64,000 nt of DNA, taken from Acetobacter conturbans. GTDB lineage: Bacteria; Pseudomonadota; Alphaproteobacteria; Acetobacterales; Acetobacteraceae. A model generated the notes under the pieces. It did no database searches and was not told the origin of the DNA. It was given only the letters and a program-made list of their open reading frames with translations. Shown here piece by piece: positions 1 through 64,000 of this stretch (positions within the stretch are counted from its first letter, which is position 1; each line of letters opens with the position of its first letter). Where the stretch lies: positions 1-64,000 of the forward strand of contig NZ_WOSY01000001.1 in the NCBI RefSeq assembly GCF_011516755.1. Direction: 5' to 3'. The position numbers and the translations under genes are program-made.

Positions 1-109
1 CACGAGACTTGAATTCACCCGAATACCGTTTCCGCGTAACCTTCCCCATAAAACCCGTCCTCGCTCAGGTCGGGGGATAGCTTAGCCACCTGTCCGAAAA
101 ATGGGGACC
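1..109 (-). mobile_element. IS3-family element, left end and start of orfA (cut by window edge)
   Basis: Read on the minus strand, an ATG at 49 opens a frame beginning MGKVTRKRYSGEFKSRV and runs off the window at base 1. This is the classic basic N-terminus of IS3-family OrfA proteins, which bind the element ends through an HTH domain. About 60 bases upstream, a TGGTCCCC-like motif ending near 109 is a plausible terminal inverted repeat. The neighbouring transposase frame breaks exactly there, after residues GLAN, so the element appears to have inserted into it. The second end lies outside the window, so the boundary is inferred from one side only. Confidence 0.6.
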
Positions 110-600
110 ACCTCTGATTGGCAAGCCCGATCTTTATTTCAGCACACCAGATGCCAAGGGTCCGGATGAACAACCCCATCCGTGATTTCTGGTCGGCAAA
201 GACATGCCAACACGGGAGCGGTAACAGATTTCCCCGCATTGGAATGCCTCGTCCTCAGGGTCATCTCCTGACGCTGTGTTTTTTTATGGGTGGACTTTCG
301 AGACACAACCCTGACGAGCCATGAAGTCCTCATTGGCGGCCGAGCGATACGCGGTGTCAGCCCAGACGGTTGAGCCCGTATTGCTGCGATCCAGCAGACC
401 TTCTCGCAGCCTTACTCCGTCATGAGCATTGTCATCCGTGGCTTTCCACCGCCGGATCAGAAGTAGTTTTTGTAGTCAAAGGCTGGGATCGCAAGATCCA
501 TGATCGTCATGGATGCATCGTCACGCGGTTTTGCCTTTGTGAACTTTAGCGTCCATTACGCATCCCGGTCCTTGTGCCGCAGTTTTACGGGCTTCTTCTA
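110..600 (-). pseudogene. IS5-type transposase, C-terminal part (decayed)
   Basis: The minus strand carries recognisable blocks of an IS5-type DDE transposase in order: KLRHKDRDA-stop-WTLKFTKAKPRDD, then RRWKATDDNAHDGVRLREGLL, then STVWADTAYRSAANEDF, then HVFADQKSRMGLFIRT and IKIGLAN. They lie in different frames with internal stops, so the gene is dead. The matching N-terminal part lies at 1448-1640, on the far side of the IS427-like element. This shows the younger element inserted into the older one. The C-terminal end is replaced by the IS3-family element at about 109. Confidence 0.75.
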
Positions 601-1447
601 GGCTCACGACCTATTAATTCGTTGAACTGTGCGTCCTGTTGTGATTCACAGGCTGACTGATGGAGGTGAGCCTGTGAGTGACATATTTTTGCTTTCCGAG
701 CGGCAGATGGAGTTGATCAGGCCGTATTTTCCGCTGGCGCACGGCGTTCCCCCCGTAGATGATCGCAGTGTTCTGAGTGGGATTATTTACGTGATCCGCA
801 ACGGTCTGCAGTGGAAAGATGCTCCGAAAGCGTATAGCCCGCACAACACCTTATACAATCGCTTCATCCGCTGGAGCCGCCTGGGTGTTTTCGATCGGAT
901 TTTCACTGCACTGACTGAGCAGGCTGGCCGTTCAAAGCGCCTGATGATCGATGCAACACACCTGAAAGCACATCGAACAGCGGCCTCTCTGCTTAAAAAG
1001 GGGCTTTTCCCCGCCATATCGGCCGCACAAAAGGCGGACTGAATTCAAAACTGCATGCTGTATGCAATGGTCAGGGCCGTCCTGTCCGTCTCCATCTGAC
1101 AGCGGGTCAGGTCAGTGACTTTAAAGGCGCAGACGTGCTTCTGAACGATCTTCCTGATGAGACAGAAGAACTCATCGGAGACCGGGGATACGACAGTAAT
1201 AAGATCAGACAGTCTCTCGCAGAACGACAGATTACCACCTGCATTCCACCGAAGAAGAACCGGAAATCAAAGCTGCCTTACGAATGGCATCTGTATAAGA
1301 AGCACCTCCTTGTTGAAAACATGTTCGCAAAGCTCAAAGACTGGCGACGGGTGGCAACCAGATATGACCGCTGCGCTCACACCTTCATGTCCGCAATCCA
1401 AATCGCCGCAAGTTTTATCTTCTACCTCAAAGAATGAGGCCTGAGCC
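601..1447 (+). mobile_element. IS5-family (IS427-group) insertion sequence, about 850 bp
   Basis: The element spans a two-frame transposase flanked by imperfect inverted ends. The left end begins GGCTCACGACCTATTAATTC; the right end, read in reverse, begins GGCTCAGGCCTCATTC. Its size, two-frame layout and protein type fit the IS427 group of the IS5 family. It sits inside an older IS5-type transposase whose halves flank it at 110-600 and 1448-1640. No clear target duplication could be read. It is the least decayed insertion sequence in the window and may still be mobile. Confidence 0.7.
674..1437 (+). CDS. IS427-group transposase, two frames joined by -1 frameshift
   Basis: A DDE transposase expected to cut and join the ends of the surrounding element. 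The first frame probably starts at GTG 674 (VSDIFLLSERQ), 6 bases after a GGAGGTGA ribosome site, and runs to a stop at 1042. It contains the YNRFIRWSRLGVF and LMIDATHLKAHRTA blocks (first Asp of DDE). The second frame continues through GRTKGGLNSKLHAV, LIGDRGYDSNK (second Asp) and the C-terminal VENMFAKLKDWRRVATRYDR block (catalytic Glu) to TGA 1437. A -1 shift at the A/G run at 995-1003 joins them in register. Whether the shift is programmed, as in this IS group, or a mutation cannot be decided here. Confidence 0.75.
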
Positions 1448-1640
1448 TGGGCTTCCGGGATTTTACCAGCCGTGAAGCTGCCAGACACCGTCTCACGGCA
1501 GCGCATGAAGGACAGCCGGTCATTGATGAGATATTCGGTTCATTCATCGGACAGGGTATTGATCGTCTAGATCACCAGAACCCTGAACATCAGCAAAGGA
1601 TCAAAGAAACCAGCCTGCTGCATTCTCGGCTTCTCTCAAT
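1448..1640 (-). pseudogene. IS5-type transposase, N-terminal part (decayed)
   Basis: On the minus strand from about 1623, the frame reads QQAGFFDPLLMFRVLVI, stop, TINTLSDE, stop, TEYLINDRLSFMR. This is the conserved N-terminal core of IS5-type transposases, with two internal stops. A segment is then missing and AGKIPEAQ follows, corresponding to the AGEIPEAW block just before the catalytic part. The downstream continuation is the fragment at 110-600. It is therefore the other half of the interrupted element. Confidence 0.7.
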
Positions 1641-1653
1641 AAGGGAAGAAATG

Positions 1654-1813
1654 ACGGCATCACAGTGCAACGATCAAAGCCAAGGGGGCGAACCGTCCAA
1701 CTGTGCACCATCAAGGCCTCCCCAAGATCGGCTGGCAGTATATCTTCGCCATGGATGCCTACAATCTCATCCGATTGCCGACGATGCTCGCAATGCTGGG
1801 TACGCCTCTTTGA
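1654..1813 (+). pseudogene. Transposase C-terminal remnant, different family
   Basis: On the plus strand a fragment reads HHQGLPKIGWQ, YIFAMDAYNLIRLP, then TMLAMLGTPL and a stop at 1813. The GW(Q/K)-FA-AYNL-R-P signature is typical of the C-terminus of IS1182/IS4-like transposases. No catalytic domain remains. It lies against the minus-strand IS5 fragment, indicating repeated insertion and deletion. The exact family is uncertain. Confidence 0.5.
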
Positions 1814-1882
1814 TCCCTCCATCCGTTCACAGATAGCGGCAGCGATGAGGTGCCTCATCGAAGATAAAAACAAACGTTGCGA

Positions 1883-1910
1883 ATTCGATATATCATGTAT
1901 ACACTATAAT
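1883..1910 (+). promoter_or_regulatory. Promoter/operator of the permease gene with ATGTATAC palindrome
   Basis: TATCATGTATACA lies at 1891-1903, centred on the TGTATACA palindrome at 1896-1903. A TATAAT hexamer at 1905-1910 follows at once, so a bound protein would sit on the -10 element. The same TATCATGTATACA core, preceded by ATTCGAT, recurs at 3529-3558 before the flavin reductase. Palindromes of the TGTATACA type are typical operators for GntR-family repressors. No regulator gene is present nearby; the upstream side is insertion-sequence debris. Confidence 0.6.
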
Positions 1911-1948
1911 AATTAGATTTCCGATGCCCTCCATGTGCAAAGGTATTC

Positions 1949-3325
1949 ATGACTGACCGGACTACAGACTTTTCGGTTGAAGCGAATAGCACGTCTTTTG
2001 TGCCACTTGGGCAGCGTCATGGCCGCGTGCGGGATCTGTTCACCCTGTGGTTTACAACAAATATAGCGCCTCTGCCTATCGTGACCGGGGCTACACTGTA
2101 TCGGAGTGTGCATCTCCCCTTCTGGGTGGTGATGGTGACGATTGCGACGGGGCATATGGCAGGCGGATTGGTTCTTGGTGCCTGTTCGGCGCAGGGGCCA
2201 CAGACCGGGTTACCACAAATGGTTCAGGCACGCGCTCAATTCGGGCGTTATGGATCATTGTTGCTCATCCTAGTTTCTTTCTTACTATATCTTGGTTTCT
2301 TCACATCGAATACCGCTCTGGCAGGGGCTGCACTGCATGGTCTCTTCGGTGGAATTTCACCGGGACAGGGATCCATTCTTGCTGGCCTTTGCGCAGTGGG
2401 GATCGGAGTGATGGGGTATAATACTATCCATCTCATCAACCGGCTCGGTTTCTGGTTTATGGCTACCGCGCTTGCAGCGGGATTTGTCTCTGTAATGATG
2501 AGCGGTGAGGTGCCAGTCATTACGCCCCTGGCAGAGGCGCCATTACAAGCATCGGGCTTCATCAGCTGGATGCTACTGTTTTCAACCACCTGCGTCTGGA
2601 ACATCTCTTATTCCTGCTATACATCCGACTATTCGCGCTATTTGCCGCCGAGTGTAGGCTTCAAAGGACCCTTTCTGGCGAGTGCGGCAGGTGCTGGTTG
2701 TGGTGCATCACTAAGCTTTATCTTTGGGGTGCTGATTGCGGCAATGATGCCCGGCGTTATCGATCCACTTTCAGCGATTGCCGGAATCGAGCAGCCTCTG
2801 GGACTGATTTTAATGGGTCTGTTTGTGCTCAACATTGTCAGTCACAACGCCCTAAATGTGTATGGATCGGTTCTTACGCTGATCACTGCCATCCAGACTG
2901 TCTTTATTTCCTGGATACCCGGCCGCGTGGCTCGGCTGTGCTTCTCGGTCATTATCCTCGCAGGAAGTTTGAGTCTCGTTACGCTTTATCCACAGAGTGT
3001 CGTGCCGGTATTTCTCGACATCGTGCTGTCTCTTCTAATTGTTCTTGTGCCTTGGGTGACGATCAATCTCTGCGTGTTCTATTTTCCCCGTGTGCTGCGG
3101 GAAGAAGGAAGCATGGCCACGCAGGAAGTTGGATTTGACAGAAAGATTTGCCTCGCGTTTCTTGTGGGAACTGTTGTGCAAATTCCTTTTATATCCAATG
3201 CCTTTTATACGGGACCAATGGGCGCATATCTCCACGGAATCAATCTTGGCTGGCTGATTGCGACCCCGGTTACGGCAGGGGTGCTGTTCATGCTGCATGG
3301 TCGACGTCGATCGGGAAGCTCATGA
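1949..3325 (+). CDS. NCS1-family nucleobase/cation symporter (CodB/Fcy-like)
   Basis: A 458-residue inner-membrane transporter with about 12 hydrophobic segments. The DYSRYLPPS motif near residue 228 is the hallmark of purine-cytosine permeases of the NCS1 family, which import nucleobases, allantoin, hydantoin or thiamine with a cation. The length fits the family (about 420-500). It is followed, after 266 bases, by a flavin reductase and a flavin-dependent monooxygenase with the same operator motif, which suggests it brings in the nitrogen-containing substrate that these enzymes oxidise. The true substrate cannot be read from sequence. Confidence 0.85.
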   Translation: MTDRTTDFSVEANSTSFVPLGQRHGRVRDLFTLWFTTNIAPLPIVTGATLYRSVHLPFWVVMVTIATGHMAGGLVLGACSAQGPQTGLPQMVQARAQFGRYGSLLLILVSFLLYLGFFTSNTALAGAALHGLFGGISPGQGSILAGLCAVGIGVMGYNTIHLINRLGFWFMATALAAGFVSVMMSGEVPVITPLAEAPLQASGFISWMLLFSTTCVWNISYSCYTSDYSRYLPPSVGFKGPFLASAAGAGCGASLSFIFGVLIAAMMPGVIDPLSAIAGIEQPLGLILMGLFVLNIVSHNALNVYGSVLTLITAIQTVFISWIPGRVARLCFSVIILAGSLSLVTLYPQSVVPVFLDIVLSLLIVLVPWVTINLCVFYFPRVLREEGSMATQEVGFDRKICLAFLVGTVVQIPFISNAFYTGPMGAYLHGINLGWLIATPVTAGVLFMLHGRRRSGSS

Positions 3326-3528
3326 CCAACCGATGAAATCTGAAGCACTCCTAGCCGCGCCTGCTTCTGATTTTGCAAGGTCTCAGTTCCTTTGGCCGCC
3401 ATTTTGGAAGCCTGAAATATACTCACGAGCGATAGGCATCCAGGAGGTCCATGATGAGAATCTGTAAAGGTGTCTTATCAAATAAGTATTGTTTGCAATA
3501 AATTTTTACAGACGAAATTTGTTATGGA

Positions 3529-3558
3529 TTCGATTTATTTATCATGTATACATGACAT
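3529..3558 (+). promoter_or_regulatory. Operator: perfect 14-bp palindrome before the flavin reductase
   Basis: TCATGTATACATGA at 3542-3555 is a perfect inverted repeat. Together with the upstream ATTCGAT it matches the sequence at 1883-1903 in front of the permease. It ends about 36 bases before the flavin reductase start, a normal operator position. A GntR-type repressor is the likeliest reader; this is an inference from motif type. Confidence 0.6.
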
Positions 3559-3591
3559 CTCGATATCGAAACAGTTGAGAGGGAGCATCCG

Positions 3592-4069
3592 GTGATAGAT
3601 CCTGCCGACTTTCGTGAATTGATGTCGCGTTTACCCAGTCCGGTCTGCGTGGTGACGACCAATGGGCCAGCCGGGCTGGCGAGCCTCACAGTTTCCGCTG
3701 TCTATTCGGTGACCGACACGCCTCCGACCATGCTTGTCTGCGTAAACCATTCCAGCAGAAGTTATGAGCCCCTGACCGGCAACTGTGAGATCTGCATAAA
3801 CGTTCTCGGCTCCCGCAAGCAGGAAATCGCTATGCGGTTTGCCTCATCAAAGGGCAGCTTGGTAGAAAAATTCGAGGGTTTTTCGACGCACAGGCTACGT
3901 GGGAGTGCGCTGGCCATCGAAGGATGTCTTGCCTCTCTGGACTGCACCATCGTCAGGACGGCTGACATGCGGCACGCATACCGTGCTGTTTTGTGAAGTC
4001 CATTCATCGTCCTCTGAAGAGGATGATGGTCTGACCTATTTTCGGCGTGCTTTTCTTAGCCTTTCCTGA
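3592..4069 (+). pseudogene. Flavin reductase (RutF/HpaC-like), frameshifted near its C-terminus
   Basis: Members of this family reduce FMN with NAD(P)H and hand it to a partner monooxygenase. The frame starts at 3592 with the typical N-terminus (FRELMSRLPSPVCVVTT), continues through the flavin-binding LTVSAVYSVTDTPPTMLVC and INVLG segments, and stops at 3996 after 134 residues with an unrelated tail (RHAYRAVL). The expected ending GTHTVLFCEVH ... YFRRAFLSLS continues in the +1 frame to TGA 4069. One extra base near 3967-3972 therefore breaks a gene that would otherwise give about 158 residues, the usual length. It may be truly inactive or a sequence error. It lies 24 bases before its likely partner monooxygenase. 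Confidence 0.75.
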
Positions 4070-4093
4070 TTTGAGCCTTGCGGGAGATCTTTC

Positions 4094-5407
4094 ATGTCCA
4101 GAAAAATGAACCTATTCGCTTATCTGAAGACCGGACCGACCGCGCTGCATCCTGCGGGCTGGCGTCATCCCGAGGCGACTTTGGGAGATATTCTCAAACC
4201 ATCTCGATATGAAAATATTGCACGCACTCTGGAAGCTGCCTGCTTCGACGGATGTTTTTTCGCTGACCTGCAAGGCCTGTATGATATTCACGCGGGAGGC
4301 TATGACGCTTATGTCAGATATGGCGGACAGATCAGTTATCTGGACCCGATGACGGTTCTGCCCGTTATGGCCGCTGCAACGCGCTATATCGGTCTGGGGG
4401 CTACACTTTCCACAACATTGCTGCCTGCCTACCATCTAGCCCGCTCCCTGCAGTCGCTCGATGTGATGAGCGGAGGTCGTGTGGCCTGGAATATCGTGAC
4501 ATCGGCCACCGAGCTTGAGGCCCGCAATTACGGCCTCGACAGTCTTCCAGACAAGGAGTTGCGCTACGATCAGGCAGATGAAGTTGTCGAAGCCTGCATG
4601 AAGCTTTGGAAAAGCTGGGATGAGGATGCGTGGATCCTCGATAAAGAGCGCGGTATATTCGGCGACCCATCCAAGGTTCATTACGCAAACTACGAGGGCC
4701 GGTTTGTGCGCACGCGTGGGCCGATCACCATTCCGCGTAGTGCGCAAGGCCATCCCGTTCTCATGCAAGCTGGCTCATCGCCACGAGGGACCGAATTTGC
4801 CGCACGCTGGGCCGAACTCGTCTTTACTTTCTACGCACCGAAAGAAAAGGCCATTGCGAGCTACAATACGCTGAAGGAAAAGGTTGTTGAGGCAGGACGA
4901 CGGCCGACTGACTGTGCAGTCGCCATGCTCGCCACCTGCATCATCGGCGAGACGGATTCCATCGGGCGGGAGAAGGCCGACTATATCAATAGCCTTGTCG
5001 TGGGAGAGTTGAACGCGGCGCATCTGTCTGCATCCGCCGGAGTGGATGTCACGAAGCTGTCTGACAAGAACAAGGTAGGATCAGAAGCAGGCTCTCAGGG
5101 CATGCATGCAAGCATTGAGAAGCTCGTCGAATTGCAGAAAACTGCCAAGGCGCAGTTCATGGAAGCAGCTAAAAAGGCGCTCCCTGCACAGATCGTCGGT
5201 TCTCCAAAGACGGTTGCGGACAAACTGGAAGAAATCTTTACTGCCGGCTGCTGTGACGGGTTTGTGCTGGATCCTGTAGCGGCACCGTCGAGCCATGAGG
5301 CGTTTGCGCGTGCAGTCGTTCCAGAATTGCAACGGCGCGGTTTGTTCCGCACGCAATATGAGGCGACGACTCTGCGTGGCAATATCAGAACCCGTCCGGG
5401 ATGTTAG
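4094..5407 (+). CDS. FMN-dependent monooxygenase, NtaA/SnaA/DszA group
   Basis: A 437-residue luciferase-like flavin monooxygenase. It shows the group's N-terminal MNLFAYLK, the central YIGLGATLSTTLLPAYHLARSLQSLD and SGGRVAWNIVTSA segments, and PVLMQAGSSPRGTEFAARWAE. Relatives use FMNH2 from a separate reductase to oxidise nitrilotriacetate, EDTA, dibenzothiophene sulfone and similar compounds. The adjacent reductase and NCS1 permease suggest an N-heterocyclic or chelator substrate, which is inference. GGGAGAT about 9 bases upstream serves as ribosome site. It is intact, although its reductase partner carries a frameshift. Confidence 0.85.
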   Translation: MSRKMNLFAYLKTGPTALHPAGWRHPEATLGDILKPSRYENIARTLEAACFDGCFFADLQGLYDIHAGGYDAYVRYGGQISYLDPMTVLPVMAAATRYIGLGATLSTTLLPAYHLARSLQSLDVMSGGRVAWNIVTSATELEARNYGLDSLPDKELRYDQADEVVEACMKLWKSWDEDAWILDKERGIFGDPSKVHYANYEGRFVRTRGPITIPRSAQGHPVLMQAGSSPRGTEFAARWAELVFTFYAPKEKAIASYNTLKEKVVEAGRRPTDCAVAMLATCIIGETDSIGREKADYINSLVVGELNAAHLSASAGVDVTKLSDKNKVGSEAGSQGMHASIEKLVELQKTAKAQFMEAAKKALPAQIVGSPKTVADKLEEIFTAGCCDGFVLDPVAAPSSHEAFARAVVPELQRRGLFRTQYEATTLRGNIRTRPGC

Positions 5408-5427
5408 GGTCGGGATCTATTGATATA

Positions 5428-6470
5428 GGCTCTGCTACATAAATTTGAGAATTGATGTGAGTGTCCGTTGGCCTGCTAGGTGATTAACAGGCAGCTTCTG
5501 TGAGAGGATGTCTGGCTGCGGTGAAGCGATTGAGTATGACCATGCAGATGGGAAATTCACATATTTGACGGTCAAAATCTCGTCTCATGAGGCGCTATGC
5601 GAACAGTTCGATACATTACTTTTTTCGTCTCGATACGGCTTTGGAGGCAATACGCGCTCCAGCATCGCCAAATTGTCCCTCCGAAACGCCCTTGAGCACG
5701 TAAAGCTTCGTTTCTGGTCTGAGCGCCTGGCGTTGTGAGACCCCTTTGCTGTGCATTCAGTCGAGACAGAATGCTCGCATCCTCCTTCGTTCGGCAATGA
5801 TCTCGTGACAGTTTCGGATGTCATAGGCACCATCTGCCAGCACGTTACCGATCTCTTCAGCCTGCGGAATCTACCCCGGGAATGTTGGCAGAACCGGTAC
5901 GTCCTCCACATCGTTACCGGTGATTTTAATAGCCGTAATTTCCAGAGTTTCTTCGTCGATACTGATGTAAAGCTTGCGCCAGATCCTGCGTTTCAAACCG
6001 CCATGTTAGCGGGCATACCCTTCTCCTTCGACCTTGACCCCAGCGCTGTCCACCAGGAGAGGAAAAGATCCCTTTGAGTCACGATAGGGAATGGTGACCA
6101 TCAGGGATTTCTGGTGACGGCCGAGTATGCTGAAATCCGGAACGCGCAAAGGTTCAGTCCAATCATGCACAGGAGCGCTCTTAACGAAATCTGTTGCCTG
6201 CCTCAGGACCATGCCAAACAGAACCTTCAAGGATCAGAAAGGTCTGGGTGGCGGCATCGCTATCGCTCGCTCGCCGACCGCGTCGGCCTGTGAGCATCCC
6301 CTCCCCGATCATGGTTGGATCGAGCCAGAGCGGCAGAGAACCAGGTTGCTTCAGTGCTGCATTATACGAAAGCCCGTTCGTCGTGCGACAAACAGGCGCT
6401 GGGGGCTTGCTCATCCCGCCCCGCTACCACAGGGATGAAGCCGCGCAGGCTCCTTTTGTGTAACGAAGCC
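5428..6470 (-). mobile_element. Decayed IS903-like (IS5-family) element, about 1043 bp
   Basis: The element is bounded by imperfect inverted ends: GGCTCTGCTACATAAATTTG from 5428, and in reverse from 6470 GGCTTCGTTACACAAAAGG. These resemble the GGCTTTGTTG-type termini of IS903 relatives, and the length matches that group. No flanking target repeat could be read. The internal transposase is broken by several frameshifts. The element separates the monooxygenase islet from the riboswitch-led cob operon. Confidence 0.75.
5484..6414 (-). pseudogene. IS903-group transposase, multiply frameshifted
   Basis: Blocks of an IS903-type DDE transposase follow each other on the minus strand. The start at 6414 reads MSKPPAPVCRTTNGLSYNAA and LPLWLDP. 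MKVLFGMVLRQATDFVKS follows in another frame, then FSILGRHQKSLMVTIPYRDS and LLVDSAGVKVEGEG (first catalytic Asp). After further shifts come RNEALRAQGRFGGTIWRCWS and finally RRDFDRQICEF to a stop at 5484. The frame changes several times and parts of the catalytic domain are lost, so the protein cannot be made. Confidence 0.8.
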
Positions 6471-6619
6471 TCGGTGATTTCGTCGTCTGCAATTCGCCTG
6501 ACCACCTCCCTCGTCGCAGAAGACAACCCTGTCCGCAGGCTGGGAGGGGGCTTTGTCGCTTGACATGGAGCGCACCTTGCCGCAACTGCGAGACTGATGG
6601 TTCCGCTCCGCAGATTTGT

Positions 6620-6790
6620 CTGTCGGGCGGCTAAGAGGGAATGTGACTGGGTCCTCCCGCAAGGTTGCCCAAAGCACAGCCGCCCCCGCGACCGTTACCG
6701 GAAAGATCGCTCAACGCCACTGACGGATCGTCGGGAAGGCAGGGTAATCGTTGGGGAAACCCTGAATCCGCTAGCCGGGAGACCTGCCAC
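6620..6790 (+). promoter_or_regulatory. Cobalamin (adenosylcobalamin) riboswitch
   Basis: The conserved blocks occur in the right order and spacing: GAGGGAATGTG at 6635-6645, then AGCCGCCCCCGCGACCGTTA (the B12-box core, 6679-6698), then GCTCAACGCCACTG, CGGGAAGG and finally CGCTAGCCGGGAGACCTGCC ending at 6788. This RNA binds a B12 coenzyme and lowers expression of the downstream genes when the vitamin is plentiful. It heads the cob operon on the same strand. The presence of a B12-sensing switch over an operon that has lost late genes is notable. Confidence 0.93.
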
Positions 6791-6905
6791 CACCAGAGAC
6801 AAACGGGCAGCCGGGGTGTGCTGCAAACCGGCTGGACATTCCCACCGCCCTTTACGCAGCGGGGGACTGCCTGCGGTCACCCCGGTTGCGAAACAGGGCC
6901 GGGAC

Positions 6906-7040
6906 ATGAATGCGACACTTTTCGTTTGCACGATCTACCACGCGGGCGCACCTGCCACCGAGGGGCAATCTGTAAACGGTGCCCGTCTTTACGCCGAACT
7001 GACTGCCGCCCCCGCACCGCCAACCCGGACTGGGCAGTAG
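6906..7040 (+). pseudogene. DUF1636 (Cys-rich, cob-cluster protein), N-terminal remnant
   Basis: From ATG 6906 the frame reads MNATLFVCTIYHAGAPATEG and GARLYAELTAA before stopping at 7040, only 44 residues. DUF1636 proteins start like this (VCxTCRAG ... GxxLxxAL), run to about 120 residues and are often encoded beside cobN/cobW in aerobic B12 clusters. Here the second Cys of the CxxC motif is already replaced (CTIYH), and the rest of the gene is gone. The coding match ends near 7020, where CobN sequence takes over in another frame. Confidence 0.6.
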
Positions 7041-7306
7041 GCATGATGCGACATGGCTTCCGGCACGCGGCAGAAATGACCGCGACGATCGACAACGTTG
7101 CTGCATTCGCACAACTGATCCGTGTTGTCGCCGCTCATCTCTTCGATGTCTATTACAAGGCCACGCTGGGACGGGACGACCTTGTCACATTCATGGGAAA
7201 GAATAACCCGACGCCCCTGCGGCGTCGCTTTGAGGCCCGTGTGGAAGCTGGCCTGTGGATTACACGCCGCAACGCCATTGCCGCTAGCCTGCGGAACACA
7301 CTATGA
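7022..7306 (+). pseudogene. cobN: CobN (cobaltochelatase large subunit), C-terminal remnant
   Basis: Codons from 7022 read NPDWAVGMMRHGFRHAAEM, then ATIDNVAAFAQ, HLFDVYYKATLG, FMGKNNP and RFEARVEAGLWITRRN to TGA 7306. This is the conserved ending of CobN (NPRW-GM-RHG ... ANP ... GLWRPRxNS). Intact CobN is about 1,200-1,300 residues and inserts Co2+ into hydrogenobyrinic acid a,c-diamide with CobS and CobT. Only about 94 codons remain, joined out of frame to the DUF1636 fragment, so a deletion of several kilobases is inferred. Its stop still overlaps the cobG start (ATGA), showing the original gene order. Confidence 0.8.
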
Positions 7307-8472
7307 CGGCCCCGCTGATCAGAGGCTGGTGCCCCGGCGCTCTGCGCCCCATGCAATCGGGTGACGGGCTTCTGGTTCGTATTCGGCCTCCGGCTGGACG
7401 ACTGACCCAGACGCAGACGGCGGGCCTTGCTATGCTGGCTGCGCGTCACGGCAACGGACTGATTGATCTGTCCGCTCGCGCCAATCTTCAAATTCGTGGC
7501 GTCACCGAAGAGGGCCTTACTCCACTGATCGCTGGCCTCTCGGCGCTTGGCCTGATCGACCCCACGCCGGAGGCCGAGGCGAGACGCAATGTCATCGTCA
7601 CCCCTTACTGGCTGGCCGGCGACGGTACTAAGGAACTGGCTGACGACCTGAGCACGGCTCTACGGTCCGATCCAACGCTCGGCCTGCCCGGCAAATTCGG
7701 CTTTGCTGTCGATACCGGCGCGGCTCCCGCCCTGCGGAACGTATCCGCTGATATCCGTATTGAACGCGACAGCGAAAACGCCCTGCTGTGTCGTGCGGAT
7801 GGCGTGCATTATGGCACGACGGTGACGCCACAAACCGCCGTGCGGACAGCGCTCGCTCTAGCCCGCTGGTTCCTTGCCGATGGAGGCAAAGGACGCATGG
7901 CGACACATCTGGCTGCTGGCGCGACGCTGCCTCCCGCTTTCGCTGACAGAGAAGCCCTTACCTCGCCTGACGCACCGGCCCCGACACCGCATAAAACAGT
8001 TGCTGGATTCCTGATCGGCTTTGCATTCGGACAGATCCGGGCCCAAACCCTCTCCGCCCTCTCCGCAATCGCGCCCCTGCGCGTGACGCCCTGGCGAATG
8101 GTCCTGCTTGAAGGACAGAGGAGCGCACCGGAGATCGAGGACATCATCAGCCGCCCGGATGACCCGCTACTGCACGTTGTCGCCTGCCCGGGCGCGCCAG
8201 CGTGTGGACAGGCACTGCAACCTACACGACCGCTAGCCCGCGCATTGGCCTCGTATATACGCCCTGATACAACCCTTCATGTCTCGGGTTGTGAGAAGGG
8301 CTGTGCGCATCCGGCTCCGGCTCATCTCACGCTTGTCGCCCAGGCAGAGGGGTTCGGCCTTGTCCGGGACGGCACCGCTGCCGGGACGCCTGTCGGACGC
8401 CCTTTGACAGCCGAACAACTGCAACGCATGCCGGGACTGCTCAGGAAAGATCCAGATGCCCTATCTCTATGA
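7303..8472 (+). CDS. cobG: Precorrin-3B synthase
   Basis: CobG uses O2 and a 4Fe-4S centre to hydroxylate precorrin-2-derived precorrin-3A at C20 and form the lactone that drives ring contraction. The 389-residue protein has the sulfite/nitrite-reductase ferredoxin-like layout. Fe-S ligands are visible as Cys295, Cys301, Cys330 and Cys334 (CPGAPAC ... SGCEKGC). The start overlaps the stop of the cobN fragment by four bases, and its end overlaps cobH by 17 bases. Dependence on O2 marks the aerobic pathway. Confidence 0.92.
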   Translation: MTAPLIRGWCPGALRPMQSGDGLLVRIRPPAGRLTQTQTAGLAMLAARHGNGLIDLSARANLQIRGVTEEGLTPLIAGLSALGLIDPTPEAEARRNVIVTPYWLAGDGTKELADDLSTALRSDPTLGLPGKFGFAVDTGAAPALRNVSADIRIERDSENALLCRADGVHYGTTVTPQTAVRTALALARWFLADGGKGRMATHLAAGATLPPAFADREALTSPDAPAPTPHKTVAGFLIGFAFGQIRAQTLSALSAIAPLRVTPWRMVLLEGQRSAPEIEDIISRPDDPLLHVVACPGAPACGQALQPTRPLARALASYIRPDTTLHVSGCEKGCAHPAPAHLTLVAQAEGFGLVRDGTAAGTPVGRPLTAEQLQRMPGLLRKDPDALSL

Positions 8473-9085
8473 AACCGATGGTGCGGTCATCTATCGCCAG
8501 TCTTTTGCCACCATCCGGGCGGAAGCCGACTTGGCACGTTTCAGCCCGGAAGAAGAGATCGTCGCGGTGCGCATGATTCACGCCTCCGGCATGGTTGGCC
8601 TTGAGCGGCACATCGAATTCACTCCCGGCATGGCGCGCGCAGCGCGCGCGGCGCTGGAATCGGGTGCCCCGATCCTGTGCGATGCCCGCATGGTCAGCGA
8701 AGGCATTACCCGCGTGCGGCTTCCCGCCGACAATGCCGTGATCTGCACGCTGAACGCCGAGGGCGTTGTCGATCTGGCCCGGGAAATGGGAAACACACGA
8801 TCGGCGGCGGCTCTGGAACTGTGGCGACCTCACCTGGCTGGCGCAGTGGTCGCCATCGGCAATGCACCGACCGCGCTGTTCCACCTGCTCAACATGCTGG
8901 AAGACCCCGCCTGCCCCCGTCCGGCGGCGATCATCGGCTGTCCGGTCGGTTTTATCGGCGCAGCGGAGTCTAAAGCGGCGCTGATGGCTGCTGCGCCCTC
9001 GCCTGCCCTCACCGTCAGAGGAAGGCTCGGTGGCTCCGCGATCACGGTTGCCGCGATCAATGCGCTGGCCAGCCGGACGGAATAG
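8456..9085 (+). CDS. cobH: Precorrin-8X methylmutase
   Basis: CobH moves the C11 methyl group to C12, turning precorrin-8X into hydrogenobyrinic acid, the last step before amidation and cobalt insertion. The 209-residue length is normal for the family. The catalytic His is visible at residue 42 in RMIHASGMVGLE, and the conserved NAPTALFHLL and GCPVGFIGAAESK segments are present. It overlaps the end of cobG by 17 bases and is followed 4 bases later by cobI. Confidence 0.94.
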   Translation: MPYLYETDGAVIYRQSFATIRAEADLARFSPEEEIVAVRMIHASGMVGLERHIEFTPGMARAARAALESGAPILCDARMVSEGITRVRLPADNAVICTLNAEGVVDLAREMGNTRSAAALELWRPHLAGAVVAIGNAPTALFHLLNMLEDPACPRPAAIIGCPVGFIGAAESKAALMAAAPSPALTVRGRLGGSAITVAAINALASRTE

Positions 9086-9089
9086 ACCC

Positions 9090-9836
9090 ATGACCGGCAA
9101 AATCATCTGTACCGGCCTTGGCCCGGGCGATCCGGAACTGATGAGCGTACGCGCGGATCGTGTGATCCGCAGCGCCCGTCACGTGGCGTATTTCCGCAAG
9201 GCCGGACGCGCCGGACAGGCACGGCGGATCGTTGAGGGCATGCTGGCACCGGGTGTCATCGAGTATCCGATGGAATATCCCGTCACTACCGAACTACCGG
9301 TGGACAGTCTGGCTTATTGCGAGGCGCTGGCCAGCTTTTACGATGACTGGGCAAACCGCCTGACAGATCTGGCGCAGAGCCGGGATATCGTGGTGCTGTG
9401 CGAAGGCGATCCGTTTTTCTATGGCTCCTTCATGCATCTGCATGTGCGCCTTCAGGGCCACGTCGGGTTGGAGATCATCCCCGGCATAACCGGCATGACC
9501 GGCTGCTGGAACGTGACCGGCATCCCGATCACCTGGGGCGACGACGTGCTGACTGTACTAACCGGCACAATGCCCGAGGCCTCTCTGGTGCGACATATGC
9601 AGGCTGCCGACGCGCTGGTGGTGATGAAAACCGGCAGGAATTTGCCCAAAGTGCGCCGCGCTCTTGCTGCTGCGGGCCGACTGGTGGATGCCTGGCTGGT
9701 CGAGCGCGGCACGATGCCCGGCCAGCGGGTTATCCGCCTTGCTGAAGCCTGCGACACCGATTGTCCTTATTTCGCGATTGTGCTGGTGCATGGGCACGGG
9801 CGGCGTCCGGAGATAAAAACAGGTGGGGCACGATGA
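9090..9836 (+). CDS. cobI: Precorrin-2 C20-methyltransferase
   Basis: CobI transfers a methyl group from S-adenosylmethionine to C20 of precorrin-2, the first committed corrin step. The start at ATG 9090 gives 248 residues beginning MTGKIICTGLGPGDPELMS, with the GxGPGD SAM-binding loop at residues 9-14. VLCEGDPFFYGSFMHLH and EIIPGITGMTG are the other family motifs. An in-frame extension upstream is rejected because it would overlap cobH and precede this N-terminus. Its stop overlaps the cobJ start. Confidence 0.93.
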   Translation: MTGKIICTGLGPGDPELMSVRADRVIRSARHVAYFRKAGRAGQARRIVEGMLAPGVIEYPMEYPVTTELPVDSLAYCEALASFYDDWANRLTDLAQSRDIVVLCEGDPFFYGSFMHLHVRLQGHVGLEIIPGITGMTGCWNVTGIPITWGDDVLTVLTGTMPEASLVRHMQAADALVVMKTGRNLPKVRRALAAAGRLVDAWLVERGTMPGQRVIRLAEACDTDCPYFAIVLVHGHGRRPEIKTGGAR

Positions 9837-10567
9837 ACGGAACGCTGGTGATCGCCGGGCTTGGTCCGGGGGACGAGGCGCTGGTGACGCCCGAGGTGAC
9901 CGCCGCCCTTGCCGATGCGACCGATGTGGTTGGTTACATTCCCTATGTGGCTCGCATACCGCCGCGTGAAGGGCTGATCCTGCATGCCACGGACAATCGC
10001 GTGGAACTCGAACGCGCCGTTCATGCGCTCGAAATGGCGGCGGCTGGGCGACGGGTGGTTGTCGTCTCGTCAGGTGATCCCGGCGTATTCGCTATGGCCT
10101 CGGCCGTCTTCGAGGCTGTGGAGCGCACACCGTATCTCGCTCATGTCGATATCCGCATCCTGCCCGGCGTCACCGCGATGCTGGCGGCGGCTGCACGCAT
10201 CGGCGCACCGCTAGGCCATGATTTCTGCGTGATCAACCTGTCGGATAACCTGAAACCCTGGGAGACAGTCGAGCGACGCCTGCGCCTTGCCGCACAGGCT
10301 GATTTTGCCATGGCGTTCTACAATCCACGCTCGAGCAGCCGTCCGCACCAGTTTGCACGGGTGCTCGACATTCTGCGCGAAGATTGCGGCCCAGAACGGC
10401 TGATCATTTTCGCCCGCGCCGTGACGATGCCCGAGGAGCGGATCAGTGTGGTAACGCTGGCTGAAGCGCATGCCGACATGGCCGACATGCGCACCGTCAT
10501 CCTGGTGGGAAATGCCTCGACACGGCGGATCGGGCCGTATGTCTACACACCGAGGCGCTCAGGATGA
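9833..10567 (+). CDS. cobJ: Precorrin-3B C17-methyltransferase
   Basis: CobJ methylates C17 of precorrin-3B and promotes ring contraction. From ATG 9833, sharing ATGA with the cobI stop, it is 244 residues. It shows GLGPGDEALVTPE, GYIPYV, SSGDPGVFAMA, LPGVTAMLAAAARIGAPLGHDFC, and AFYNPRSSSRP followed by a C-terminal ILVGNAST. All are typical of the CobJ/CbiH branch. Its last 25 bases overlap the 3' end of cobK on the opposite strand. Confidence 0.93.
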   Translation: MNGTLVIAGLGPGDEALVTPEVTAALADATDVVGYIPYVARIPPREGLILHATDNRVELERAVHALEMAAAGRRVVVVSSGDPGVFAMASAVFEAVERTPYLAHVDIRILPGVTAMLAAAARIGAPLGHDFCVINLSDNLKPWETVERRLRLAAQADFAMAFYNPRSSSRPHQFARVLDILREDCGPERLIIFARAVTMPEERISVVTLAEAHADMADMRTVILVGNASTRRIGPYVYTPRRSG

Positions 10568-11292
10568 CCGAGCCATGCCATCACCTCATCAGGCGTGCCT
10601 GCGACGGAACGCGGCGGTATGGCGGGCCGGTCGATCAGGATCACCGGCAGACCCAGACGGCGCGCGGCTCCAAGTTTGGCGTGCGCGCCGACGCCACCTG
10701 CGTTCTTCGCTACGACATGGGTGATGTCGTACGCCTGCATCAGGGCGAAGTCGCCCTCCTGCGTGAACGGTCCGCGCGCGAGAACCACCTCGGCACGCGG
10801 CAGGGGCAACACATCGGATGGCGGATCGACCAGACGCAGGAGATAGTCATGCTGCGGACGGGCCGCGAAGGCGTCGATCCATTGCTTGCCGATCGCCAGA
10901 AAAACCCGCGCAGCCGCATCGGGCAGTGCAGCGACCGCGCCCGCCGCATCGGCGACCACGCGCCAATCATCGCCCCTGTCAGGCACCCAGGGCGGCCGCT
11001 CAAGCGCGAGAAGCGGGATACCGGTTGCAGTGCACGCCTCTATCGCATTGTGGCTCATACGGGCGGCAAAGGGATGAGTCGCGTCGATCACATGACTGAT
11101 GCCAGCCTCGCACAGCCAGGCGGCAAGGCCCTCCGCTCCACCAAAACCTCCTGTCCGGACAGGCAGAGGCTGAGGGCGCGGCGTGACAGTCCTGCCCGCA
11201 TAGGAAAATATGGCGTCTATTCCGGCGGCGGCCAGCATGCGCGCCATCTGACTGGCTTCAGTGGTGCCGCCCAGAAGAAGGACGCGTGTCAT
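10543..11292 (-). CDS. cobK: Precorrin-6A reductase
   Basis: CobK reduces precorrin-6A to 6B with NADPH. The likely start at 11292 gives 249 residues beginning MTRVLLLGGTTEA. The nucleotide-binding loop at the N-terminus, SHVIDATHPFA and the C-terminal VVAKNAGG are family motifs. It lies on the strand opposite to every other cob gene here. It overlaps cobJ tail to tail by 25 bases, and its start codon occupies two of the three bases of the cobL start. The GGGAG ribosome site lies inside cobL. Its promoter must lie within or beyond cobL on the minus strand. Confidence 0.9.
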   Translation of the reverse strand: MTRVLLLGGTTEASQMARMLAAAGIDAIFSYAGRTVTPRPQPLPVRTGGFGGAEGLAAWLCEAGISHVIDATHPFAARMSHNAIEACTATGIPLLALERPPWVPDRGDDWRVVADAAGAVAALPDAAARVFLAIGKQWIDAFAARPQHDYLLRLVDPPSDVLPLPRAEVVLARGPFTQEGDFALMQAYDITHVVAKNAGGVGAHAKLGAARRLGLPVILIDRPAIPPRSVAGTPDEVMAWLGHPERLGV

Positions 11293-12484
11293 GACTGACT
11301 CCCGGGCTGAACCCTGGCTTACGTGCATCGGGATTGGTGAAGACGGCATGGCAGGTTTGTCAGCGGCACGCCATGGCGAACTGGCTTGCGCTGAGGTGAT
11401 TTTTGGGGGTCCGCGTCATCTTTCTCTGGTGAATGCGGGTGACCGGGGGCGGGCATGGCCGGTACCGTTCTCGGTTGAACCGGTTCTGGCGGAGCGGGGA
11501 CGGAAGGTGGTGGTGCTGGCATCGGGCGACCCGTTCTGGTTCGGTGCGGGCGCAAGTCTTGCCGACCGGCTTGATCCGGGCGAGTGGCAGTCCCATCCGA
11601 CGCCATCCACCTTTTCGCTGGTCGCGAACCGCCTCGGCTGGCGTCTTGAGCACGTATTCTGTGCGGGACTGCACGCTGCGCCGTTCGAACGGCTTATTCC
11701 CGAACTCTCTCCCGGAAGGCAGGCGATCTGTCTGCTGCGGGATGGCGAGGCGACAGGGAAGCTGTCGCAATGGCTGGTCGCTCAGGGTTTCGGTGCTTCC
11801 ATGCTTCACGTCATGGAAGCACTCAATGGTCCGCGAGAGCGTATCCGCAGTGTCCGCGCGGAGGATTTTGCCTTCACGGATGTCTTCGCGCCGGTTGCGG
11901 TGGCGATCGCCACGGCAGGGGCACCGGGGCTGAGCCGGGCGTCGGGACTGCCTGACGAGCGTTTCGTCCATGACGGGCAGATCACCAAACGCCCGGTTCG
12001 CGCCCTCACCCTGTCCGCCCTGGCATCCCGTCCCGGTGAACTTTTATGGGATCTCGGGGCCGGTTCCGGGTCTATATCGGTGGAATGGTGCCTGACGGGT
12101 GGACAGGCGATTGCCGTTGAGGCCCGTTCAGATCGCGCGGCGAACATTCGCGCCAATGCGTGTGCCTTTGGCCTCGATCACCGGCTTCGGACGGTGGAAG
12201 GCGAAGCGTTGACGGCACTCGCGGCGCTGCCCGATCCTGATGCCGTATTCATTGGCGGCGGCGCCTGCACGGAGTTGCTGGAGCATCTGTGGGCCCGGCT
12301 CCCACACGGAACACGCATCGTGGCCAACAGTGTCACGCTGGAAACTGAATCCTTGCTGGCAGCGTGGCATGCGCAAAAGGGCGGTGAGTTACTGCGGATC
12401 GAACTGACAAGAGCGACCCCGATGGGATCGAAACGCGGATGGCGCTCGGCGTATCCTGTCGTACAGTGGAGTGTGACCCGATGA
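11291..12484 (+). CDS. cobL: Precorrin-6Y C5,15-methyltransferase (decarboxylating)
   Basis: A two-domain enzyme that methylates C5 and C15 and removes the C12 acetate carboxyl. The N-terminal CbiE-like domain (about residues 9-210) carries LASGDPFWFG near residue 76. The C-terminal CbiT-like Rossmann methyltransferase (about 228-397) carries LLWDLGAGSGSISVEW at 251-266. The 397-residue length is normal for the fused form. Start at ATG 11291 is supported by an AGAAGGA site inside the antisense cobK gene. It overlaps the cobE start by ATGA. Confidence 0.93.
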   Translation: MTDSRAEPWLTCIGIGEDGMAGLSAARHGELACAEVIFGGPRHLSLVNAGDRGRAWPVPFSVEPVLAERGRKVVVLASGDPFWFGAGASLADRLDPGEWQSHPTPSTFSLVANRLGWRLEHVFCAGLHAAPFERLIPELSPGRQAICLLRDGEATGKLSQWLVAQGFGASMLHVMEALNGPRERIRSVRAEDFAFTDVFAPVAVAIATAGAPGLSRASGLPDERFVHDGQITKRPVRALTLSALASRPGELLWDLGAGSGSISVEWCLTGGQAIAVEARSDRAANIRANACAFGLDHRLRTVEGEALTALAALPDPDAVFIGGGACTELLEHLWARLPHGTRIVANSVTLETESLLAAWHAQKGGELLRIELTRATPMGSKRGWRSAYPVVQWSVTR

Positions 12485-12858
12485 AGGTCGCGGGCTTCGG
12501 CTTCCGGCGAGAGGCCACTCCCACATCGCTGCGCGACGCGCTGGCTGCGGCAGGTGGTGAGCAAGGGCTTGATGCCTTAGCCACGATCACACAAAAGGCG
12601 GCGTCGCCCGCTCTTCTGGCGCTAGCTGGGGAACTGGGCCTTCCTGTCCACTCTCTGGGACGGAAACAGCTTGAACATATCAGAACGCCGACGCACTCCC
12701 CCCGCGTTATGGCTGCTTTCGGGATCGGAAGTCTTGCCGAAGCGGCCGCACTGAGCGCTGCAGGACCGGGCGCGCGGCTGCTGTCCCCGCGCGCGCAGTC
12801 CGCCGATGGAATGGCAACGGCGGCCATTGCGGAAACGGTTCAGGAGGACGGAGAATGA
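12481..12858 (+). CDS. cobE: CobE/CbiG C-terminal-domain protein
   Basis: A 125-residue protein of the family that is a domain of CbiG in anaerobic pathways and a separate gene, cobE, in aerobic ones. It starts [17 protein letters not shown], continues [20 protein letters not shown], and has [19 protein letters not shown] near the end, all family-typical. Its role in the aerobic pathway is not firmly settled. ATGA overlaps with cobL upstream and cobM downstream show tight translational coupling. Confidence 0.85.
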
Positions 12859-13637
12859 CAGTCCATTTCATCGGTGCCGGACCCGGCGCGCCGGATCTCA
12901 TCACCCTACGCGGGCGCGATTTCATCGCCGCGAGCCCCGTCTGCCTCTATGCCGGATCTCTCGTTCCGGCGGCGCTGCTCGATCATTGCCCGGCAGGCGC
13001 GCATATCGTCAACACGGCGCCGCTCTCGCTCGACGCGATCATCGACGAAATTGTTGCAGCCCATCATGCGGGCCAGGACGTAGCCCGGCTGCATTCCGGC
13101 GATCTGTCCGTGTGGTCCGCCATGGGGGAGCAGCTTCGCCGTCTGCGCACGCTGGGTATCCCGTACGACGTGACGCCGGGTGTGCCGTCTTTCGCTGCTG
13201 CCGCAGCTGTGCTGGGTGCGGAACTGACGTTGCCGGGCGTCACCCAGTCCGTCGTACTGACCCGCACCTCGGGCCGGGCTTCCTCCATGCCTCGGGGTGA
13301 AACCCTTGCTGCTTTCGCCGCGACCGGCGCGACGCTAGCAATCCATCTTTCGATCCATGTTCTGGACGATGTCATTGCCGAACTGGTCCCGCATTATGGC
13401 GTCGATTGCCCCGTTGCCGTGGTGTGGCGCGCAAGTTGGCCCGATGAGCGCATTGTCCGTGCCACGCTGGGAACTTTGGAAAACGCACTAGCCCATGAAC
13501 TGGAACGCACTGCCCTGATCCTTGTCGGTCGGGTGATCGGCGCGACGGAATTTGGTGAGAGCCGCCTTTATGCAGGCGATTATGATCGCCGGTTTCGCCC
13601 TGTTGGCACGACCCCACGCTTTCCGGAGGTAAAATGA
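12855..13637 (+). CDS. cobM: Precorrin-4 C11-methyltransferase
   Basis: CobM adds a methyl group to C11 of precorrin-4 using S-adenosylmethionine. The 260-residue protein begins [20 protein letters not shown] with the SAM-binding GAGPGAPD loop. It continues [40 protein letters not shown] and [12 protein letters not shown], the usual CobM/CbiF signature. It overlaps cobE by four bases, and its stop overlaps the start of a 21-codon scar ORF. Confidence 0.94.
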
Positions 13638-13699
13638 GCTGCCCCGGCCTCATCCTTTACGGCGCGCTGGTTAGTCCTCGAGAGGGGCATGGCGCATGA
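13634..13699 (+). pseudogene. 21-codon scar ORF between cobM and cobF, possible cobB remnant
   Basis: An ATG at 13634 overlaps the cobM stop (ATGA) and opens the frame [21 protein letters not shown], whose own stop at 13699 overlaps the cobF ATG. Coupling on both sides is expected of a real gene position, but 21 codons is too short for any Cob enzyme. The first eight residues resemble the start of CobB (cobyrinate a,c-diamide synthase), before its P-loop. It may be what is left after an internal in-frame deletion. The match is short, so this is tentative. Confidence 0.35.
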
Positions 13700-14460
13700 T
13701 AGACCTTGTTCTTGTCGGCATCGGCACCGGAAATCCCGAACACCTGACCTTGCAGGCCATTCGTGAAATCAACGCTGCGGACCTCATCCTCATTCCGCGC
13801 AAGGGCCCGGGGAAAACCGATCTGGCTGATCTGCGTCAAGCCATCTGCGCGCATGTGTTGACCAACCCGGACACCCGCATCGCCGAGTTCGACATGCCGC
13901 GCCGCAATGCCGACGATCCCGACTATCTGAAAGGGGTGGACCAGTGGCACGAGGCTGTCGCTGGCGCATGGAACGCGACGATCCACGAGAATCTGCCGCA
14001 GGGCGGGACGGTCGCTTTGCTCGTCTGGGGCGATCCGGCCCTGTACGATAGCACCCTGCGGATTGCCGCGCGGCTTTCTCCCTCGCCCAGGGTTCGCAGT
14101 ATTCCCGGGATCATGTCGCTGAACATGCTGGCGGCGGCGCACACCATCGCGCTCAATGACATCGGTGCGCCATTTCTGGTCACCACCGGACGTCAGTTAC
14201 GCGATCATGGCTGGCCGCAGGGCGTCGATACGCTGGTCGTGATGCTGGATGGAGAATGCTCATTTCAGCATCTCTCCCCGGATGACGTCACGATTTACTG
14301 GGGCGCCTATGTCGGCATGGCTGAGCAGATTCTGCTCTCTGGCCCGCTCACGCGGATGGCTCCCCAGATCATCGATGCCCGTGATGTGGCTCGCGCACGT
14401 CACGGCTGGATCATGGATATCTATCTTCTGCGGCGGACCCGTAAGCCACGAACAATGTGA
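13696..14460 (+). CDS. cobF: Precorrin-6A synthase (deacetylating)
   Basis: CobF methylates C1 of precorrin-5 and releases the two-carbon fragment, a step specific to the aerobic route. The 254-residue protein begins MIDLVLVGIGTGNPEHLTLQ. It contains LILIPRKGPGKTDLADLR, then VALLVWGDPALYDSTLR and the IPGIMSLNMLAAAHTIALN segment seen in CobF. Start ATG 13696 overlaps the stop of the preceding short ORF. It is the last gene of the operon; 242 bases follow before a converging gene. Confidence 0.93.
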   Translation: MIDLVLVGIGTGNPEHLTLQAIREINAADLILIPRKGPGKTDLADLRQAICAHVLTNPDTRIAEFDMPRRNADDPDYLKGVDQWHEAVAGAWNATIHENLPQGGTVALLVWGDPALYDSTLRIAARLSPSPRVRSIPGIMSLNMLAAAHTIALNDIGAPFLVTTGRQLRDHGWPQGVDTLVVMLDGECSFQHLSPDDVTIYWGAYVGMAEQILLSGPLTRMAPQIIDARDVARARHGWIMDIYLLRRTRKPRTM

Positions 14461-14574
14461 TGAATAGCCACGTTAGGTTTTCTGGCCGTCTGGACGAAAG
14501 ATTACGATACTGTGCGCATAACTCACAAGTCGGCAGGCAAATGGCCGCCCAGATGGGTAGACAACCATTAACCA

Positions 14575-14627
14575 TAAAAACAGGCATTCTACCTTTTGAG
14601 TGAATACAAAAAAGGTAGAATACCTGT
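14575..14627 (-). terminator. Rho-independent terminator of the GGDEF gene
   Basis: An 18-base inverted repeat (14580-14597 against 14610-14627, one mismatch) forms a stem with a 12-base loop. Read on the minus strand it is followed by a run of five T (GCCTGTTTTTATGG), as expected of a terminator for the gene ending at 14703. In the plus direction there is no T run, though the hairpin could still stop cob operon transcripts. Confidence 0.75.
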
Positions 14628-14702
14628 CGCCTTCTGTATCAGCCTAACGATTCAGAATTCAGGCGAACCACTTTAGCAATCGATTTAATGTACAGAGAAA
14701 AA

Positions 14703-17687
14703 TTACTGATCAAATACAACACAGTTCCTTCCTTTTCTTTTTCCTTTATATAATGCTCTGTCCGCTCTTCCTACCAACTGCGATGCGGTGTCACCAGACA
14801 TAAAAACCGCAACTCCTATACTACATGTAACTGTAATATCGACTTCCAAACATCTCATTGGTTCACGGAGGTGCTCATGCAATTTCACAATGCGGGACAG
14901 AATATCTTCTACTGACATAAAGGAGGTAAAAATTACGATCAGCTCTTCTCCCCCGTAACGTCCGCATAACGTCCCGGAACCGGCAGACTGCCTTAACCGA
15001 TGTCCATATTGCTCCAGGACATAATCGCCTCCTTGATGTCCCAATGTATCGTTGATGGATTTAAAATGATCAATATCAATCAGGGCCACAGCAATAAGGT
15101 CACGAGGCGAGCCAGATGATATAAGAGAATCCAATTCATCCAGGGATGTTCTACGATTCAATAATCCCGTAAGACCATCTATTCGAGATTGATGAAGAAG
15201 CTGCGCTTGCATTTCCTCCATCACTCGCGTTCGGCCACGCACCGCCATATCAATTTTTTTCTGCCTCATTCCCACCATTTTTTTATAAATACACGCAAAT
15301 ACAATCATAAATGCTAGCACTGAACAAATGGCCCACCCTATTATCCTAGAACCAGAGCCCCCCAGAGCAGCAGAATGCGCAGACATAACAGCACTACTGG
15401 ATGAACGGTTATTTAATAAATCGAATGCCTGAACTTGAAATATTATTTTCTTTATATTTAAATCGTCATAGTTAGCAGTAGCATAAGAGCTTTCGTTATA
15501 ATTATTATCAATTCCAACCAATTTATACTTATAACGAACATTTCCATTATCTACGAATGTAGGTGCAACAAAATGAATGTGTAGATTTTGTTCGCCCACT
15601 TCCCAGAAGCTTGATTTTCCAAGAATATTTGATTTCCCCAGCTGTGCAGAAACTATATTAGTATGTAGATTAGGTAACGGGGACAAGAAATCCTGATTAA
15701 TAAAGTGAACAAGATTCTCCTCGGTTCCAATCCAAACCGATCCATCCTCGTCTTCACTAATAGAATTGGTAATAATACGACTGGAAGCAAGACCTGATCC
15801 AGAATCAAAATGAGCCCAGCCTTTGAATGTTAAAACATCAATTCCTTGCGAACCCGCCAACCAGATCCAACCACGCATGTCACGAAAAATGGTCGTAATC
15901 CGCCCATCTTTTGGGCTACCATCCAATACTGAAACGGTCGGTTCCCCATCATCAGGAAGAAGTATTTTCCTGATTGTTCCTTTACTTCCCAGAAGCAAAA
16001 TATCATTCGATGGAGAAATGGCCATGGAGTGCCCTTCTCCAATATCAAAATTTGATACGTCGATCCGGGGTTCAAATATTTCTTCGCCAGATTTTTGCTG
16101 GAAGAGCACATCATTCGATAAAACAAGCAAACGACCGAACTGATCAAAGCAAAATTGATTAATACGCCTTCCAGATAAGGCCATTATACGAGGAAGGTAA
16201 GGAACAGTTTTCAGAGGGTCATCTAGTCTTATTATTCCATCAAAAGTACCAATCCACATGCGACCGGCACTATCCAATAACAATGCACCAGTCGTAGGAT
16301 TCGGAGAGGGTATTTTTCTTATTTTACTAGTAGAGGGATCAATTCGAACGAGCCCCTTCCCTTTCTCAACCGCCCAAATCGCTCCATCTGCAGTTCGCAC
16401 AAGTGAAGAAAGATTATTAATGTTGACATATAAAAGTAATTTTTTTTGTTTTTGAGTTTTTTCATTCCATTCGTATTTAAAAAGACCATTTGAAGCAGCC
16501 ACCCACAGATTACCAAGATTATCGTATCTGACACTTGAGACACGCTCTGGCACAATCTCATCATTCGAGCGAAAAGTGCGCCAAAACGGGTAGCCAGCCA
16601 AACGAATAATCCCTCGCCCGGGACTATTCATCCAAACACCATTTTCCCTGTCATAAAAACCAGATGTCACTAATTGAGGTACCAACCCAGATGGCCAGGC
16701 CATCTCATCCCAATATCCAGCCGCTGAACGCGACACCAAAGACTCATTACCCGGCGTTAAGACGGACCCATCCACAGCAACAATCAGGAACAAACTATTC
16801 TGATGATTTTGAAAATATGACGGAGTAGAAAATGGAATATTTTCTACTGATACGATGCCATTGGCAGATATTCTTACAAGTTTTTTCAAACTACGAGCAA
16901 AAATGGTTCCATCATTTGCCTTGGCAAATGCCACCCAACTATCTTCAGGAACACCTTTCCTTGTATCAAATACTTCCACTCGACCGTCATCATAGCGGCA
17001 CAGCGCTGTTTCGCATGCAAACCAGATAGCCCGATTGACTGTCAATATGCCAGTCAGCCGACGATTCAAAAGAGGATTTTGCAACAAGCTTTCATTATCA
17101 GGATAAGTATCAATAAGAGGTGTAACTTCGAATGCGGTCCGGGCAGCATGATGGTGAATACGCCATAAACCACCGGCTTTTATAGGGCCATTACCATCAA
17201 GAATTAGGAAGTCAGAGCCGGAAGAAACAAGAGATATTTTTCCCTTTCCTAAAAAATCTATTTTTTTAAATTGATTTTCTCTTCTTAGCCACAATTCTTC
17301 GCCCGATGCCAGAAGCAATTCACCATCTGTATTTTCTACAATAGCTGTTATATTTAGAAATGGCGTCCCGTCCGGCTTGTCCTGTCTTATAAAATCTCCA
17401 CCTGAACTTACGAATAGACCAGTTTCTGTTCCGACATATAAGAACCCATCGGAATCCTGAGCAAATATATTAACTGCCAGGTTGGCCAAACCTCCCTGAC
17501 CATCAAATAAACGAAGTGTTTGTGCAGTAGCTGCTTGTGAAAGACATACAATAATAGAAGAAAAAAATAACAACGCGCCACAATTTAACTTAAATAACGA
17601 AATTGCATGCTTCCACAACCTCAACAAGAGGCACAAAAAATTGTTCTTCTGAAATGTAATTTTTCGACTTGATGAAAAATACAACAC
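14703..17687 (-). CDS. Propeller-sensor diguanylate cyclase
   Basis: A predicted inner-membrane protein of 994 residues that makes cyclic di-GMP. It has a hydrophobic signal segment around residues 34-55. A long periplasmic region of two-component-regulator propeller repeats follows (for example GNLWVAASNGLF, GRMWIGTFDGI, GSVWIGTEENL). Then come a Y_Y_Y-type segment (VRYKYKLVGIDNNYN), one membrane helix at about 782-801, and a cytoplasmic GGDEF domain from about 835. The active-site motif is RYGGEEL at 910-916, which is canonical. The usual RxxD inhibitory site 6-9 residues upstream is absent. It is clearly more AT-rich than its neighbours, consistent with horizontal gain. A ligand for the propeller cannot be read. 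Confidence 0.88.
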   Translation of the reverse strand: MLYFSSSRKITFQKNNFLCLLLRLWKHAISLFKLNCGALLFFSSIIVCLSQAATAQTLRLFDGQGGLANLAVNIFAQDSDGFLYVGTETGLFVSSGGDFIRQDKPDGTPFLNITAIVENTDGELLLASGEELWLRRENQFKKIDFLGKGKISLVSSGSDFLILDGNGPIKAGGLWRIHHHAARTAFEVTPLIDTYPDNESLLQNPLLNRRLTGILTVNRAIWFACETALCRYDDGRVEVFDTRKGVPEDSWVAFAKANDGTIFARSLKKLVRISANGIVSVENIPFSTPSYFQNHQNSLFLIVAVDGSVLTPGNESLVSRSAAGYWDEMAWPSGLVPQLVTSGFYDRENGVWMNSPGRGIIRLAGYPFWRTFRSNDEIVPERVSSVRYDNLGNLWVAASNGLFKYEWNEKTQKQKKLLLYVNINNLSSLVRTADGAIWAVEKGKGLVRIDPSTSKIRKIPSPNPTTGALLLDSAGRMWIGTFDGIIRLDDPLKTVPYLPRIMALSGRRINQFCFDQFGRLLVLSNDVLFQQKSGEEIFEPRIDVSNFDIGEGHSMAISPSNDILLLGSKGTIRKILLPDDGEPTVSVLDGSPKDGRITTIFRDMRGWIWLAGSQGIDVLTFKGWAHFDSGSGLASSRIITNSISEDEDGSVWIGTEENLVHFINQDFLSPLPNLHTNIVSAQLGKSNILGKSSFWEVGEQNLHIHFVAPTFVDNGNVRYKYKLVGIDNNYNESSYATANYDDLNIKKIIFQVQAFDLLNNRSSSSAVMSAHSAALGGSGSRIIGWAICSVLAFMIVFACIYKKMVGMRQKKIDMAVRGRTRVMEEMQAQLLHQSRIDGLTGLLNRRTSLDELDSLISSGSPRDLIAVALIDIDHFKSINDTLGHQGGDYVLEQYGHRLRQSAGSGTLCGRYGGEELIVIFTSFMSVEDILSRIVKLHEHLREPMRCLEVDITVTCSIGVAVFMSGDTASQLVGRADRALYKGKRKGRNCVVFDQ

Positions 17688-17792
17688 TGTTCAGTTACCG
17701 CTTTCCATAGAAGTAGCGACAACCTAAAACTAATCCCTTATCTTAATGTTAAGAATGAAATATCCAATATTTATTAATTTAAATCCTGGAAA

Positions 17793-18851
17793 TCACAATC
17801 CTTCCGCCGCAAGCTGGGCTGCTTGATCTTCCTGAATCAATGCGTCGACGATCTCGTCGAGTTCTCCGAGCATAACACGCTCAATCTTGTGAAGTGTCAG
17901 GCCAATGCGATGATCCGTGACCCGCCCTTGAGGAAAATTGTAAGTACGAATTCGTTCGGAACGGTCTCCCGTCCCTACCTGTGACTTTCGGTCGGCGGCG
18001 CGACTTTCATGCAAACTCAGGCGTTGCCGTTCATACAGGCGAGAACGCAGGATTTTCATCGCCTTGGCACGATTTTTGTGCTGACTTTTCTCTTCCTGCA
18101 TCGTCACGACCACACCAGTGGGAAGGTGCGTGATACGAACGGCGCTTTCAGTTTTATTGACGTGCTGACCACCCGCTCCTGAAGCGCGATACACATCAAT
18201 ACGAAGGTCTTTTTCATCGATCTGCAGATCGACTTCCTCCGCTTCCGGCAATACTGCGACCGTGACGGTAGAGGTATGAATACGCCCCTGATTTTCTGTG
18301 GAGGGAACACGCTGGACACGGTGCACACCTGACTCATATTTGAGCCGAGCGAAGACACCTTTTCCAGTGACCGTCGCGATCCCTTCTCGCAAGCCACCCA
18401 GTTCGCTCTCATCATACTCCATGAGTTCGAAGCGCCAGCCCCTAAGGTCCGCATAGCGCCGATAGGCGCCGAACAATTCAGCAGCAAAAAGAGCAGCCTC
18501 ATCGCCTCCTGCGGCAGGACGAATTTCCAGAATGGCGCTTCGATCATCTGCCGCATCACGTGGAAGCATGGCGAGACGCACATCTTGTCTGAGCGTTGCA
18601 ATCCGCTCTTTGAGTGCGTGTAATTCGCCCTCCGCCAGCGCCTTCATTTCAGGATCGTCCAAAAGAAGAGCTACATCCCGTTCTTCTGTCTGGGCAACGC
18701 GCAAACCGTTTATCCGGACGACCAGTGCCTCCAACTCAGCATATTCCCGTGATGCTTTGGTAAAATCATCACCTGTCACACCACTGGCGAGCAACGCTTC
18801 AAGCTCTTCGCTCCGGGCAACAATACGGTCGAGACGGTCGTCAAGACTCAC
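17793..18851 (-). CDS. prfA: Peptide chain release factor 1
   Basis: RF1 reads UAA and UAG stop codons in the ribosomal A site and triggers peptide release. The 352-residue protein has the stop-codon-reading tripeptide P-S-T at 183-185 ([10 protein letters not shown]), fitting the PxT pattern of RF1 and not the SPF of RF2. The catalytic GGQ is at 227-229 in [14 protein letters not shown]. Its start overlaps the hisS stop by four bases, so the two genes are probably translated together. An AT-rich 105-base gap separates it from the GGDEF gene start. Confidence 0.97.
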
Positions 18852-20107
18852 GCTGACGTTCCTGCTCCACCGCTCTGCAGAGCAGCCACTAGCGCCGATG
18901 TAGCCACCTCGGTCTGGCCACCGGAACTCAGGTCACGCAGTTGAGATGTGCCCTTCTCCACCTCTTCTTCGCCAATAATCACGACGTGCGAGGCGTTGCT
19001 GCGATTGGCGCGTTCCATCCGTTTCTTGAGGTTGCCGCGATACGCCATCTCGGCACGAATGCCTGCGCCACGTAGCTGATTAAGGACTCCAATGGCCACC
19101 TTCTCCGCTGCCGCGCCCATTGGAATGACAACCACAGGCCGATCCACTACCGGGGCGGCCTCAAGCAGCATCGCAAGACGTTCAATACCGCCTGCCCAGC
19201 CAATTGCCGGGGTCTGAGGACCACCCATTTCGGCGACAAGCCCATCATAGCGACCGCCAGCAAGCACTGTGCCCTGCGTGCCTAAACGGGTTGTGACGAA
19301 TTCGAAGGCTGTATGGCTGTAATAGTCCAGACCACGAACAATGCGTGGGTTTTCTGTATAGGCAACCCCGAAGAGCGTCAGTCCGTTTCGCAACTCATCC
19401 CAGAAGCGACGAGAATCATCGTTAAGGTAGGCCGAAAGGGCTGGTGCGTCGGCAACCAACTCGCGGTCTTCCGGCGCTTTGCTGTCCAGAATGCGAAGGG
19501 GATTACGCTCAAGTCGATTGAGGCTGTCTTCGGAAAGTCGATCCCGGAAAGCCGAGAAATACTCCACGAGAGCGACACGCCATGCGGCCCGGCTCTCCAC
19601 ATCTCCCAACGTGTTCAGTTCGAGAACGACATCATCCATGATCCCAAGGGCGGCAAGCACATCCCGCCCCATCGTGATTGCTTCGGCGTCCGCCAAAGGT
19701 TCACCCGGACCGATCAGTTCGGCCCCTATCTGATAGAACTGGCGATACCGTCCCTTTTGCGGGCGTTCGTAGCGGAACATCGGCCCGGCATAGAACACCT
19801 TCTGCGGCAGAGACTGGGTCAGGCCATTGGTGACCAGCGCACGGCAGACAGCCGCAGTTCCCTCGGGACGCAGCGTCAGAGAGTCTCCGCCCCGATCCGT
19901 AAACGTATACATTTCCTTGGAAACGACATCCGAGGTGTCACCCAGAGAGCGAGAGAACACTCCTGTTTCCTCGAAAATAGGGGTCGCCCATTCCTCGAAC
20001 CCATATAACGACGTGACCTGGCGCGCTGTCTCAACGACATGGGCATGCCGACGCTGGTCCTCTCCAATGAGATCGTGGGTACCGCGGACGGGCTTGATGG
20101 CGCTCAA
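18848..20107 (-). CDS. hisS: Histidyl-tRNA synthetase
   Basis: A class II aminoacyl-tRNA synthetase that charges tRNA-His. The 419 residues begin [18 protein letters not shown]. Motif 2 is visible as [17 protein letters not shown], the histidine-specific [12 protein letters not shown] lies near residue 265, and motif 3 GGGRYDGL appears here as [16 protein letters not shown]-terminal anticodon-binding domain follows ([13 protein letters not shown] onward). It heads a two-gene unit with prfA. The 180-base gap upstream to ispG holds nothing recognisable. Confidence 0.97.
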
Positions 20108-20287
20108 GAAAGAAACTCCGGAGACAAGATATGCGTTGCAACACCGGTGTCTGGAGCGAACCCAGTCAGCGGCTTAATAGGCGATGCAGAGAATGGCCTG
20201 CTCAATCAGCACGGTCTCACGGGGCCATTGGTGAGGAAGCCTACCAGTCCCTCATCAATCATGCCCCGGGAGAAGCTCTGAATACTC

Positions 20288-21448
20288 TTACTTCGCGCTG
20301 GCGAGGTCAGGCAGAGCTGGCGCGATGCCTTCAGCCTTTTCTTTGGCTTCTTCGGCCTCGATTTTTGCCACGCGCTCTTCAACCAGATCGACGATATGAT
20401 CGATCATGGAAGCCGCCTCGATCGTATGGTCCTGCTTGCCTGCGGAATAGACCATGTGACGACCCGAACCGCCTCCAGTCACGCCGAGATCGGTCATCAG
20501 TGCTTCACCCGGCCCATTCACCACACACCCGATGATGGAGAGGGTCAGCGGGGTTTTGATGTACGCGAGACGATCTTCCAGTGTCTGAACGGTCTGGATC
20601 ACGTTGAAGCCCTGACGAGCGCAGGATGGGCAGGAAATGATTTTAATGCCGCGATGGCGAAGGCCGAGCGATTTGAGAATATCCCAGCCGACCAGTACTT
20701 CCTCTTCCGGCTCGGCGGAGAGAGAGACGCGCATGGTGTCGCCCACACCGGCCCACAGCAGATTTCCAAGACCTATGGAAGACTTCACCGTGCCTGCGCG
20801 GCGGCTTCCTGCCTCGGTGATGCCGATGTGGAGCGGATGGTCACAGGCGTCCGCCAACTGCTGGTAAGCCGCCACGGCAAGAAACACATCGGACGCTTTC
20901 ACACTGATCTTGAACTCGTGGAAATCGTGATCCTCAAGGATCTTGGCATGTTCCAGCGCACTCTCGACCAGAGCGTCAGGGTTCGGCTCGCCATATTTTT
21001 CGAGCAGATGCTTTTCGAGTGATCCGGCATTCACGCCGATGCGGATGGAGCAGTTGTGATCCTTAGCCGCATTCACGACCTCACGAACACGTTCAGCGCT
21101 GCCGATATTACCCGGATTGATGCGCAGACATGCGGCACCTGCCTTGGCGGCTTCGATGGCGCGCTTGTAGTGAAAGTGGATGTCCGCAACGATCGGAACA
21201 TTCACCTCACGGACAATCTCGGCGAGGGCGGCCGTGCTTTCCTCATCAGGACAAGAGACGCGAACAATATCCACACCAGCCATTTCTGCGCGGCGGATCT
21301 GCTCGATCGTCGCCTGCGCATCGCTGGTCAGCGTATTGGTCATTGTCTGGACCGAGACCGGCGCATCGCCACCGACCGCGACCTTGCCGACGTGAATCTG
21401 GCGCGACTTGCGGCGCTCGATATACTGATAGGACCTGTAGCCACTCAT
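20288..21448 (-). CDS. ispG: 4-hydroxy-3-methylbut-2-enyl diphosphate synthase
   Basis: IspG (GcpE) performs the penultimate step of the MEP isoprenoid pathway, reductively opening the cyclodiphosphate ring with a 4Fe-4S cluster. The 386-residue protein has the N-terminal TIM-barrel signature ([15 protein letters not shown]). Cluster ligands appear as Cys273, Cys276 and Cys308 with Glu315 (SCPSCARQ and [10 protein letters not shown]). Length and ligand spacing fit the short bacterial form. It is followed by hisS-prfA on the same strand. Confidence 0.96.
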
Positions 21449-21610
21449 CGTTCAATCCTTCTGTCGGGACCAAGGCCGACGCCGGGAAGAGCGTGCCTCG
21501 GGGGTGTCCTCATCGCGTATGGGGTCTTCCTGCCAAATTTGTCGGCTGAATGCCATAGCAGAGACGCTCATATCGACCTGCATACCCTGACATTCAGCAC
21601 TTTCGCAGTC

Positions 21611-22966
21611 CTACATGTGAGGGCTAGCTGCTGTGCCTCCGATGTTTTTCAGCTGACGTGCGTTGAGATCATCGGCTGAAATCTCTTTCCCCTCTGGCGC
21701 CACCGGGTCAGCACGCCTGACTTTTGGTTTGACCATTGGAGGAGGAGGCAGAGGAATCTGTGGCTCTTCATCCGGAGAGCTGACTGATTCTTTTGGCTCC
21801 CATATCGATGCCGGCGCAGTTGTCCCGGAGATCTGCGTAGTCAGAGGGGAAATGCTGCCATCACGTATAGCAGCCTCTGTGACGGCGATATTCCGCCTTA
21901 CTGCACCATTCTTTCCCAGCGGCTCCGTCATGACATCGTCAACCGAAAGCGCCACGCCTCCGGCATTCCCTACTGTCAGTGTAAAAGGTCCGCCCTCCAG
22001 CGGGAAAGCCCATGCCTCATCCGGCTCCATGATGTGATCATACACCACCTTTCCATCCGAAGTTTTCACCTGAATCCAGCTCTTTGCAGTCGCTTTGATG
22101 GCAGCGGGCTTCGGGATATTCGGACTGGACGACAGTTCCGGCACATTTTGAACGGTTGCGTTGCCAACAGCCGAGGATAGCTCCCCTGCTCCCTGCCCGC
22201 TTTGAGTGTCGTTCAGCTGCTGGGGAAATGCACCTGCTGGTGCATCATTGCCAGCAAATGCAGACTCCCCTTGCCCGCTCTGGCCTGAGCGAATGAGGGT
22301 TTGTTCCAGTTTATTGGAGGCCTGAGGCGCTATGGCAGACGGAACGGAAGGTGATGAAGGAACGACATCAGGCATGACCGAAGCGATCTGCGGCGATGGC
22401 ACGGCTTTGTTGCCCATACCGGGCATGACACTCGCAACGGATGGAACCTGCTCAAGCTGCACAGGATCATGGCCGATCGTACGATACCACCCGATGTAAG
22501 CGCCCACGATAACCAACAGCCCCACGAACACGAGAGCGCCAGCAGGAACGGTTTTTTCTGGCTGGGGAGTAAGGAACGTCAGCTCTGGTTTTTTGGAGAC
22601 GCCGCGCACTTCACGCTTGAAACGTTCCACGACTTTTTCTGCGGGGAAACCCAGAGCATCGGCATAGGTGCGCAAAAAACCTAGGGCATAGGCACCGGCT
22701 GGAATCGTATCTGCACGGTCATGCTCCAGCGCTTCCAGGTAAGGTTGTCTGATGCACAGCCACGCAGCAACATCCGGCAGCGACCAGCCAAGAGCTTCAC
22801 GGCGCAGCCGAAGGGCGTGACCCACCCCCAGTGAATGAAAATCGGGGAGCGGCGTTGACCACAGGTCAACGCTTTCGTTTGCCGGATCAGAGAGCCGAAT
22901 CGTCTCCTCTTCTCCGTCCCGCTTCACTGTGTCTTCCTCGAGTCGATTCGAGGTCTCCACGCTCAT
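21611..22966 (-). CDS. rodZ: RodZ-like helix-turn-helix membrane protein
   Basis: RodZ links cytoplasmic MreB to the cell wall elongation machinery. The 451 residues show a Cro-like HTH (about 46-115, with ALRLRREALGWSLPDVAAWL), one membrane helix at about 140-160 (AGALVFVGLLVIVGAYIGWY), a low-complexity Pro/Ser/Gln periplasmic linker and a DUF4115-like domain (SWIQVKTSDGKVVYDHIMEPDE onward). The C-terminal tail is proline-rich. The family's usual partners, mreBCD-mrdA-rodA, are 35 kb downstream. It begins directly where the oxidoreductase upstream ends (no gap). Confidence 0.88.
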   Translation of the reverse strand: MSVETSNRLEEDTVKRDGEEETIRLSDPANESVDLWSTPLPDFHSLGVGHALRLRREALGWSLPDVAAWLCIRQPYLEALEHDRADTIPAGAYALGFLRTYADALGFPAEKVVERFKREVRGVSKKPELTFLTPQPEKTVPAGALVFVGLLVIVGAYIGWYRTIGHDPVQLEQVPSVASVMPGMGNKAVPSPQIASVMPDVVPSSPSVPSAIAPQASNKLEQTLIRSGQSGQGESAFAGNDAPAGAFPQQLNDTQSGQGAGELSSAVGNATVQNVPELSSSPNIPKPAAIKATAKSWIQVKTSDGKVVYDHIMEPDEAWAFPLEGGPFTLTVGNAGGVALSVDDVMTEPLGKNGAVRRNIAVTEAAIRDGSISPLTTQISGTTAPASIWEPKESVSSPDEEPQIPLPPPPMVKPKVRRADPVAPEGKEISADDLNARQLKNIGGTAASPHM

Positions 22967-24019
22967 TCATTCTCCTCGACGGCCACTTCTGTGCGCCAGA
23001 GCGCTGACTGCCTGCGAGACAAGATCGTCAATGATCTCTTTCACGGGCTGGATGCTCTTTACCATGCCTACCGACTGGCCCGCCATGACAGATCCTGTCT
23101 CGATATCACCGTCTATCACTGCACGGCGCAACGCCCCTGCCCAGAAATGCTCGATTTCGAGTTGCGCTTCTTCTTTCGTCAGCTCACCAGCCTGAAAACG
23201 CCGCAGCGTTTCGGCCTGATGGGCGAGAAAATCCCGACTGCCTTCATTGACCAGCCCGCGCACGGGGATGACGGGAAAGCGTGGATCAAGCTGCACGGAT
23301 GTGGTCGCGTCGCGGGCTGCAGCTCGAATGAACGCTTGCTTGAAGCGTGCATGTGCGATGCTTTCCTCGCCTGCGGCAAACCGGGTCCCCAACTGGGCAC
23401 CGGAAGCTCCCTGCTCAAGAAACCCCACGATAGCATCGCCTCGGGCAATACCACCTGCAACGAACACCGGCACTTCAGTGACGTGCGGGAGAATTTCCTG
23501 CGCCAGAACGGTCAGCGATACCGGTCCCACATGACCGCCTGCTTCCGCGCCTTCAATGACCAGAGCATCCACACCCATTCGCATCAGGCGTTTTGCCAGT
23601 ACGAGGGCGGGGGCAAATGCCACGACTTTAGCGCCGCCGTCCTTCGCTGCCCGGATGGCCGCCCCAGGGGGGATTCCGCCTGCCAGAACGATATGCCCGA
23701 CGCCAGCCCTCAGGCAGACCTGCACCAACTCATCCAGAGCCGGATGCATGGTGATGAGGTTTACACCGAATGGTTTTTTCGTGAGTGCCTGTGTGGCCTC
23801 GATTTCCCTGGCGAGCAGATCAGGGCTCATCGCACCGCAGGCGATCACACCGAACCCACCAGCATTCGAAATTGCCGCGACAAGATTACGTTCACTTACC
23901 CACGACATGGCGCCGCCAAGAATGGCGTATTCCGTGCCGAGAAACGCGGTTCCCCGGGACCAGAGATGATCGAGTTCCGCCCGGGCGGTCTGCGTGTCGG
24001 CGATGGTGGCGGTTGTCAC
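22967..24019 (-). CDS. Nitronate monooxygenase / NPD-like flavoprotein
   Basis: A TIM-barrel FMN protein of 350 residues of the 2-nitropropane dioxygenase group, related to FabK. Features are GAMSWVSERNLVAAISNAGGFGVIACG near the N-terminus, KKPFGVNLI, VIEGAEAGGHVG (the conserved His next to FMN), VFVAGGIARGD and GAQLGTRFAA (phosphate binding). Members oxidise nitronates or act as enoyl reductases, and the exact substrate is not determined by sequence. It lies between lysC and rodZ on the same strand and abuts rodZ. Confidence 0.82.
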   Translation of the reverse strand: MTTATIADTQTARAELDHLWSRGTAFLGTEYAILGGAMSWVSERNLVAAISNAGGFGVIACGAMSPDLLAREIEATQALTKKPFGVNLITMHPALDELVQVCLRAGVGHIVLAGGIPPGAAIRAAKDGGAKVVAFAPALVLAKRLMRMGVDALVIEGAEAGGHVGPVSLTVLAQEILPHVTEVPVFVAGGIARGDAIVGFLEQGASGAQLGTRFAAGEESIAHARFKQAFIRAAARDATTSVQLDPRFPVIPVRGLVNEGSRDFLAHQAETLRRFQAGELTKEEAQLEIEHFWAGALRRAVIDGDIETGSVMAGQSVGMVKSIQPVKEIIDDLVSQAVSALAHRSGRRGE

Positions 24020-24055
24020 ACTAGATTCCCAGTCAATGCGTCAGGGGGCAGCTTA

Positions 24056-25309
24056 TTACGCCGCGTCAAGCCCATAGGCCGAATGAAGAGCGCGGATGGC
24101 CAGTTCCGCATATTCCGCCGAGATCAGCACCGAGACTTTGATCTCACTGGTGGAAATGACCTCGATATTGATTCCACGAGCGGACAGTGTACGGAACATT
24201 GTACTGGCCACACCGGCATGCGACCGCATACCAACTCCAACAACACTGATTTTAACGACCGCGTCGTCAGTCACGACTTCGCCATACTGAATATCAGGAC
24301 GCGCCGCCTCAATCACAGCCATGGCGCGGGCAAGATCCGTGCGGCTGGTTGTGAACGTCATATTGGTCATGCCGTCCTCGCCCGTGCTCTGAACGATCAT
24401 GTCGACATTGATGTTGTTTTCGGACAACGGGCCAAAAATAGCTGCGGCGATGCCAGGACGATCCGGAATGCGGCGCATCGAGATCTTCGCTTCATCCCGT
24501 GAGTAAGCGATACCGGTAACGAGTTCCTGTTCCACGATTTCGTCCTCATCAACTACAAGCGAACCAGGCAGGTGGCCATTTTCTGCGGGGGCTTCGTCGG
24601 AGAAGCTCGACAGCACCTGCACACGCACACGCTCTTTCATGGCAAGCTCAACGCTACGGGTCTGCAGCACTTTCGCACCGACAGATGCCAGTTCCAGCAT
24701 CTCTTCGTAGGTGATTTTGCTAAGCTTCCGCGCCTTCGGCACGATTCGCGGATCAGTTGTGTAAATACCATCGACGTCAGTGTAGATATCACACCGGTCT
24801 GCTTTCACGGCAGCCGCGAGGGCCACAGCGGAGGTATCAGAGCCACCGCGACCAAGTGTTGTAACACGGCCAGCGGCAGAAACGCCCTGAAACCCCGCGA
24901 TGACCGGCACCTGACCGGCTTTCATGCAGGAAATCAATGCATCGCCATCAATGGACTCGATCCGCGCCTTCCCGTGCGCATCATCCGTCCGAATTGGCAC
25001 TTGCCAGCCCTGAAATGACCGGGCGTTCACACCAAGTGCCTGAAGAGCAATAGCCAGAAGACCGCTGGTCACTTCCTCGCCGGTGGCAACCACGGCATCA
25101 TATTCTTTGGGATCGTAAAGCGGCGACAGACTTTCGCAAAAATCGACAAGCCTGTTTGTCTCGCCGGACATGGCAGACACAACTACGGTGACTTCAAAGC
25201 CTGCATTGACCTGTGACTGAACTCGTTTGGCGACTGAGCGAATCCGGTCGAGGTCAGCAACGGACGTGCCGCCAAACTTCATTACGACCCGTGGTGGAGT
25301 GCGCTCCAT
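24056..25309 (-). CDS. lysC: Aspartate kinase
   Basis: This enzyme phosphorylates L-aspartate, the first step toward lysine, threonine, methionine and diaminopimelate. The 417 residues open with KFGGTSVADLDRI (kinase motif, residues 11-23). They continue with FQGVSAAGRVTTLGRGGSDTSAVALA (substrate binding) and end in two ACT domains (from about 265, VTGIAYSRDEAKISMRRIPD, and VVKISVVGVGMRSHAGVAST). The ACT pair implies allosteric feedback by lysine and/or threonine. It is the only gene of the pathway here. Confidence 0.96.
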   Translation of the reverse strand: MERTPPRVVMKFGGTSVADLDRIRSVAKRVQSQVNAGFEVTVVVSAMSGETNRLVDFCESLSPLYDPKEYDAVVATGEEVTSGLLAIALQALGVNARSFQGWQVPIRTDDAHGKARIESIDGDALISCMKAGQVPVIAGFQGVSAAGRVTTLGRGGSDTSAVALAAAVKADRCDIYTDVDGIYTTDPRIVPKARKLSKITYEEMLELASVGAKVLQTRSVELAMKERVRVQVLSSFSDEAPAENGHLPGSLVVDEDEIVEQELVTGIAYSRDEAKISMRRIPDRPGIAAAIFGPLSENNINVDMIVQSTGEDGMTNMTFTTSRTDLARAMAVIEAARPDIQYGEVVTDDAVVKISVVGVGMRSHAGVASTMFRTLSARGINIEVISTSEIKVSVLISAEYAELAIRALHSAYGLDAA

Positions 25310-25579
25310 GATGTGACCTGTCTCCCTGCCCCGTCAAAACAAGGGCCTGCCTTTAAGCATGCATGAATTACGGGAAGTCCTGAACCTTCCTGCCGCTCCA
25401 TGTGCTGTGTTATGCGGTTACCCGGCGAGTGACTCTGTAATCCGACGACGAGGCTAACCGATTGTCACCGGGAACCACGCATCGATATGGCGAGCCATTG
25501 CCAAGGCATGCAAGGCGCGTCACATAACCTCGCCCTTGGCTTACGTCCAGCCGCGAACGCAGTTGAAAGGTGTCGTTTC

Positions 25580-26374
25580 ATGCATTTCACTCCAGACAGT
25601 GATGGCCCGACAACGGAACCAGAAGGCTTTTGTGCTTCCGGTGATGCAGCTGCGGCATCTGTTTCCCCAGACGAAATTGCCCGTTTTGGCGCTATCGCGC
25701 GGGAATGGTGGGATCCCACCGGACCGATGCGGCCACTGCATGCGATGAATCCGCTGAGGATTGGCTGGATCGACCGACATTTGCCATTACGCAGCAAAAA
25801 ACAGTCCCCTCTGACTGTGCTCGATCTAGGCTGTGGCGCCGGTCTTGCCAGTGAAGCCCTCGCCAAAGCTGGTCATGACGTGCTCGGGATGGATGCATCC
25901 GCTGAAGGGATTAATGCTGCAAGACGGCACATTGAAGACAATCCTCTGCCAACCGGTTCAGGCTCTCTCGCCTATCGAGTGGGGAGCGCCGAAGCTCTGG
26001 TAAGCGAAGGCGTAACATTCGATGCTGTAGTAGCATTAGAGATTATCGAACACGTCACCGATCCAGCAGCATTTATGATTATGCTCGCCCAATTGGTGAA
26101 ACCTCGTGGGCATATTTTCGTTTCCACCATGAACCGCACGCCCCGCGCCTTTGCATTTGCAAAGGTCGGTGCGGAATACATCATGCGCCTCTTACCGATC
26201 GGAACGCATGAATGGCGGAAATTTGTCACTCCCTCTGAACTTGGAAGTTATGGCCGTCATGCTGGCCTTCGGCTCGACGATATAGCAGGTATGACGCCTG
26301 CCCTGCTCGGAAAAAGCTGGAAAGAAAGCCGCGATCTGGGAGTAAACTATATTGCCGCTTTCTCCCGAGAATGA
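25580..26374 (+). CDS. ubiG: Ubiquinone biosynthesis O-methyltransferase
   Basis: UbiG performs both O-methylations of ubiquinone synthesis. The SAM-binding motif I is VLDLGCGAGLASEALAKAG. EIARFGAIAREWWDPTGPMRPLHAMNPLRI is the N-terminal family signature, and FVSTMNRTPRAFAFAKVGAEYIMRLLPIGTHEW is the C-terminal one. ATG 25580 is chosen because GAAAGG lies 9 bases before it. This gives 264 residues; an upstream in-frame start at 25487 would add 31 unconserved residues. It converges on cfa with a 35-base gap. Confidence 0.93.
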   Translation: MHFTPDSDGPTTEPEGFCASGDAAAASVSPDEIARFGAIAREWWDPTGPMRPLHAMNPLRIGWIDRHLPLRSKKQSPLTVLDLGCGAGLASEALAKAGHDVLGMDASAEGINAARRHIEDNPLPTGSGSLAYRVGSAEALVSEGVTFDAVVALEIIEHVTDPAAFMIMLAQLVKPRGHIFVSTMNRTPRAFAFAKVGAEYIMRLLPIGTHEWRKFVTPSELGSYGRHAGLRLDDIAGMTPALLGKSWKESRDLGVNYIAAFSRE

Positions 26375-26409
26375 TCCAGCTTCCTTTTCAGGTATATTAT
26401 CCATTACTC

Positions 26410-27660
26410 TCAGGAAGCGGAAATTTTACGTTCCGCCTCGAACATGTAATCCCGAACAAGGGGAATAGCATTGATATCCCGCGTCAGTTGCAACTGAAAA
26501 TTCATGTGTCCCTGCACTTCGAAAGACAGCTCTGCCCCCGCGAGATAAAACTCGAACATCCGACAGAAACGCTCGTCATAAAGCGCTTTGGCCTTCTCTC
26601 GCTGGACTGCAAAACGTTCGCGCCATATTGCGATAGTTTTTGCATAATGCAGTCTCAGTATTTCGCAGTCGGTCACCCATAAGCCCGTTTTCTCAATGGC
26701 TGCGAAGGTCTCGCTCAGGCTAGGAGAATAACCTCCCGGAAATATGTATTTGTCGATCCAGGGGTTTGTTGTGCCCGGAGCATCATTACGTCCGATGGAA
26801 TGCAGCAGTGCGACGCCATCATCTTTGAGGCAGTCCCGTAGCTTGGCAAAAAACGTTTCATAATGGCCTATACCAACGTGCTCGAACATGCCGACAGATA
26901 CGATACGGTCATAACGGGTCAGAACATTACGGTAATCAAGCAGTTCGAAACGCACCTGCCCCGATAGACCTGCGCTTTCTGCCCTTTGGCGCGAGATCCG
27001 CAGTTGCTCCTCGGAAAGGGTAATTCCCGTAACTGTCGCCCCATAGTCTCTGGCGAGGGTAAGAGCCATACCTCCCCATCCGCACCCTATATCGAGCACT
27101 GACAAACCTGGTCGATCAAGCCGGAGTTTCGAAGCAATATGATGCTTTTTGGCTTCCTGCGCTTCATCCAGAGTTTCATTCCCTTTTGGGAAATAAGCAC
27201 AGGAATACTGACGATCCCGATCGAGAAAAAGATCATAAAGCCTGCTATCCAAGTCATAATGATGCGCGACATTTTTTCTCGCTCGTGCTTCCGGATTGAA
27301 CTGAATCCAGCCCCTTCGGACATGTCGCGTGGCAGCAGCAAGAGCCTCACCTAAGTGACCAGCCGGCTCCATGGCATTGAGCATGAGCAGGCGCAGCAAA
27401 TCATAAAGGGAACATTCTTGAGGCTGGACTGTTCCATCCATATACGCCTCCCCGAACCCAAGTCCGGGATTAAGGAGCAGACGCCGTTCTGCATCCGTCG
27501 AACGAAACCGCATAGCGGCGTGAGGACCGGGGCGATGACCACGGTAATGCGCCGTAGAACCATCGGTAAAAGTCACGTCCAGAGAACCTGCAGCGATGAA
27601 GCGGCTCAGGATAGTATTGAGCAACAGTTTCATTCGGCATGTCTCCAGATAGATTCGCAT
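26410..27660 (-). CDS. cfa: Cyclopropane-fatty-acyl-phospholipid synthase
   Basis: This cytoplasmic-membrane-associated methyltransferase adds a methylene group from SAM across unsaturated acyl chains of phospholipids, improving acid and solvent tolerance. The 416 residues contain NVAHHYDLDSRLYDLFLDRDRQYSCAYF, motif I VLDIGCGWGGMALTLARDYG and HSIGRND ... WIDKYIFPGGYSPSL, all strongly conserved in the family. Acetic acid bacteria are expected to benefit from such lipids, an inference. Upstream lies a 500-base AT-rich non-coding stretch, probably holding its promoter. Confidence 0.95.
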   Translation of the reverse strand: MRIYLETCRMKLLLNTILSRFIAAGSLDVTFTDGSTAHYRGHRPGPHAAMRFRSTDAERRLLLNPGLGFGEAYMDGTVQPQECSLYDLLRLLMLNAMEPAGHLGEALAAATRHVRRGWIQFNPEARARKNVAHHYDLDSRLYDLFLDRDRQYSCAYFPKGNETLDEAQEAKKHHIASKLRLDRPGLSVLDIGCGWGGMALTLARDYGATVTGITLSEEQLRISRQRAESAGLSGQVRFELLDYRNVLTRYDRIVSVGMFEHVGIGHYETFFAKLRDCLKDDGVALLHSIGRNDAPGTTNPWIDKYIFPGGYSPSLSETFAAIEKTGLWVTDCEILRLHYAKTIAIWRERFAVQREKAKALYDERFCRMFEFYLAGAELSFEVQGHMNFQLQLTRDINAIPLVRDYMFEAERKISAS

Positions 27661-28103
27661 TGAAAGTGAATAGGATTTTGACGGTCTATCTTATGGAGGT
27701 CTAGGTCTGCCTTAACAAATCTGCGCAGAATGCGATGAGAACACTACACTCAACCATCAGTATCAGCAGAATACAAAGCAAGATCGTCGCTGATATAGAA
27801 AGACAAATTACCCTATATCCCTTTTATCATTACGCCTAAAATTAGCCTCTCTGGTCAGATCAGACAGTGAAAACTGCTCATCCAGATTCATCTACAGGTC
27901 ATAACACATAAAAAATTTTCAAATTAAATTCATAAACCGCACGAATATTCTTATAAACATTGAATGCTATGTATAATAATTCTTTTCTATAATAAACATC
28001 AAATAATACCTCACTTTTTATTTTGACGGATATTGCAACCAAGCCCCCACATTCGCGATGACCGCTTCCTATGCATGGTCACTTTACTCTCTACCCACAA
28101 AAT
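27661..28103. other. AT-rich intergenic region, no gene found
   Basis: About 440 bases between the cfa start and the rplI terminator. The sequence is far more AT-rich than its surroundings, with stops in all frames. It probably holds the cfa promoter on the minus strand, but no confident -10/-35 pair, RNA gene or repeat could be identified. Confidence 0.5.
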
Positions 28104-28137
28104 GAGAAACCCGTATGGCGAACCATACGGGTTTCTC
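28104..28137 (-). terminator. Rho-independent terminator of rpsF-rpsR-rplI
   Basis: GAGAAACCCGTATGG at 28104-28118 and its exact complement at 28123-28137 form a perfect 15-base stem with a four-base loop. On the minus strand the stem is followed by CATTTTGTGG. It lies 29 bases beyond the rplI stop, so it closes the ribosomal protein operon. Confidence 0.85.
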
Positions 28138-28165
28138 TGAAAAATCTGACAAAAAGAAAATTACT

Positions 28166-28744
28166 TCAGACGGAAGCAGATTCCTCATCGGCAGAAGCTT
28201 CAGTTGGTTCTTCCTCTGCGAGTTCCAGAACTGGAGTCTCGTCTTCTTCAGAACCGATCACTTCACCCCGAGCCTGACGTTCGGCTTCCTCGACCGTACG
28301 AGCGACATTCACACGAACCAGAATTGTGACTTCCGGGTGCAAAGCAACACGAACATCGTAAAGACCAAGCGTCTTGATGGGATGCGGCAGATTGACCTGA
28401 TCTCGCGTAATGCTCAGACCAGCTTCGGTCGTCGCCTGCGCGATATCACGCGTGGAAACGGAGCCATAAAGATTGCCTCCATCGCCAGCCTGACGGATCA
28501 GGACAACAGACAGACCTTCCATACGCTCAGAAAGACGCTCAGCCTCTTCGCGACGCTTGATATTCTGAGCTTCGAGCTGAACGCGTTCACGCTCGAAGCG
28601 GTCACGGTTTGCAGCGTTGGCACGGATCGCCTTGCCCTGTGGCAGGAGGAAGTTACGGGCATAACCCGGCTTCACCTTCACAAGATCGCCCATCTGGCCG
28701 AGATGCTCGACGCGCTGGAGCAGGATAACTTCAGTTGCAGCCAT
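28166..28744 (-). CDS. rplI: 50S ribosomal protein L9
   Basis: L9 binds 23S rRNA near the L1 stalk. It begins [33 protein letters not shown], the conserved N-terminal rRNA-binding domain, followed by a long connecting helix and the C-terminal domain ([21 protein letters not shown]). The 192 residues exceed the usual 150 because of an acidic tail rich in Glu after residue 160, common in alphaproteobacteria. It follows rpsR by 11 bases as the last gene of the operon. Confidence 0.97.
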
Positions 28745-28755
28745 GATTTCCTCCC

Positions 28756-29031
28756 TCAGCCCACAACATAGGGCAGCAGGGCGAGGAAGCGGGCGCGCTT
28801 GATGGCCTGAGCCAACTCACGCTGCTTCTTCGCGGACACGGCCGTGATGCGGCTTGGGACGATCTTGCCACGCTCCGAAAGGAAGCGGCTCAGCAGACGG
28901 ACGTCCTTGTAGTCGATCTTCGGCGCGTTCGGCCCGGAAAATGGGCAAGCCTTGCGACGACGGTAGAACGGGCGGCGCGCACCAACGGCAACGCGACGGG
29001 CACCCGGATTGATTTCGTTGCTCTCGGACAT
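28756..29031 (-). CDS. rpsR: 30S ribosomal protein S18
   Basis: S18 pairs with S6 on the platform of the small subunit. The 91 residues carry [36 protein letters not shown] and [20 protein letters not shown], the invariant S18 core. An N-terminal basic extension precedes it. It lies six bases after rpsF and before rplI in the usual order. Confidence 0.97.
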
Positions 29032-29037
29032 TCGACC

Positions 29038-29499
29038 TTACTCCGCTGCGGGTTCAGGGTTCTCGTCACGAGCGCGATACTCTTCGCGATCGTCATAAGA
29101 ACGACGTGAGGAACGACCGCTTTCGAAGCGACCAGACGGCTTCGGACCACGGAAGCCGCGCTCTCCACGGTCATCGCCCTTGCGGGACAGAACCGGAGAC
29201 GGATTCTCGTCGATTTCCTCAACGCGCAACGTGAGAACACGCAGGATGTCTTCGTTCAGGCTGAGCTGACGCTCAACTTCACGCAGCGTCTCCGGCTTCG
29301 CTTCAAGGCCGAGGAGCATGTAGTGGCCCTTACGGTTCTTCTTGATGCGGTAAGCGAGTGAACGCAGACCCCAGTATTCCTGCTTCTTGATGGAGCCGCC
29401 ATCAGCCTCAAGGAGACCCTTGATCACTTCGGCAACAGCTTCAACCTGCTGCTGGTTGATATCATTACGTGCGATAAGCACGGTTTCGTACAAAGGCAT
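29038..29499 (-). CDS. rpsF: 30S ribosomal protein S6
   Basis: S6 binds 16S rRNA as a dimer with S18. The N-terminal ferredoxin-like fold (MPLYETVLIARNDINQQQVE ... YWGLRSLAYRIKKNRKGHYML) is well conserved. The C-terminal tail after about residue 100 is Arg/Gly/Ser/Glu-rich, a common extension in alphaproteobacteria. It is first in the rpsF-rpsR-rplI operon, with a candidate regulatory hairpin in the leader at 29528-29552. Confidence 0.96.
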   Translation of the reverse strand: MPLYETVLIARNDINQQQVEAVAEVIKGLLEADGGSIKKQEYWGLRSLAYRIKKNRKGHYMLLGLEAKPETLREVERQLSLNEDILRVLTLRVEEIDENPSPVLSRKGDDRGERGFRGPKPSGRFESGRSSRRSYDDREEYRARDENPEPAAE

Positions 29500-29527
29500 G
29501 CAATCCCTCCGGATTGTTTCAACCCGA

Positions 29528-29552
29528 ACATTGCGGACCCTTCCGGCAATGC
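29528..29552 (-). promoter_or_regulatory. Candidate S6:S18-binding leader hairpin of rpsF
   Basis: On the minus strand, 29 bases before the rpsF start, GCATTGC and GCAATGT pair around an 11-base loop containing CCGG and GGTCC. Many bacteria carry a short hairpin with a CCG element in the rpsF leader, which the S6:S18 complex binds for feedback control. Position and general shape fit. The exact consensus has not been aligned, so this is tentative. Confidence 0.4.
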
Positions 29553-29831
29553 TGCGCGGCCTGTTGAGCCTAAAACGCGTCAGGTATAGCCGGACACGAT
29601 GCCACGTGCCCAGCAGGGAAGAGGGTGATCAACCACAACTGATAGCCAAAAGCAAGTTTTTCGGTCCAGAATAACTTGAGACAGAGCTTCACTCTGATAC
29701 TCACCAAAAAAGCACTCAACCGATGATTATCCGCTTTGACGTATAAGCATTAGCAATTAGGACCAATAAAAATTGCATTGCGCTGCTGGCCTCTTACAGT
29801 AGGCAACTTGTTATCGTTCGGAATATTTTTG
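29553..29831. other. Divergent intergenic region rpsF / GT8-like gene
   Basis: This stretch holds the 5' region of the ribosomal operon (minus strand) and of the glycosyltransferase-like gene (plus strand). The half near the glycosyltransferase is AT-rich. Promoters are expected but none could be assigned with confidence. No RNA gene or repeat was seen. Confidence 0.4.
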
Positions 29832-31280
29832 ATGCCGCAGACAGCCCCTCCCAGCACTCCCTCTTACCTCCTAACGTATTGGGGGGAGATCTTGGATTAT
29901 GACTGGGACAAGGAAGAAATTAGATCACGCCCCTTTGACGGCACCCCGCCCCATGCCCGCGTCACGATATCTCCGACAGGAAAGGCGTGCTTCGAGGTCC
30001 GTTCGCAAAATGACAATGACACCTGGCTTGCGGCCGAACCTTTTCCAGATGGAAAAATACATACTTCTTCCCACAAACGGTTCCCCAACACTATTCAAAG
30101 CATTCCGGACCATCGCCATCCTGAAATATCCTTTTTTCGAGTTAATGGTTTGTATCTAACCACCAATGAGGAAGGTGAAACGCAATTCCGCGAAACCAGA
30201 GGCATTACGTGGGAAAGCTATTTTCTGCTTAATGAAATACGTTTCGCACAGCTTTGTTTCATACTTGGAAGCCATTGGTATTCTCCCGGGCAAGACCGTC
30301 TCATTTCATCGAAAGAAATCGTGCTTGAAAAAGACATGTCTATTAAATTAGGAAAAATAAACACCAAAATACCCGAAATACTTGAATTTTTAGGAAACAA
30401 CACTTCATCAAAAGAGATAAGATTTTCCCATGATCAGTGGCAGCAGGATTGTATTATACTATATAGACCGCTTATTTACTACTGCTCCTTTGGAAAGGAA
30501 GACGGCTTCAAGTGTTTGGCAATCTCCATCGAATCTCTACGACACTATGGAAAATATGATGGAGATATCGCAGTCTTAACCGAGCGATCATCACCGCAAA
30601 TAGCTGAAGAATATCGTAACATCACAGAAGAATCGACACTAATTCCATACCTTCCACTTGATTCTATCGACTACATGTCAGCTCGCTTCGATATATCTTC
30701 ATTTAATTATTTTGATAATTTTCAGCCTATACTATACCTTGATACAGATGTAATTATACAAAACAATATTAACTCCATCCTTATTGATGCCATCCGTGAA
30801 AAGCAGAAAATTTTTCATGTTACAAAAGAATCTTCAGAACCGATGGAAGCGCCCTATTATGGAAGGGAACTTTTCCAGGAAGATGAAACCGTCAAAACCT
30901 TTCCATCTTTCGGGTTTACAACGGGCATCCTCATGTTTCGAGATAAAAAATCAGCCGAACCAGCGCTCAAGCAGATAAGAGATGTTATTATTCTTCAAGG
31001 TGAAACATTTGGCGCAAGAAGTCATCATATGCGTTGCTTTGATCAACCCGCTGCGAATTACGTTTTACATAAACTTGAGCAACCAGATCCTGAAATTTTG
31101 ACTCTGAACGTGTGTAATTTCGACATGAAGCAGCGCCATGTCAGTGACAATGATTTGGTGGAATACGCTATCAGCATTGCTGCATTCCCTATCCTGCATT
31201 TTGCTGGCGGGGTCGGCGCTTATGAGTGGAAGCTTGAGGCTATGGTGCGTTATCACAATGCACTAAAAAGCCGTAACTAA
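29832..31280 (+). CDS. GT8-like glycosyltransferase
   Basis: A 482-residue cytoplasmic protein whose C-terminal half looks like a retaining glycosyltransferase of the GT8 type. LIYYCSFGKEDGFKCLAISIESLRHYGKYDGD starts the nucleotide-sugar domain. ILYLDTDVIIQNN carries the DxD metal motif, FNTG is replaced by FTTGILMF, and DQPAANYV and ILHFAGG follow as in the family. The N-terminal 200 residues are not recognised. Its AT-rich codons differ from the surrounding ribosomal and rpoD genes, suggesting transfer. ATG 29832 fits the conserved start better than an upstream ATG at 29778. Its acceptor is unknown. Confidence 0.65.
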   Translation: MPQTAPPSTPSYLLTYWGEILDYDWDKEEIRSRPFDGTPPHARVTISPTGKACFEVRSQNDNDTWLAAEPFPDGKIHTSSHKRFPNTIQSIPDHRHPEISFFRVNGLYLTTNEEGETQFRETRGITWESYFLLNEIRFAQLCFILGSHWYSPGQDRLISSKEIVLEKDMSIKLGKINTKIPEILEFLGNNTSSKEIRFSHDQWQQDCIILYRPLIYYCSFGKEDGFKCLAISIESLRHYGKYDGDIAVLTERSSPQIAEEYRNITEESTLIPYLPLDSIDYMSARFDISSFNYFDNFQPILYLDTDVIIQNNINSILIDAIREKQKIFHVTKESSEPMEAPYYGRELFQEDETVKTFPSFGFTTGILMFRDKKSAEPALKQIRDVIILQGETFGARSHHMRCFDQPAANYVLHKLEQPDPEILTLNVCNFDMKQRHVSDNDLVEYAISIAAFPILHFAGGVGAYEWKLEAMVRYHNALKSRN

Positions 31281-31324
31281 ACTCCCAATAGTGTCTCTAC
31301 TCACGCGTAAATATAATACCACGA

Positions 31325-31377
31325 CAAAAATTAATTCCGCAGCATTCAATCCAATTTAGACTAAATGCTGCGGAATT
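31325..31377 (-). terminator. Rho-independent terminator after rpoD-GNAT
   Basis: AATTCCGCAGCAT at 31333-31345 pairs exactly with ATGCTGCGGAATT at 31365-31377. On the minus strand the hairpin is followed by AATTTTTG. The stem overlaps the last codons of the acetyltransferase gene (stop at 31356), so it ends the rpoD-GNAT unit. Confidence 0.75.
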
Positions 31378-31914
31378 GGGATATTCAAACGAAGAGGAAT
31401 ATCCCAATCTTCCCGAATGACGCCGACAATCCGAAACCCAATACTCAGATAACTTGTCAGTGCACGCGCATGATCGGCCGTGCATGTATTGACGGTTACC
31501 CGCCGCGGATTACCGGACCATGCCAACTTAACCACCTGAGCGAGAAATATTTTCCCTATCCCTCGACCGATAGCTTCCGGGACAAGGCCGAAATAAGCCA
31601 GATTGACTGTTTTATGAGGTTGAAGTTCAAATTCAAAAAAACCCCGTATTTCATCTTTATCTTTAAGGAGAAAGACTGAACGCCGGGGCTCGCGAAGGAT
31701 CCGTTCCAATTCGAGATCGGATTTTACCTGACGCATCCACCAACAATGATTACGTCCTACCCATTCGTGCAGCTTGCGATACAGAGCGACTGAAGGTGTC
31801 TTCAATAGTTCAATATGCCAGCCGGGTAGAAAATCGGGAGCCTGCAATTTCGGGGGGTGGAGCATCTCAAGAAATGTGACGTCCACCACGACCCGACTGA
31901 CCGGCTCCATTGCC

Positions 31915-31928
<14 letters not shown>
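31356..31928 (-). CDS. GNAT-family N-acetyltransferase
   Basis: A 190-residue protein with the acetyl-CoA-binding signature [23 protein letters not shown] (Q/RxxGxG/A type) at about residues 114-136. [10 protein letters not shown] forms the beta strand before it, and [23 protein letters not shown] closes the fold. The substrate cannot be predicted. It starts 14 bases inside the 3' end of rpoD and shares its terminator, so it is probably cotranscribed with the housekeeping sigma factor gene. Confidence 0.8.
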
Positions 31929-33900
<1,972 letters not shown>

Positions 33901-34071
33901 ACCTGGATAGTCTCCCCCTGTCCGCTTCCTAAGGCCCGGAATGCGGAACAGTTCAATGCATGGATAAAGAATAAGGCAGCGTGGAGGTGGTCGATCATAC
34001 CCCGGAAGTCAAGAGGTGCGCCGGAGTTGTCTAGAAAAAAGTTGCGACTTTGTCACATTCTGGAGGCAAAA

Positions 34072-36420
34072 TTACACAGTCCCGTCTTCCATTCGCCGCA
34101 GCGCGGTCAGTGCGTCGATTCGGGACTTAAGCCTGTCCCATTCGTTCGGGTCCATCCCGTTGCGTATCCAGAGGTCGCTGTCGCGGGCGACGTCGGCCTC
34201 GAATTCGGCTCGGTTGAGTTTTGCATAAAAATGCCACCATTGCATCTCCGGCGGTTCATCCGGGGCGGCGGGGTCGATGGGGCGGTTGGCAGCCGGGGCG
34301 CAGGCCGTGCGGATGATGAGGGCTGCGTGTGCGGCGAGGCTCTGTCCGCTGAAAGTTTGACCATTGAAGCTCTGACCGCGGGCGCTAGGGCCGCCGGTGG
34401 TGTTCTGGCTGGCCGGGTTCTGACCTGTATCGCTCTGACCGGGGTCACTGTGGGCCGAGATGCTTTGGCCGGTGATGTTGTGGCGGGCGCTGGTGCTGCT
34501 TTGGCCCGGGACACTTTGGTCGGTGATGTGGTGGGCGGGGTGACTCTGGCTGGGGGTGCTTTGGCTCGGGACACTCTGGCCGGTGATGCGGTGGCCGGGG
34601 TGACTCTGGTTGGGGGTGCCTTGACCCGGGACACTCTGGGCAGCAACGCCTTGGATGGGGGGATGCTGGCTGGAGGCGCCTTGACCCGGGACACTCTGGG
34701 CGGCGACGCCTTGGTGGATGGGGGGATGCTGGCTGGTGATGCCTTGGGCGGGGACGCTCTGGCCGGTGATCGCTTGGGTGGGGACGTTCTGGTTGGGGAT
34801 AGGTTGGCCGCTGATGCTTTGGGTGGCGAGGACCTGCATGAGGCGGATGTGCATGTCCTCGGAGTTGAAGCGGCCTTCGCGGTCGAGGTCCTCGCTGGTG
34901 AAGTCGATGATGGCGGCGCGGAGGGCGGCGAGGTCTTCGGGGAGCTGGAGGCGGCACCATGCGTCGCCGATGCGCTCGGCCAGCCAGGGGAAGCGGAGGA
35001 CGAGGTCGGTGAGTTTTTCGAGGCTGGCGCGGTCGCCATTGAAGGGGGTGGTGTCGCGTCCGCCGAGGCTGACGTTGGTTGTGGGAGGTGCTGGCCCCCT
35101 GCCCTTGCCTTTGCCGCCGGAGAAGGGTGTGCGGTTGCCTCTATAGGTTCGGAAGAACTGGTCGAGGAGAGTTGAGCGGTATTCCGAGGCGAGGGTTTTG
35201 TCCTCGATCTTCGTGGCGGCCTGTGTGAGGCGGCTGCGCAGGGCTGCACGCTGTTCCGGCGTAGGTTGTGGGGGTGTGCCTTCGGCGAGGAGGTCGAAGA
35301 GCATCTCGGCCAGCGGGCGGGCCTGAGCGAAGAGGGTGGCGACGGCCTCTCGTCCGCGATGCTGGAGGAGGCTGTCGGGGTCCTCGCCTTCGGGGAGGAG
35401 GCAGATGCGGAGGCCGCGGTCGGCGGAGATGAGGGGCAGTGCGGTTTCGGCGGCGCGGATGGCGGCGCGGCGGCCGGCGGGGTCACCGTCGAAGCAGAGG
35501 ATGGGCGACGGGGTAGCCTGCCAGAGGATTTCGAGCTGCTCGGGGGTCATGGCCGTGCCGAGGGGGGCGACGGCGCCGGGGAAGCCTGCCTGATGGAGGG
35601 CGATGACGTCCATGTAGCCTTCGACGACCAGGGCATCCACGGGGGGCGCATCTTTCGGGCGTGCAGCGCGGAGGGCGGGTCGGGCGCGGTCGAAGCCGAA
35701 CAGGAGGCGGCGCTTGGAGTAGAGCGCGGTTTCGGGGCCGTTGAGGTATTTGGGCTGGCCGTCGCCGAGGATACGGCCGCCGAAGGAGACGAGGTCGCCC
35801 CGGCGGTCGCGGATGGGGAAGGTCACGCGGTTCCAGAACAGTTCGCCTTTGGGGCGGCCGTCCTCGTCGAGGCGCATGAGTCCGGCTTCGGCCATGGCCT
35901 CGGGGGGGATGCCCTGTGGCTTGAGGGCATCGACGAGGGCGTTGCGGCGGTCGCTGGCCCAGCCGAGTCCGAAGGCTGTGATGGTGTCGTCGGTGAGGCC
36001 GCGTCGGCGGAGGTAATCCAGTCCGGCGCGTCCGGCGGGCTGGCGCAGGTCGTGGGTGTAGATGCGCTGGGCGGCTTCGAGCACGTCGCCGAGGGTTTTC
36101 TGGCGGGCGGCTTCCTCGCGGGCTTTCGGGCTGGGTTTGGGAACGACGAGTCCGGCTTCGGCGGCGAGGGTTTCGACGGCTTCGGGGAAGGCTTTGCCTT
36201 CGATCTGCATGACGAAGGAGATGGCGTCGCCGTGCGCGCCGCATCCGAAACAGTGGAAATGGTCGTCATAGACGTAGAAGGACGGGGTTTTCTCGCCGTG
36301 GAAGGGGCAGCACCCCTTCCAGTTGCGTCCTGAGCGCGCGAGCTTGACGCGGCGACCGATCAGCGGCGCGAGCGGGGTTCTCGCGCGGAGTTCGTCAAGG
36401 AAGGCGGCGTCAAGGCTCAT
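34072..36420 (-). CDS. dnaG: DNA primase with Q/S/P-rich repeat insert
   Basis: DnaG makes RNA primers for replication. The zinc ribbon has Cys38, His41, Cys57 and Cys60 ([22 protein letters not shown]). The toprim catalytic core has VVEGYMD at 266-271 and [10 protein letters not shown] at 311-320. The C-terminal helicase-binding domain (from about 465) is split: after residue 533 comes about 160 residues of degenerate repeats rich in Gln, Ser, Pro and Gly ([15 protein letters not shown] types; bases 34333-34821). The conserved ending then resumes with [20 protein letters not shown]. At 782 residues it is much longer than the usual 600-650. It is followed by rpoD. Confidence 0.95.
34333..34821 (-). 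repeat. Degenerate repeat tract inside dnaG
   Basis: The plus strand shows many variants of GGGACACTCTGG, GGTGATG and GGGGTGACTCTGG over about 490 bases. Some longer units are nearly identical, for example around 34624-34660 and 34683-34720, which both encode QSVPGQGxxxQxHPP-like segments. Units are multiples of three, so the reading frame stays open. The encoded chain looks flexible and unstructured. The array could grow or shrink by slippage or recombination without breaking the gene. Confidence 0.85.
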
Positions 36421-36462
36421 GCGTCATGATTTAGGCGTTGGGGGGCGTTTTGGCGACCCGTT

Positions 36463-36924
36463 TCAGGCGCTGAGGGCGGCCTTGACGAGACCGTTGGCGC
36501 GGCCCAGGTCGAGGGAGGCGCCGAATTTGGATTTCAGGGCGCCCATGACCTTGCCCATGTCCTTCATGGTGGTGGCGCCGCTGTCCGCGATAGCGGTTTT
36601 GACGGCGGCTTCGAGGGCGGCTTCGTCCATTTCCGGCGGCAGGAATTCGCGGATGATGGCGATTTCGGCCTCTTCCTTGGCGGCGAGTTCCTCGCGTCCG
36701 CCTTCGCGGTACATTTTCACGGACTCCTGACGGGATTTGACCATGCCGCGGAGGGCGGAGGTGATGTCATCATCGTTGAGGGCGTCCTTGCCCTGTCCGC
36801 GCGCGGCGATGTCCGCGTCTTTTACTTTGGCGCCGATCATGCGGAGGGTGGTGACGCGCTCTTTCTCGCCGGCCTTCATGGCGGTCTTGGTGTCTTCGGT
36901 GAGGCGGGTGCGGATGTTGGTCAT
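36463..36924 (-). CDS. yqeY: GatB/YqeY-domain protein
   Basis: A 153-residue protein of the YqeY family, related to the tail domain of the GatB amidotransferase subunit. It begins with a helix typical of the family (IRTRLTEDTKTAMKAGEKERVTTLRMIGAKVKD). It contains KSRQESVKMYREGGREELAAKEEAEIAIIREFLP, and ends KDMGKVMGALKSKFGASLDLGRANGLVKAAL. Its biochemical role is unclear; it may act on tRNA-related substrates. It lies just upstream of dnaG and rpoD, its usual place in alphaproteobacteria. Confidence 0.92.
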   Translation of the reverse strand: MTNIRTRLTEDTKTAMKAGEKERVTTLRMIGAKVKDADIAARGQGKDALNDDDITSALRGMVKSRQESVKMYREGGREELAAKEEAEIAIIREFLPPEMDEAALEAAVKTAIADSGATTMKDMGKVMGALKSKFGASLDLGRANGLVKAALSA

Positions 36925-37317
36925 GGGGGACTTCTCCAGCGGATATGATCAGTGTGGAGGGGGTGTCTCGCGGATTGGTGGGGGTGGTCAAGGTTGAGGG
37001 TCGGCTGCATCTGCCTCGAAGTGGCGGGATATCCGAATGTGACGCTTCTTTCAGAGCGAGTGACGCAGGAGAACATTCGGGGGGATGCGACGTTAGATGC
37101 GCAGTTGATGGCTATGGAATATATAGAGAATTACGCTCAATGTATGCGTATTGCAGGTTTTCCGTCCATCATTCCGTAACAGGCTGAGTTACTCGTTTAC
37201 GATTCGTATCTTTCGTCTATACGATGTCTTTAGATTTTAATGATAATAAATAATGCTCACATATCTTGTGTATTAATTAAAAATAACGCCCATCCCTAAC
37301 AGAAAGGCTAAACTACA
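36925..37317. other. Intergenic region with possible coding remnant
   Basis: Nearly 400 bases between yqeY and the next plus-strand gene. An open stretch ending at 37179 contains a protein-like segment (LLSERVTQENIRGDATLDA ... YAQCMRIAGFPSIIP) without a convincing start, possibly a gene remnant. The last 120 bases are very AT-rich and probably hold the promoter of the following gene. I recognise no known element. Confidence 0.3.
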
Positions 37318-38694
37318 GTGGATTCCGAACAGCAATTACTAGGCCTATGCCAAGCAACTGCAAATGCTCTTATGAGTTTATCTCGGGATCAGGAAAATAT
37401 AAAAAGCCTTCTTACCAACATGTCCCAGATAATGATTGAGACCTGCAGACAGGCCCATGAGGCGCGAGAAGTATCCGAGGCATTTTTCTCGTCGCAGAAA
37501 ATTCCGGACAAGACAAAAATCCGCTGCGTTTTTATGGTTAGTTCCATCGCTGCCTGGGACGCATTATTTGATTTATATAAAGACATGCTCGATCATAACA
37601 GTTTCGATCCTGTTGTTGTGTCGATAAATTATCGCACTGGTCAAGATCAGTATTATGATGGAGAGCAGGCAGTCAGCGATGGATTGAAAGAACTCAATAT
37701 TCCGCATCTTCGCTTTGACATGGAAGATTCTTTTTTCGCCCTTAAAATTCTACGTTCCATTGCTCCCGATGTCATATTTCGCCAGACACAATGGGATATC
37801 CTCTATCCGCCGGCCTTTACCTCCCAATACCTGAGCTTCGCCAAACTGTGTGTCGTGCCGTATGGGATAAGTATTCTGGAGAAATATGACAAAAATTCCC
37901 CTCAGGAAGATGCCCACGCAATATCCTGCGATACGCCCTATCATAGAGGGGCGTGGCGAATTTTCTGTGAAAATGAATATACACTTCACAAAATCCAAGA
38001 TTTTCAGCACTCCCTACCCGAAAAGCTTGTCCTGACGGGTTATCCTAAATTTCAGGCCCTTCTCGACTCCCCTCCTGAATGGCCTGAATTCAAACGGCCC
38101 CTTACGAATGAGCGGCCATTTCGCATTATCTGGGCCCCCCATCATTCCGCTGGAGACACATGGCTTAATTTTGGGGTTTTCCACAAAATACACCATCAGT
38201 TCCTGAATTGGGCAAAAAACGCTCAGGATATTGATTTCGTGCTTAAGCCTCACCCTGAACTTTTTAAAAGTGTCGTCATCCGGGGCATCATGACGCAGGA
38301 GGCCGTAGATGCCTTTCTGACGGAATGGAACAATCTCCCGAATTGTGCCCTTGAAACCAAGAGATATGGGGGGCTTTTTGCCGCATCGGATATCATGATT
38401 ACTGACGGCATCTCATTTGTTGTGGAATATCCCATCTTCAATAAACCGCTGATTTTCTTTGATTCAGGCGCACATTCCCCTTTTAATCATGTTGGAAAAA
38501 CTGCTCTTGCATGCGCTGAAACCGTTCATGACTTTGAGACGATGAAAAAAATCGCGTCCAGTTACAAGGATAAGACGGTTACAGACACACACAAGGACGC
38601 TCTGGCCGATCTTTTGAAAATCCTATTTCCTGTCAATGAAAAACCATCGAAGATTATTCTTGAAAACATCAAAGAAAGCATTCTTGGCAAATAG
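37318..38694 (+). CDS. CDP-glycerol glycerophosphotransferase-like glycosyltransferase
   Basis: A 458-residue protein starting at GTG 37318. An N-terminal helical segment (1-65) is followed by a GT-B type fold. Features of the TagF/TagB-like superfamily are IRCVFMVSSIAAWDALFDLY, the central RIIWAPHHSAGDTWLNFG, DFVLKPHPEL (conserved His-Pro) and ASDIMITDGISFVVEYPIFNKPLIFF. Members polymerise or attach glycerol phosphate or related units on surface polymers. The AT-rich composition differs sharply from yqeY and the ribokinase on either side, suggesting acquisition. The real substrate is unknown. Confidence 0.65.
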   Translation: MDSEQQLLGLCQATANALMSLSRDQENIKSLLTNMSQIMIETCRQAHEAREVSEAFFSSQKIPDKTKIRCVFMVSSIAAWDALFDLYKDMLDHNSFDPVVVSINYRTGQDQYYDGEQAVSDGLKELNIPHLRFDMEDSFFALKILRSIAPDVIFRQTQWDILYPPAFTSQYLSFAKLCVVPYGISILEKYDKNSPQEDAHAISCDTPYHRGAWRIFCENEYTLHKIQDFQHSLPEKLVLTGYPKFQALLDSPPEWPEFKRPLTNERPFRIIWAPHHSAGDTWLNFGVFHKIHHQFLNWAKNAQDIDFVLKPHPELFKSVVIRGIMTQEAVDAFLTEWNNLPNCALETKRYGGLFAASDIMITDGISFVVEYPIFNKPLIFFDSGAHSPFNHVGKTALACAETVHDFETMKKIASSYKDKTVTDTHKDALADLLKILFPVNEKPSKIILENIKESILGK

Positions 38695-38742
38695 CTTATT
38701 TCGCCGTGAAGAATAGGTTGTTCCTGTTATAGTTGGCGACCT

Positions 38743-38815
38743 GACCCGGACGGAATCAATCTAGAGGGCGTTATATGCCCTCTCGACATATCCTCCGGGT
38801 CCGACCGCTCTTTTT
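38743..38815 (+). terminator. Nested hairpin with T run after the glycerophosphotransferase gene
   Basis: Two inverted repeats are nested: GACCCGGA (38743-38750) with TCCGGGTC (38794-38801), and inside them AGAGGGC (38763-38769) with GCCCTCT (38777-38783). A T run follows at 38811-38815. It fits a terminator for the gene ending at 38694, although the two-stem form is larger than usual and could be a small structured RNA. Confidence 0.55.
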
Positions 38816-39094
38816 CATGATGTGCCTCGTCCATTTGTAACGGGAAAGACGATTTCATCATGTATCGAGGCACTTCGGCATCATCAGGCCGTCGTGATAC
38901 GGGGGGGGGGGATGTTGAGGTAAGAACAACCAATCCCGCATGAGGCAACGCCAGAGACCAGAACAGCATCTGTCTCTGCTTGCCCATCCCCCTCTCCCAT
39001 TCACTAACCACCCCATAAACAAGGTGAATTCGTCTTCGATTTGATGGATAACGATCTGTATTAACTCTCCATCGAACCAGAACGAAAGCCTCTC
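38816..39094. other. Intergenic region with a ten-G tract
   Basis: About 280 bases between the nested hairpin and the ribokinase. A run of ten G lies at 38902-38911. No gene of its own is evident. The ribokinase promoter should lie here, but I could not assign it. Confidence 0.4.
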
Positions 39095-40027
39095 ATGCCC
39101 CTCCCCCTCATCCTTTCCTTCGGCAGTGTGAATATCGACGTGACGGCGCGGGGGAAACGGCTGCCTGCGCCGGGGGAGACGGTTCATGCGGAGAGCTATG
39201 CGATCGGGCTGGGTGGCAAGGGGGCAAACCAGGCGGCTGCGGCGGGGCGACTGGGGGCTGGGTGTGGGGTGAGGTCGGCTCTGGTGGGGCGGATTGGTGC
39301 GGATGCGTTTGGGGTGCAGGCGCGGGAGGCGTTGCGGTCGTTTGGTGTTGATCTTGCGGGTTTGCGGGAGGATCCGGGGGCTGCGACGGGACTGGCGCTG
39401 ATTGGGATTGATGCGGCGGCGGAGAACTGCATCACGGTGGTTGGTGGGGCGAACCTGCGGGTTGATGGGGGCGACGTTCGCGGGTCGGAGGCTTTGTTTG
39501 GCGAGGCTTCGGTGTTGCTGTTGCAGTTGGAGGTTCCGGTTGAGGCGGTGCTGGCGGCGGCGCGACGGGGCCGTGAAGCGGGGGCTCGGGTGGTTCTTGA
39601 TCCGGCACCGGCGCCCTCTTCTCCCCTGCCGGATGAGTTGTGGCCGCTGGTGGATGTTGTGACGCCGAACGAGACGGAGACGGCGGCGTTGTGCGGGGTT
39701 TTGCCGACGACGCGCGAGGAGGCGGCCAGGGCGGCGGGGCTGCTGATGGCGCGTGGGGTTGGGGCGGCTGTGGTGAAGATGGGGTCGCGGGGCGTCTGGT
39801 GGCAGTCATCGGAGGGGAGCGGGTTTGTGTCGCCTTTTCCGGTGACGGCTGTGGATACGGTAGCGGCGGGGGATTGCTTCAACGCGGGGCTGGCGGTGGC
39901 TCTGGCGCTCGGGGCGTCGCTGGGTGAGGCTGTTCGGGTTGCGGCGGCGACCGGGGCTTTGGCGGTGACGAAGCGTGGGGCGGCGGATGCGGCGCCGGAG
40001 TGGGGTGCGGTTCAGGCGTTACTGTGA
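39095..40027 (+). CDS. rbsK: Ribokinase
   Basis: A PfkB-family sugar kinase, 310 residues, that phosphorylates ribose at O5. It begins LILSFGSVNIDVTARGKRLPAPGETV. The sugar-binding GLGGKGANQAAAAGRLG is at about 34-50, then NETETAALCG, and the catalytic PfkB motif VDTVAAGDCFNAGLAVALALG near residue 250 with its Asp base. The extremely G-rich coding strand is notable. No ribose transporter is nearby, so a nucleoside-salvage role is also possible. Confidence 0.85.
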   Translation: MPLPLILSFGSVNIDVTARGKRLPAPGETVHAESYAIGLGGKGANQAAAAGRLGAGCGVRSALVGRIGADAFGVQAREALRSFGVDLAGLREDPGAATGLALIGIDAAAENCITVVGGANLRVDGGDVRGSEALFGEASVLLLQLEVPVEAVLAAARRGREAGARVVLDPAPAPSSPLPDELWPLVDVVTPNETETAALCGVLPTTREEAARAAGLLMARGVGAAVVKMGSRGVWWQSSEGSGFVSPFPVTAVDTVAAGDCFNAGLAVALALGASLGEAVRVAAATGALAVTKRGAADAAPEWGAVQALL

Positions 40028-40101
40028 CGCTGCTGTTTTCCTGTGTGGTGGGGAGTGTTGCGGCTGGTGTTCTGTGGGCGCGGCTTGTGGTGTACGGAAA
40101 G

Positions 40102-40153
40102 GGGAGAAAAATTCCCACTTTCGACTCTCTTTTCGGGTGGGAATTTTCTTCCC
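40102..40153 (+). promoter_or_regulatory. Leader hairpin upstream of carA
   Basis: GGGAGAAAAATTCCCAC (40102-40118) and GTGGGAATTTTCTTCCC (40137-40153) are almost perfect complements, giving a 17-base stem with an 18-base loop. It lies 50 bases before the HTH-carA start and 75 bases after the ribokinase stop. It may terminate the ribokinase transcript or act as an attenuator for the carA operon. There is no long T run, so the former is less certain. Confidence 0.5.
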
Positions 40154-40202
40154 AGACGTTTCGATCGCTGATAATGATTGCCTTGCAGGGGGAAGGAAGC
40201 CA

Positions 40203-41618
40203 ATGCCTCTATCTGTTGAGACCATCATTGAGCGGGTCGGTGGCCCGGAGAAGATTGCGGCCCTGACGGGTGTCGGCACCGAGGCGGTGCGGAAATGGCG
40301 TCAGGCGCGGGCGATTCCGCCGAAGCACTGGCCTGTTGTTGCGCGAGCCGCGGGTGTATCGCTTGATGAGTTACAGCCGGGGGGCTTCTCCCCTTTCCTT
40401 TCAGATTCCCAGAACCGGAACCAGCCCATGTCCGAACAGCGCGCCAGCACAGTCACTGACGTTCCGGAGGGGGCGACGGCTGCCCTTGTTCTTGCGGATG
40501 GGACGGTGGTGTGGGGCATCGGGTTTGGTGCTGTGCCGACGGGCGATGCTATTGGCGAGATCTGCTTTTCGACGGGCATGACGGGGTATCAGGAGACTCT
40601 GACGGACCCGTCTTTTGCGGGGCAGATCATCACGTTCACCTTTCCGCACATCGGCAATGTCGGCACGAATTCCGAGGATGACGAGGCTCTGCGGGTTGCG
40701 GCGCGTGGTCTTGTGGTGAAGCAGGATCTGACGGAGCCTGCGAACTGGCGTGCGACGGAGAGTCTGGATGCGTGGCTGAAGGAGCGGAATGTTCCGGGCA
40801 TTTGTGGTGTGGACACGCGGGCACTGACGCTGCGCATTCGGGATGGCGGTCCGCAGACGGCGGTTCTGGTTGCGGTGAAGGATGGCGCAGTCGATCTGGA
40901 TGCGGCGAAGGCGAAGGCTGTTTCGTGGCCGGGTCTGGAGGGCATGGATCTGGCGAAGACGGTGACGTGTGCGGCGCCGTATACGTGGTCTGGCGGCATC
41001 TGGGAGTGGCCTTCGGGGACGAAGGGTCTTTCGGAGAAGCGTCGGCGGGTTGTGGCGGTTGATTATGGTGCCAAGCGGAACATTCTGCGGTGTCTGACGT
41101 CGGCGGGCTGTGATGTGACGGTGGTTCCGGCGACGACGTCTGCCGAGGAGATTCTGGCGCTGAAGCCGGAGGGTGTTTTCCTGTCCAACGGTCCGGGCGA
41201 TCCGGCGGCGACGGCGGTTTATGCGGTTCCGGCGATCCGTGGGGTTCTGGATGCGGGGGTTCCTGTATTTGGCATCTGTCTGGGTCATCAGCTTCTGGCG
41301 CGGGCTTTGGGGGCACAGACCTACAAGCTGGTTCAGGGGCATCGCGGGGCGAATCAGCCGGTGAAGGATCTGGACACGGGCAAGGTGGAGATCACCAGTC
41401 AGAATCATGGTTTTGCGGTTGATGAGAAGACGCTGCCGAACGATGTGAAGGTCACGCATGTGAGTTTGTTCGACAAGTCGAACGAGGGCATTGCCTCGAC
41501 GACGTTGCCGGCGTTTTCGGTGCAGTATCATCCGGAGGCGAGTCCGGGTCCGTCGGACAGTTTCTATCTGTTCGAGCGGTTTGTGGCTCTGATTGATTCG
41601 CATGGGAAGGCTGCCTGA
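40203..41618 (+). CDS. carA: Carbamoyl-phosphate synthase small subunit with N-terminal HTH-like domain
   Basis: CarA removes ammonia from glutamine and feeds it to CarB for carbamoyl phosphate, the precursor of arginine and pyrimidines. The canonical protein would start at ATG 40428 (MSEQRAST, 396 residues). It has the class I amidotransferase triad in VFGICLGHQLLARALG (Cys) and FSVQYHPEASPG (His, Glu). In the same frame without a stop, ATG 40203 adds 75 residues starting MPLSVETIIERVGGPEKIAA. The segment TGVGTEAVRKWRQARAIPPKHW resembles a Cro/YdaS-type helix-turn-helix. AGGGGGAAGG lies before 40203, which supports that start. The total would be 471 residues. Both starts may be used. Confidence 0.88.
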   Translation: MPLSVETIIERVGGPEKIAALTGVGTEAVRKWRQARAIPPKHWPVVARAAGVSLDELQPGGFSPFLSDSQNRNQPMSEQRASTVTDVPEGATAALVLADGTVVWGIGFGAVPTGDAIGEICFSTGMTGYQETLTDPSFAGQIITFTFPHIGNVGTNSEDDEALRVAARGLVVKQDLTEPANWRATESLDAWLKERNVPGICGVDTRALTLRIRDGGPQTAVLVAVKDGAVDLDAAKAKAVSWPGLEGMDLAKTVTCAAPYTWSGGIWEWPSGTKGLSEKRRRVVAVDYGAKRNILRCLTSAGCDVTVVPATTSAEEILALKPEGVFLSNGPGDPAATAVYAVPAIRGVLDAGVPVFGICLGHQLLARALGAQTYKLVQGHRGANQPVKDLDTGKVEITSQNHGFAVDEKTLPNDVKVTHVSLFDKSNEGIASTTLPAFSVQYHPEASPGPSDSFYLFERFVALIDSHGKAA

Positions 41619-41628
41619 GCCTTATCTG

Positions 41629-42834
41629 ATGGATCCGGTTCGCAATCCTTATGTCCCGGGCGCGGGAGCGTCTCCGCCGGAGCTTGCCGGTCGTGAGGAT
41701 CTGTTCACGCAGGCCGGGATTGTTTTGCAGCGGGCGCTTGGCGGGAAGAGTGCGCGTGGGTTCATTGCGACCGGGCTTCGGGGGGTTGGCAAGACGGTTG
41801 TTCTGGCGCGTGTCGAGCAGCTTGCGCAGAGTGCGGGTTATCTGACGTGTTTTGTCGAGGCGCAGGAGGAGAAGCCGCTTGGGGCGACTCTTGCGCCGTA
41901 TCTGCGTCGGATGATGCTGGAGCTGGACCGGCTTGGCGCGGTGACGGAGCAGGTGAAGCGCGGTCTTCGGGTTCTGAAGAGTTTTGCGGCTGGTTTGCGG
42001 ATTCATTCGGATTTCGGGTTCAGCATTGCGCTGGATGTGGAGCCGGAGCGCGGGACGGCGGACACGGGCGATCTGGCGATGGATCTGCCGGACATGATTT
42101 CGGCGCTGGGTCATGCGGCGCAGTCCCGGCATACGGGTGTTGCGCTGTTCATTGACGAGATTCAGAACCTGCCGGAAGCGGATCTTGCGGCGCTGATCAT
42201 GGCGATGCACCGTGTGATGCGCGAGGGGTTGCCTGTTGTTCTGATGGGGGCCGGCCTGCCGCATCTGGTGTCGATGATCGGGCGGGCGAAATCCTATGCG
42301 GAGCGTCTGTTCGAGTTTCCGGTTCTGGGGCCGCTTGCGCCTGCGGAGTGCGAGGATGCGCTTCGGACGCCTGCGGAGCGGGCGGGTGTGGATTTCACGC
42401 CGGAGGCTGTTGCGGAGGTGGTGCGGATCACGCGGGGCTATCCGTATTTCCTTCAGGAGTGGGCTTATCATGCGTGGAACGTTGCGCATGGGGACCGCAT
42501 TCTGGCGGGGGACATTCAGGTGGCGACGGAGGTTTCGCTGACGTCTCTGGATGGGGGTTTTTTCCGCATGCGCTATGCGCGGCTGACGCCGCGTGAGCGC
42601 GAGTATTGTCAGGCGATGGCCGAGCTTGGGGCGGGTTCGCACCGTTCCGCGGAGGTTGCCGGGCGGATGGGTGTTCGCACGCAGGTGGTGGCGCCTGTTC
42701 GTGCGACCCTGGTTCGCAAGGGGATGATTTACAGTCCGCGCCGTGGCGAGACGGCCTTCACTGTTCCCCTGTTTGAAAACTATCTTCACCGCATTCGGAC
42801 CATGGGCGCTGACCTGGCCGACACAGACGACTGA
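41629..42834 (+). CDS. AAA-family ATPase between carA and carB
   Basis: A 401-residue P-loop protein. Walker A is GLRGVGKT at about 49-56, Walker B is VALFIDEIQ at 171-179, and MGAGLPHLVS carries the sensor-1 region. The C-terminal part (from about 320) looks like a winged helix: LTPREREYCQAMAELG ... HRSAEVAGRMGVRTQVVAPVRATLVRKGMI. The start MDPVRNPYVPGAG lies 11 bases after the carA stop; ATG 41602 is an alternative that would overlap carA. It resembles STAND/Orc-like ATPases of unknown function. Its place between the two subunits of one enzyme, 15 bases before carB, implies cotranscription. Confidence 0.85.
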   Translation: MDPVRNPYVPGAGASPPELAGREDLFTQAGIVLQRALGGKSARGFIATGLRGVGKTVVLARVEQLAQSAGYLTCFVEAQEEKPLGATLAPYLRRMMLELDRLGAVTEQVKRGLRVLKSFAAGLRIHSDFGFSIALDVEPERGTADTGDLAMDLPDMISALGHAAQSRHTGVALFIDEIQNLPEADLAALIMAMHRVMREGLPVVLMGAGLPHLVSMIGRAKSYAERLFEFPVLGPLAPAECEDALRTPAERAGVDFTPEAVAEVVRITRGYPYFLQEWAYHAWNVAHGDRILAGDIQVATEVSLTSLDGGFFRMRYARLTPREREYCQAMAELGAGSHRSAEVAGRMGVRTQVVAPVRATLVRKGMIYSPRRGETAFTVPLFENYLHRIRTMGADLADTDD

Positions 42835-42849
42835 CCAAAAGGACTGATC

Positions 42850-46104
<3,255 letters not shown>

Positions 46105-46294
46105 ATGGTATGGGGGTTGCCTTTACGGTTTTCCCCTCGGGTGTTCCGGTTGATTTACCGTTCTGAAGCGATTTTGTGGGAGGCTTTTGCCTCTCATTGA
46201 ACTGCGAGGGACATTTCCCTCTTCATCCGGGCTGGGCTGGCATTTGTGCCGGTCTGGTCCTCTTTTTGTGTTTCGCTTTCCGAGGATTGGCACC

Positions 46295-46768
46295 TTGCAG
46301 AAAACCCCGATGACCGCTTCCGGCCTGCAGCGACTTGAGGGCGAACTTCGTCATCTCAAGTCTTCGGAACGTCCGGCCGTCATTCGTGCGATTGCGGAGG
46401 CCCGCGAGCACGGCGATCTTTCGGAAAACGCGGAGTATCATGCTGCGCGTGAGCGTCAGTCCTTCATTGAGGGGCGTGTGCTTGAGCTAGAGGAGATTGT
46501 CTCCACGGCTGAGGTGATTGATCCGTCCAAGCTGTCTGGCGATCAGGTGAAGTTTGGCGCGCGCGTCACCCTGATTGACGAGGAGACGGAGAAGGAAGTG
46601 CACTACCAGATTGTGGGTGTGTATGAGGCTGACATCAAGCAGGGCCTGCTGTCCGTTTCCTCGCCGCTGGCGAAGTCGCTGATTGGCAAGTCGCTGGGCG
46701 ACACGGTTTCCGTTCCGGCTCCCGGCGGCGACCGCAGTTATGAAATCACTTCCGTTGTTTATGGCTGA
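46295..46768 (+). CDS. greA: Transcription elongation factor GreA
   Basis: GreA rescues backtracked RNA polymerase by stimulating transcript cleavage. The start is placed at TTG 46295, since this gives the conserved N-terminus (M)[21 protein letters not shown] and a 157-residue protein, the family norm. GAGGAT lies 8 bases before it. The coiled-coil N-terminal domain with the acidic [15 protein letters not shown] tip is followed by the FKBP-like domain ([24 protein letters not shown] ... [23 protein letters not shown]). It follows carB in the same direction. Confidence 0.95.
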
Positions 46769-46779
46769 AAGCGGTCTGC

Positions 46780-47976
46780 GTGATCACGTTCGAGGATATC
46801 AGGGCTGCTGCAGGGCGGATTGAGGGGCGCGTGCTGCGCACGCCCACTATTCCCTCTCATTCGCTGTCGAAGTCCGTTGGGGCGGAGATCACGCTCAAGC
46901 TTGAGAATTTGCAGGCGGTCGGGTCGTTCAAGGAACGTGGCGCTGCCAACAGGCTGGCGCTGCTGACGCCTGAAGAGCGCGCGCGTGGTGTGATTGCTGC
47001 GTCGGCGGGCAATCATGCGCAGGGCGTGGCGCGTCATGCGAGCCTTCTGGGCATTGATGCGGTGATTGTCATGCCGCGCTTCACGCCGGCCTCCAAGGTG
47101 ACGCGGACGGAGGGCTGGGGCGCACGGGTTGTGCTTGAGGGCAACAACTTTGCCGAGGCGTCCCTGTTCGCGCGGGATTTGCAGGAGCGTGAGGGGCGGG
47201 TTTTCATCCATCCCTATGACGACGATGCGGTCATGGCGGGTCAGGGCACCTGTGCGCTGGAACTGTTCGAAGATGCGGGGCCGCTGGATGCTCTGGTCGT
47301 GCCGATCGGTGGTGGCGGGTTGCTGGCGGGTTGTGCGGTTGCGGCGCGGGCGATGCGGCCTGAGGTCGAACTGATTGGCGTTCAGGTGGAGAGTTATTCC
47401 TCGCTGTCGCATTTCCCCGGCCCGGAGGTGACGCCGTGTGGTGGCGCGACGATTGCCGAGGGCATTGCGGTGATGAAGATCGGTCGCCGGACGCATGAGG
47501 TGATCCGGCAGCTTGTCTCGCAGGTTGTGGTTGTTTCCGAGCGCGATGTGGAGAATGCGATCACGCTGATGGCCGAGGGTGCCAAGCAGGTGACTGAGGG
47601 TGCTGGTGCGACGGGTCTGGCGGCGGTGATGAGTCACCCTTCCCTGTTCGCGGGCAAGCGCGTGGCGTTACCGGTGAGTGGTGGCAACATCGACACGCGC
47701 ATTCTGGCCAACACGTTGTTGCGGGCGATGCTGCGTGACGGGCGGCTTCTGCGTCTGATCATGGAGATTCCGGATCGTCCGGGGGTTCTGGCGGACATTT
47801 CGAAGACGATTGGCGAGGCTGGGGGCAACATCATCGAGGTGTCGCATCAGCGGTTGTTTGCCGCGCCGTCTGTTCAGGCGGCGGAGCTTGAGGTGATGAT
47901 CGAGGCGCGTGATCCGCAGCATGCCGAGCAGATCACCGAGGCGCTGCGGGAGCATTATGTGGTGCGGCGGGTCTGA
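46780..47976 (+). CDS. Threonine dehydratase with ACT domain
   Basis: A PLP-dependent enzyme that deaminates threonine to 2-oxobutanoate for isoleucine synthesis or threonine breakdown. It starts at GTG 46780, 11 bases after greA. The PLP lysine is in AVGSFKERGAAN (about residue 50), the cofactor phosphate loop is GGGGLLAG, and ASAGNHAQGVA is conserved. A C-terminal ACT domain (from about 325, RLIMEIPDRPGVLADISKTIGEAGGNIIEVSH) suggests amino-acid regulation. The 398-residue form corresponds to the short ilvA/tdcB-ACT type, so the symbol is left open. Confidence 0.9.
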   Translation: MITFEDIRAAAGRIEGRVLRTPTIPSHSLSKSVGAEITLKLENLQAVGSFKERGAANRLALLTPEERARGVIAASAGNHAQGVARHASLLGIDAVIVMPRFTPASKVTRTEGWGARVVLEGNNFAEASLFARDLQEREGRVFIHPYDDDAVMAGQGTCALELFEDAGPLDALVVPIGGGGLLAGCAVAARAMRPEVELIGVQVESYSSLSHFPGPEVTPCGGATIAEGIAVMKIGRRTHEVIRQLVSQVVVVSERDVENAITLMAEGAKQVTEGAGATGLAAVMSHPSLFAGKRVALPVSGGNIDTRILANTLLRAMLRDGRLLRLIMEIPDRPGVLADISKTIGEAGGNIIEVSHQRLFAAPSVQAAELEVMIEARDPQHAEQITEALREHYVVRRV

Positions 47977-47995
47977 CCCGGTGGGATCTGGCGTG

Positions 47996-48970
47996 ATGGC
48001 GCGGCGCGGCGTGCAGGCTATTGTGCGGCTGGGGCTGGCGGCGCTGTTTGTGGCTTCGTGCTGGGCGGCCGGTGTTCCCCCGGCCGAGGCGCAGGACATG
48101 GTCCTGTCGAATGACGAGGCGCATGATTTCGTTCTGTCGCTGGGCAGGACGCTGACGGACGACTATCCCTTCCCTGACATTTCGGCACGGTATGCGGAGG
48201 CGCTCGAGCGTCATCTGGACAATGGCGAGTATTACGGGCGGGCGCCGTGTGAACTGGGTGTGCGGATCACGGCGGATCTTCAGGTGGTTCATCCGGACAA
48301 GCATCTGAAGGTGCATTGCCGGGCGGATGTGAACAGGACGGATCGTCCGATTTCGTCGGGGTTTCAGTCGGTTGAAGTCGATAGCGTGCACCAGACGACG
48401 TATATTCAGTCGAACGGGTCATGGGACAACGACGAGTATACCTACACGGCGGCATTTTCTGTCATGCAACTGGCGGGGCGGTCGCGTTACATCATCATTG
48501 ATCTGCGGGACAATGTTGGTGGCACGGGGGTTATCGGGCGTATTCTTGCGTCTTATTTCTTCAGGCCGGGCGAAGAGCAGTTCTTCATGTATGGATATCC
48601 GAAGGACAGGTCTCAGGGTATTCAGGAATGGACGTTTCCGTATGTTCCGGGCCATCGGTCTGACAAAGCGAAACTTTATATTCTGGTCAACAAGGATACG
48701 TTTTCGGCGGCTGAAGGTTTTGCGTTCGGCATGAGGAACCTGAAGCGGGCGACGATCATCGGGCAGACGACGGCGGGTGGTGGCATTGCCGGGATGTTCG
48801 TCAATTTCGATGGTGGCAAGGAAGCGGTATTCGTCCCGACGAAGATGCTTGTCGCGCCGCATACGGACAAGGGCTGGGATGGTGTCGGGGTTGTGCCGGA
48901 TTATGTGACGGCGGTGGGGCACGAGCGCGAGAAGGCCATGGAGCTGATTGAAGCGGATCAGGGGCGGTAA
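47996..48970 (+). CDS. S41-family (tail-specific protease-like) peptidase, exported
   Basis: A 324-residue protein with an N-terminal signal peptide (basic MARRGVQAIVR, hydrophobic LGLAALFVASCWAAG, cleavage near EAQ). The S41 fold is visible in YIIIDLRDNVGGTGVIGRILASYFF and in NKDTFSAAEGFAFGMRNLKRATIIGQTTAGGGIAGM. The Ser of FSAAE is the likely nucleophile. A PDZ domain is not evident, as in interphotoreceptor-retinoid-binding-like members. It probably acts in the periplasm, and its substrate is unknown. ATG 47996 follows the threonine dehydratase closely. Confidence 0.8.
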   Translation: MARRGVQAIVRLGLAALFVASCWAAGVPPAEAQDMVLSNDEAHDFVLSLGRTLTDDYPFPDISARYAEALERHLDNGEYYGRAPCELGVRITADLQVVHPDKHLKVHCRADVNRTDRPISSGFQSVEVDSVHQTTYIQSNGSWDNDEYTYTAAFSVMQLAGRSRYIIIDLRDNVGGTGVIGRILASYFFRPGEEQFFMYGYPKDRSQGIQEWTFPYVPGHRSDKAKLYILVNKDTFSAAEGFAFGMRNLKRATIIGQTTAGGGIAGMFVNFDGGKEAVFVPTKMLVAPHTDKGWDGVGVVPDYVTAVGHEREKAMELIEADQGR

Positions 48971-49024
48971 GAAGTCTCGCGCGTCTTTATTTGAGTTTTA
49001 CGTCACCCTCTTGGTTACTGGAGC

Positions 49025-49065
49025 ACCCGTTATCCGACAATTTCTGTCAGGTAACGGGTTTTTTC
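49025..49065 (+). terminator. Rho-independent terminator after the S41 peptidase
   Basis: ACCCGTTATC (49025-49034) pairs with GGTAACGGGT (49050-49059) with one mismatch, followed by a run of six T at 49059-49064. It lies 54 bases after the peptidase stop and ends just before the converging GumK-like gene (stop at 49086). Confidence 0.85.
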
Positions 49066-49085
49066 TGTCTGGCCTCTGACCTTCA

Positions 49086-50219
49086 TTACGACTGCTTTTC
49101 CAGACGCCATTCCGGGAACTGGTCGGGATGCAGCACGCGCTCGGCAATTTCGCTCCATTCGGGGATATCGACGGAAACCGGGTCCTTGTAGAGCAGCGCT
49201 GCGGTGATGGCGGCCTTGATGGAGGTGGGATCGCCGGGCTTGTATCCAAATCGGCTGGGCATGCCACCGACGGCGAATTGCGGGCAGACGGCTGGTTTTC
49301 CGAAATAGGCGAACTGGCGCAATTTCATGGATGTATCGAGCAGATAGGCGGGGGTGTCATTGTCGCGGTAGGGGGCGACACCGATTGTCATATGCGCGAG
49401 CCAGCCGAGGGTTTCCTCGAAGGGCATTTCGTCGTGGATGATGATGTTCTGTCTTTTCGTGACCCCGCTGGCAGCGGGGCCGGCGCCGATGACATAGAAG
49501 TCCAGATTGGGGAAAAGCGGTGCTGCGATGTTGAAGAACGAGGCATCGAAGAGCATGGAGCCCACGGACACGCAGGTTTTTCTTTCCCCTGTCATGGGAG
49601 AGGGGCGCGGGGTGTCCATCACGGCCTTGTTGATGCCGTGGGGTGCGAGGATGGCGGTTTTTCCGTGTGGCATTCCTTCCAGCAGCAGCCGGGAGGGGAG
49701 ACGGATGGTGTCGATGGACTCGAAGTTCCTGATAAATGACCGCTGGATGGTTTCGGCGGCACCGATTGTTGTCAGGTCATCGGCGGCCCAGTAGACGATG
49801 CGGGCCTTTGGGTTCAGTTTTTTGACCACGCCGATATAGACGGCGGCCATGCCTGATTCGATGAAGACCTGATCGGCTTCCCTGATCCATTTCCTGAGGA
49901 CGGGGGTCATCAGGCGTGTGTAGATCTGGAACATTCCCTCTTCTGCGAAGCGCAGTTTACGGTTTTTCAGGCGGAAGGGGTGCCAGAGGTTTCTCTGGAG
50001 ATAGCATTCGACGCCGTCGATGATTTCCACATGATTGGCTCTGTCGACCAGGTCCATGCGTGTATCGCCACGATGTTCCGAGAGGCGGCTCATTCCGACG
50101 GAATAGAACCGGGTGCGGCCCCGTTTTGCGAGTTCCTCGGTCATGAAATGGACGCACGTCTTACGGCGTGATCGGAAATCATGAACAGACAAGAACAGGA
50201 AATTTTCCATGTGAGGCAC
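49086..50219 (-). CDS. GumK/AceK-like glucuronosyltransferase (GT70)
   Basis: This membrane-associated enzyme family transfers glucuronic acid from UDP-glucuronate to a lipid-linked mannose-containing intermediate in xanthan or acetan synthesis. The 377 residues resemble GumK along the whole length: FLSVHDFRSRRKTCVHFMTEELAKRGRTRFYS, GVECYLQRNLWHPF, FESG replaced by FIESGMAAVYIGVVKKLNP, VSVGSMLFDASFF and YLLDTSMKLRQFAYFGKPAVCP, then SRFGYKPGD. No other exopolysaccharide genes adjoin it. It converges on the S41 peptidase gene. The 600 bases upstream hold no clear gene. Confidence 0.85.
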   Translation of the reverse strand: MPHMENFLFLSVHDFRSRRKTCVHFMTEELAKRGRTRFYSVGMSRLSEHRGDTRMDLVDRANHVEIIDGVECYLQRNLWHPFRLKNRKLRFAEEGMFQIYTRLMTPVLRKWIREADQVFIESGMAAVYIGVVKKLNPKARIVYWAADDLTTIGAAETIQRSFIRNFESIDTIRLPSRLLLEGMPHGKTAILAPHGINKAVMDTPRPSPMTGERKTCVSVGSMLFDASFFNIAAPLFPNLDFYVIGAGPAASGVTKRQNIIIHDEMPFEETLGWLAHMTIGVAPYRDNDTPAYLLDTSMKLRQFAYFGKPAVCPQFAVGGMPSRFGYKPGDPTSIKAAITAALLYKDPVSVDIPEWSEIAERVLHPDQFPEWRLEKQS

Positions 50220-50757
50220 TCGGTCTCCGCAGTGACGGTTAATGCGTGGTTACATTACGGTGTTTGCCGTCATCCCCACGCTATAGAGGTCCCAATATCG
50301 GGCAAAAATGCAGCATGTGGTGTGAGAGCGAAAACATCGGGTTCAGTTACAAACCGATCCGCACAAGTGGAAACGCTCCTGCTTCATGAGGGTGCAGGAG
50401 TTGCTGCGCGAAATTTTCGGGTTTGATCCGCAGCGGGGCGTTGCGCTCGATTTTGTGGTGCAGGCTGGGTTGGGAAAATCTGTTTTCAGGACCGTTGTTT
50501 GCGGGAAGCAGTCCGCGCGGCTGAAAAATCCGGGAAGGAACCCAGTCTATCGTCTCGTCCCGTGGGAGGCGGCATCGCAAACCCTCATTCCGAACATCGT
50601 GTTCGCTGTCAGAGACTGATTAAAGCAACCAGTTTGTGACAAAGTATCTCTAGACAATCCCTTAACGGGTTGGGAGTCAAGGCTGAGGGTTTGGGTGCTG
50701 TCGTTTTTCAGATATTTCCCTGTTAATTTTTCATTTCTCATAATGTCGAATTGTGAG
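50220..50757. other. Intergenic region, no supported gene
   Basis: About 540 bases between the GumK-like start and the rsfS terminator. A 77-codon plus-strand frame at 50386-50619 (RVQELLREIFGFDPQRGVALDF ...) has no recognised relatives and no convincing ribosome site, so it is not called. The GumK-like promoter should lie near 50220-50320. Confidence 0.4.
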
Positions 50758-50790
50758 CACAAAAAAAGGGGATGACTGGATCATCCCCTT
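50758..50790 (-). terminator. Rho-independent terminator after nadD-rsfS
   Basis: AAGGGGATGA (50766-50775) and TCATCCCCTT (50781-50790) form a perfect 10-base stem with a five-base loop. On the minus strand it is followed by seven T. It lies 28 bases after the rsfS stop and ends the rplY-to-rsfS gene series. Confidence 0.9.
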
Positions 50791-50817
50791 CCCTTCCACT
50801 TTTCTCTGACGACAGGC

Positions 50818-52053
50818 TCAGAGAGAGGTGATGTTTTCCTCGTTGGTATCGTCTAAATCGGCGCCCCACATCTCTTCAAGGCCGTAGAGCGCGCGGGCTT
50901 CGGCCTTGAAGAGGTGGATGACGATGTCGCCGGCGTCGATCAGCACCCAGTCCGAACCGTTGGCGCCTTCGATGAGGAGGCGTTTGAGGCCGACCTCTTT
51001 CAGCTTGCGCTCGATATGCTGGGCCATGGCGGCGATCTGGCGATCGGCGACGCCGGTGGCGATGACCATGCGATCGGCGAAGGAGGCGCGTCCCGTCAGG
51101 TTGATGACGACGATATCTTCGCCTTTGTCGTCATCGATGCTCTCGGTGATGATCTTGAGGTATTTCTCAAGTTGATCGGCCGGGGCATGCGGGCGCTTCT
51201 TGGTCTCCTTGGTGGGACCGGCGGCGGCGGCTTTCTTGCGGGGCGTTCCGGGGGCCTTGGCGACTTCGGCGAGGCTCGGGTCTACCGGCTTTGGAGTTTT
51301 GGCCTTGGGTGCGGCCTTCGTCGCGCCGGTTTTCGCCTTGGCGGCGGGGCGGCGTTCGGTCTCCATATCGGTGGGGGGCTTTCTGGCTATGACCGTGTCT
51401 CCTGCCGGGTGGCTTGCCCGATCTGTACGGAATAAGGATTCTGTGATTCCTGCGCGACGCAGGGCTGTTGCCGATATACCGTTTTGCGGGCCGGGAAGAA
51501 AAGCCCAGACTGGCGGGGTTTTCGTGGGAAGTTGCCTAATTCTGCTCACGGGCAGGCGACTGTGGCTCAAACGTGTCGCGATTTTGCCGTGGAGGGCGGC
51601 TGCATTGCTTCCGGGGCGGGGCATAACGGCGAGTGGCACCTCGTGGATGAAGGTTTTCCAGCGATGCCAGCGGGGCAGTTCGGCGAACACGTCGGTGCCC
51701 ATGAGCCAGACGAAGCGGGCGCGTGGGAAGCGGCGTTTGAGGGCGCGCATTGTATCGGAGGCGTAGCGGGTGCCTATGCGAGCCTCGATGTCGGTTGGGA
51801 TCAGGCGGCGGTCGGTGGCGAGTTGTTCGACGGTGGCGAGGCGCTGGCGGAACGGGGCCATGCCTTTCTGGGGTTTCAGGGGGTTTCCGGGGGAGACCAT
51901 GAGCCAGACCTGATCGAGTCCGAGCAGGTGCAGGGCGCGGAGGGCGATCTGGATATGCCCTTCGTGCGCGGGATTGAACGATCCGCCGAGGAGGCCGATG
52001 CGTGTTGTGCGGCGGTCTCCCCGGATAGGAATGGTGTCGTGGTGAGACGGCAT
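50818..52053 (-). CDS. nadD-rsfS: NadD-RsfS fusion: nicotinate-nucleotide adenylyltransferase / ribosome silencing factor
   Basis: One open frame of 411 residues carries two proteins usually encoded apart. Residues 16-205 are NadD, which makes nicotinate adenine dinucleotide: GLLGGSFNPAHEGHIQIA (the HxGH nucleotide motif appears as HEGH), WLMGTDVFAELPRWHRW, and NGISATALRRAG (ISxTxxR). Residues 230-290 form an Ala/Lys/Pro-rich linker. Residues 290-411 are RsfS (RsfA/Iojap), which binds L14 and blocks subunit joining: EDIVVINLTGRASFADRMVIATGVADRQIAAMAQHI. An internal ATG at 51366 could start RsfS alone, but the nearest AGGAGA lies about 35 bases upstream, too far. It follows proA by 24 bases. 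Confidence 0.88.
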   Translation of the reverse strand: MPSHHDTIPIRGDRRTTRIGLLGGSFNPAHEGHIQIALRALHLLGLDQVWLMVSPGNPLKPQKGMAPFRQRLATVEQLATDRRLIPTDIEARIGTRYASDTMRALKRRFPRARFVWLMGTDVFAELPRWHRWKTFIHEVPLAVMPRPGSNAAALHGKIATRLSHSRLPVSRIRQLPTKTPPVWAFLPGPQNGISATALRRAGITESLFRTDRASHPAGDTVIARKPPTDMETERRPAAKAKTGATKAAPKAKTPKPVDPSLAEVAKAPGTPRKKAAAAGPTKETKKRPHAPADQLEKYLKIITESIDDDKGEDIVVINLTGRASFADRMVIATGVADRQIAAMAQHIERKLKEVGLKRLLIEGANGSDWVLIDAGDIVIHLFKAEARALYGLEEMWGADLDDTNEENITSL

Positions 52054-52077
52054 TATGCGGGTTGGGCGCGCCCCGGC

Positions 52078-53349
52078 TTATGGCCGGGTCTGGCCGGTGC
52101 CGAGGACCTCGTAACGGAAGGTCGTGAGCTGTTCGAGGCCGACGGGGCCGCGGGCGTGGATGCGTCCGGTAGCGATGCCTATTTCCGCGCCGAAGCCGAA
52201 CTCGCCACCGTCGCAGAACTGGGTGGAGGCGTTCCACATGACGACGGCGCTGTCGGTGCCGTTGAGGAAGCGGGTGGCGATGGCTTCGTCGGAGGTGATG
52301 ATGGCCTCGGTGTGACCGCTGCCGTAACGGGCGATGTGGGCGAGGGCTGACTCCACGCCGTCCACGACGACGATGGAGAGGATCGCGTCGAGCCACTCGG
52401 TGGCGAAGTCCTGGTCGGCGGCGGGTTCGAGGCCGGGAACGATGTGACGGGCGCGGGCATCGGCGCGGAAGTCGCAGCCGAGTTCGCGGAGGTCGCTGAT
52501 GATTTCGGGCAGCAGCGTCGGCGCGATGGCGCTGTCGATCAGCAGGGTTTCGGTGGCGCCGCAGATGCCGGGGCGGCGCATCTTGGCGTTGGCGAGGACG
52601 CGGCGGGCCATCTGGGGCTCTGCGGCGGCGTGGATGTAGGTGTGGCAGAGGCCCTCGGCGTGGGCGAGGACGGGGATGCGGGCATCGTTCTGGACGCGCT
52701 CGACGAGGGACTTGCCGCCACGGGGGATGATGAGGTCGATCAGGCCGGAGGCGGCGAGCATGTCGGCGACGTGCTTGCGGTCGGCGCTGGGTGCGACCTG
52801 CACGGCGTCCACGGGCAGGCCGGCGGCTTCGAGACCGGCGGCCATCGCGGCATGGATGGCCTGGGCGGAGTGGAAGCTTTCGGAGCCGCCGCGCAGGATG
52901 ACGGCGTTGCCGGACTTGATGCAGAGTCCTGCAGCGTCCGCGCCGACGTTGGGTCGGCTTTCATAGATGACGCCGAGGACACCGATGGGGGTGGCGACGC
53001 GGCGGATTTTCAGGCCGTTGGGGCGTGACCATTCGCTGAGGATGCGTCCGACGGGATCGGACAGGTCCGCCATGTCTTCCAGCCCTTTGGCCATGTTCTC
53101 GACGCGTTCGGGCGTGAGGGTCAGGCGGTCACGGAAGGCGTCGCTGCCGGTGTAGGCGGCGAGGTCTTTCGCGTTGGCTTCGAGGATGGCGGCCTGCCGT
53201 TCGCGCACGGCGCTGGCGGCGGCCCAGAGGGCCTTGTCGCGGATGGCGGTTGGGGACTGGGCCAGCGTCCGCGCTGCGATCCGCGCGGCCCGGGCCATGC
53301 CCGCGATCGCGTTGGATTCTGTCGCTTCCGCCTTCATGCTGGCGCTCAT
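52078..53349 (-). CDS. proA: Gamma-glutamyl phosphate reductase
   Basis: ProA reduces gamma-glutamyl phosphate to glutamate semialdehyde in proline synthesis. The 423 residues contain RVATPIGVLGVIYESRPNVGADAAGLCIKSGNAVILRGGSE (NADPH site), IPRGGKSLVE, and the catalytic Cys in MRRPGICGATETLLID. GFGAEIGIATGRIHARGPVGLEQLTTFRYEV closes the fold. proB is not nearby. It lies between ychF and nadD-rsfS in the same direction. Confidence 0.96.
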   Translation of the reverse strand: MSASMKAEATESNAIAGMARAARIAARTLAQSPTAIRDKALWAAASAVRERQAAILEANAKDLAAYTGSDAFRDRLTLTPERVENMAKGLEDMADLSDPVGRILSEWSRPNGLKIRRVATPIGVLGVIYESRPNVGADAAGLCIKSGNAVILRGGSESFHSAQAIHAAMAAGLEAAGLPVDAVQVAPSADRKHVADMLAASGLIDLIIPRGGKSLVERVQNDARIPVLAHAEGLCHTYIHAAAEPQMARRVLANAKMRRPGICGATETLLIDSAIAPTLLPEIISDLRELGCDFRADARARHIVPGLEPAADQDFATEWLDAILSIVVVDGVESALAHIARYGSGHTEAIITSDEAIATRFLNGTDSAVVMWNASTQFCDGGEFGFGAEIGIATGRIHARGPVGLEQLTTFRYEVLGTGQTRP

Positions 53350-53403
53350 TTCTGGTCCCCTGTCCTCTTCTTCTGTGTGCTGTGTGTATGTGCTGTCTGT
53401 GTA

Positions 53404-54498
53404 TCAGACGTTGAAACGGAATAGCAGCACGTCACCATCCTGCACGATATAGTCGCGGCCTTCGACACGCATCTTGCCTGCTTCCTTGGCGCCTGCTTCA
53501 CCGTTGTACTTCACATAATCGTCATAGGCGGTGGTTTCGCAGGCGATGAAGCCACGTTCGAAGTCGTTATGGATGACGGCGGCGGCCTGCGGGGCCTTGG
53601 TGCCAGCCGTGATGGTCCATGCGCGGGTCTCTTTCGGGCCGACGGTGAAGTATGTCTTCAGGCCGAGCAGCTTGTATCCTGCGGCGATGACGCGGTCGAG
53701 GCCGCTGTCGGACAGGCCGAGCCCTTCGAGGAACTCTTTCTGGTCTTCCTGCGGGAGCTGGCTGACTTCGGCTTCGATGGCGGCGGAGACGATGACGCAG
53801 GCGGCGCCTTCGGCCGTGGCACGGGCCTGCACGGCTTCGGAGAGCTTGTTGCCGGTTGCGGCGGAGGCTTCCTCTACGTTGCAGACATAGAGCACCGGCT
53901 TGGTGGTCATGAGCTGCAGGCGGTCGGCGATGAGTTCCTTGCCTTCCGGGACGGCGGTGCGCGCGGGTCTGCCTTCACGGAGGGCTGCGACCAGCGGTTC
54001 CATCACTTCGACCTGCGCCTGTGCGTCGCGGTCGTTGGAGCGGGCTTTTTTCTGGAGCGGAACGATGCGCTTTTCGAGGGAGTCGAGGTCGGCGAGCATC
54101 AGCTCGGTCTCGATGATCTCGGCGTCACGGATGGGATCGACGCCGCCTTCGACGTGGGTGACGTCATCGTCCTCGAAGCAGCGGAGGACGTGGATGATGG
54201 CGTCCACTTCGCGGATATTGGCGAGGAACTGGTTGCCGAGCCCTTCGCCGCGCGATGCGCCGCGCACGAGGCCTGCGATATCGACGAATTCGAGGCTGGT
54301 GGGCAGGATTCGCTGTGACTTGCCTATGCGGGAGAGTTCGGCGAGGCGCGGATCGGGCACGGCGACGCGGCCGACATTCGGCTCGATGGTGCAGAACGGA
54401 TAGTTCGCGGCCTGAGCCGAGGCGGTGGCTGTCAGGGCGTTGAACAGGGTGGATTTGCCGACGTTGGGCAGTCCGACGATGCCGCAGTTGAAGCCCAT
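53404..54498 (-). CDS. ychF: Redox-regulated ATPase YchF (OBG family)
   Basis: YchF is a universally conserved P-loop protein that prefers ATP and associates with ribosomes. The start [25 protein letters not shown] at 54498 gives 364 residues, the usual size. The G1 motif GLPNVGKST is followed by FVDIAGLVRGASRGEGLGNQFLANIREVDAI (G3) and a C-terminal TGS domain (TYFTVGPKETRAWTI ... VKYNGEAGAKEAGKMRVEGRDYIVQDGDVLLFRFNV). Its start codon shares one base with the pth stop. A longer upstream extension is Arg/Pro-rich pth antisense-like sequence and is rejected. Confidence 0.96.
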   Translation of the reverse strand: MGFNCGIVGLPNVGKSTLFNALTATASAQAANYPFCTIEPNVGRVAVPDPRLAELSRIGKSQRILPTSLEFVDIAGLVRGASRGEGLGNQFLANIREVDAIIHVLRCFEDDDVTHVEGGVDPIRDAEIIETELMLADLDSLEKRIVPLQKKARSNDRDAQAQVEVMEPLVAALREGRPARTAVPEGKELIADRLQLMTTKPVLYVCNVEEASAATGNKLSEAVQARATAEGAACVIVSAAIEAEVSQLPQEDQKEFLEGLGLSDSGLDRVIAAGYKLLGLKTYFTVGPKETRAWTITAGTKAPQAAAVIHNDFERGFIACETTAYDDYVKYNGEAGAKEAGKMRVEGRDYIVQDGDVLLFRFNV

Positions 54499-55136
54499 CA
54501 GTCTGTCACTCCTGTCTGCCCTGCCTTCTGGCCGGGAATTGTTGGTTTGGGGCTGTTCGATGTGAGCAGCGCGATGCGTGTCATGCAGTCTTCGCGCTGG
54601 CCTGCGGCGAGCAGCGGGGCTGTGTCGGCGACGGCGTCCAGCAGGTCTTCGAGCCAGGGCTGGTCGGCCTTGGCGAAGTCTCCGAGGACCCATCCGTGGA
54701 CGCGTTCCTTCGAACCGGGGTGTCCGATACCGAGGCGCACGCGCCAGTAATCCTGTGTTCCGAGCTGTCTGTCGGTTGAGCGCAGGCCGTTGTGGCCGGC
54801 GGCTCCCCCACCCTTCTTGATGCGGACCTTGCCTGCGACGAGGTCGAGTTCGTCATGGAAGACGGTGATGGCATCGGGGGGGATTTTGTAGAATGCGGCG
54901 GCGTCGCGGATGCTGTCGCCGGATGCATTCATGTAGGTCATCGGCTTGAGGAGCAGCAATTTGCTGTTGCCGATCCTGCCTTCCGCGATTTCGCCGCGGA
55001 AGCGCTTACGCCACGGCGAGAAGCCGTGGCGGGTCGCGATGGAGTCGACCGCCATGAAGCCGATATTGTGGCGGTTGTGGCTCATGGATGTCTCGGGGTT
55101 GCCGAGACCGGCCCAGAGCTGGATCGCCGGTTGCAT
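54498..55136 (-). CDS. pth: Peptidyl-tRNA hydrolase
   Basis: Pth recycles tRNA from peptidyl-tRNA that dropped off ribosomes. The N-terminal [25 protein letters not shown] has the catalytic His (RHN), VFHDELDL holds the conserved Asp, and [19 protein letters not shown] the substrate-binding loop. [19 protein letters not shown] is also conserved. Its 212 residues are about 15 more than usual, from a C-terminal tail. It lies between rplY and ychF, a common bacterial arrangement. Confidence 0.96.
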
Positions 55137-55186
55137 GGCGGTCTATCCCGAGGCCGGAGGATGAACCTCCGACCGGCCGGGCCTCC

Positions 55187-55807
55187 TTACTTCTTTTCTT
55201 CTGTGGCAGCGGCCGGGGCCACTTCGTCCTCGGCATCGACGGTCGGAGCCGCGACGGTTGCGACGACGAAGTTCGGGGTCTGGAGGACCGGGGTGACGCC
55301 CTCGGTGCCCTTCAGGTCATCCCAGCGGACGTTGTCGTTGATGTCCAGCGCGGAGATATCGGCGGTGAAGACCTCGGGGATGTTTTCCGGGTCGACCGTG
55401 ATTTCGATCGTGTGACGCACGACGTTCAGCACGCCACCGCGCTTGATGCCGGGGGATACCTCTTCGCCTTCGATGTGGACGGCGACTTCGACGTGGACCT
55501 TGTGGCCCGGCGCGAGGCGCTGGTAATCGACGTGGATCGGGGCATCGGTGACCGGGTGGAACTGCAGGTCGCGCATGAGGGCGCGCTCGGAGACGTCACC
55601 GGCCTTCACTTCGTAGACGTGCGAGCGCCAGCCGGGCTTATGCAGTTCGCGCATGATGATGCGGGGGTCGAGGGCGATGAGGACCGCCTCTTTTTTCGCG
55701 CCGTAGATGACGGCCGGAACGAGGCCCTCACGACGAGTTGCGCGCGCTGCCCCCTTACCAGCCTTCGCGCGCAGGGTTGCTTCAATCGGAATCAGTTTCG
55801 TCGCCAC
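55187..55807 (-). CDS. rplY: 50S ribosomal protein L25/general stress protein Ctc
   Basis: L25 binds 5S rRNA. The 206 residues form the long Ctc type: an N-terminal beta-barrel domain ([32 protein letters not shown]) and a TL5 C-terminal domain ([41 protein letters not shown]). An Ala/Glu-rich tail follows ([17 protein letters not shown]). It starts the minus-strand unit rplY-pth-ychF-proA-nadD-rsfS. Confidence 0.95.
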
Positions 55808-56003
55808 TTTATGAACTCCTGAGTATGCGAACGCACGCCGGCCTCCAGGGGTGCCGACGCGAAGGCGGGCTCTTTAGCGGAAAACACGGTGCGACGCAAC
55901 GCATCTGACGGTGCTGCGCTGCGGTCCGGGCGGTTGTTGCGTGTCACTGGCTGTCATCCGGCAGAATGGCGTGCTGTGTGATCGGCTTTCCGCATCCGGC
56001 GTG

Positions 56004-56474
56004 TCAGTAGCCCTGACCGGAGTAGCCCTGCTGATTGTAATAGCCCGGCTGGGTCGTGGTCGGCTGGGTGGCGACGGGCTGTCCGTTATAGGTGCGGGGA
56101 TAGCCGGTCTGCTGTGGCGGGGCTGTGTAGGTGCGCGGGTATCCCTGCTGCTGGGCGGGGTAGTATCCCTGTTGTTGCTGGGGCACGGCGGCCTGGGGCT
56201 GCTGGTATCCCTGCGTATATCCGCTTGAGGGGCGGTTTGGCGTTGTCACTGCACCGGTTCCTGCGCCGAGGAGTCCACCGGCGAGGGCACCGATGATGGC
56301 ACCGCGCCCGCCGCCGGCCACTGCGCCGATGGCAGCGCCTGCGCCGCCGCCGATGAGGGCGCCGTTACCGGCGCGCTGGCCGGGGTTGTAGGGATCGCCG
56401 CAGCCGGTGAGGAGAAGCGTCATGCCGAGTGCTGCTATTCCGCAGGTTTTCTTTGTATTCACGGTATCTTTCAT
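56004..56474 (-). CDS. Glycine-zipper lipoprotein (first of a pair)
   Basis: A 156-residue predicted outer-membrane lipoprotein. A hydrophobic signal ends in LLLTGC (lipobox, Cys at about residue 25). A glycine-zipper stretch follows (AGNGALIGGGAGAAIGAVAGG and on to residue 82), able to form a membrane helix pair. The C-terminal half is rich in Gln, Tyr, Pro and Thr (QGYxxQQQ units). It shares the GDPYNPxxRAGxGALIG start of the mature protein with the neighbour at 56590-56883, so they are paralogues. Function unknown. Confidence 0.75.
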   Translation of the reverse strand: MKDTVNTKKTCGIAALGMTLLLTGCGDPYNPGQRAGNGALIGGGAGAAIGAVAGGGRGAIIGALAGGLLGAGTGAVTTPNRPSSGYTQGYQQPQAAVPQQQQGYYPAQQQGYPRTYTAPPQQTGYPRTYNGQPVATQPTTTQPGYYNQQGYSGQGY

Positions 56475-56589
56475 CCGCTTTTGATGATCCGGACTGAATT
56501 CAGGGCTGAACCAGCCGAGGTTTCCGGAGCCGGGTTATAGGATAAGGCGGGCTACCTTGTCGTCCCCGAAAAGAGCGGGGCATGACGGT

Positions 56590-56883
56590 TCAGCGACCGG
56601 ATGAGCCGGCCCGGTTCGGGGTTGTGGCGGCTCCCACAGCGGCTCCGGTTGCGCCGCCTGCGAGAGCGCCGATCGCAGCACCTCCTCCTCCGCCCGCTAT
56701 CGCGCCGATCGCGGCTCCGCCGCCTGCACCGATGAGAGCGCCGCTGCCCGCGCGGTGGGCGGGGTTGTAGGGATCGCCGCAGCTCGTGAGCAGGCAGAGC
56801 GAGGCGAGTCCTGCGAGGGCGTAAACGGCTTTTGCGTTCCGGCGTCGTGGTCCGGCTTTTGTGTCAGCGTTTCCTGCGACCAT
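56590..56883 (-). CDS. Glycine-zipper lipoprotein (second of a pair)
   Basis: A 97-residue predicted lipoprotein from ATG 56883 (MVAGNADTKAG). It has a basic N-terminus, a hydrophobic signal and lipobox LLTSC, then GDPYNPAHRAGSGALIGAGGG and a repeated Gly/Ala zipper (AIGAIAGGGGGAAIGALAGG). It lacks the Gln-rich tail of its neighbour. An upstream in-frame ATG at 57072 would add 63 residues including a DQTxx repeat and bury the signal sequence, so the shorter form is chosen. The two genes lie in tandem, 115 bases apart. Confidence 0.7.
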   Translation of the reverse strand: MVAGNADTKAGPRRRNAKAVYALAGLASLCLLTSCGDPYNPAHRAGSGALIGAGGGAAIGAIAGGGGGAAIGALAGGATGAAVGAATTPNRAGSSGR

Positions 56884-58453
<1,570 letters not shown>

Positions 58454-58547
58454 CGAAAAATAACCCTGCAAGAGCTGCAACTTTTTGCCTATATACCAGA
58501 AGAAGCCGCGGGCCTTATGAGGCTGGCGAAATAGACTGGGGACGAGG

Positions 58548-58575
58548 CCCCCGGGAAATTGGGGGTTTTCTTGTT
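58548..58575 (+). terminator. Hairpin plus T-rich run between mreB and mreC
   Basis: CCCCC (58548-58552) can pair with GGGGG (58561-58565), followed by TTTTCTTGTT. It could partly end transcription after mreB, keeping MreB levels above those of the downstream genes. The stem is short, so this is tentative. Confidence 0.5.
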
Positions 58576-58680
58576 GGGTGGTTACGGGGTGAGATCTGGC
58601 CGGCATCCCCGGGGCGGGCTGCTGGCGGATAAGGGCTGGCGGGTTCGGGGGTCGTTGATGCTGCGATCGGTGCGGACCTG

Positions 58681-59928
58681 ATGATTCCTGTTTCCATTCA
58701 GCTCAGGCAGGCTCTGGACCGGCTTCTGCTTCCGGCGATGCTGCTTCTGTCGATTGCGGTGATGCTGCTTGGCTGGGCGAACCAGCGTTTCACGACGACG
58801 GCGCGGATGGCGACGGCGGATGTTCTGTCGCCGCTGTGGTCGCTGGTGGCGCTTCCCGGCACCGAGATTTCCGCGACTTTTTCCGAGTTACGCAGCATTG
58901 GGCATCTGGCGCGTGAGAATGCGCGTCTGCGGTCCGAGAACGAGACGTTGCGCGGCTGGTATGATGTTGCGGTTTCGCTGACGCAGGAGAATGCGTCCCT
59001 CAAGGAAAACCTGCACTGGATTCCGGACCCCCTGCCCTCTTTTGTGACGGGTCGGGTTGTTGGTGATGTGGGTGGTCTTTATTCCCATGCCGTTCTGCTC
59101 AATGCGGGACCGTCGAGTGGTGTGCATGTTGGTGACGTGGCGCTGGCGGCGGATGGTTTTGTTGGTCGCGTGACGGAGACGGGCGTTCATTCGGCGCGGA
59201 TTCTGCTGATTGACGATGTGGCGAGCCGCATTCCGGTTTTACTTGAAGCGAGCCATGGAACGGCCATCATGACGGGCGACAACAGCACGATGCCGCGTCT
59301 GATGTTTTATGCGCAGGACAATCATCCTGTTGAGGGCGAGCGTGTTGTGACGTCCGGGCAGGCTGATCTGTTGCCTGCGGGTCTGCCCATCGGGGTGGTT
59401 CACTATCTGCATGCGGGGACGCCTGTTGTTGTGCCGTATGCCCGACTGGATCATCTGAAGATCCTGCGGGTGTTCAATTTCGACACGGGGGCCATCGAGT
59501 CGCCGGATGCGCCGGGGCGTGTGCCTGTGACGGCGGCGCGGGCTCGCGGGGGCGAGGACCGCAAGGGCAATCCGCTGGACGGCATGACGTTGGGTGGTGT
59601 GATTGAAGGCAGTGTCGGGCGTTCGGGAGCTGCTTCGGATGGTCAGGGGCGGAGTCAGAGCCAGATTCCGGGCCAGATGCCGGGCCAGTCTTCTGGCGGC
59701 CAGACCTTCGGGCAACCTTCCGGGCAGACCCCGGGGCATGAGCAGGGCCACGAACAGGGACAGCATCAGGATGAGCCTGACGAGGGTGAAGAGGCGGATC
59801 ATGGTGCGCAGGAGCGGTCTTCGCCAGCGGGAGGCGATGGCTCTTCCCGGACGCCCAAGGACCCGGAGCAGTCGGGGTCCATTGATGAACCGTCTTTCTC
59901 TGATCACGGGCTGTCGGGTCGCGGATGA
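58681..59928 (+). CDS. mreC: Rod shape-determining protein MreC with Gln/Gly-rich tail
   Basis: MreC links MreB, MreD and PBP2 in the periplasm. The membrane helix is near residues 16-35 (LLLPAMLLLSIAVMLLGWA). A coiled coil follows (LRSENETLRGWYDVAVSLTQENASLKENL), then the beta domain (VTGRVVGDVGGLYSHAVLLNAG ... GFVGRVTETGVHSARILLIDD). Its 415 residues exceed the usual 280-330 because of a tail after about 310 rich in Gly, Gln, Glu and Ser (GQMPGQSSGGQTFGQPSG type). Its stop overlaps the mreD start (ATGA). Confidence 0.92.
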   Translation: MIPVSIQLRQALDRLLLPAMLLLSIAVMLLGWANQRFTTTARMATADVLSPLWSLVALPGTEISATFSELRSIGHLARENARLRSENETLRGWYDVAVSLTQENASLKENLHWIPDPLPSFVTGRVVGDVGGLYSHAVLLNAGPSSGVHVGDVALAADGFVGRVTETGVHSARILLIDDVASRIPVLLEASHGTAIMTGDNSTMPRLMFYAQDNHPVEGERVVTSGQADLLPAGLPIGVVHYLHAGTPVVVPYARLDHLKILRVFNFDTGAIESPDAPGRVPVTAARARGGEDRKGNPLDGMTLGGVIEGSVGRSGAASDGQGRSQSQIPGQMPGQSSGGQTFGQPSGQTPGHEQGHEQGQHQDEPDEGEEADHGAQERSSPAGGDGSSRTPKDPEQSGSIDEPSFSDHGLSGRG

Positions 59929-60506
59929 AGGACGTCTTCATGTCACCTGAGCCGTTTTCCCACTGGCAGCCGGAGCAGCGTTCCTCTCCGGCGCTTGCGC
60001 AGCGGCTTGACCGGCTGGCCATGCGGCTTCTGCCGGGTGCGCTGACGGCTGTGGGCGTTGTGCTTCTGGCTGCGCCTTCGGGGATTCCGGGGGTATCGGC
60101 GTTGATTCCGGGCGTGACGATGGCGTCGGTGTTCTTTTGGTCGGTGTGGCGTCCGGCGTCGATGTCGGTGGGGATGGTGTTCTGTCTGGGGCTGTTGCTG
60201 GACCTGATTGGTTTTGCGCCGCTGGGGGTGGAAGCGTTTGTCTTTCTGCTGCTGCACGGGATTGCGGGGCACGCACGGTTCGGTTTCATGCGGCTCAACT
60301 TTCTGGCGCTCTGGATTGTCTTCGTGTTGCTTGAGGCCGGTGCCTGCTGGCTGGTGTGGTTTCTCGTGTCCGCCCTCTCCTTCCGGCTGATGCCGACGGC
60401 GCCGGTCATATTCGAGGGTATGCTGGCGGCCGGGCTGTATCCGCCTTTCGCGGCTGTGGGCACGTGGGCGCATCGGCGTCTCTCCAATCCGGAGCAGCAT
60501 CTGTGA
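59925..60506 (+). CDS. mreD: Rod shape-determining protein MreD
   Basis: A small hydrophobic membrane protein of the elongasome. The 193 residues contain about five membrane segments (LTAVGVVLLAAPSGIPGVSALIPGV; FFWSVWRPASMSVGMVFCLGLLLDLIGFAPLGV; FLLLHGIAGHARF; FLALWIVFVLLEAGACWLVWFLVSAL). It shows the WRP ... GLLLD pattern of MreD. It starts at ATG 59925, overlapping the mreC stop. The stop overlaps the ATG of a 59-codon ORF (TGATG). Confidence 0.88.
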   Translation: MKDVFMSPEPFSHWQPEQRSSPALAQRLDRLAMRLLPGALTAVGVVLLAAPSGIPGVSALIPGVTMASVFFWSVWRPASMSVGMVFCLGLLLDLIGFAPLGVEAFVFLLLHGIAGHARFGFMRLNFLALWIVFVLLEAGACWLVWFLVSALSFRLMPTAPVIFEGMLAAGLYPPFAAVGTWAHRRLSNPEQHL

Positions 60507-60685
60507 TGGCGTTTGTGGTTTCTGCTCCGGTTTCTGTTTCAGCGTCTGTCTCAGTTTCCGGCCCTGTTTGTGTCGACCGCGCTTGTGTCGGCAGCCTTTG
60601 TTGCGCTGGCCTTCGGGTTGGCGGGCTGCGTTCGGGCGGTCTGTTTGCTGCTGTTGGCTGCTCTGGCGCTGGAGTGTGGGGCTGA
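60506..60685 (+). CDS. Hypothetical 59-residue ORF filling the mreD-mrdA gap
   Basis: ATG 60506 overlaps the mreD stop as TGATG, and its own TGA at 60683-60685 overlaps the mrdA ATG as TGATG. The predicted peptide (MAFVVSAPVSVSASVSVSG ... GAGVWG) is rich in Val, Ser, Gly and Cys and has no recognised motif. Precise coupling on both sides favours translation, at least to carry ribosomes into mrdA. The region is GC-rich and stops are rare, so the frame could be chance. Confidence 0.4.
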   Translation: MAFVVSAPVSVSASVSVSGPVCVDRACVGSLCCAGLRVGGLRSGGLFAAVGCSGAGVWG

Positions 60686-62598
60686 TGGTGTTCCGGCGTC
60701 GGAAAAAGGAGCGGCTGAACCGGCTGATGCCGGTGCAGGATCAGAAAGATCCGGGCAAGGGCGTGTTCACGCGGCGGGCGTTGCTGCTGATGGCGGTGCA
60801 GACGGCGGCGCTTGGGGAGCTTGGGCGTCGGCTTTATGATCTTCAGGTCAATAGTGGCGATCATTTTGCGAAGCTGGCGGACAAGAACCGGACCAGCAAG
60901 CGTCTGCTTGCGCCGCCGCGGGGTCTGATTGCCGATCGTTTCGGCACGATTGTTGCGGCGAACAAGACGAACTGGCGTGCTCTGCTTCTGGCGGAAGAGA
61001 CGACGGACATTGACGGGACCATTGCGCGATTCACGCAGATTGTGCCGCTTGATGAGCGGGACCAGTCGCGTGTGGGGCGTGAGATCCGGCACAAGCGCAA
61101 GTTCGTTCCTGTGGTGCTGCGAGAGTTTCTGTCGTGGGATGACATGGCGCGGATCGAGCTGAACGCGCCGTCTCTGCCGGGTGTTCTGATTGATGTCGGC
61201 ACGACGCGTTCCTATCCGTTCGGTCCGTTGCTGGCGCACACGGTTGGCTATGTTGCGCCGCCGAATGAGCAGGACGTGGCGCGATCGGGGCTTCTGGCGC
61301 TGCCGGGGATGCGCATTGGTCGTGCGGGCATCGAGCAGAACGAGGATGATGTTCTGCGTGGGCAGGCGGGCTCCGTGGAGATGGAGGTCAACGCGGTCGG
61401 GCGTGTCATTCGTGAGCTGGACCGCCGGGACGGCACGCCGGGGGATGAGCTGGCGCTGACTCTGGATGTTGGTTTGCAGCAGATGATCCAGAACCGGATC
61501 AGCGACATGGCGGCGTCATCGGTGGTGATGGACTGTCGCAATGGCGAGGTTCTGGCGATGTGCAGCACGCCGTCCTTTGATCCGTCGCTGTTCGACAGCG
61601 GTGTGAGCCGGGCGCAGTGGGCGGAGTGGACCAGCGACCAGCGGACGCCGCTGATCGACAAGACGGTTTCGGGTGTTTATCCGCCCGGTTCGACGTTCAA
61701 GCCTGCGGTGGCTATGGCGGCTCTGGATGCTGGTGCCATCACGCCGACGGACCGGTTTTTCTGTCCGGGTCATTTCGATCTGGGCGGGGCGCGGTTCCAT
61801 TGCTGGGCGAAGCATGGTCATGGTTCGGTCGATCTGCATCTGGCGCTGAAATATTCCTGCGACGTGTATTTCTACGAGGTGGCGCGGCGTGTCGGGATGG
61901 AGAAGATTGCGGAGATTTCGCATGATCTCGGGCTGGGCACGGAGCTTGGGATTGAGTTGCCGCATCAGCGTGTGGGGCTGATTCCGACACCGGCCTGGCG
62001 GCAGAAGCACAAGCATCACTGGAATGGTGGCGACACGGTTGTGAGCGGCATTGGTCAGGGGTTTGTTCAGGTCACGCCGTTGCAGCTTGCGACCTATGCG
62101 TCACGCATTGCGACGGGTCGGAAGGTTGAGCCGCATCTGGTGCGGGGCGTGAATGGTGAGATTGGCGGGCAGGTCGATCCGCAGCACTGGCCTCAGCTTG
62201 CGATGAATGACAGCTATTTCGGGGCGATCCGTGCGGGCATGTTTGCTGTTGTGAACGAGGCTCACGGGACGGCTCCGAAGGCGCGGCTTCCCATTCCGGG
62301 TGTGATGATGGCGGGCAAGACGGGTTCGGCGCAGGTGCGGCGTGTGTCTCGGGCGATGCGTGAGAGTGGTCACTTCAACTCGGCGACGCTGCCGTGGGAG
62401 TTCCGGCCTCATGCGCTGTTCATCTGTTTCGCGCCGTATGACGATCCGCGTTATGCTGTGTCGGTGGTGATTGAGCATGGCAACACGGGTGCTGATGCGG
62501 CGGCGCCTCTGGCGCGGGACATCATGACGGACACGTTACGCCGCGACCCGGTCAATCACCGGACGGCGCCGGGCCAGACTGTGGCGGATGCCGGCTGA
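60685..62598 (+). CDS. mrdA: Penicillin-binding protein 2 (elongation transpeptidase)
   Basis: PBP2 cross-links lateral peptidoglycan together with RodA. From ATG 60685 (MVFRRRKKERLNRLMPV) it is 637 residues; an ATG at 60727 (MPVQDQKD) is an alternative. A membrane anchor is near TRRALLLMAVQTAALGELG. The dimerisation domain includes PPRGLIADRFGTIVA. The transpeptidase motifs are GSTFKP (SxxK), KYSCDVYFYE (SxD) and AGKTGSAQVR (KTG), all intact. TGATG links it to the ORF before it. Confidence 0.94.
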   Translation: MVFRRRKKERLNRLMPVQDQKDPGKGVFTRRALLLMAVQTAALGELGRRLYDLQVNSGDHFAKLADKNRTSKRLLAPPRGLIADRFGTIVAANKTNWRALLLAEETTDIDGTIARFTQIVPLDERDQSRVGREIRHKRKFVPVVLREFLSWDDMARIELNAPSLPGVLIDVGTTRSYPFGPLLAHTVGYVAPPNEQDVARSGLLALPGMRIGRAGIEQNEDDVLRGQAGSVEMEVNAVGRVIRELDRRDGTPGDELALTLDVGLQQMIQNRISDMAASSVVMDCRNGEVLAMCSTPSFDPSLFDSGVSRAQWAEWTSDQRTPLIDKTVSGVYPPGSTFKPAVAMAALDAGAITPTDRFFCPGHFDLGGARFHCWAKHGHGSVDLHLALKYSCDVYFYEVARRVGMEKIAEISHDLGLGTELGIELPHQRVGLIPTPAWRQKHKHHWNGGDTVVSGIGQGFVQVTPLQLATYASRIATGRKVEPHLVRGVNGEIGGQVDPQHWPQLAMNDSYFGAIRAGMFAVVNEAHGTAPKARLPIPGVMMAGKTGSAQVRRVSRAMRESGHFNSATLPWEFRPHALFICFAPYDDPRYAVSVVIEHGNTGADAAAPLARDIMTDTLRRDPVNHRTAPGQTVADAG

Positions 62599-62657
62599 CG
62601 GCGGCTCGTCTTTTCTTTATTTTCCCTGTTGTAACCTGACCCGGAGGAGGCTGCGTC

Positions 62658-63836
62658 TTGGACTCGCGGATGCCGATGAGGCGTTTTCGTAAGCGGCTGC
62701 TTCGGGCGGAGCCGAATTTCCGCATGCTGTCGAAGCTGTTGCGGGTGAGTTGGCTGTATGTGCTGCTGATCTGCGCGCTGGCGGGTGTCGGGTATATTGC
62801 GCTGTATTCGGCGGGCGGGGGTTCGGCGCATCCGTTTGCCGGGCCGCAGGCGGCGCGTTTCGGGTTTGGCGTTGTTCTGATGCTGACGGTTGCGATGTTG
62901 CCGCCGAAGGTTCTCGTGCGTTTGTCGGTTCCGCTTTACGGGGTGTCGCTACTGCTTCTGGTGCTGGTGTTGCGGGCGGGGCATGTCGGCAAGGGGGCTG
63001 AGCGGTGGATCATGCTGGGGGGCACGCAGGTTCAGCCTTCCGAGTATGCCAAGGTTGCTCTGGTTCTGATGCTGGCGACGTGGTTTGCGCGTGTGCCTTA
63101 CTCCAAGATGGGCAATCCGCTGCGTTTGATCATTCCATGTGCGATGGTTCTGGTGCCTGTGGGTCTGGTTCTGAAGGAGCCGAATCTCGGCACGGCGGTG
63201 ATCATCGGCGGGATTGGCGCGGCGATGTTTTTCGCGGCGGGGATGCGTCTGTGGCAGATCGCGCTTCTGGTCGTGCCGATGCCGCTCCTGCTGAAGGTGG
63301 CGTATGCGCATCTGCATGATTATCAGCGGGCGCGTATCACGACGTTCCTGCATCCGGAGAGTGATCCGCTTGGGGCGGGCTACAACATCATCCAGTCGAA
63401 GATTGCGCTGGGATCTGGTGGGATGTGGGGTCAGGGCTATCTGCATGGCACGCAGGGTCAGCTGAACTTTCTGCCGGAGAAGCAGACGGACTTCATCTTC
63501 ACGACGATTGCGGAGGAATGGGGCTATGCGGGAGGCGTGCTTGTCCTTGGGCTGCTGCTGACGCTTATTCTGGGTGGGATGCTGATGTCGATCCGGAGCC
63601 GCAACCGGTTTGGCCGTCTTCTGGCGCTTGGGATTTCGGTGAATTTCTTTCTCTACTGCCTGGTGAACCTGTCGATGGTGATGGGGGCCATTCCGGTGGG
63701 AGGGGTGCCGTTGCCTCTGGTGTCCTATGGCGGCTCGGCGATGATCAATGTGATGCTGGGCTTCGGCCTGCTGATGTCGGTCTGGGTGCATCGGGATTCG
63801 CGTTTCGGTGAAGAGACGGACGAGGAAGAAGGCTGA
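62658..63836 (+). CDS. rodA: Rod shape-determining protein RodA (SEDS glycosyltransferase)
   Basis: RodA polymerises lipid II as the glycosyltransferase partner of PBP2. The 392 residues start at TTG 62658, about 8 bases after a strong GGAGGAGG site. About ten membrane helices carry the SEDS signatures: AERWIMLGGTQVQPSEYAKVALVLMLA, LVLKEPNLGTAVIIGGI (catalytic Asp position is Asn in this motif's usual D-LGTA site, here EPNLGTA), LHPESDPLGAGYNIIQSKIALGSGGMWGQGYLHG and LPEKQTDFIFTTIAEEWGY. It ends the mre-rod series. Confidence 0.92.
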   Translation: MDSRMPMRRFRKRLLRAEPNFRMLSKLLRVSWLYVLLICALAGVGYIALYSAGGGSAHPFAGPQAARFGFGVVLMLTVAMLPPKVLVRLSVPLYGVSLLLLVLVLRAGHVGKGAERWIMLGGTQVQPSEYAKVALVLMLATWFARVPYSKMGNPLRLIIPCAMVLVPVGLVLKEPNLGTAVIIGGIGAAMFFAAGMRLWQIALLVVPMPLLLKVAYAHLHDYQRARITTFLHPESDPLGAGYNIIQSKIALGSGGMWGQGYLHGTQGQLNFLPEKQTDFIFTTIAEEWGYAGGVLVLGLLLTLILGGMLMSIRSRNRFGRLLALGISVNFFLYCLVNLSMVMGAIPVGGVPLPLVSYGGSAMINVMLGFGLLMSVWVHRDSRFGEETDEEEG

Positions 63837-63883
63837 GCAGGCTTCCCTGTCCGTGATGATGAGGGTTCTGAGGGCGTGACGGC

Positions 63884-64000
63884 ATGTTTCTTCGACAACT
63901 GAATTACCTCGTCGCGCTTGACCAGTTTCGTCATTTTTCGCGCGCGGCGGAGCATTGCGGGGTGTCGCAGCCGGCTCTTTCGACGGCGATCCGCCAGCTT
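63884..64000 (+). CDS. LysR-family transcriptional regulator (N-terminus, cut by window edge)
   Basis: From ATG 63884 the frame reads MFLRQLNYLVALDQFRHFSRAAEHCGVSQPALSTAIRQL and leaves the window at residue 39. This is the conserved winged-helix DNA-binding start of LysR-type regulators (FxxxSRAAxxxxVSQPALSxxIxxLE). It begins 47 bases after rodA but probably belongs to the next unit. The target genes and inducer cannot be judged without the rest. Confidence 0.88.
   Translation, partial: MFLRQLNYLVALDQFRHFSRAAEHCGVSQPALSTAIRQL

Follow-up and report, generated by a model that had tools for sequence, protein, structure and literature searches.

An in-frame repeat tract in the predicted helicase-binding domain of the DnaG primase of Acetobacter conturbans

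INTRODUCTION

The C-terminal domain of bacterial DnaG primases is described in a review as a C1 bundle followed by a C2 hairpin, and it mediates the interaction with DnaB (PMC6163395). In E. coli DnaG, the pocket for the tail of the single-stranded DNA-binding protein (SSB) is described as involving K447, R452, K518, T450, M451, I455, and L519 (PMC5872125; also PMC6163395), and N511 is likewise named among the residues forming it (PMC5872125). SSB itself is listed among bacterial proteins with low-complexity regions (PMC6821194), and the word primase is absent from the main text of that article. Among the open-licence PMC matches listed, no title or abstract opening dealt with a repeat tract in DnaG.

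Here, we show that dnaG of A. conturbans, located in a stretch of 64,000 nucleotides that was analyzed as a whole (the window), carries an in-frame coding minisatellite, and that structural models place this tract inside the C1 bundle. In our judgement, a core replication enzyme is not expected to have large repeat insertions in a docking domain that is folded.

RESULTS

The locus comprises the following features.

34072-36420, minus strand: dnaG, 782 aa (open reading frame; TIGR01391 match)
35158-36411, minus strand: zinc-ribbon and catalytic (TOPRIM) core of DnaG (position of the TIGR01391 match; Pfam domains)
34813-35040, minus strand: predicted C1 helices 1-4 in the helicase-binding domain, residues 461-536 (AlphaFold2 model; VIA-align to 2r6a_C)
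34330-34824, minus strand: repeat tract, residues 533-697 (TRF, shuffles, exact repeats; without counterpart in relatives)
34492-34764, minus strand: 60-bp higher-order repeats, residues 553-643 (TRF; exact repeats of up to 24 bp; copy comparison)
34300-34347, minus strand: predicted helix 5 of C1, residues 692-707, resuming at the tract end (AlphaFold2 model; alignment with tractless relatives)
34087-34251, minus strand: conserved helix and predicted C-terminal helical hairpin (C2-like), residues 724-778 (model; sister identity)

The 782-aa protein is a DnaG, scoring 408.9 bits against TIGR01391 (cut-off, 283.6), and the zinc-ribbon, DNAG_N, and Toprim domains of the primase core were all detected in it above the curated Pfam cut-offs. 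It was the single DnaG match of its own genome in both the genus and the class survey, and among the 80 named loci kept, the DnaG of A. fallax had the highest identity to it (71%). The DnaB of the same genome is a 510-aa frame. PF08278 (DnaG_DnaB_bind) matched nowhere in the genome; since this search matched only 2 of 14 control genomes, the absence of a match does not exclude a DnaG, but it indicates that the helicase-binding domain is divergent in sequence. This C-terminal domain, with its C1 bundle and C2 hairpin, was recognized by predicted fold only.

Downstream of dnaG lies a gene that we take, from its sequence, to be rpoD (31915-33900). It has tandem repeats of its own, with units of 9 to 15 bp, at 33231-33294 and 33574-33615, in low-complexity, partly acidic stretches. 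The GC skew changes sign near 33 kb, being negative in each 2-kb block from 14 to 32 kb and positive from 32 to 64 kb, and low-GC stretches at 14-18, 26-28, and 30-32 kb adjoin this change. It is possible that the skew change marks the boundary of an island or of an inversion beside rpoD and dnaG.

The original prediction, made from the nucleotide sequence, was that about 160 residues of degenerate repeats interrupt DnaG at 34333-34821 (minus strand; residues 534-696 of the 782-aa frame), that the repeats come in multiples of three bases with some units nearly identical, and that the conserved end of the protein resumes behind them. All of this was borne out. The tract comprises about 165 residues and is built of a degenerate 15-bp unit, mostly encoding a small residue followed by Q-[S/G/N]-x-[P/T/S/A], with 60-bp super-repeats superimposed. 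Thirty units could be phased with some breaks, most of them reading [G/A/S/N/T]-Q-[S/G/N]-x-[P/T/S/A]. Of the 166 positions at residues 533-698, Q and S occupy 27 each, G occupies 20, and P occupies 19. TRF reported a 60-bp unit in 4.7 copies with 80% matches over 34489-34770; the score of 271 was the highest of 46 rows in the 64-kb window. It also read a 30-bp unit over 34492-34792, with 62% matches. Self-identity of the array DNA was 0.564 at lag 60, 0.538 at lag 30, and 0.528 at lag 15, all above the maximum of 0.465 that 2000 codon shuffles reached at any lag below 130. Every exact repeat of at least 12 bp within the array (7 of 7; 34336-34812) occurred at a lag divisible by 3. The longest, at lag 60, measured 24 bp, so that 60-bp copies are exactly identical over up to this length, and in the window flanks the longest exact repeats at lags below 200 were 12 and 13 bp. 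Behind the tract, residues 698-782 continue in frame and are 68-70% identical to their counterparts in five sister species, whose DnaG proteins are 155-161 residues shorter. With head-to-tail copies above chance that preserve the reading frame, the array is confirmed as a real in-frame coding minisatellite.

The position of the tract within the fold was addressed with AlphaFold2 models. The model of residues 430-782 (mean pLDDT, 63.8) has helices at residues 461-476, 480-490, 495-511, and 520-536 before the tract and at residues 692-707, 724-735, 737-754, and 758-778 after it. Over residues 550-689, block pLDDT values of about 38-45 predict a probably disordered tract. The tractless domain of A. 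fallax, modeled as a control (mean pLDDT, 85.6), has helix 4 at its residues 91-104 and helix 5 at 108-118, both with pLDDT above 90. Only three residues separate these two helices in the control, which points to this turn as the insertion point. Accordingly placed by the models, the tract would lie inside C1, between helices 4 and 5. The model keeps C1 folded around the loop, but helix 5 after the tract has block pLDDT values of only about 59-70 versus the values above 90 in the control, so that an undisturbed C1 is predicted with no more than moderate confidence.

Structural comparison by VIA-align related both models to 2r6a chain C, which we take to be the DnaG (P16) domain of Bst; its row says just "Crystal Form BH1". 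The control aligned with residues 456-553 of this chain (Z, 9.5; 98 residues; rmsd, 2.9), and the alignment of the window model with residues 455-553 bridged the tract (Z, 7.5; 99 residues; rmsd, 3.7); such Z values are middling for helical bundles. This was the top row for the window model, and 1z8s, named in its row as a Bst DnaG domain, ranked second with a Z of 5.4 and an rmsd of 11.4. Foldseek returned nothing at an E value of 0.001 or below for either model. Its rows for the window model were weak, with 2r6a_C at rank 8, and the control had a C-terminal domain of DnaG, 6cbs_A, as its best row (E, 0.17). When solved structures were searched with a profile, no match fell below an E value of 0.077. 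The alignment of the flanking helices with the DnaG chain of a DnaB complex agrees with the original prediction that the tract lies in the helicase-binding part. In the model, the tract does not connect the catalytic part to the helicase-binding one; it forms a loop that emerges from a tight turn of C1.

The tract looks private to one species among those examined, each of which was represented by one genome. At the tract site, 7-11 residues were found in all 37 aligned relatives (DnaG of 595-632 aa) versus 165 in the 782-aa window protein. Of these relatives, 29 are congeners and 8 are named Acetobacteraceae. Two of the latter also belong to Acetobacter; A. fallax is counted in both sets, and its DnaG is identical to that of genome G009. 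In a second alignment, 79 of the 80 named loci, all with a complete C-terminus, had 4-12 residues at the site versus 166 in the window protein; the count excludes one cut-off locus (L071). The genus set consists of 49 genomes including the own one. One had no DnaG match (G035). For the 18 congeners beyond the 29 aligned, only the length of the frame was considered: 17 have frames of 609-657 aa, too short to contain the tract, and one has a split frame (G027). In the family survey, a DnaG match was obtained in 134 of 140 genomes, own included; ten others with broken or cut frames were left out, and no other carrier was detected among the 123 judged. Forty of the longer frames, including every one of the 23 main matches that reached 700 aa, were retrieved and gave DnaG proteins of 583-691 aa, and the rest were judged by frames shorter than 700 aa. 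A match was present in 103 of the 106 genomes of the class survey, own included; two cut frames (G227 and G208) were left out, and no other carrier was found among the 100 judged. Five of these had frames that reached 700 aa, which on retrieval proved to be DnaG proteins of 612-669 aa, and the remainder had shorter frames. The sets overlap, and the expectation that such a tract is unusual in DnaG fits the lack of a second carrier in the genus, named-locus, family, and class sets. A different arrangement was seen in one member of the family (locus L168, genome G055), whose DnaG has low-complexity additions of its own: RPGSA-like repeats precede the helicase-binding domain, and an AAGPN-like tail follows it.

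A source or second copy of the array was sought at several levels. In the own genome, no second array was found at the DNA level (best other match, E 0.136), and the best other protein match (E, 0.043) lay in a frame with three stops. Plasmids and phages gave no array match at an E value of 1e-5. No array source was found in the 49 genus genomes, own included, with the first 13 candidates per genome scored in most genomes; 13 other genus genomes showed matches of 21-43 bases to the array (best E, 0.0015), which we take as chance. The linker of the genome's own SSB was considered as a template and rejected, as it is glycine-rich and not Q/S/P-rich. In the five sister species, the turn itself reads xQGLS, which resembles the tract unit. 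When a matrix built from the inner units is used for scoring, this block ranks 3, 11, 12, 7, and 6 of 617-623 in-frame 15-mers at the DNA level and just 5, 16, 16, 17, and 16 at the amino acid level. The five sisters are related and not independent, so the evidence that the seed was local is modest.

All 30 units keep C and A as the first two bases of the glutamine codon, and the third base is A in 13, G in 14, and C in 3, so that the encoded residue is Q in 27 units and H in 3. At a lag of four units, none of 28 comparisons differed at these C and A bases versus 28 of 112 at the other first and second positions; the rough chance of such a difference, 0.0003, is only a guide, because the phase was set in part by the glutamine and the copies are not independent. 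The glutamine pattern thus appears unusually preserved for a freely drifting sequence and would be compatible with a function. Hand alignment of five 60-bp copies (10 pairs) gave proportions of nonsynonymous differences of 0.11-0.38 and of synonymous differences of 0.08-0.44, which suggests little overall constraint on the encoded protein. For the region behind the tract, comparison with the sisters gave a pN of 0.17-0.19 and a pS of 0.69-0.83, the latter inflated by an opposite third-base strand bias of the own gene and those of the sisters; as synonymous proportions above 0.75 versus the C-terminal part of the sisters reflect this bias, no dates were drawn from them. Third bases of the window dnaG are C-rich throughout, and those of the sister genes (L082-L086) turn G/T-rich in the C-terminal part.

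The C-terminal part of DnaG is also divergent outside the tract. Identity to the sisters is 92-93% over residues 1-430, 64-67% over residues 431-532, and 68-70% over residues 698-782, with the drop beginning near residues 400-420, versus 93-98%, 85-96%, and 85-100% in the same three parts among the sisters themselves (10 pairs). As the sisters resemble each other and the own C-terminal part is far from all of them, the whole of this part may have another history. The adjacent part of rpoD (about 340-357 residues compared) sets the species apart as well, with identities of 0.88-0.89 versus 0.92-0.99 among the sisters, which would allow that the catalytic part is the recombinant piece, or merely slow. 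For the upstream gene (36463-36924), the separation is weaker (0.82-0.85 versus 0.85-0.98). One part of dnaG, either the catalytic or the C-terminal one, may have undergone recombination.

DISCUSSION

Our analysis identified a coding minisatellite in an essential replication gene. The best explanation, which we hold to be somewhat probable, is that it arose by tandem duplication in place, at the turn between helices 4 and 5 of C1, and that the resulting loop is tolerated and mostly drifting. A codon block of the sister-type xQGLS kind, for which the evidence is modest, may have served as the seed in the lineage of this species. Slippage or unequal recombination would have copied it into 15-, 30-, and then 60-bp units, adding about 155-161 nearly uncharged, Q/S/G/P-rich, and probably disordered residues, and purifying selection on this single-copy essential gene would have eliminated frame-breaking changes. 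The loop is predicted to leave C1 and the C-terminal hairpin folded, although helix 5 is modeled with only moderate confidence, and as both stay folded in the model, DnaB binding probably persists. With the exception of the unit glutamines, the tract sequence may mostly drift, and the array can probably still change its length by whole units.

A selected function of the repeats, unlikely in our estimate but with a real chance of being right, would be in line with the preserved glutamines. The pentad loop would then act as a tether or sticker that extends from C1 at the border of the SSB-tail-binding region of E. coli DnaG, and weak multivalent contacts of its evenly spaced glutamines would tune the stay of primase at the fork. 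Q or H in 30 of 30 units, encoded by two invariant bases followed by a free third one, is consistent with this view, as is the placement of the turn near the SSB-tail pocket, at about residues 508-513 of E. coli DnaG. We infer this placement from the match of residues 35-120 of the control to 1t3w 448-525 (E. coli) and from an hhalign alignment with E. coli DnaG that is itself weak (probability, 4.4; E, 0.0093). Against it, the tract occurs in none of the relatives examined, the copies show no overall depression of nonsynonymous change, the glutamine itself was used to phase the nonindependent units, no Pfam family matches the tract, and the own SSB linker is of a different composition. The more specific proposition that about 30 glutamine-anchored pentads lie near the SSB-tail pocket and that their number sets primase dwell and Okazaki fragment length is distinctly doubtful; if true, the pentad array would be a recently evolved, selected, and tunable setting in an essential replisome contact. 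Quite improbable, in turn, is an import: the repeat would have arisen earlier in an unsampled relative, and homologous recombination would have brought in the C-terminal part from there, whether or not the tract came with it. The fall in identity from 92-93% to 64-70% past the catalytic part, seen next to sisters that are mutually 85-100% identical, would be expected from such an event, but rpoD also distinguishes the species, the outgroup L087 is at about the same distance from the own C-terminal part and from those of the sisters, with a difference at residues 421-460 alone (0.35 versus 0.48), and neither the genome nor the genus, plasmids, or phages offered a source of the array.

Assembly errors at tandem repeats are documented (PMC6868369), and the genome is a draft of 88 contigs; an artefact or a mis-sized array is nevertheless very improbable, since exact repeats are short, with well-diverged copies and none longer than 24 bp, and the tract sits 34 kb deep in a contig of 484,470 bases. 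The frame is, moreover, kept throughout. Coding sense elsewhere, with the array serving the opposite strand or acting as DNA or RNA itself, strikes us as extremely improbable. The plus strand is open through the array, inside a 926-aa ORF with a pentapeptide-like look, but neither this frame nor the three minus-strand frames matched a Pfam family, and it is the DnaG frame that is conserved on both sides of the array. The RNA folds no better than shuffled sequences (z, 1.13; 88 of 100 shuffles fold as well).

The loop, then, is real and most likely tolerated. It is worth testing because it sits in the helicase-docking part. If primase works normally with the loop, the helix 4-5 turn of C1 would be a natural permissive site and would reveal how much stretching the primase-helicase module allows. 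Should the array alter contacts with DnaB or SSB, the number of units would provide a natural handle on the priming rate.

Several known systems resemble the tract in part. Its five-residue period recalls pentapeptide repeat proteins; this family was rejected, as no Pfam family was found at E values up to 1 in the four frames open over the array (the DnaG frame, the plus-strand frame, and two other minus-strand frames). E. coli SSB has a disordered low-complexity linker, and the tract is likewise a low-complexity chain in a replication protein. Unlike that linker, it is an internal loop and not a tail, and the SSB of the own genome lacks the Q pentad. With bacterial intragenic tandem repeats and low-complexity regions, the tract shares an in-frame short-unit array that is probably disordered and lineage-specific; it differs in its location within a folded interaction domain, which belongs to a core replication enzyme present in single copy. 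There is also a likeness to bacterial DnaG itself, as represented by Bst P16 (2r6a and 1z8s) and E. coli (1t3w), in the TIGR01391 core and the predicted C1 bundle, from which the window DnaG differs by its divergent domain sequence and by the 155-161 extra residues in the helix 4-5 turn.
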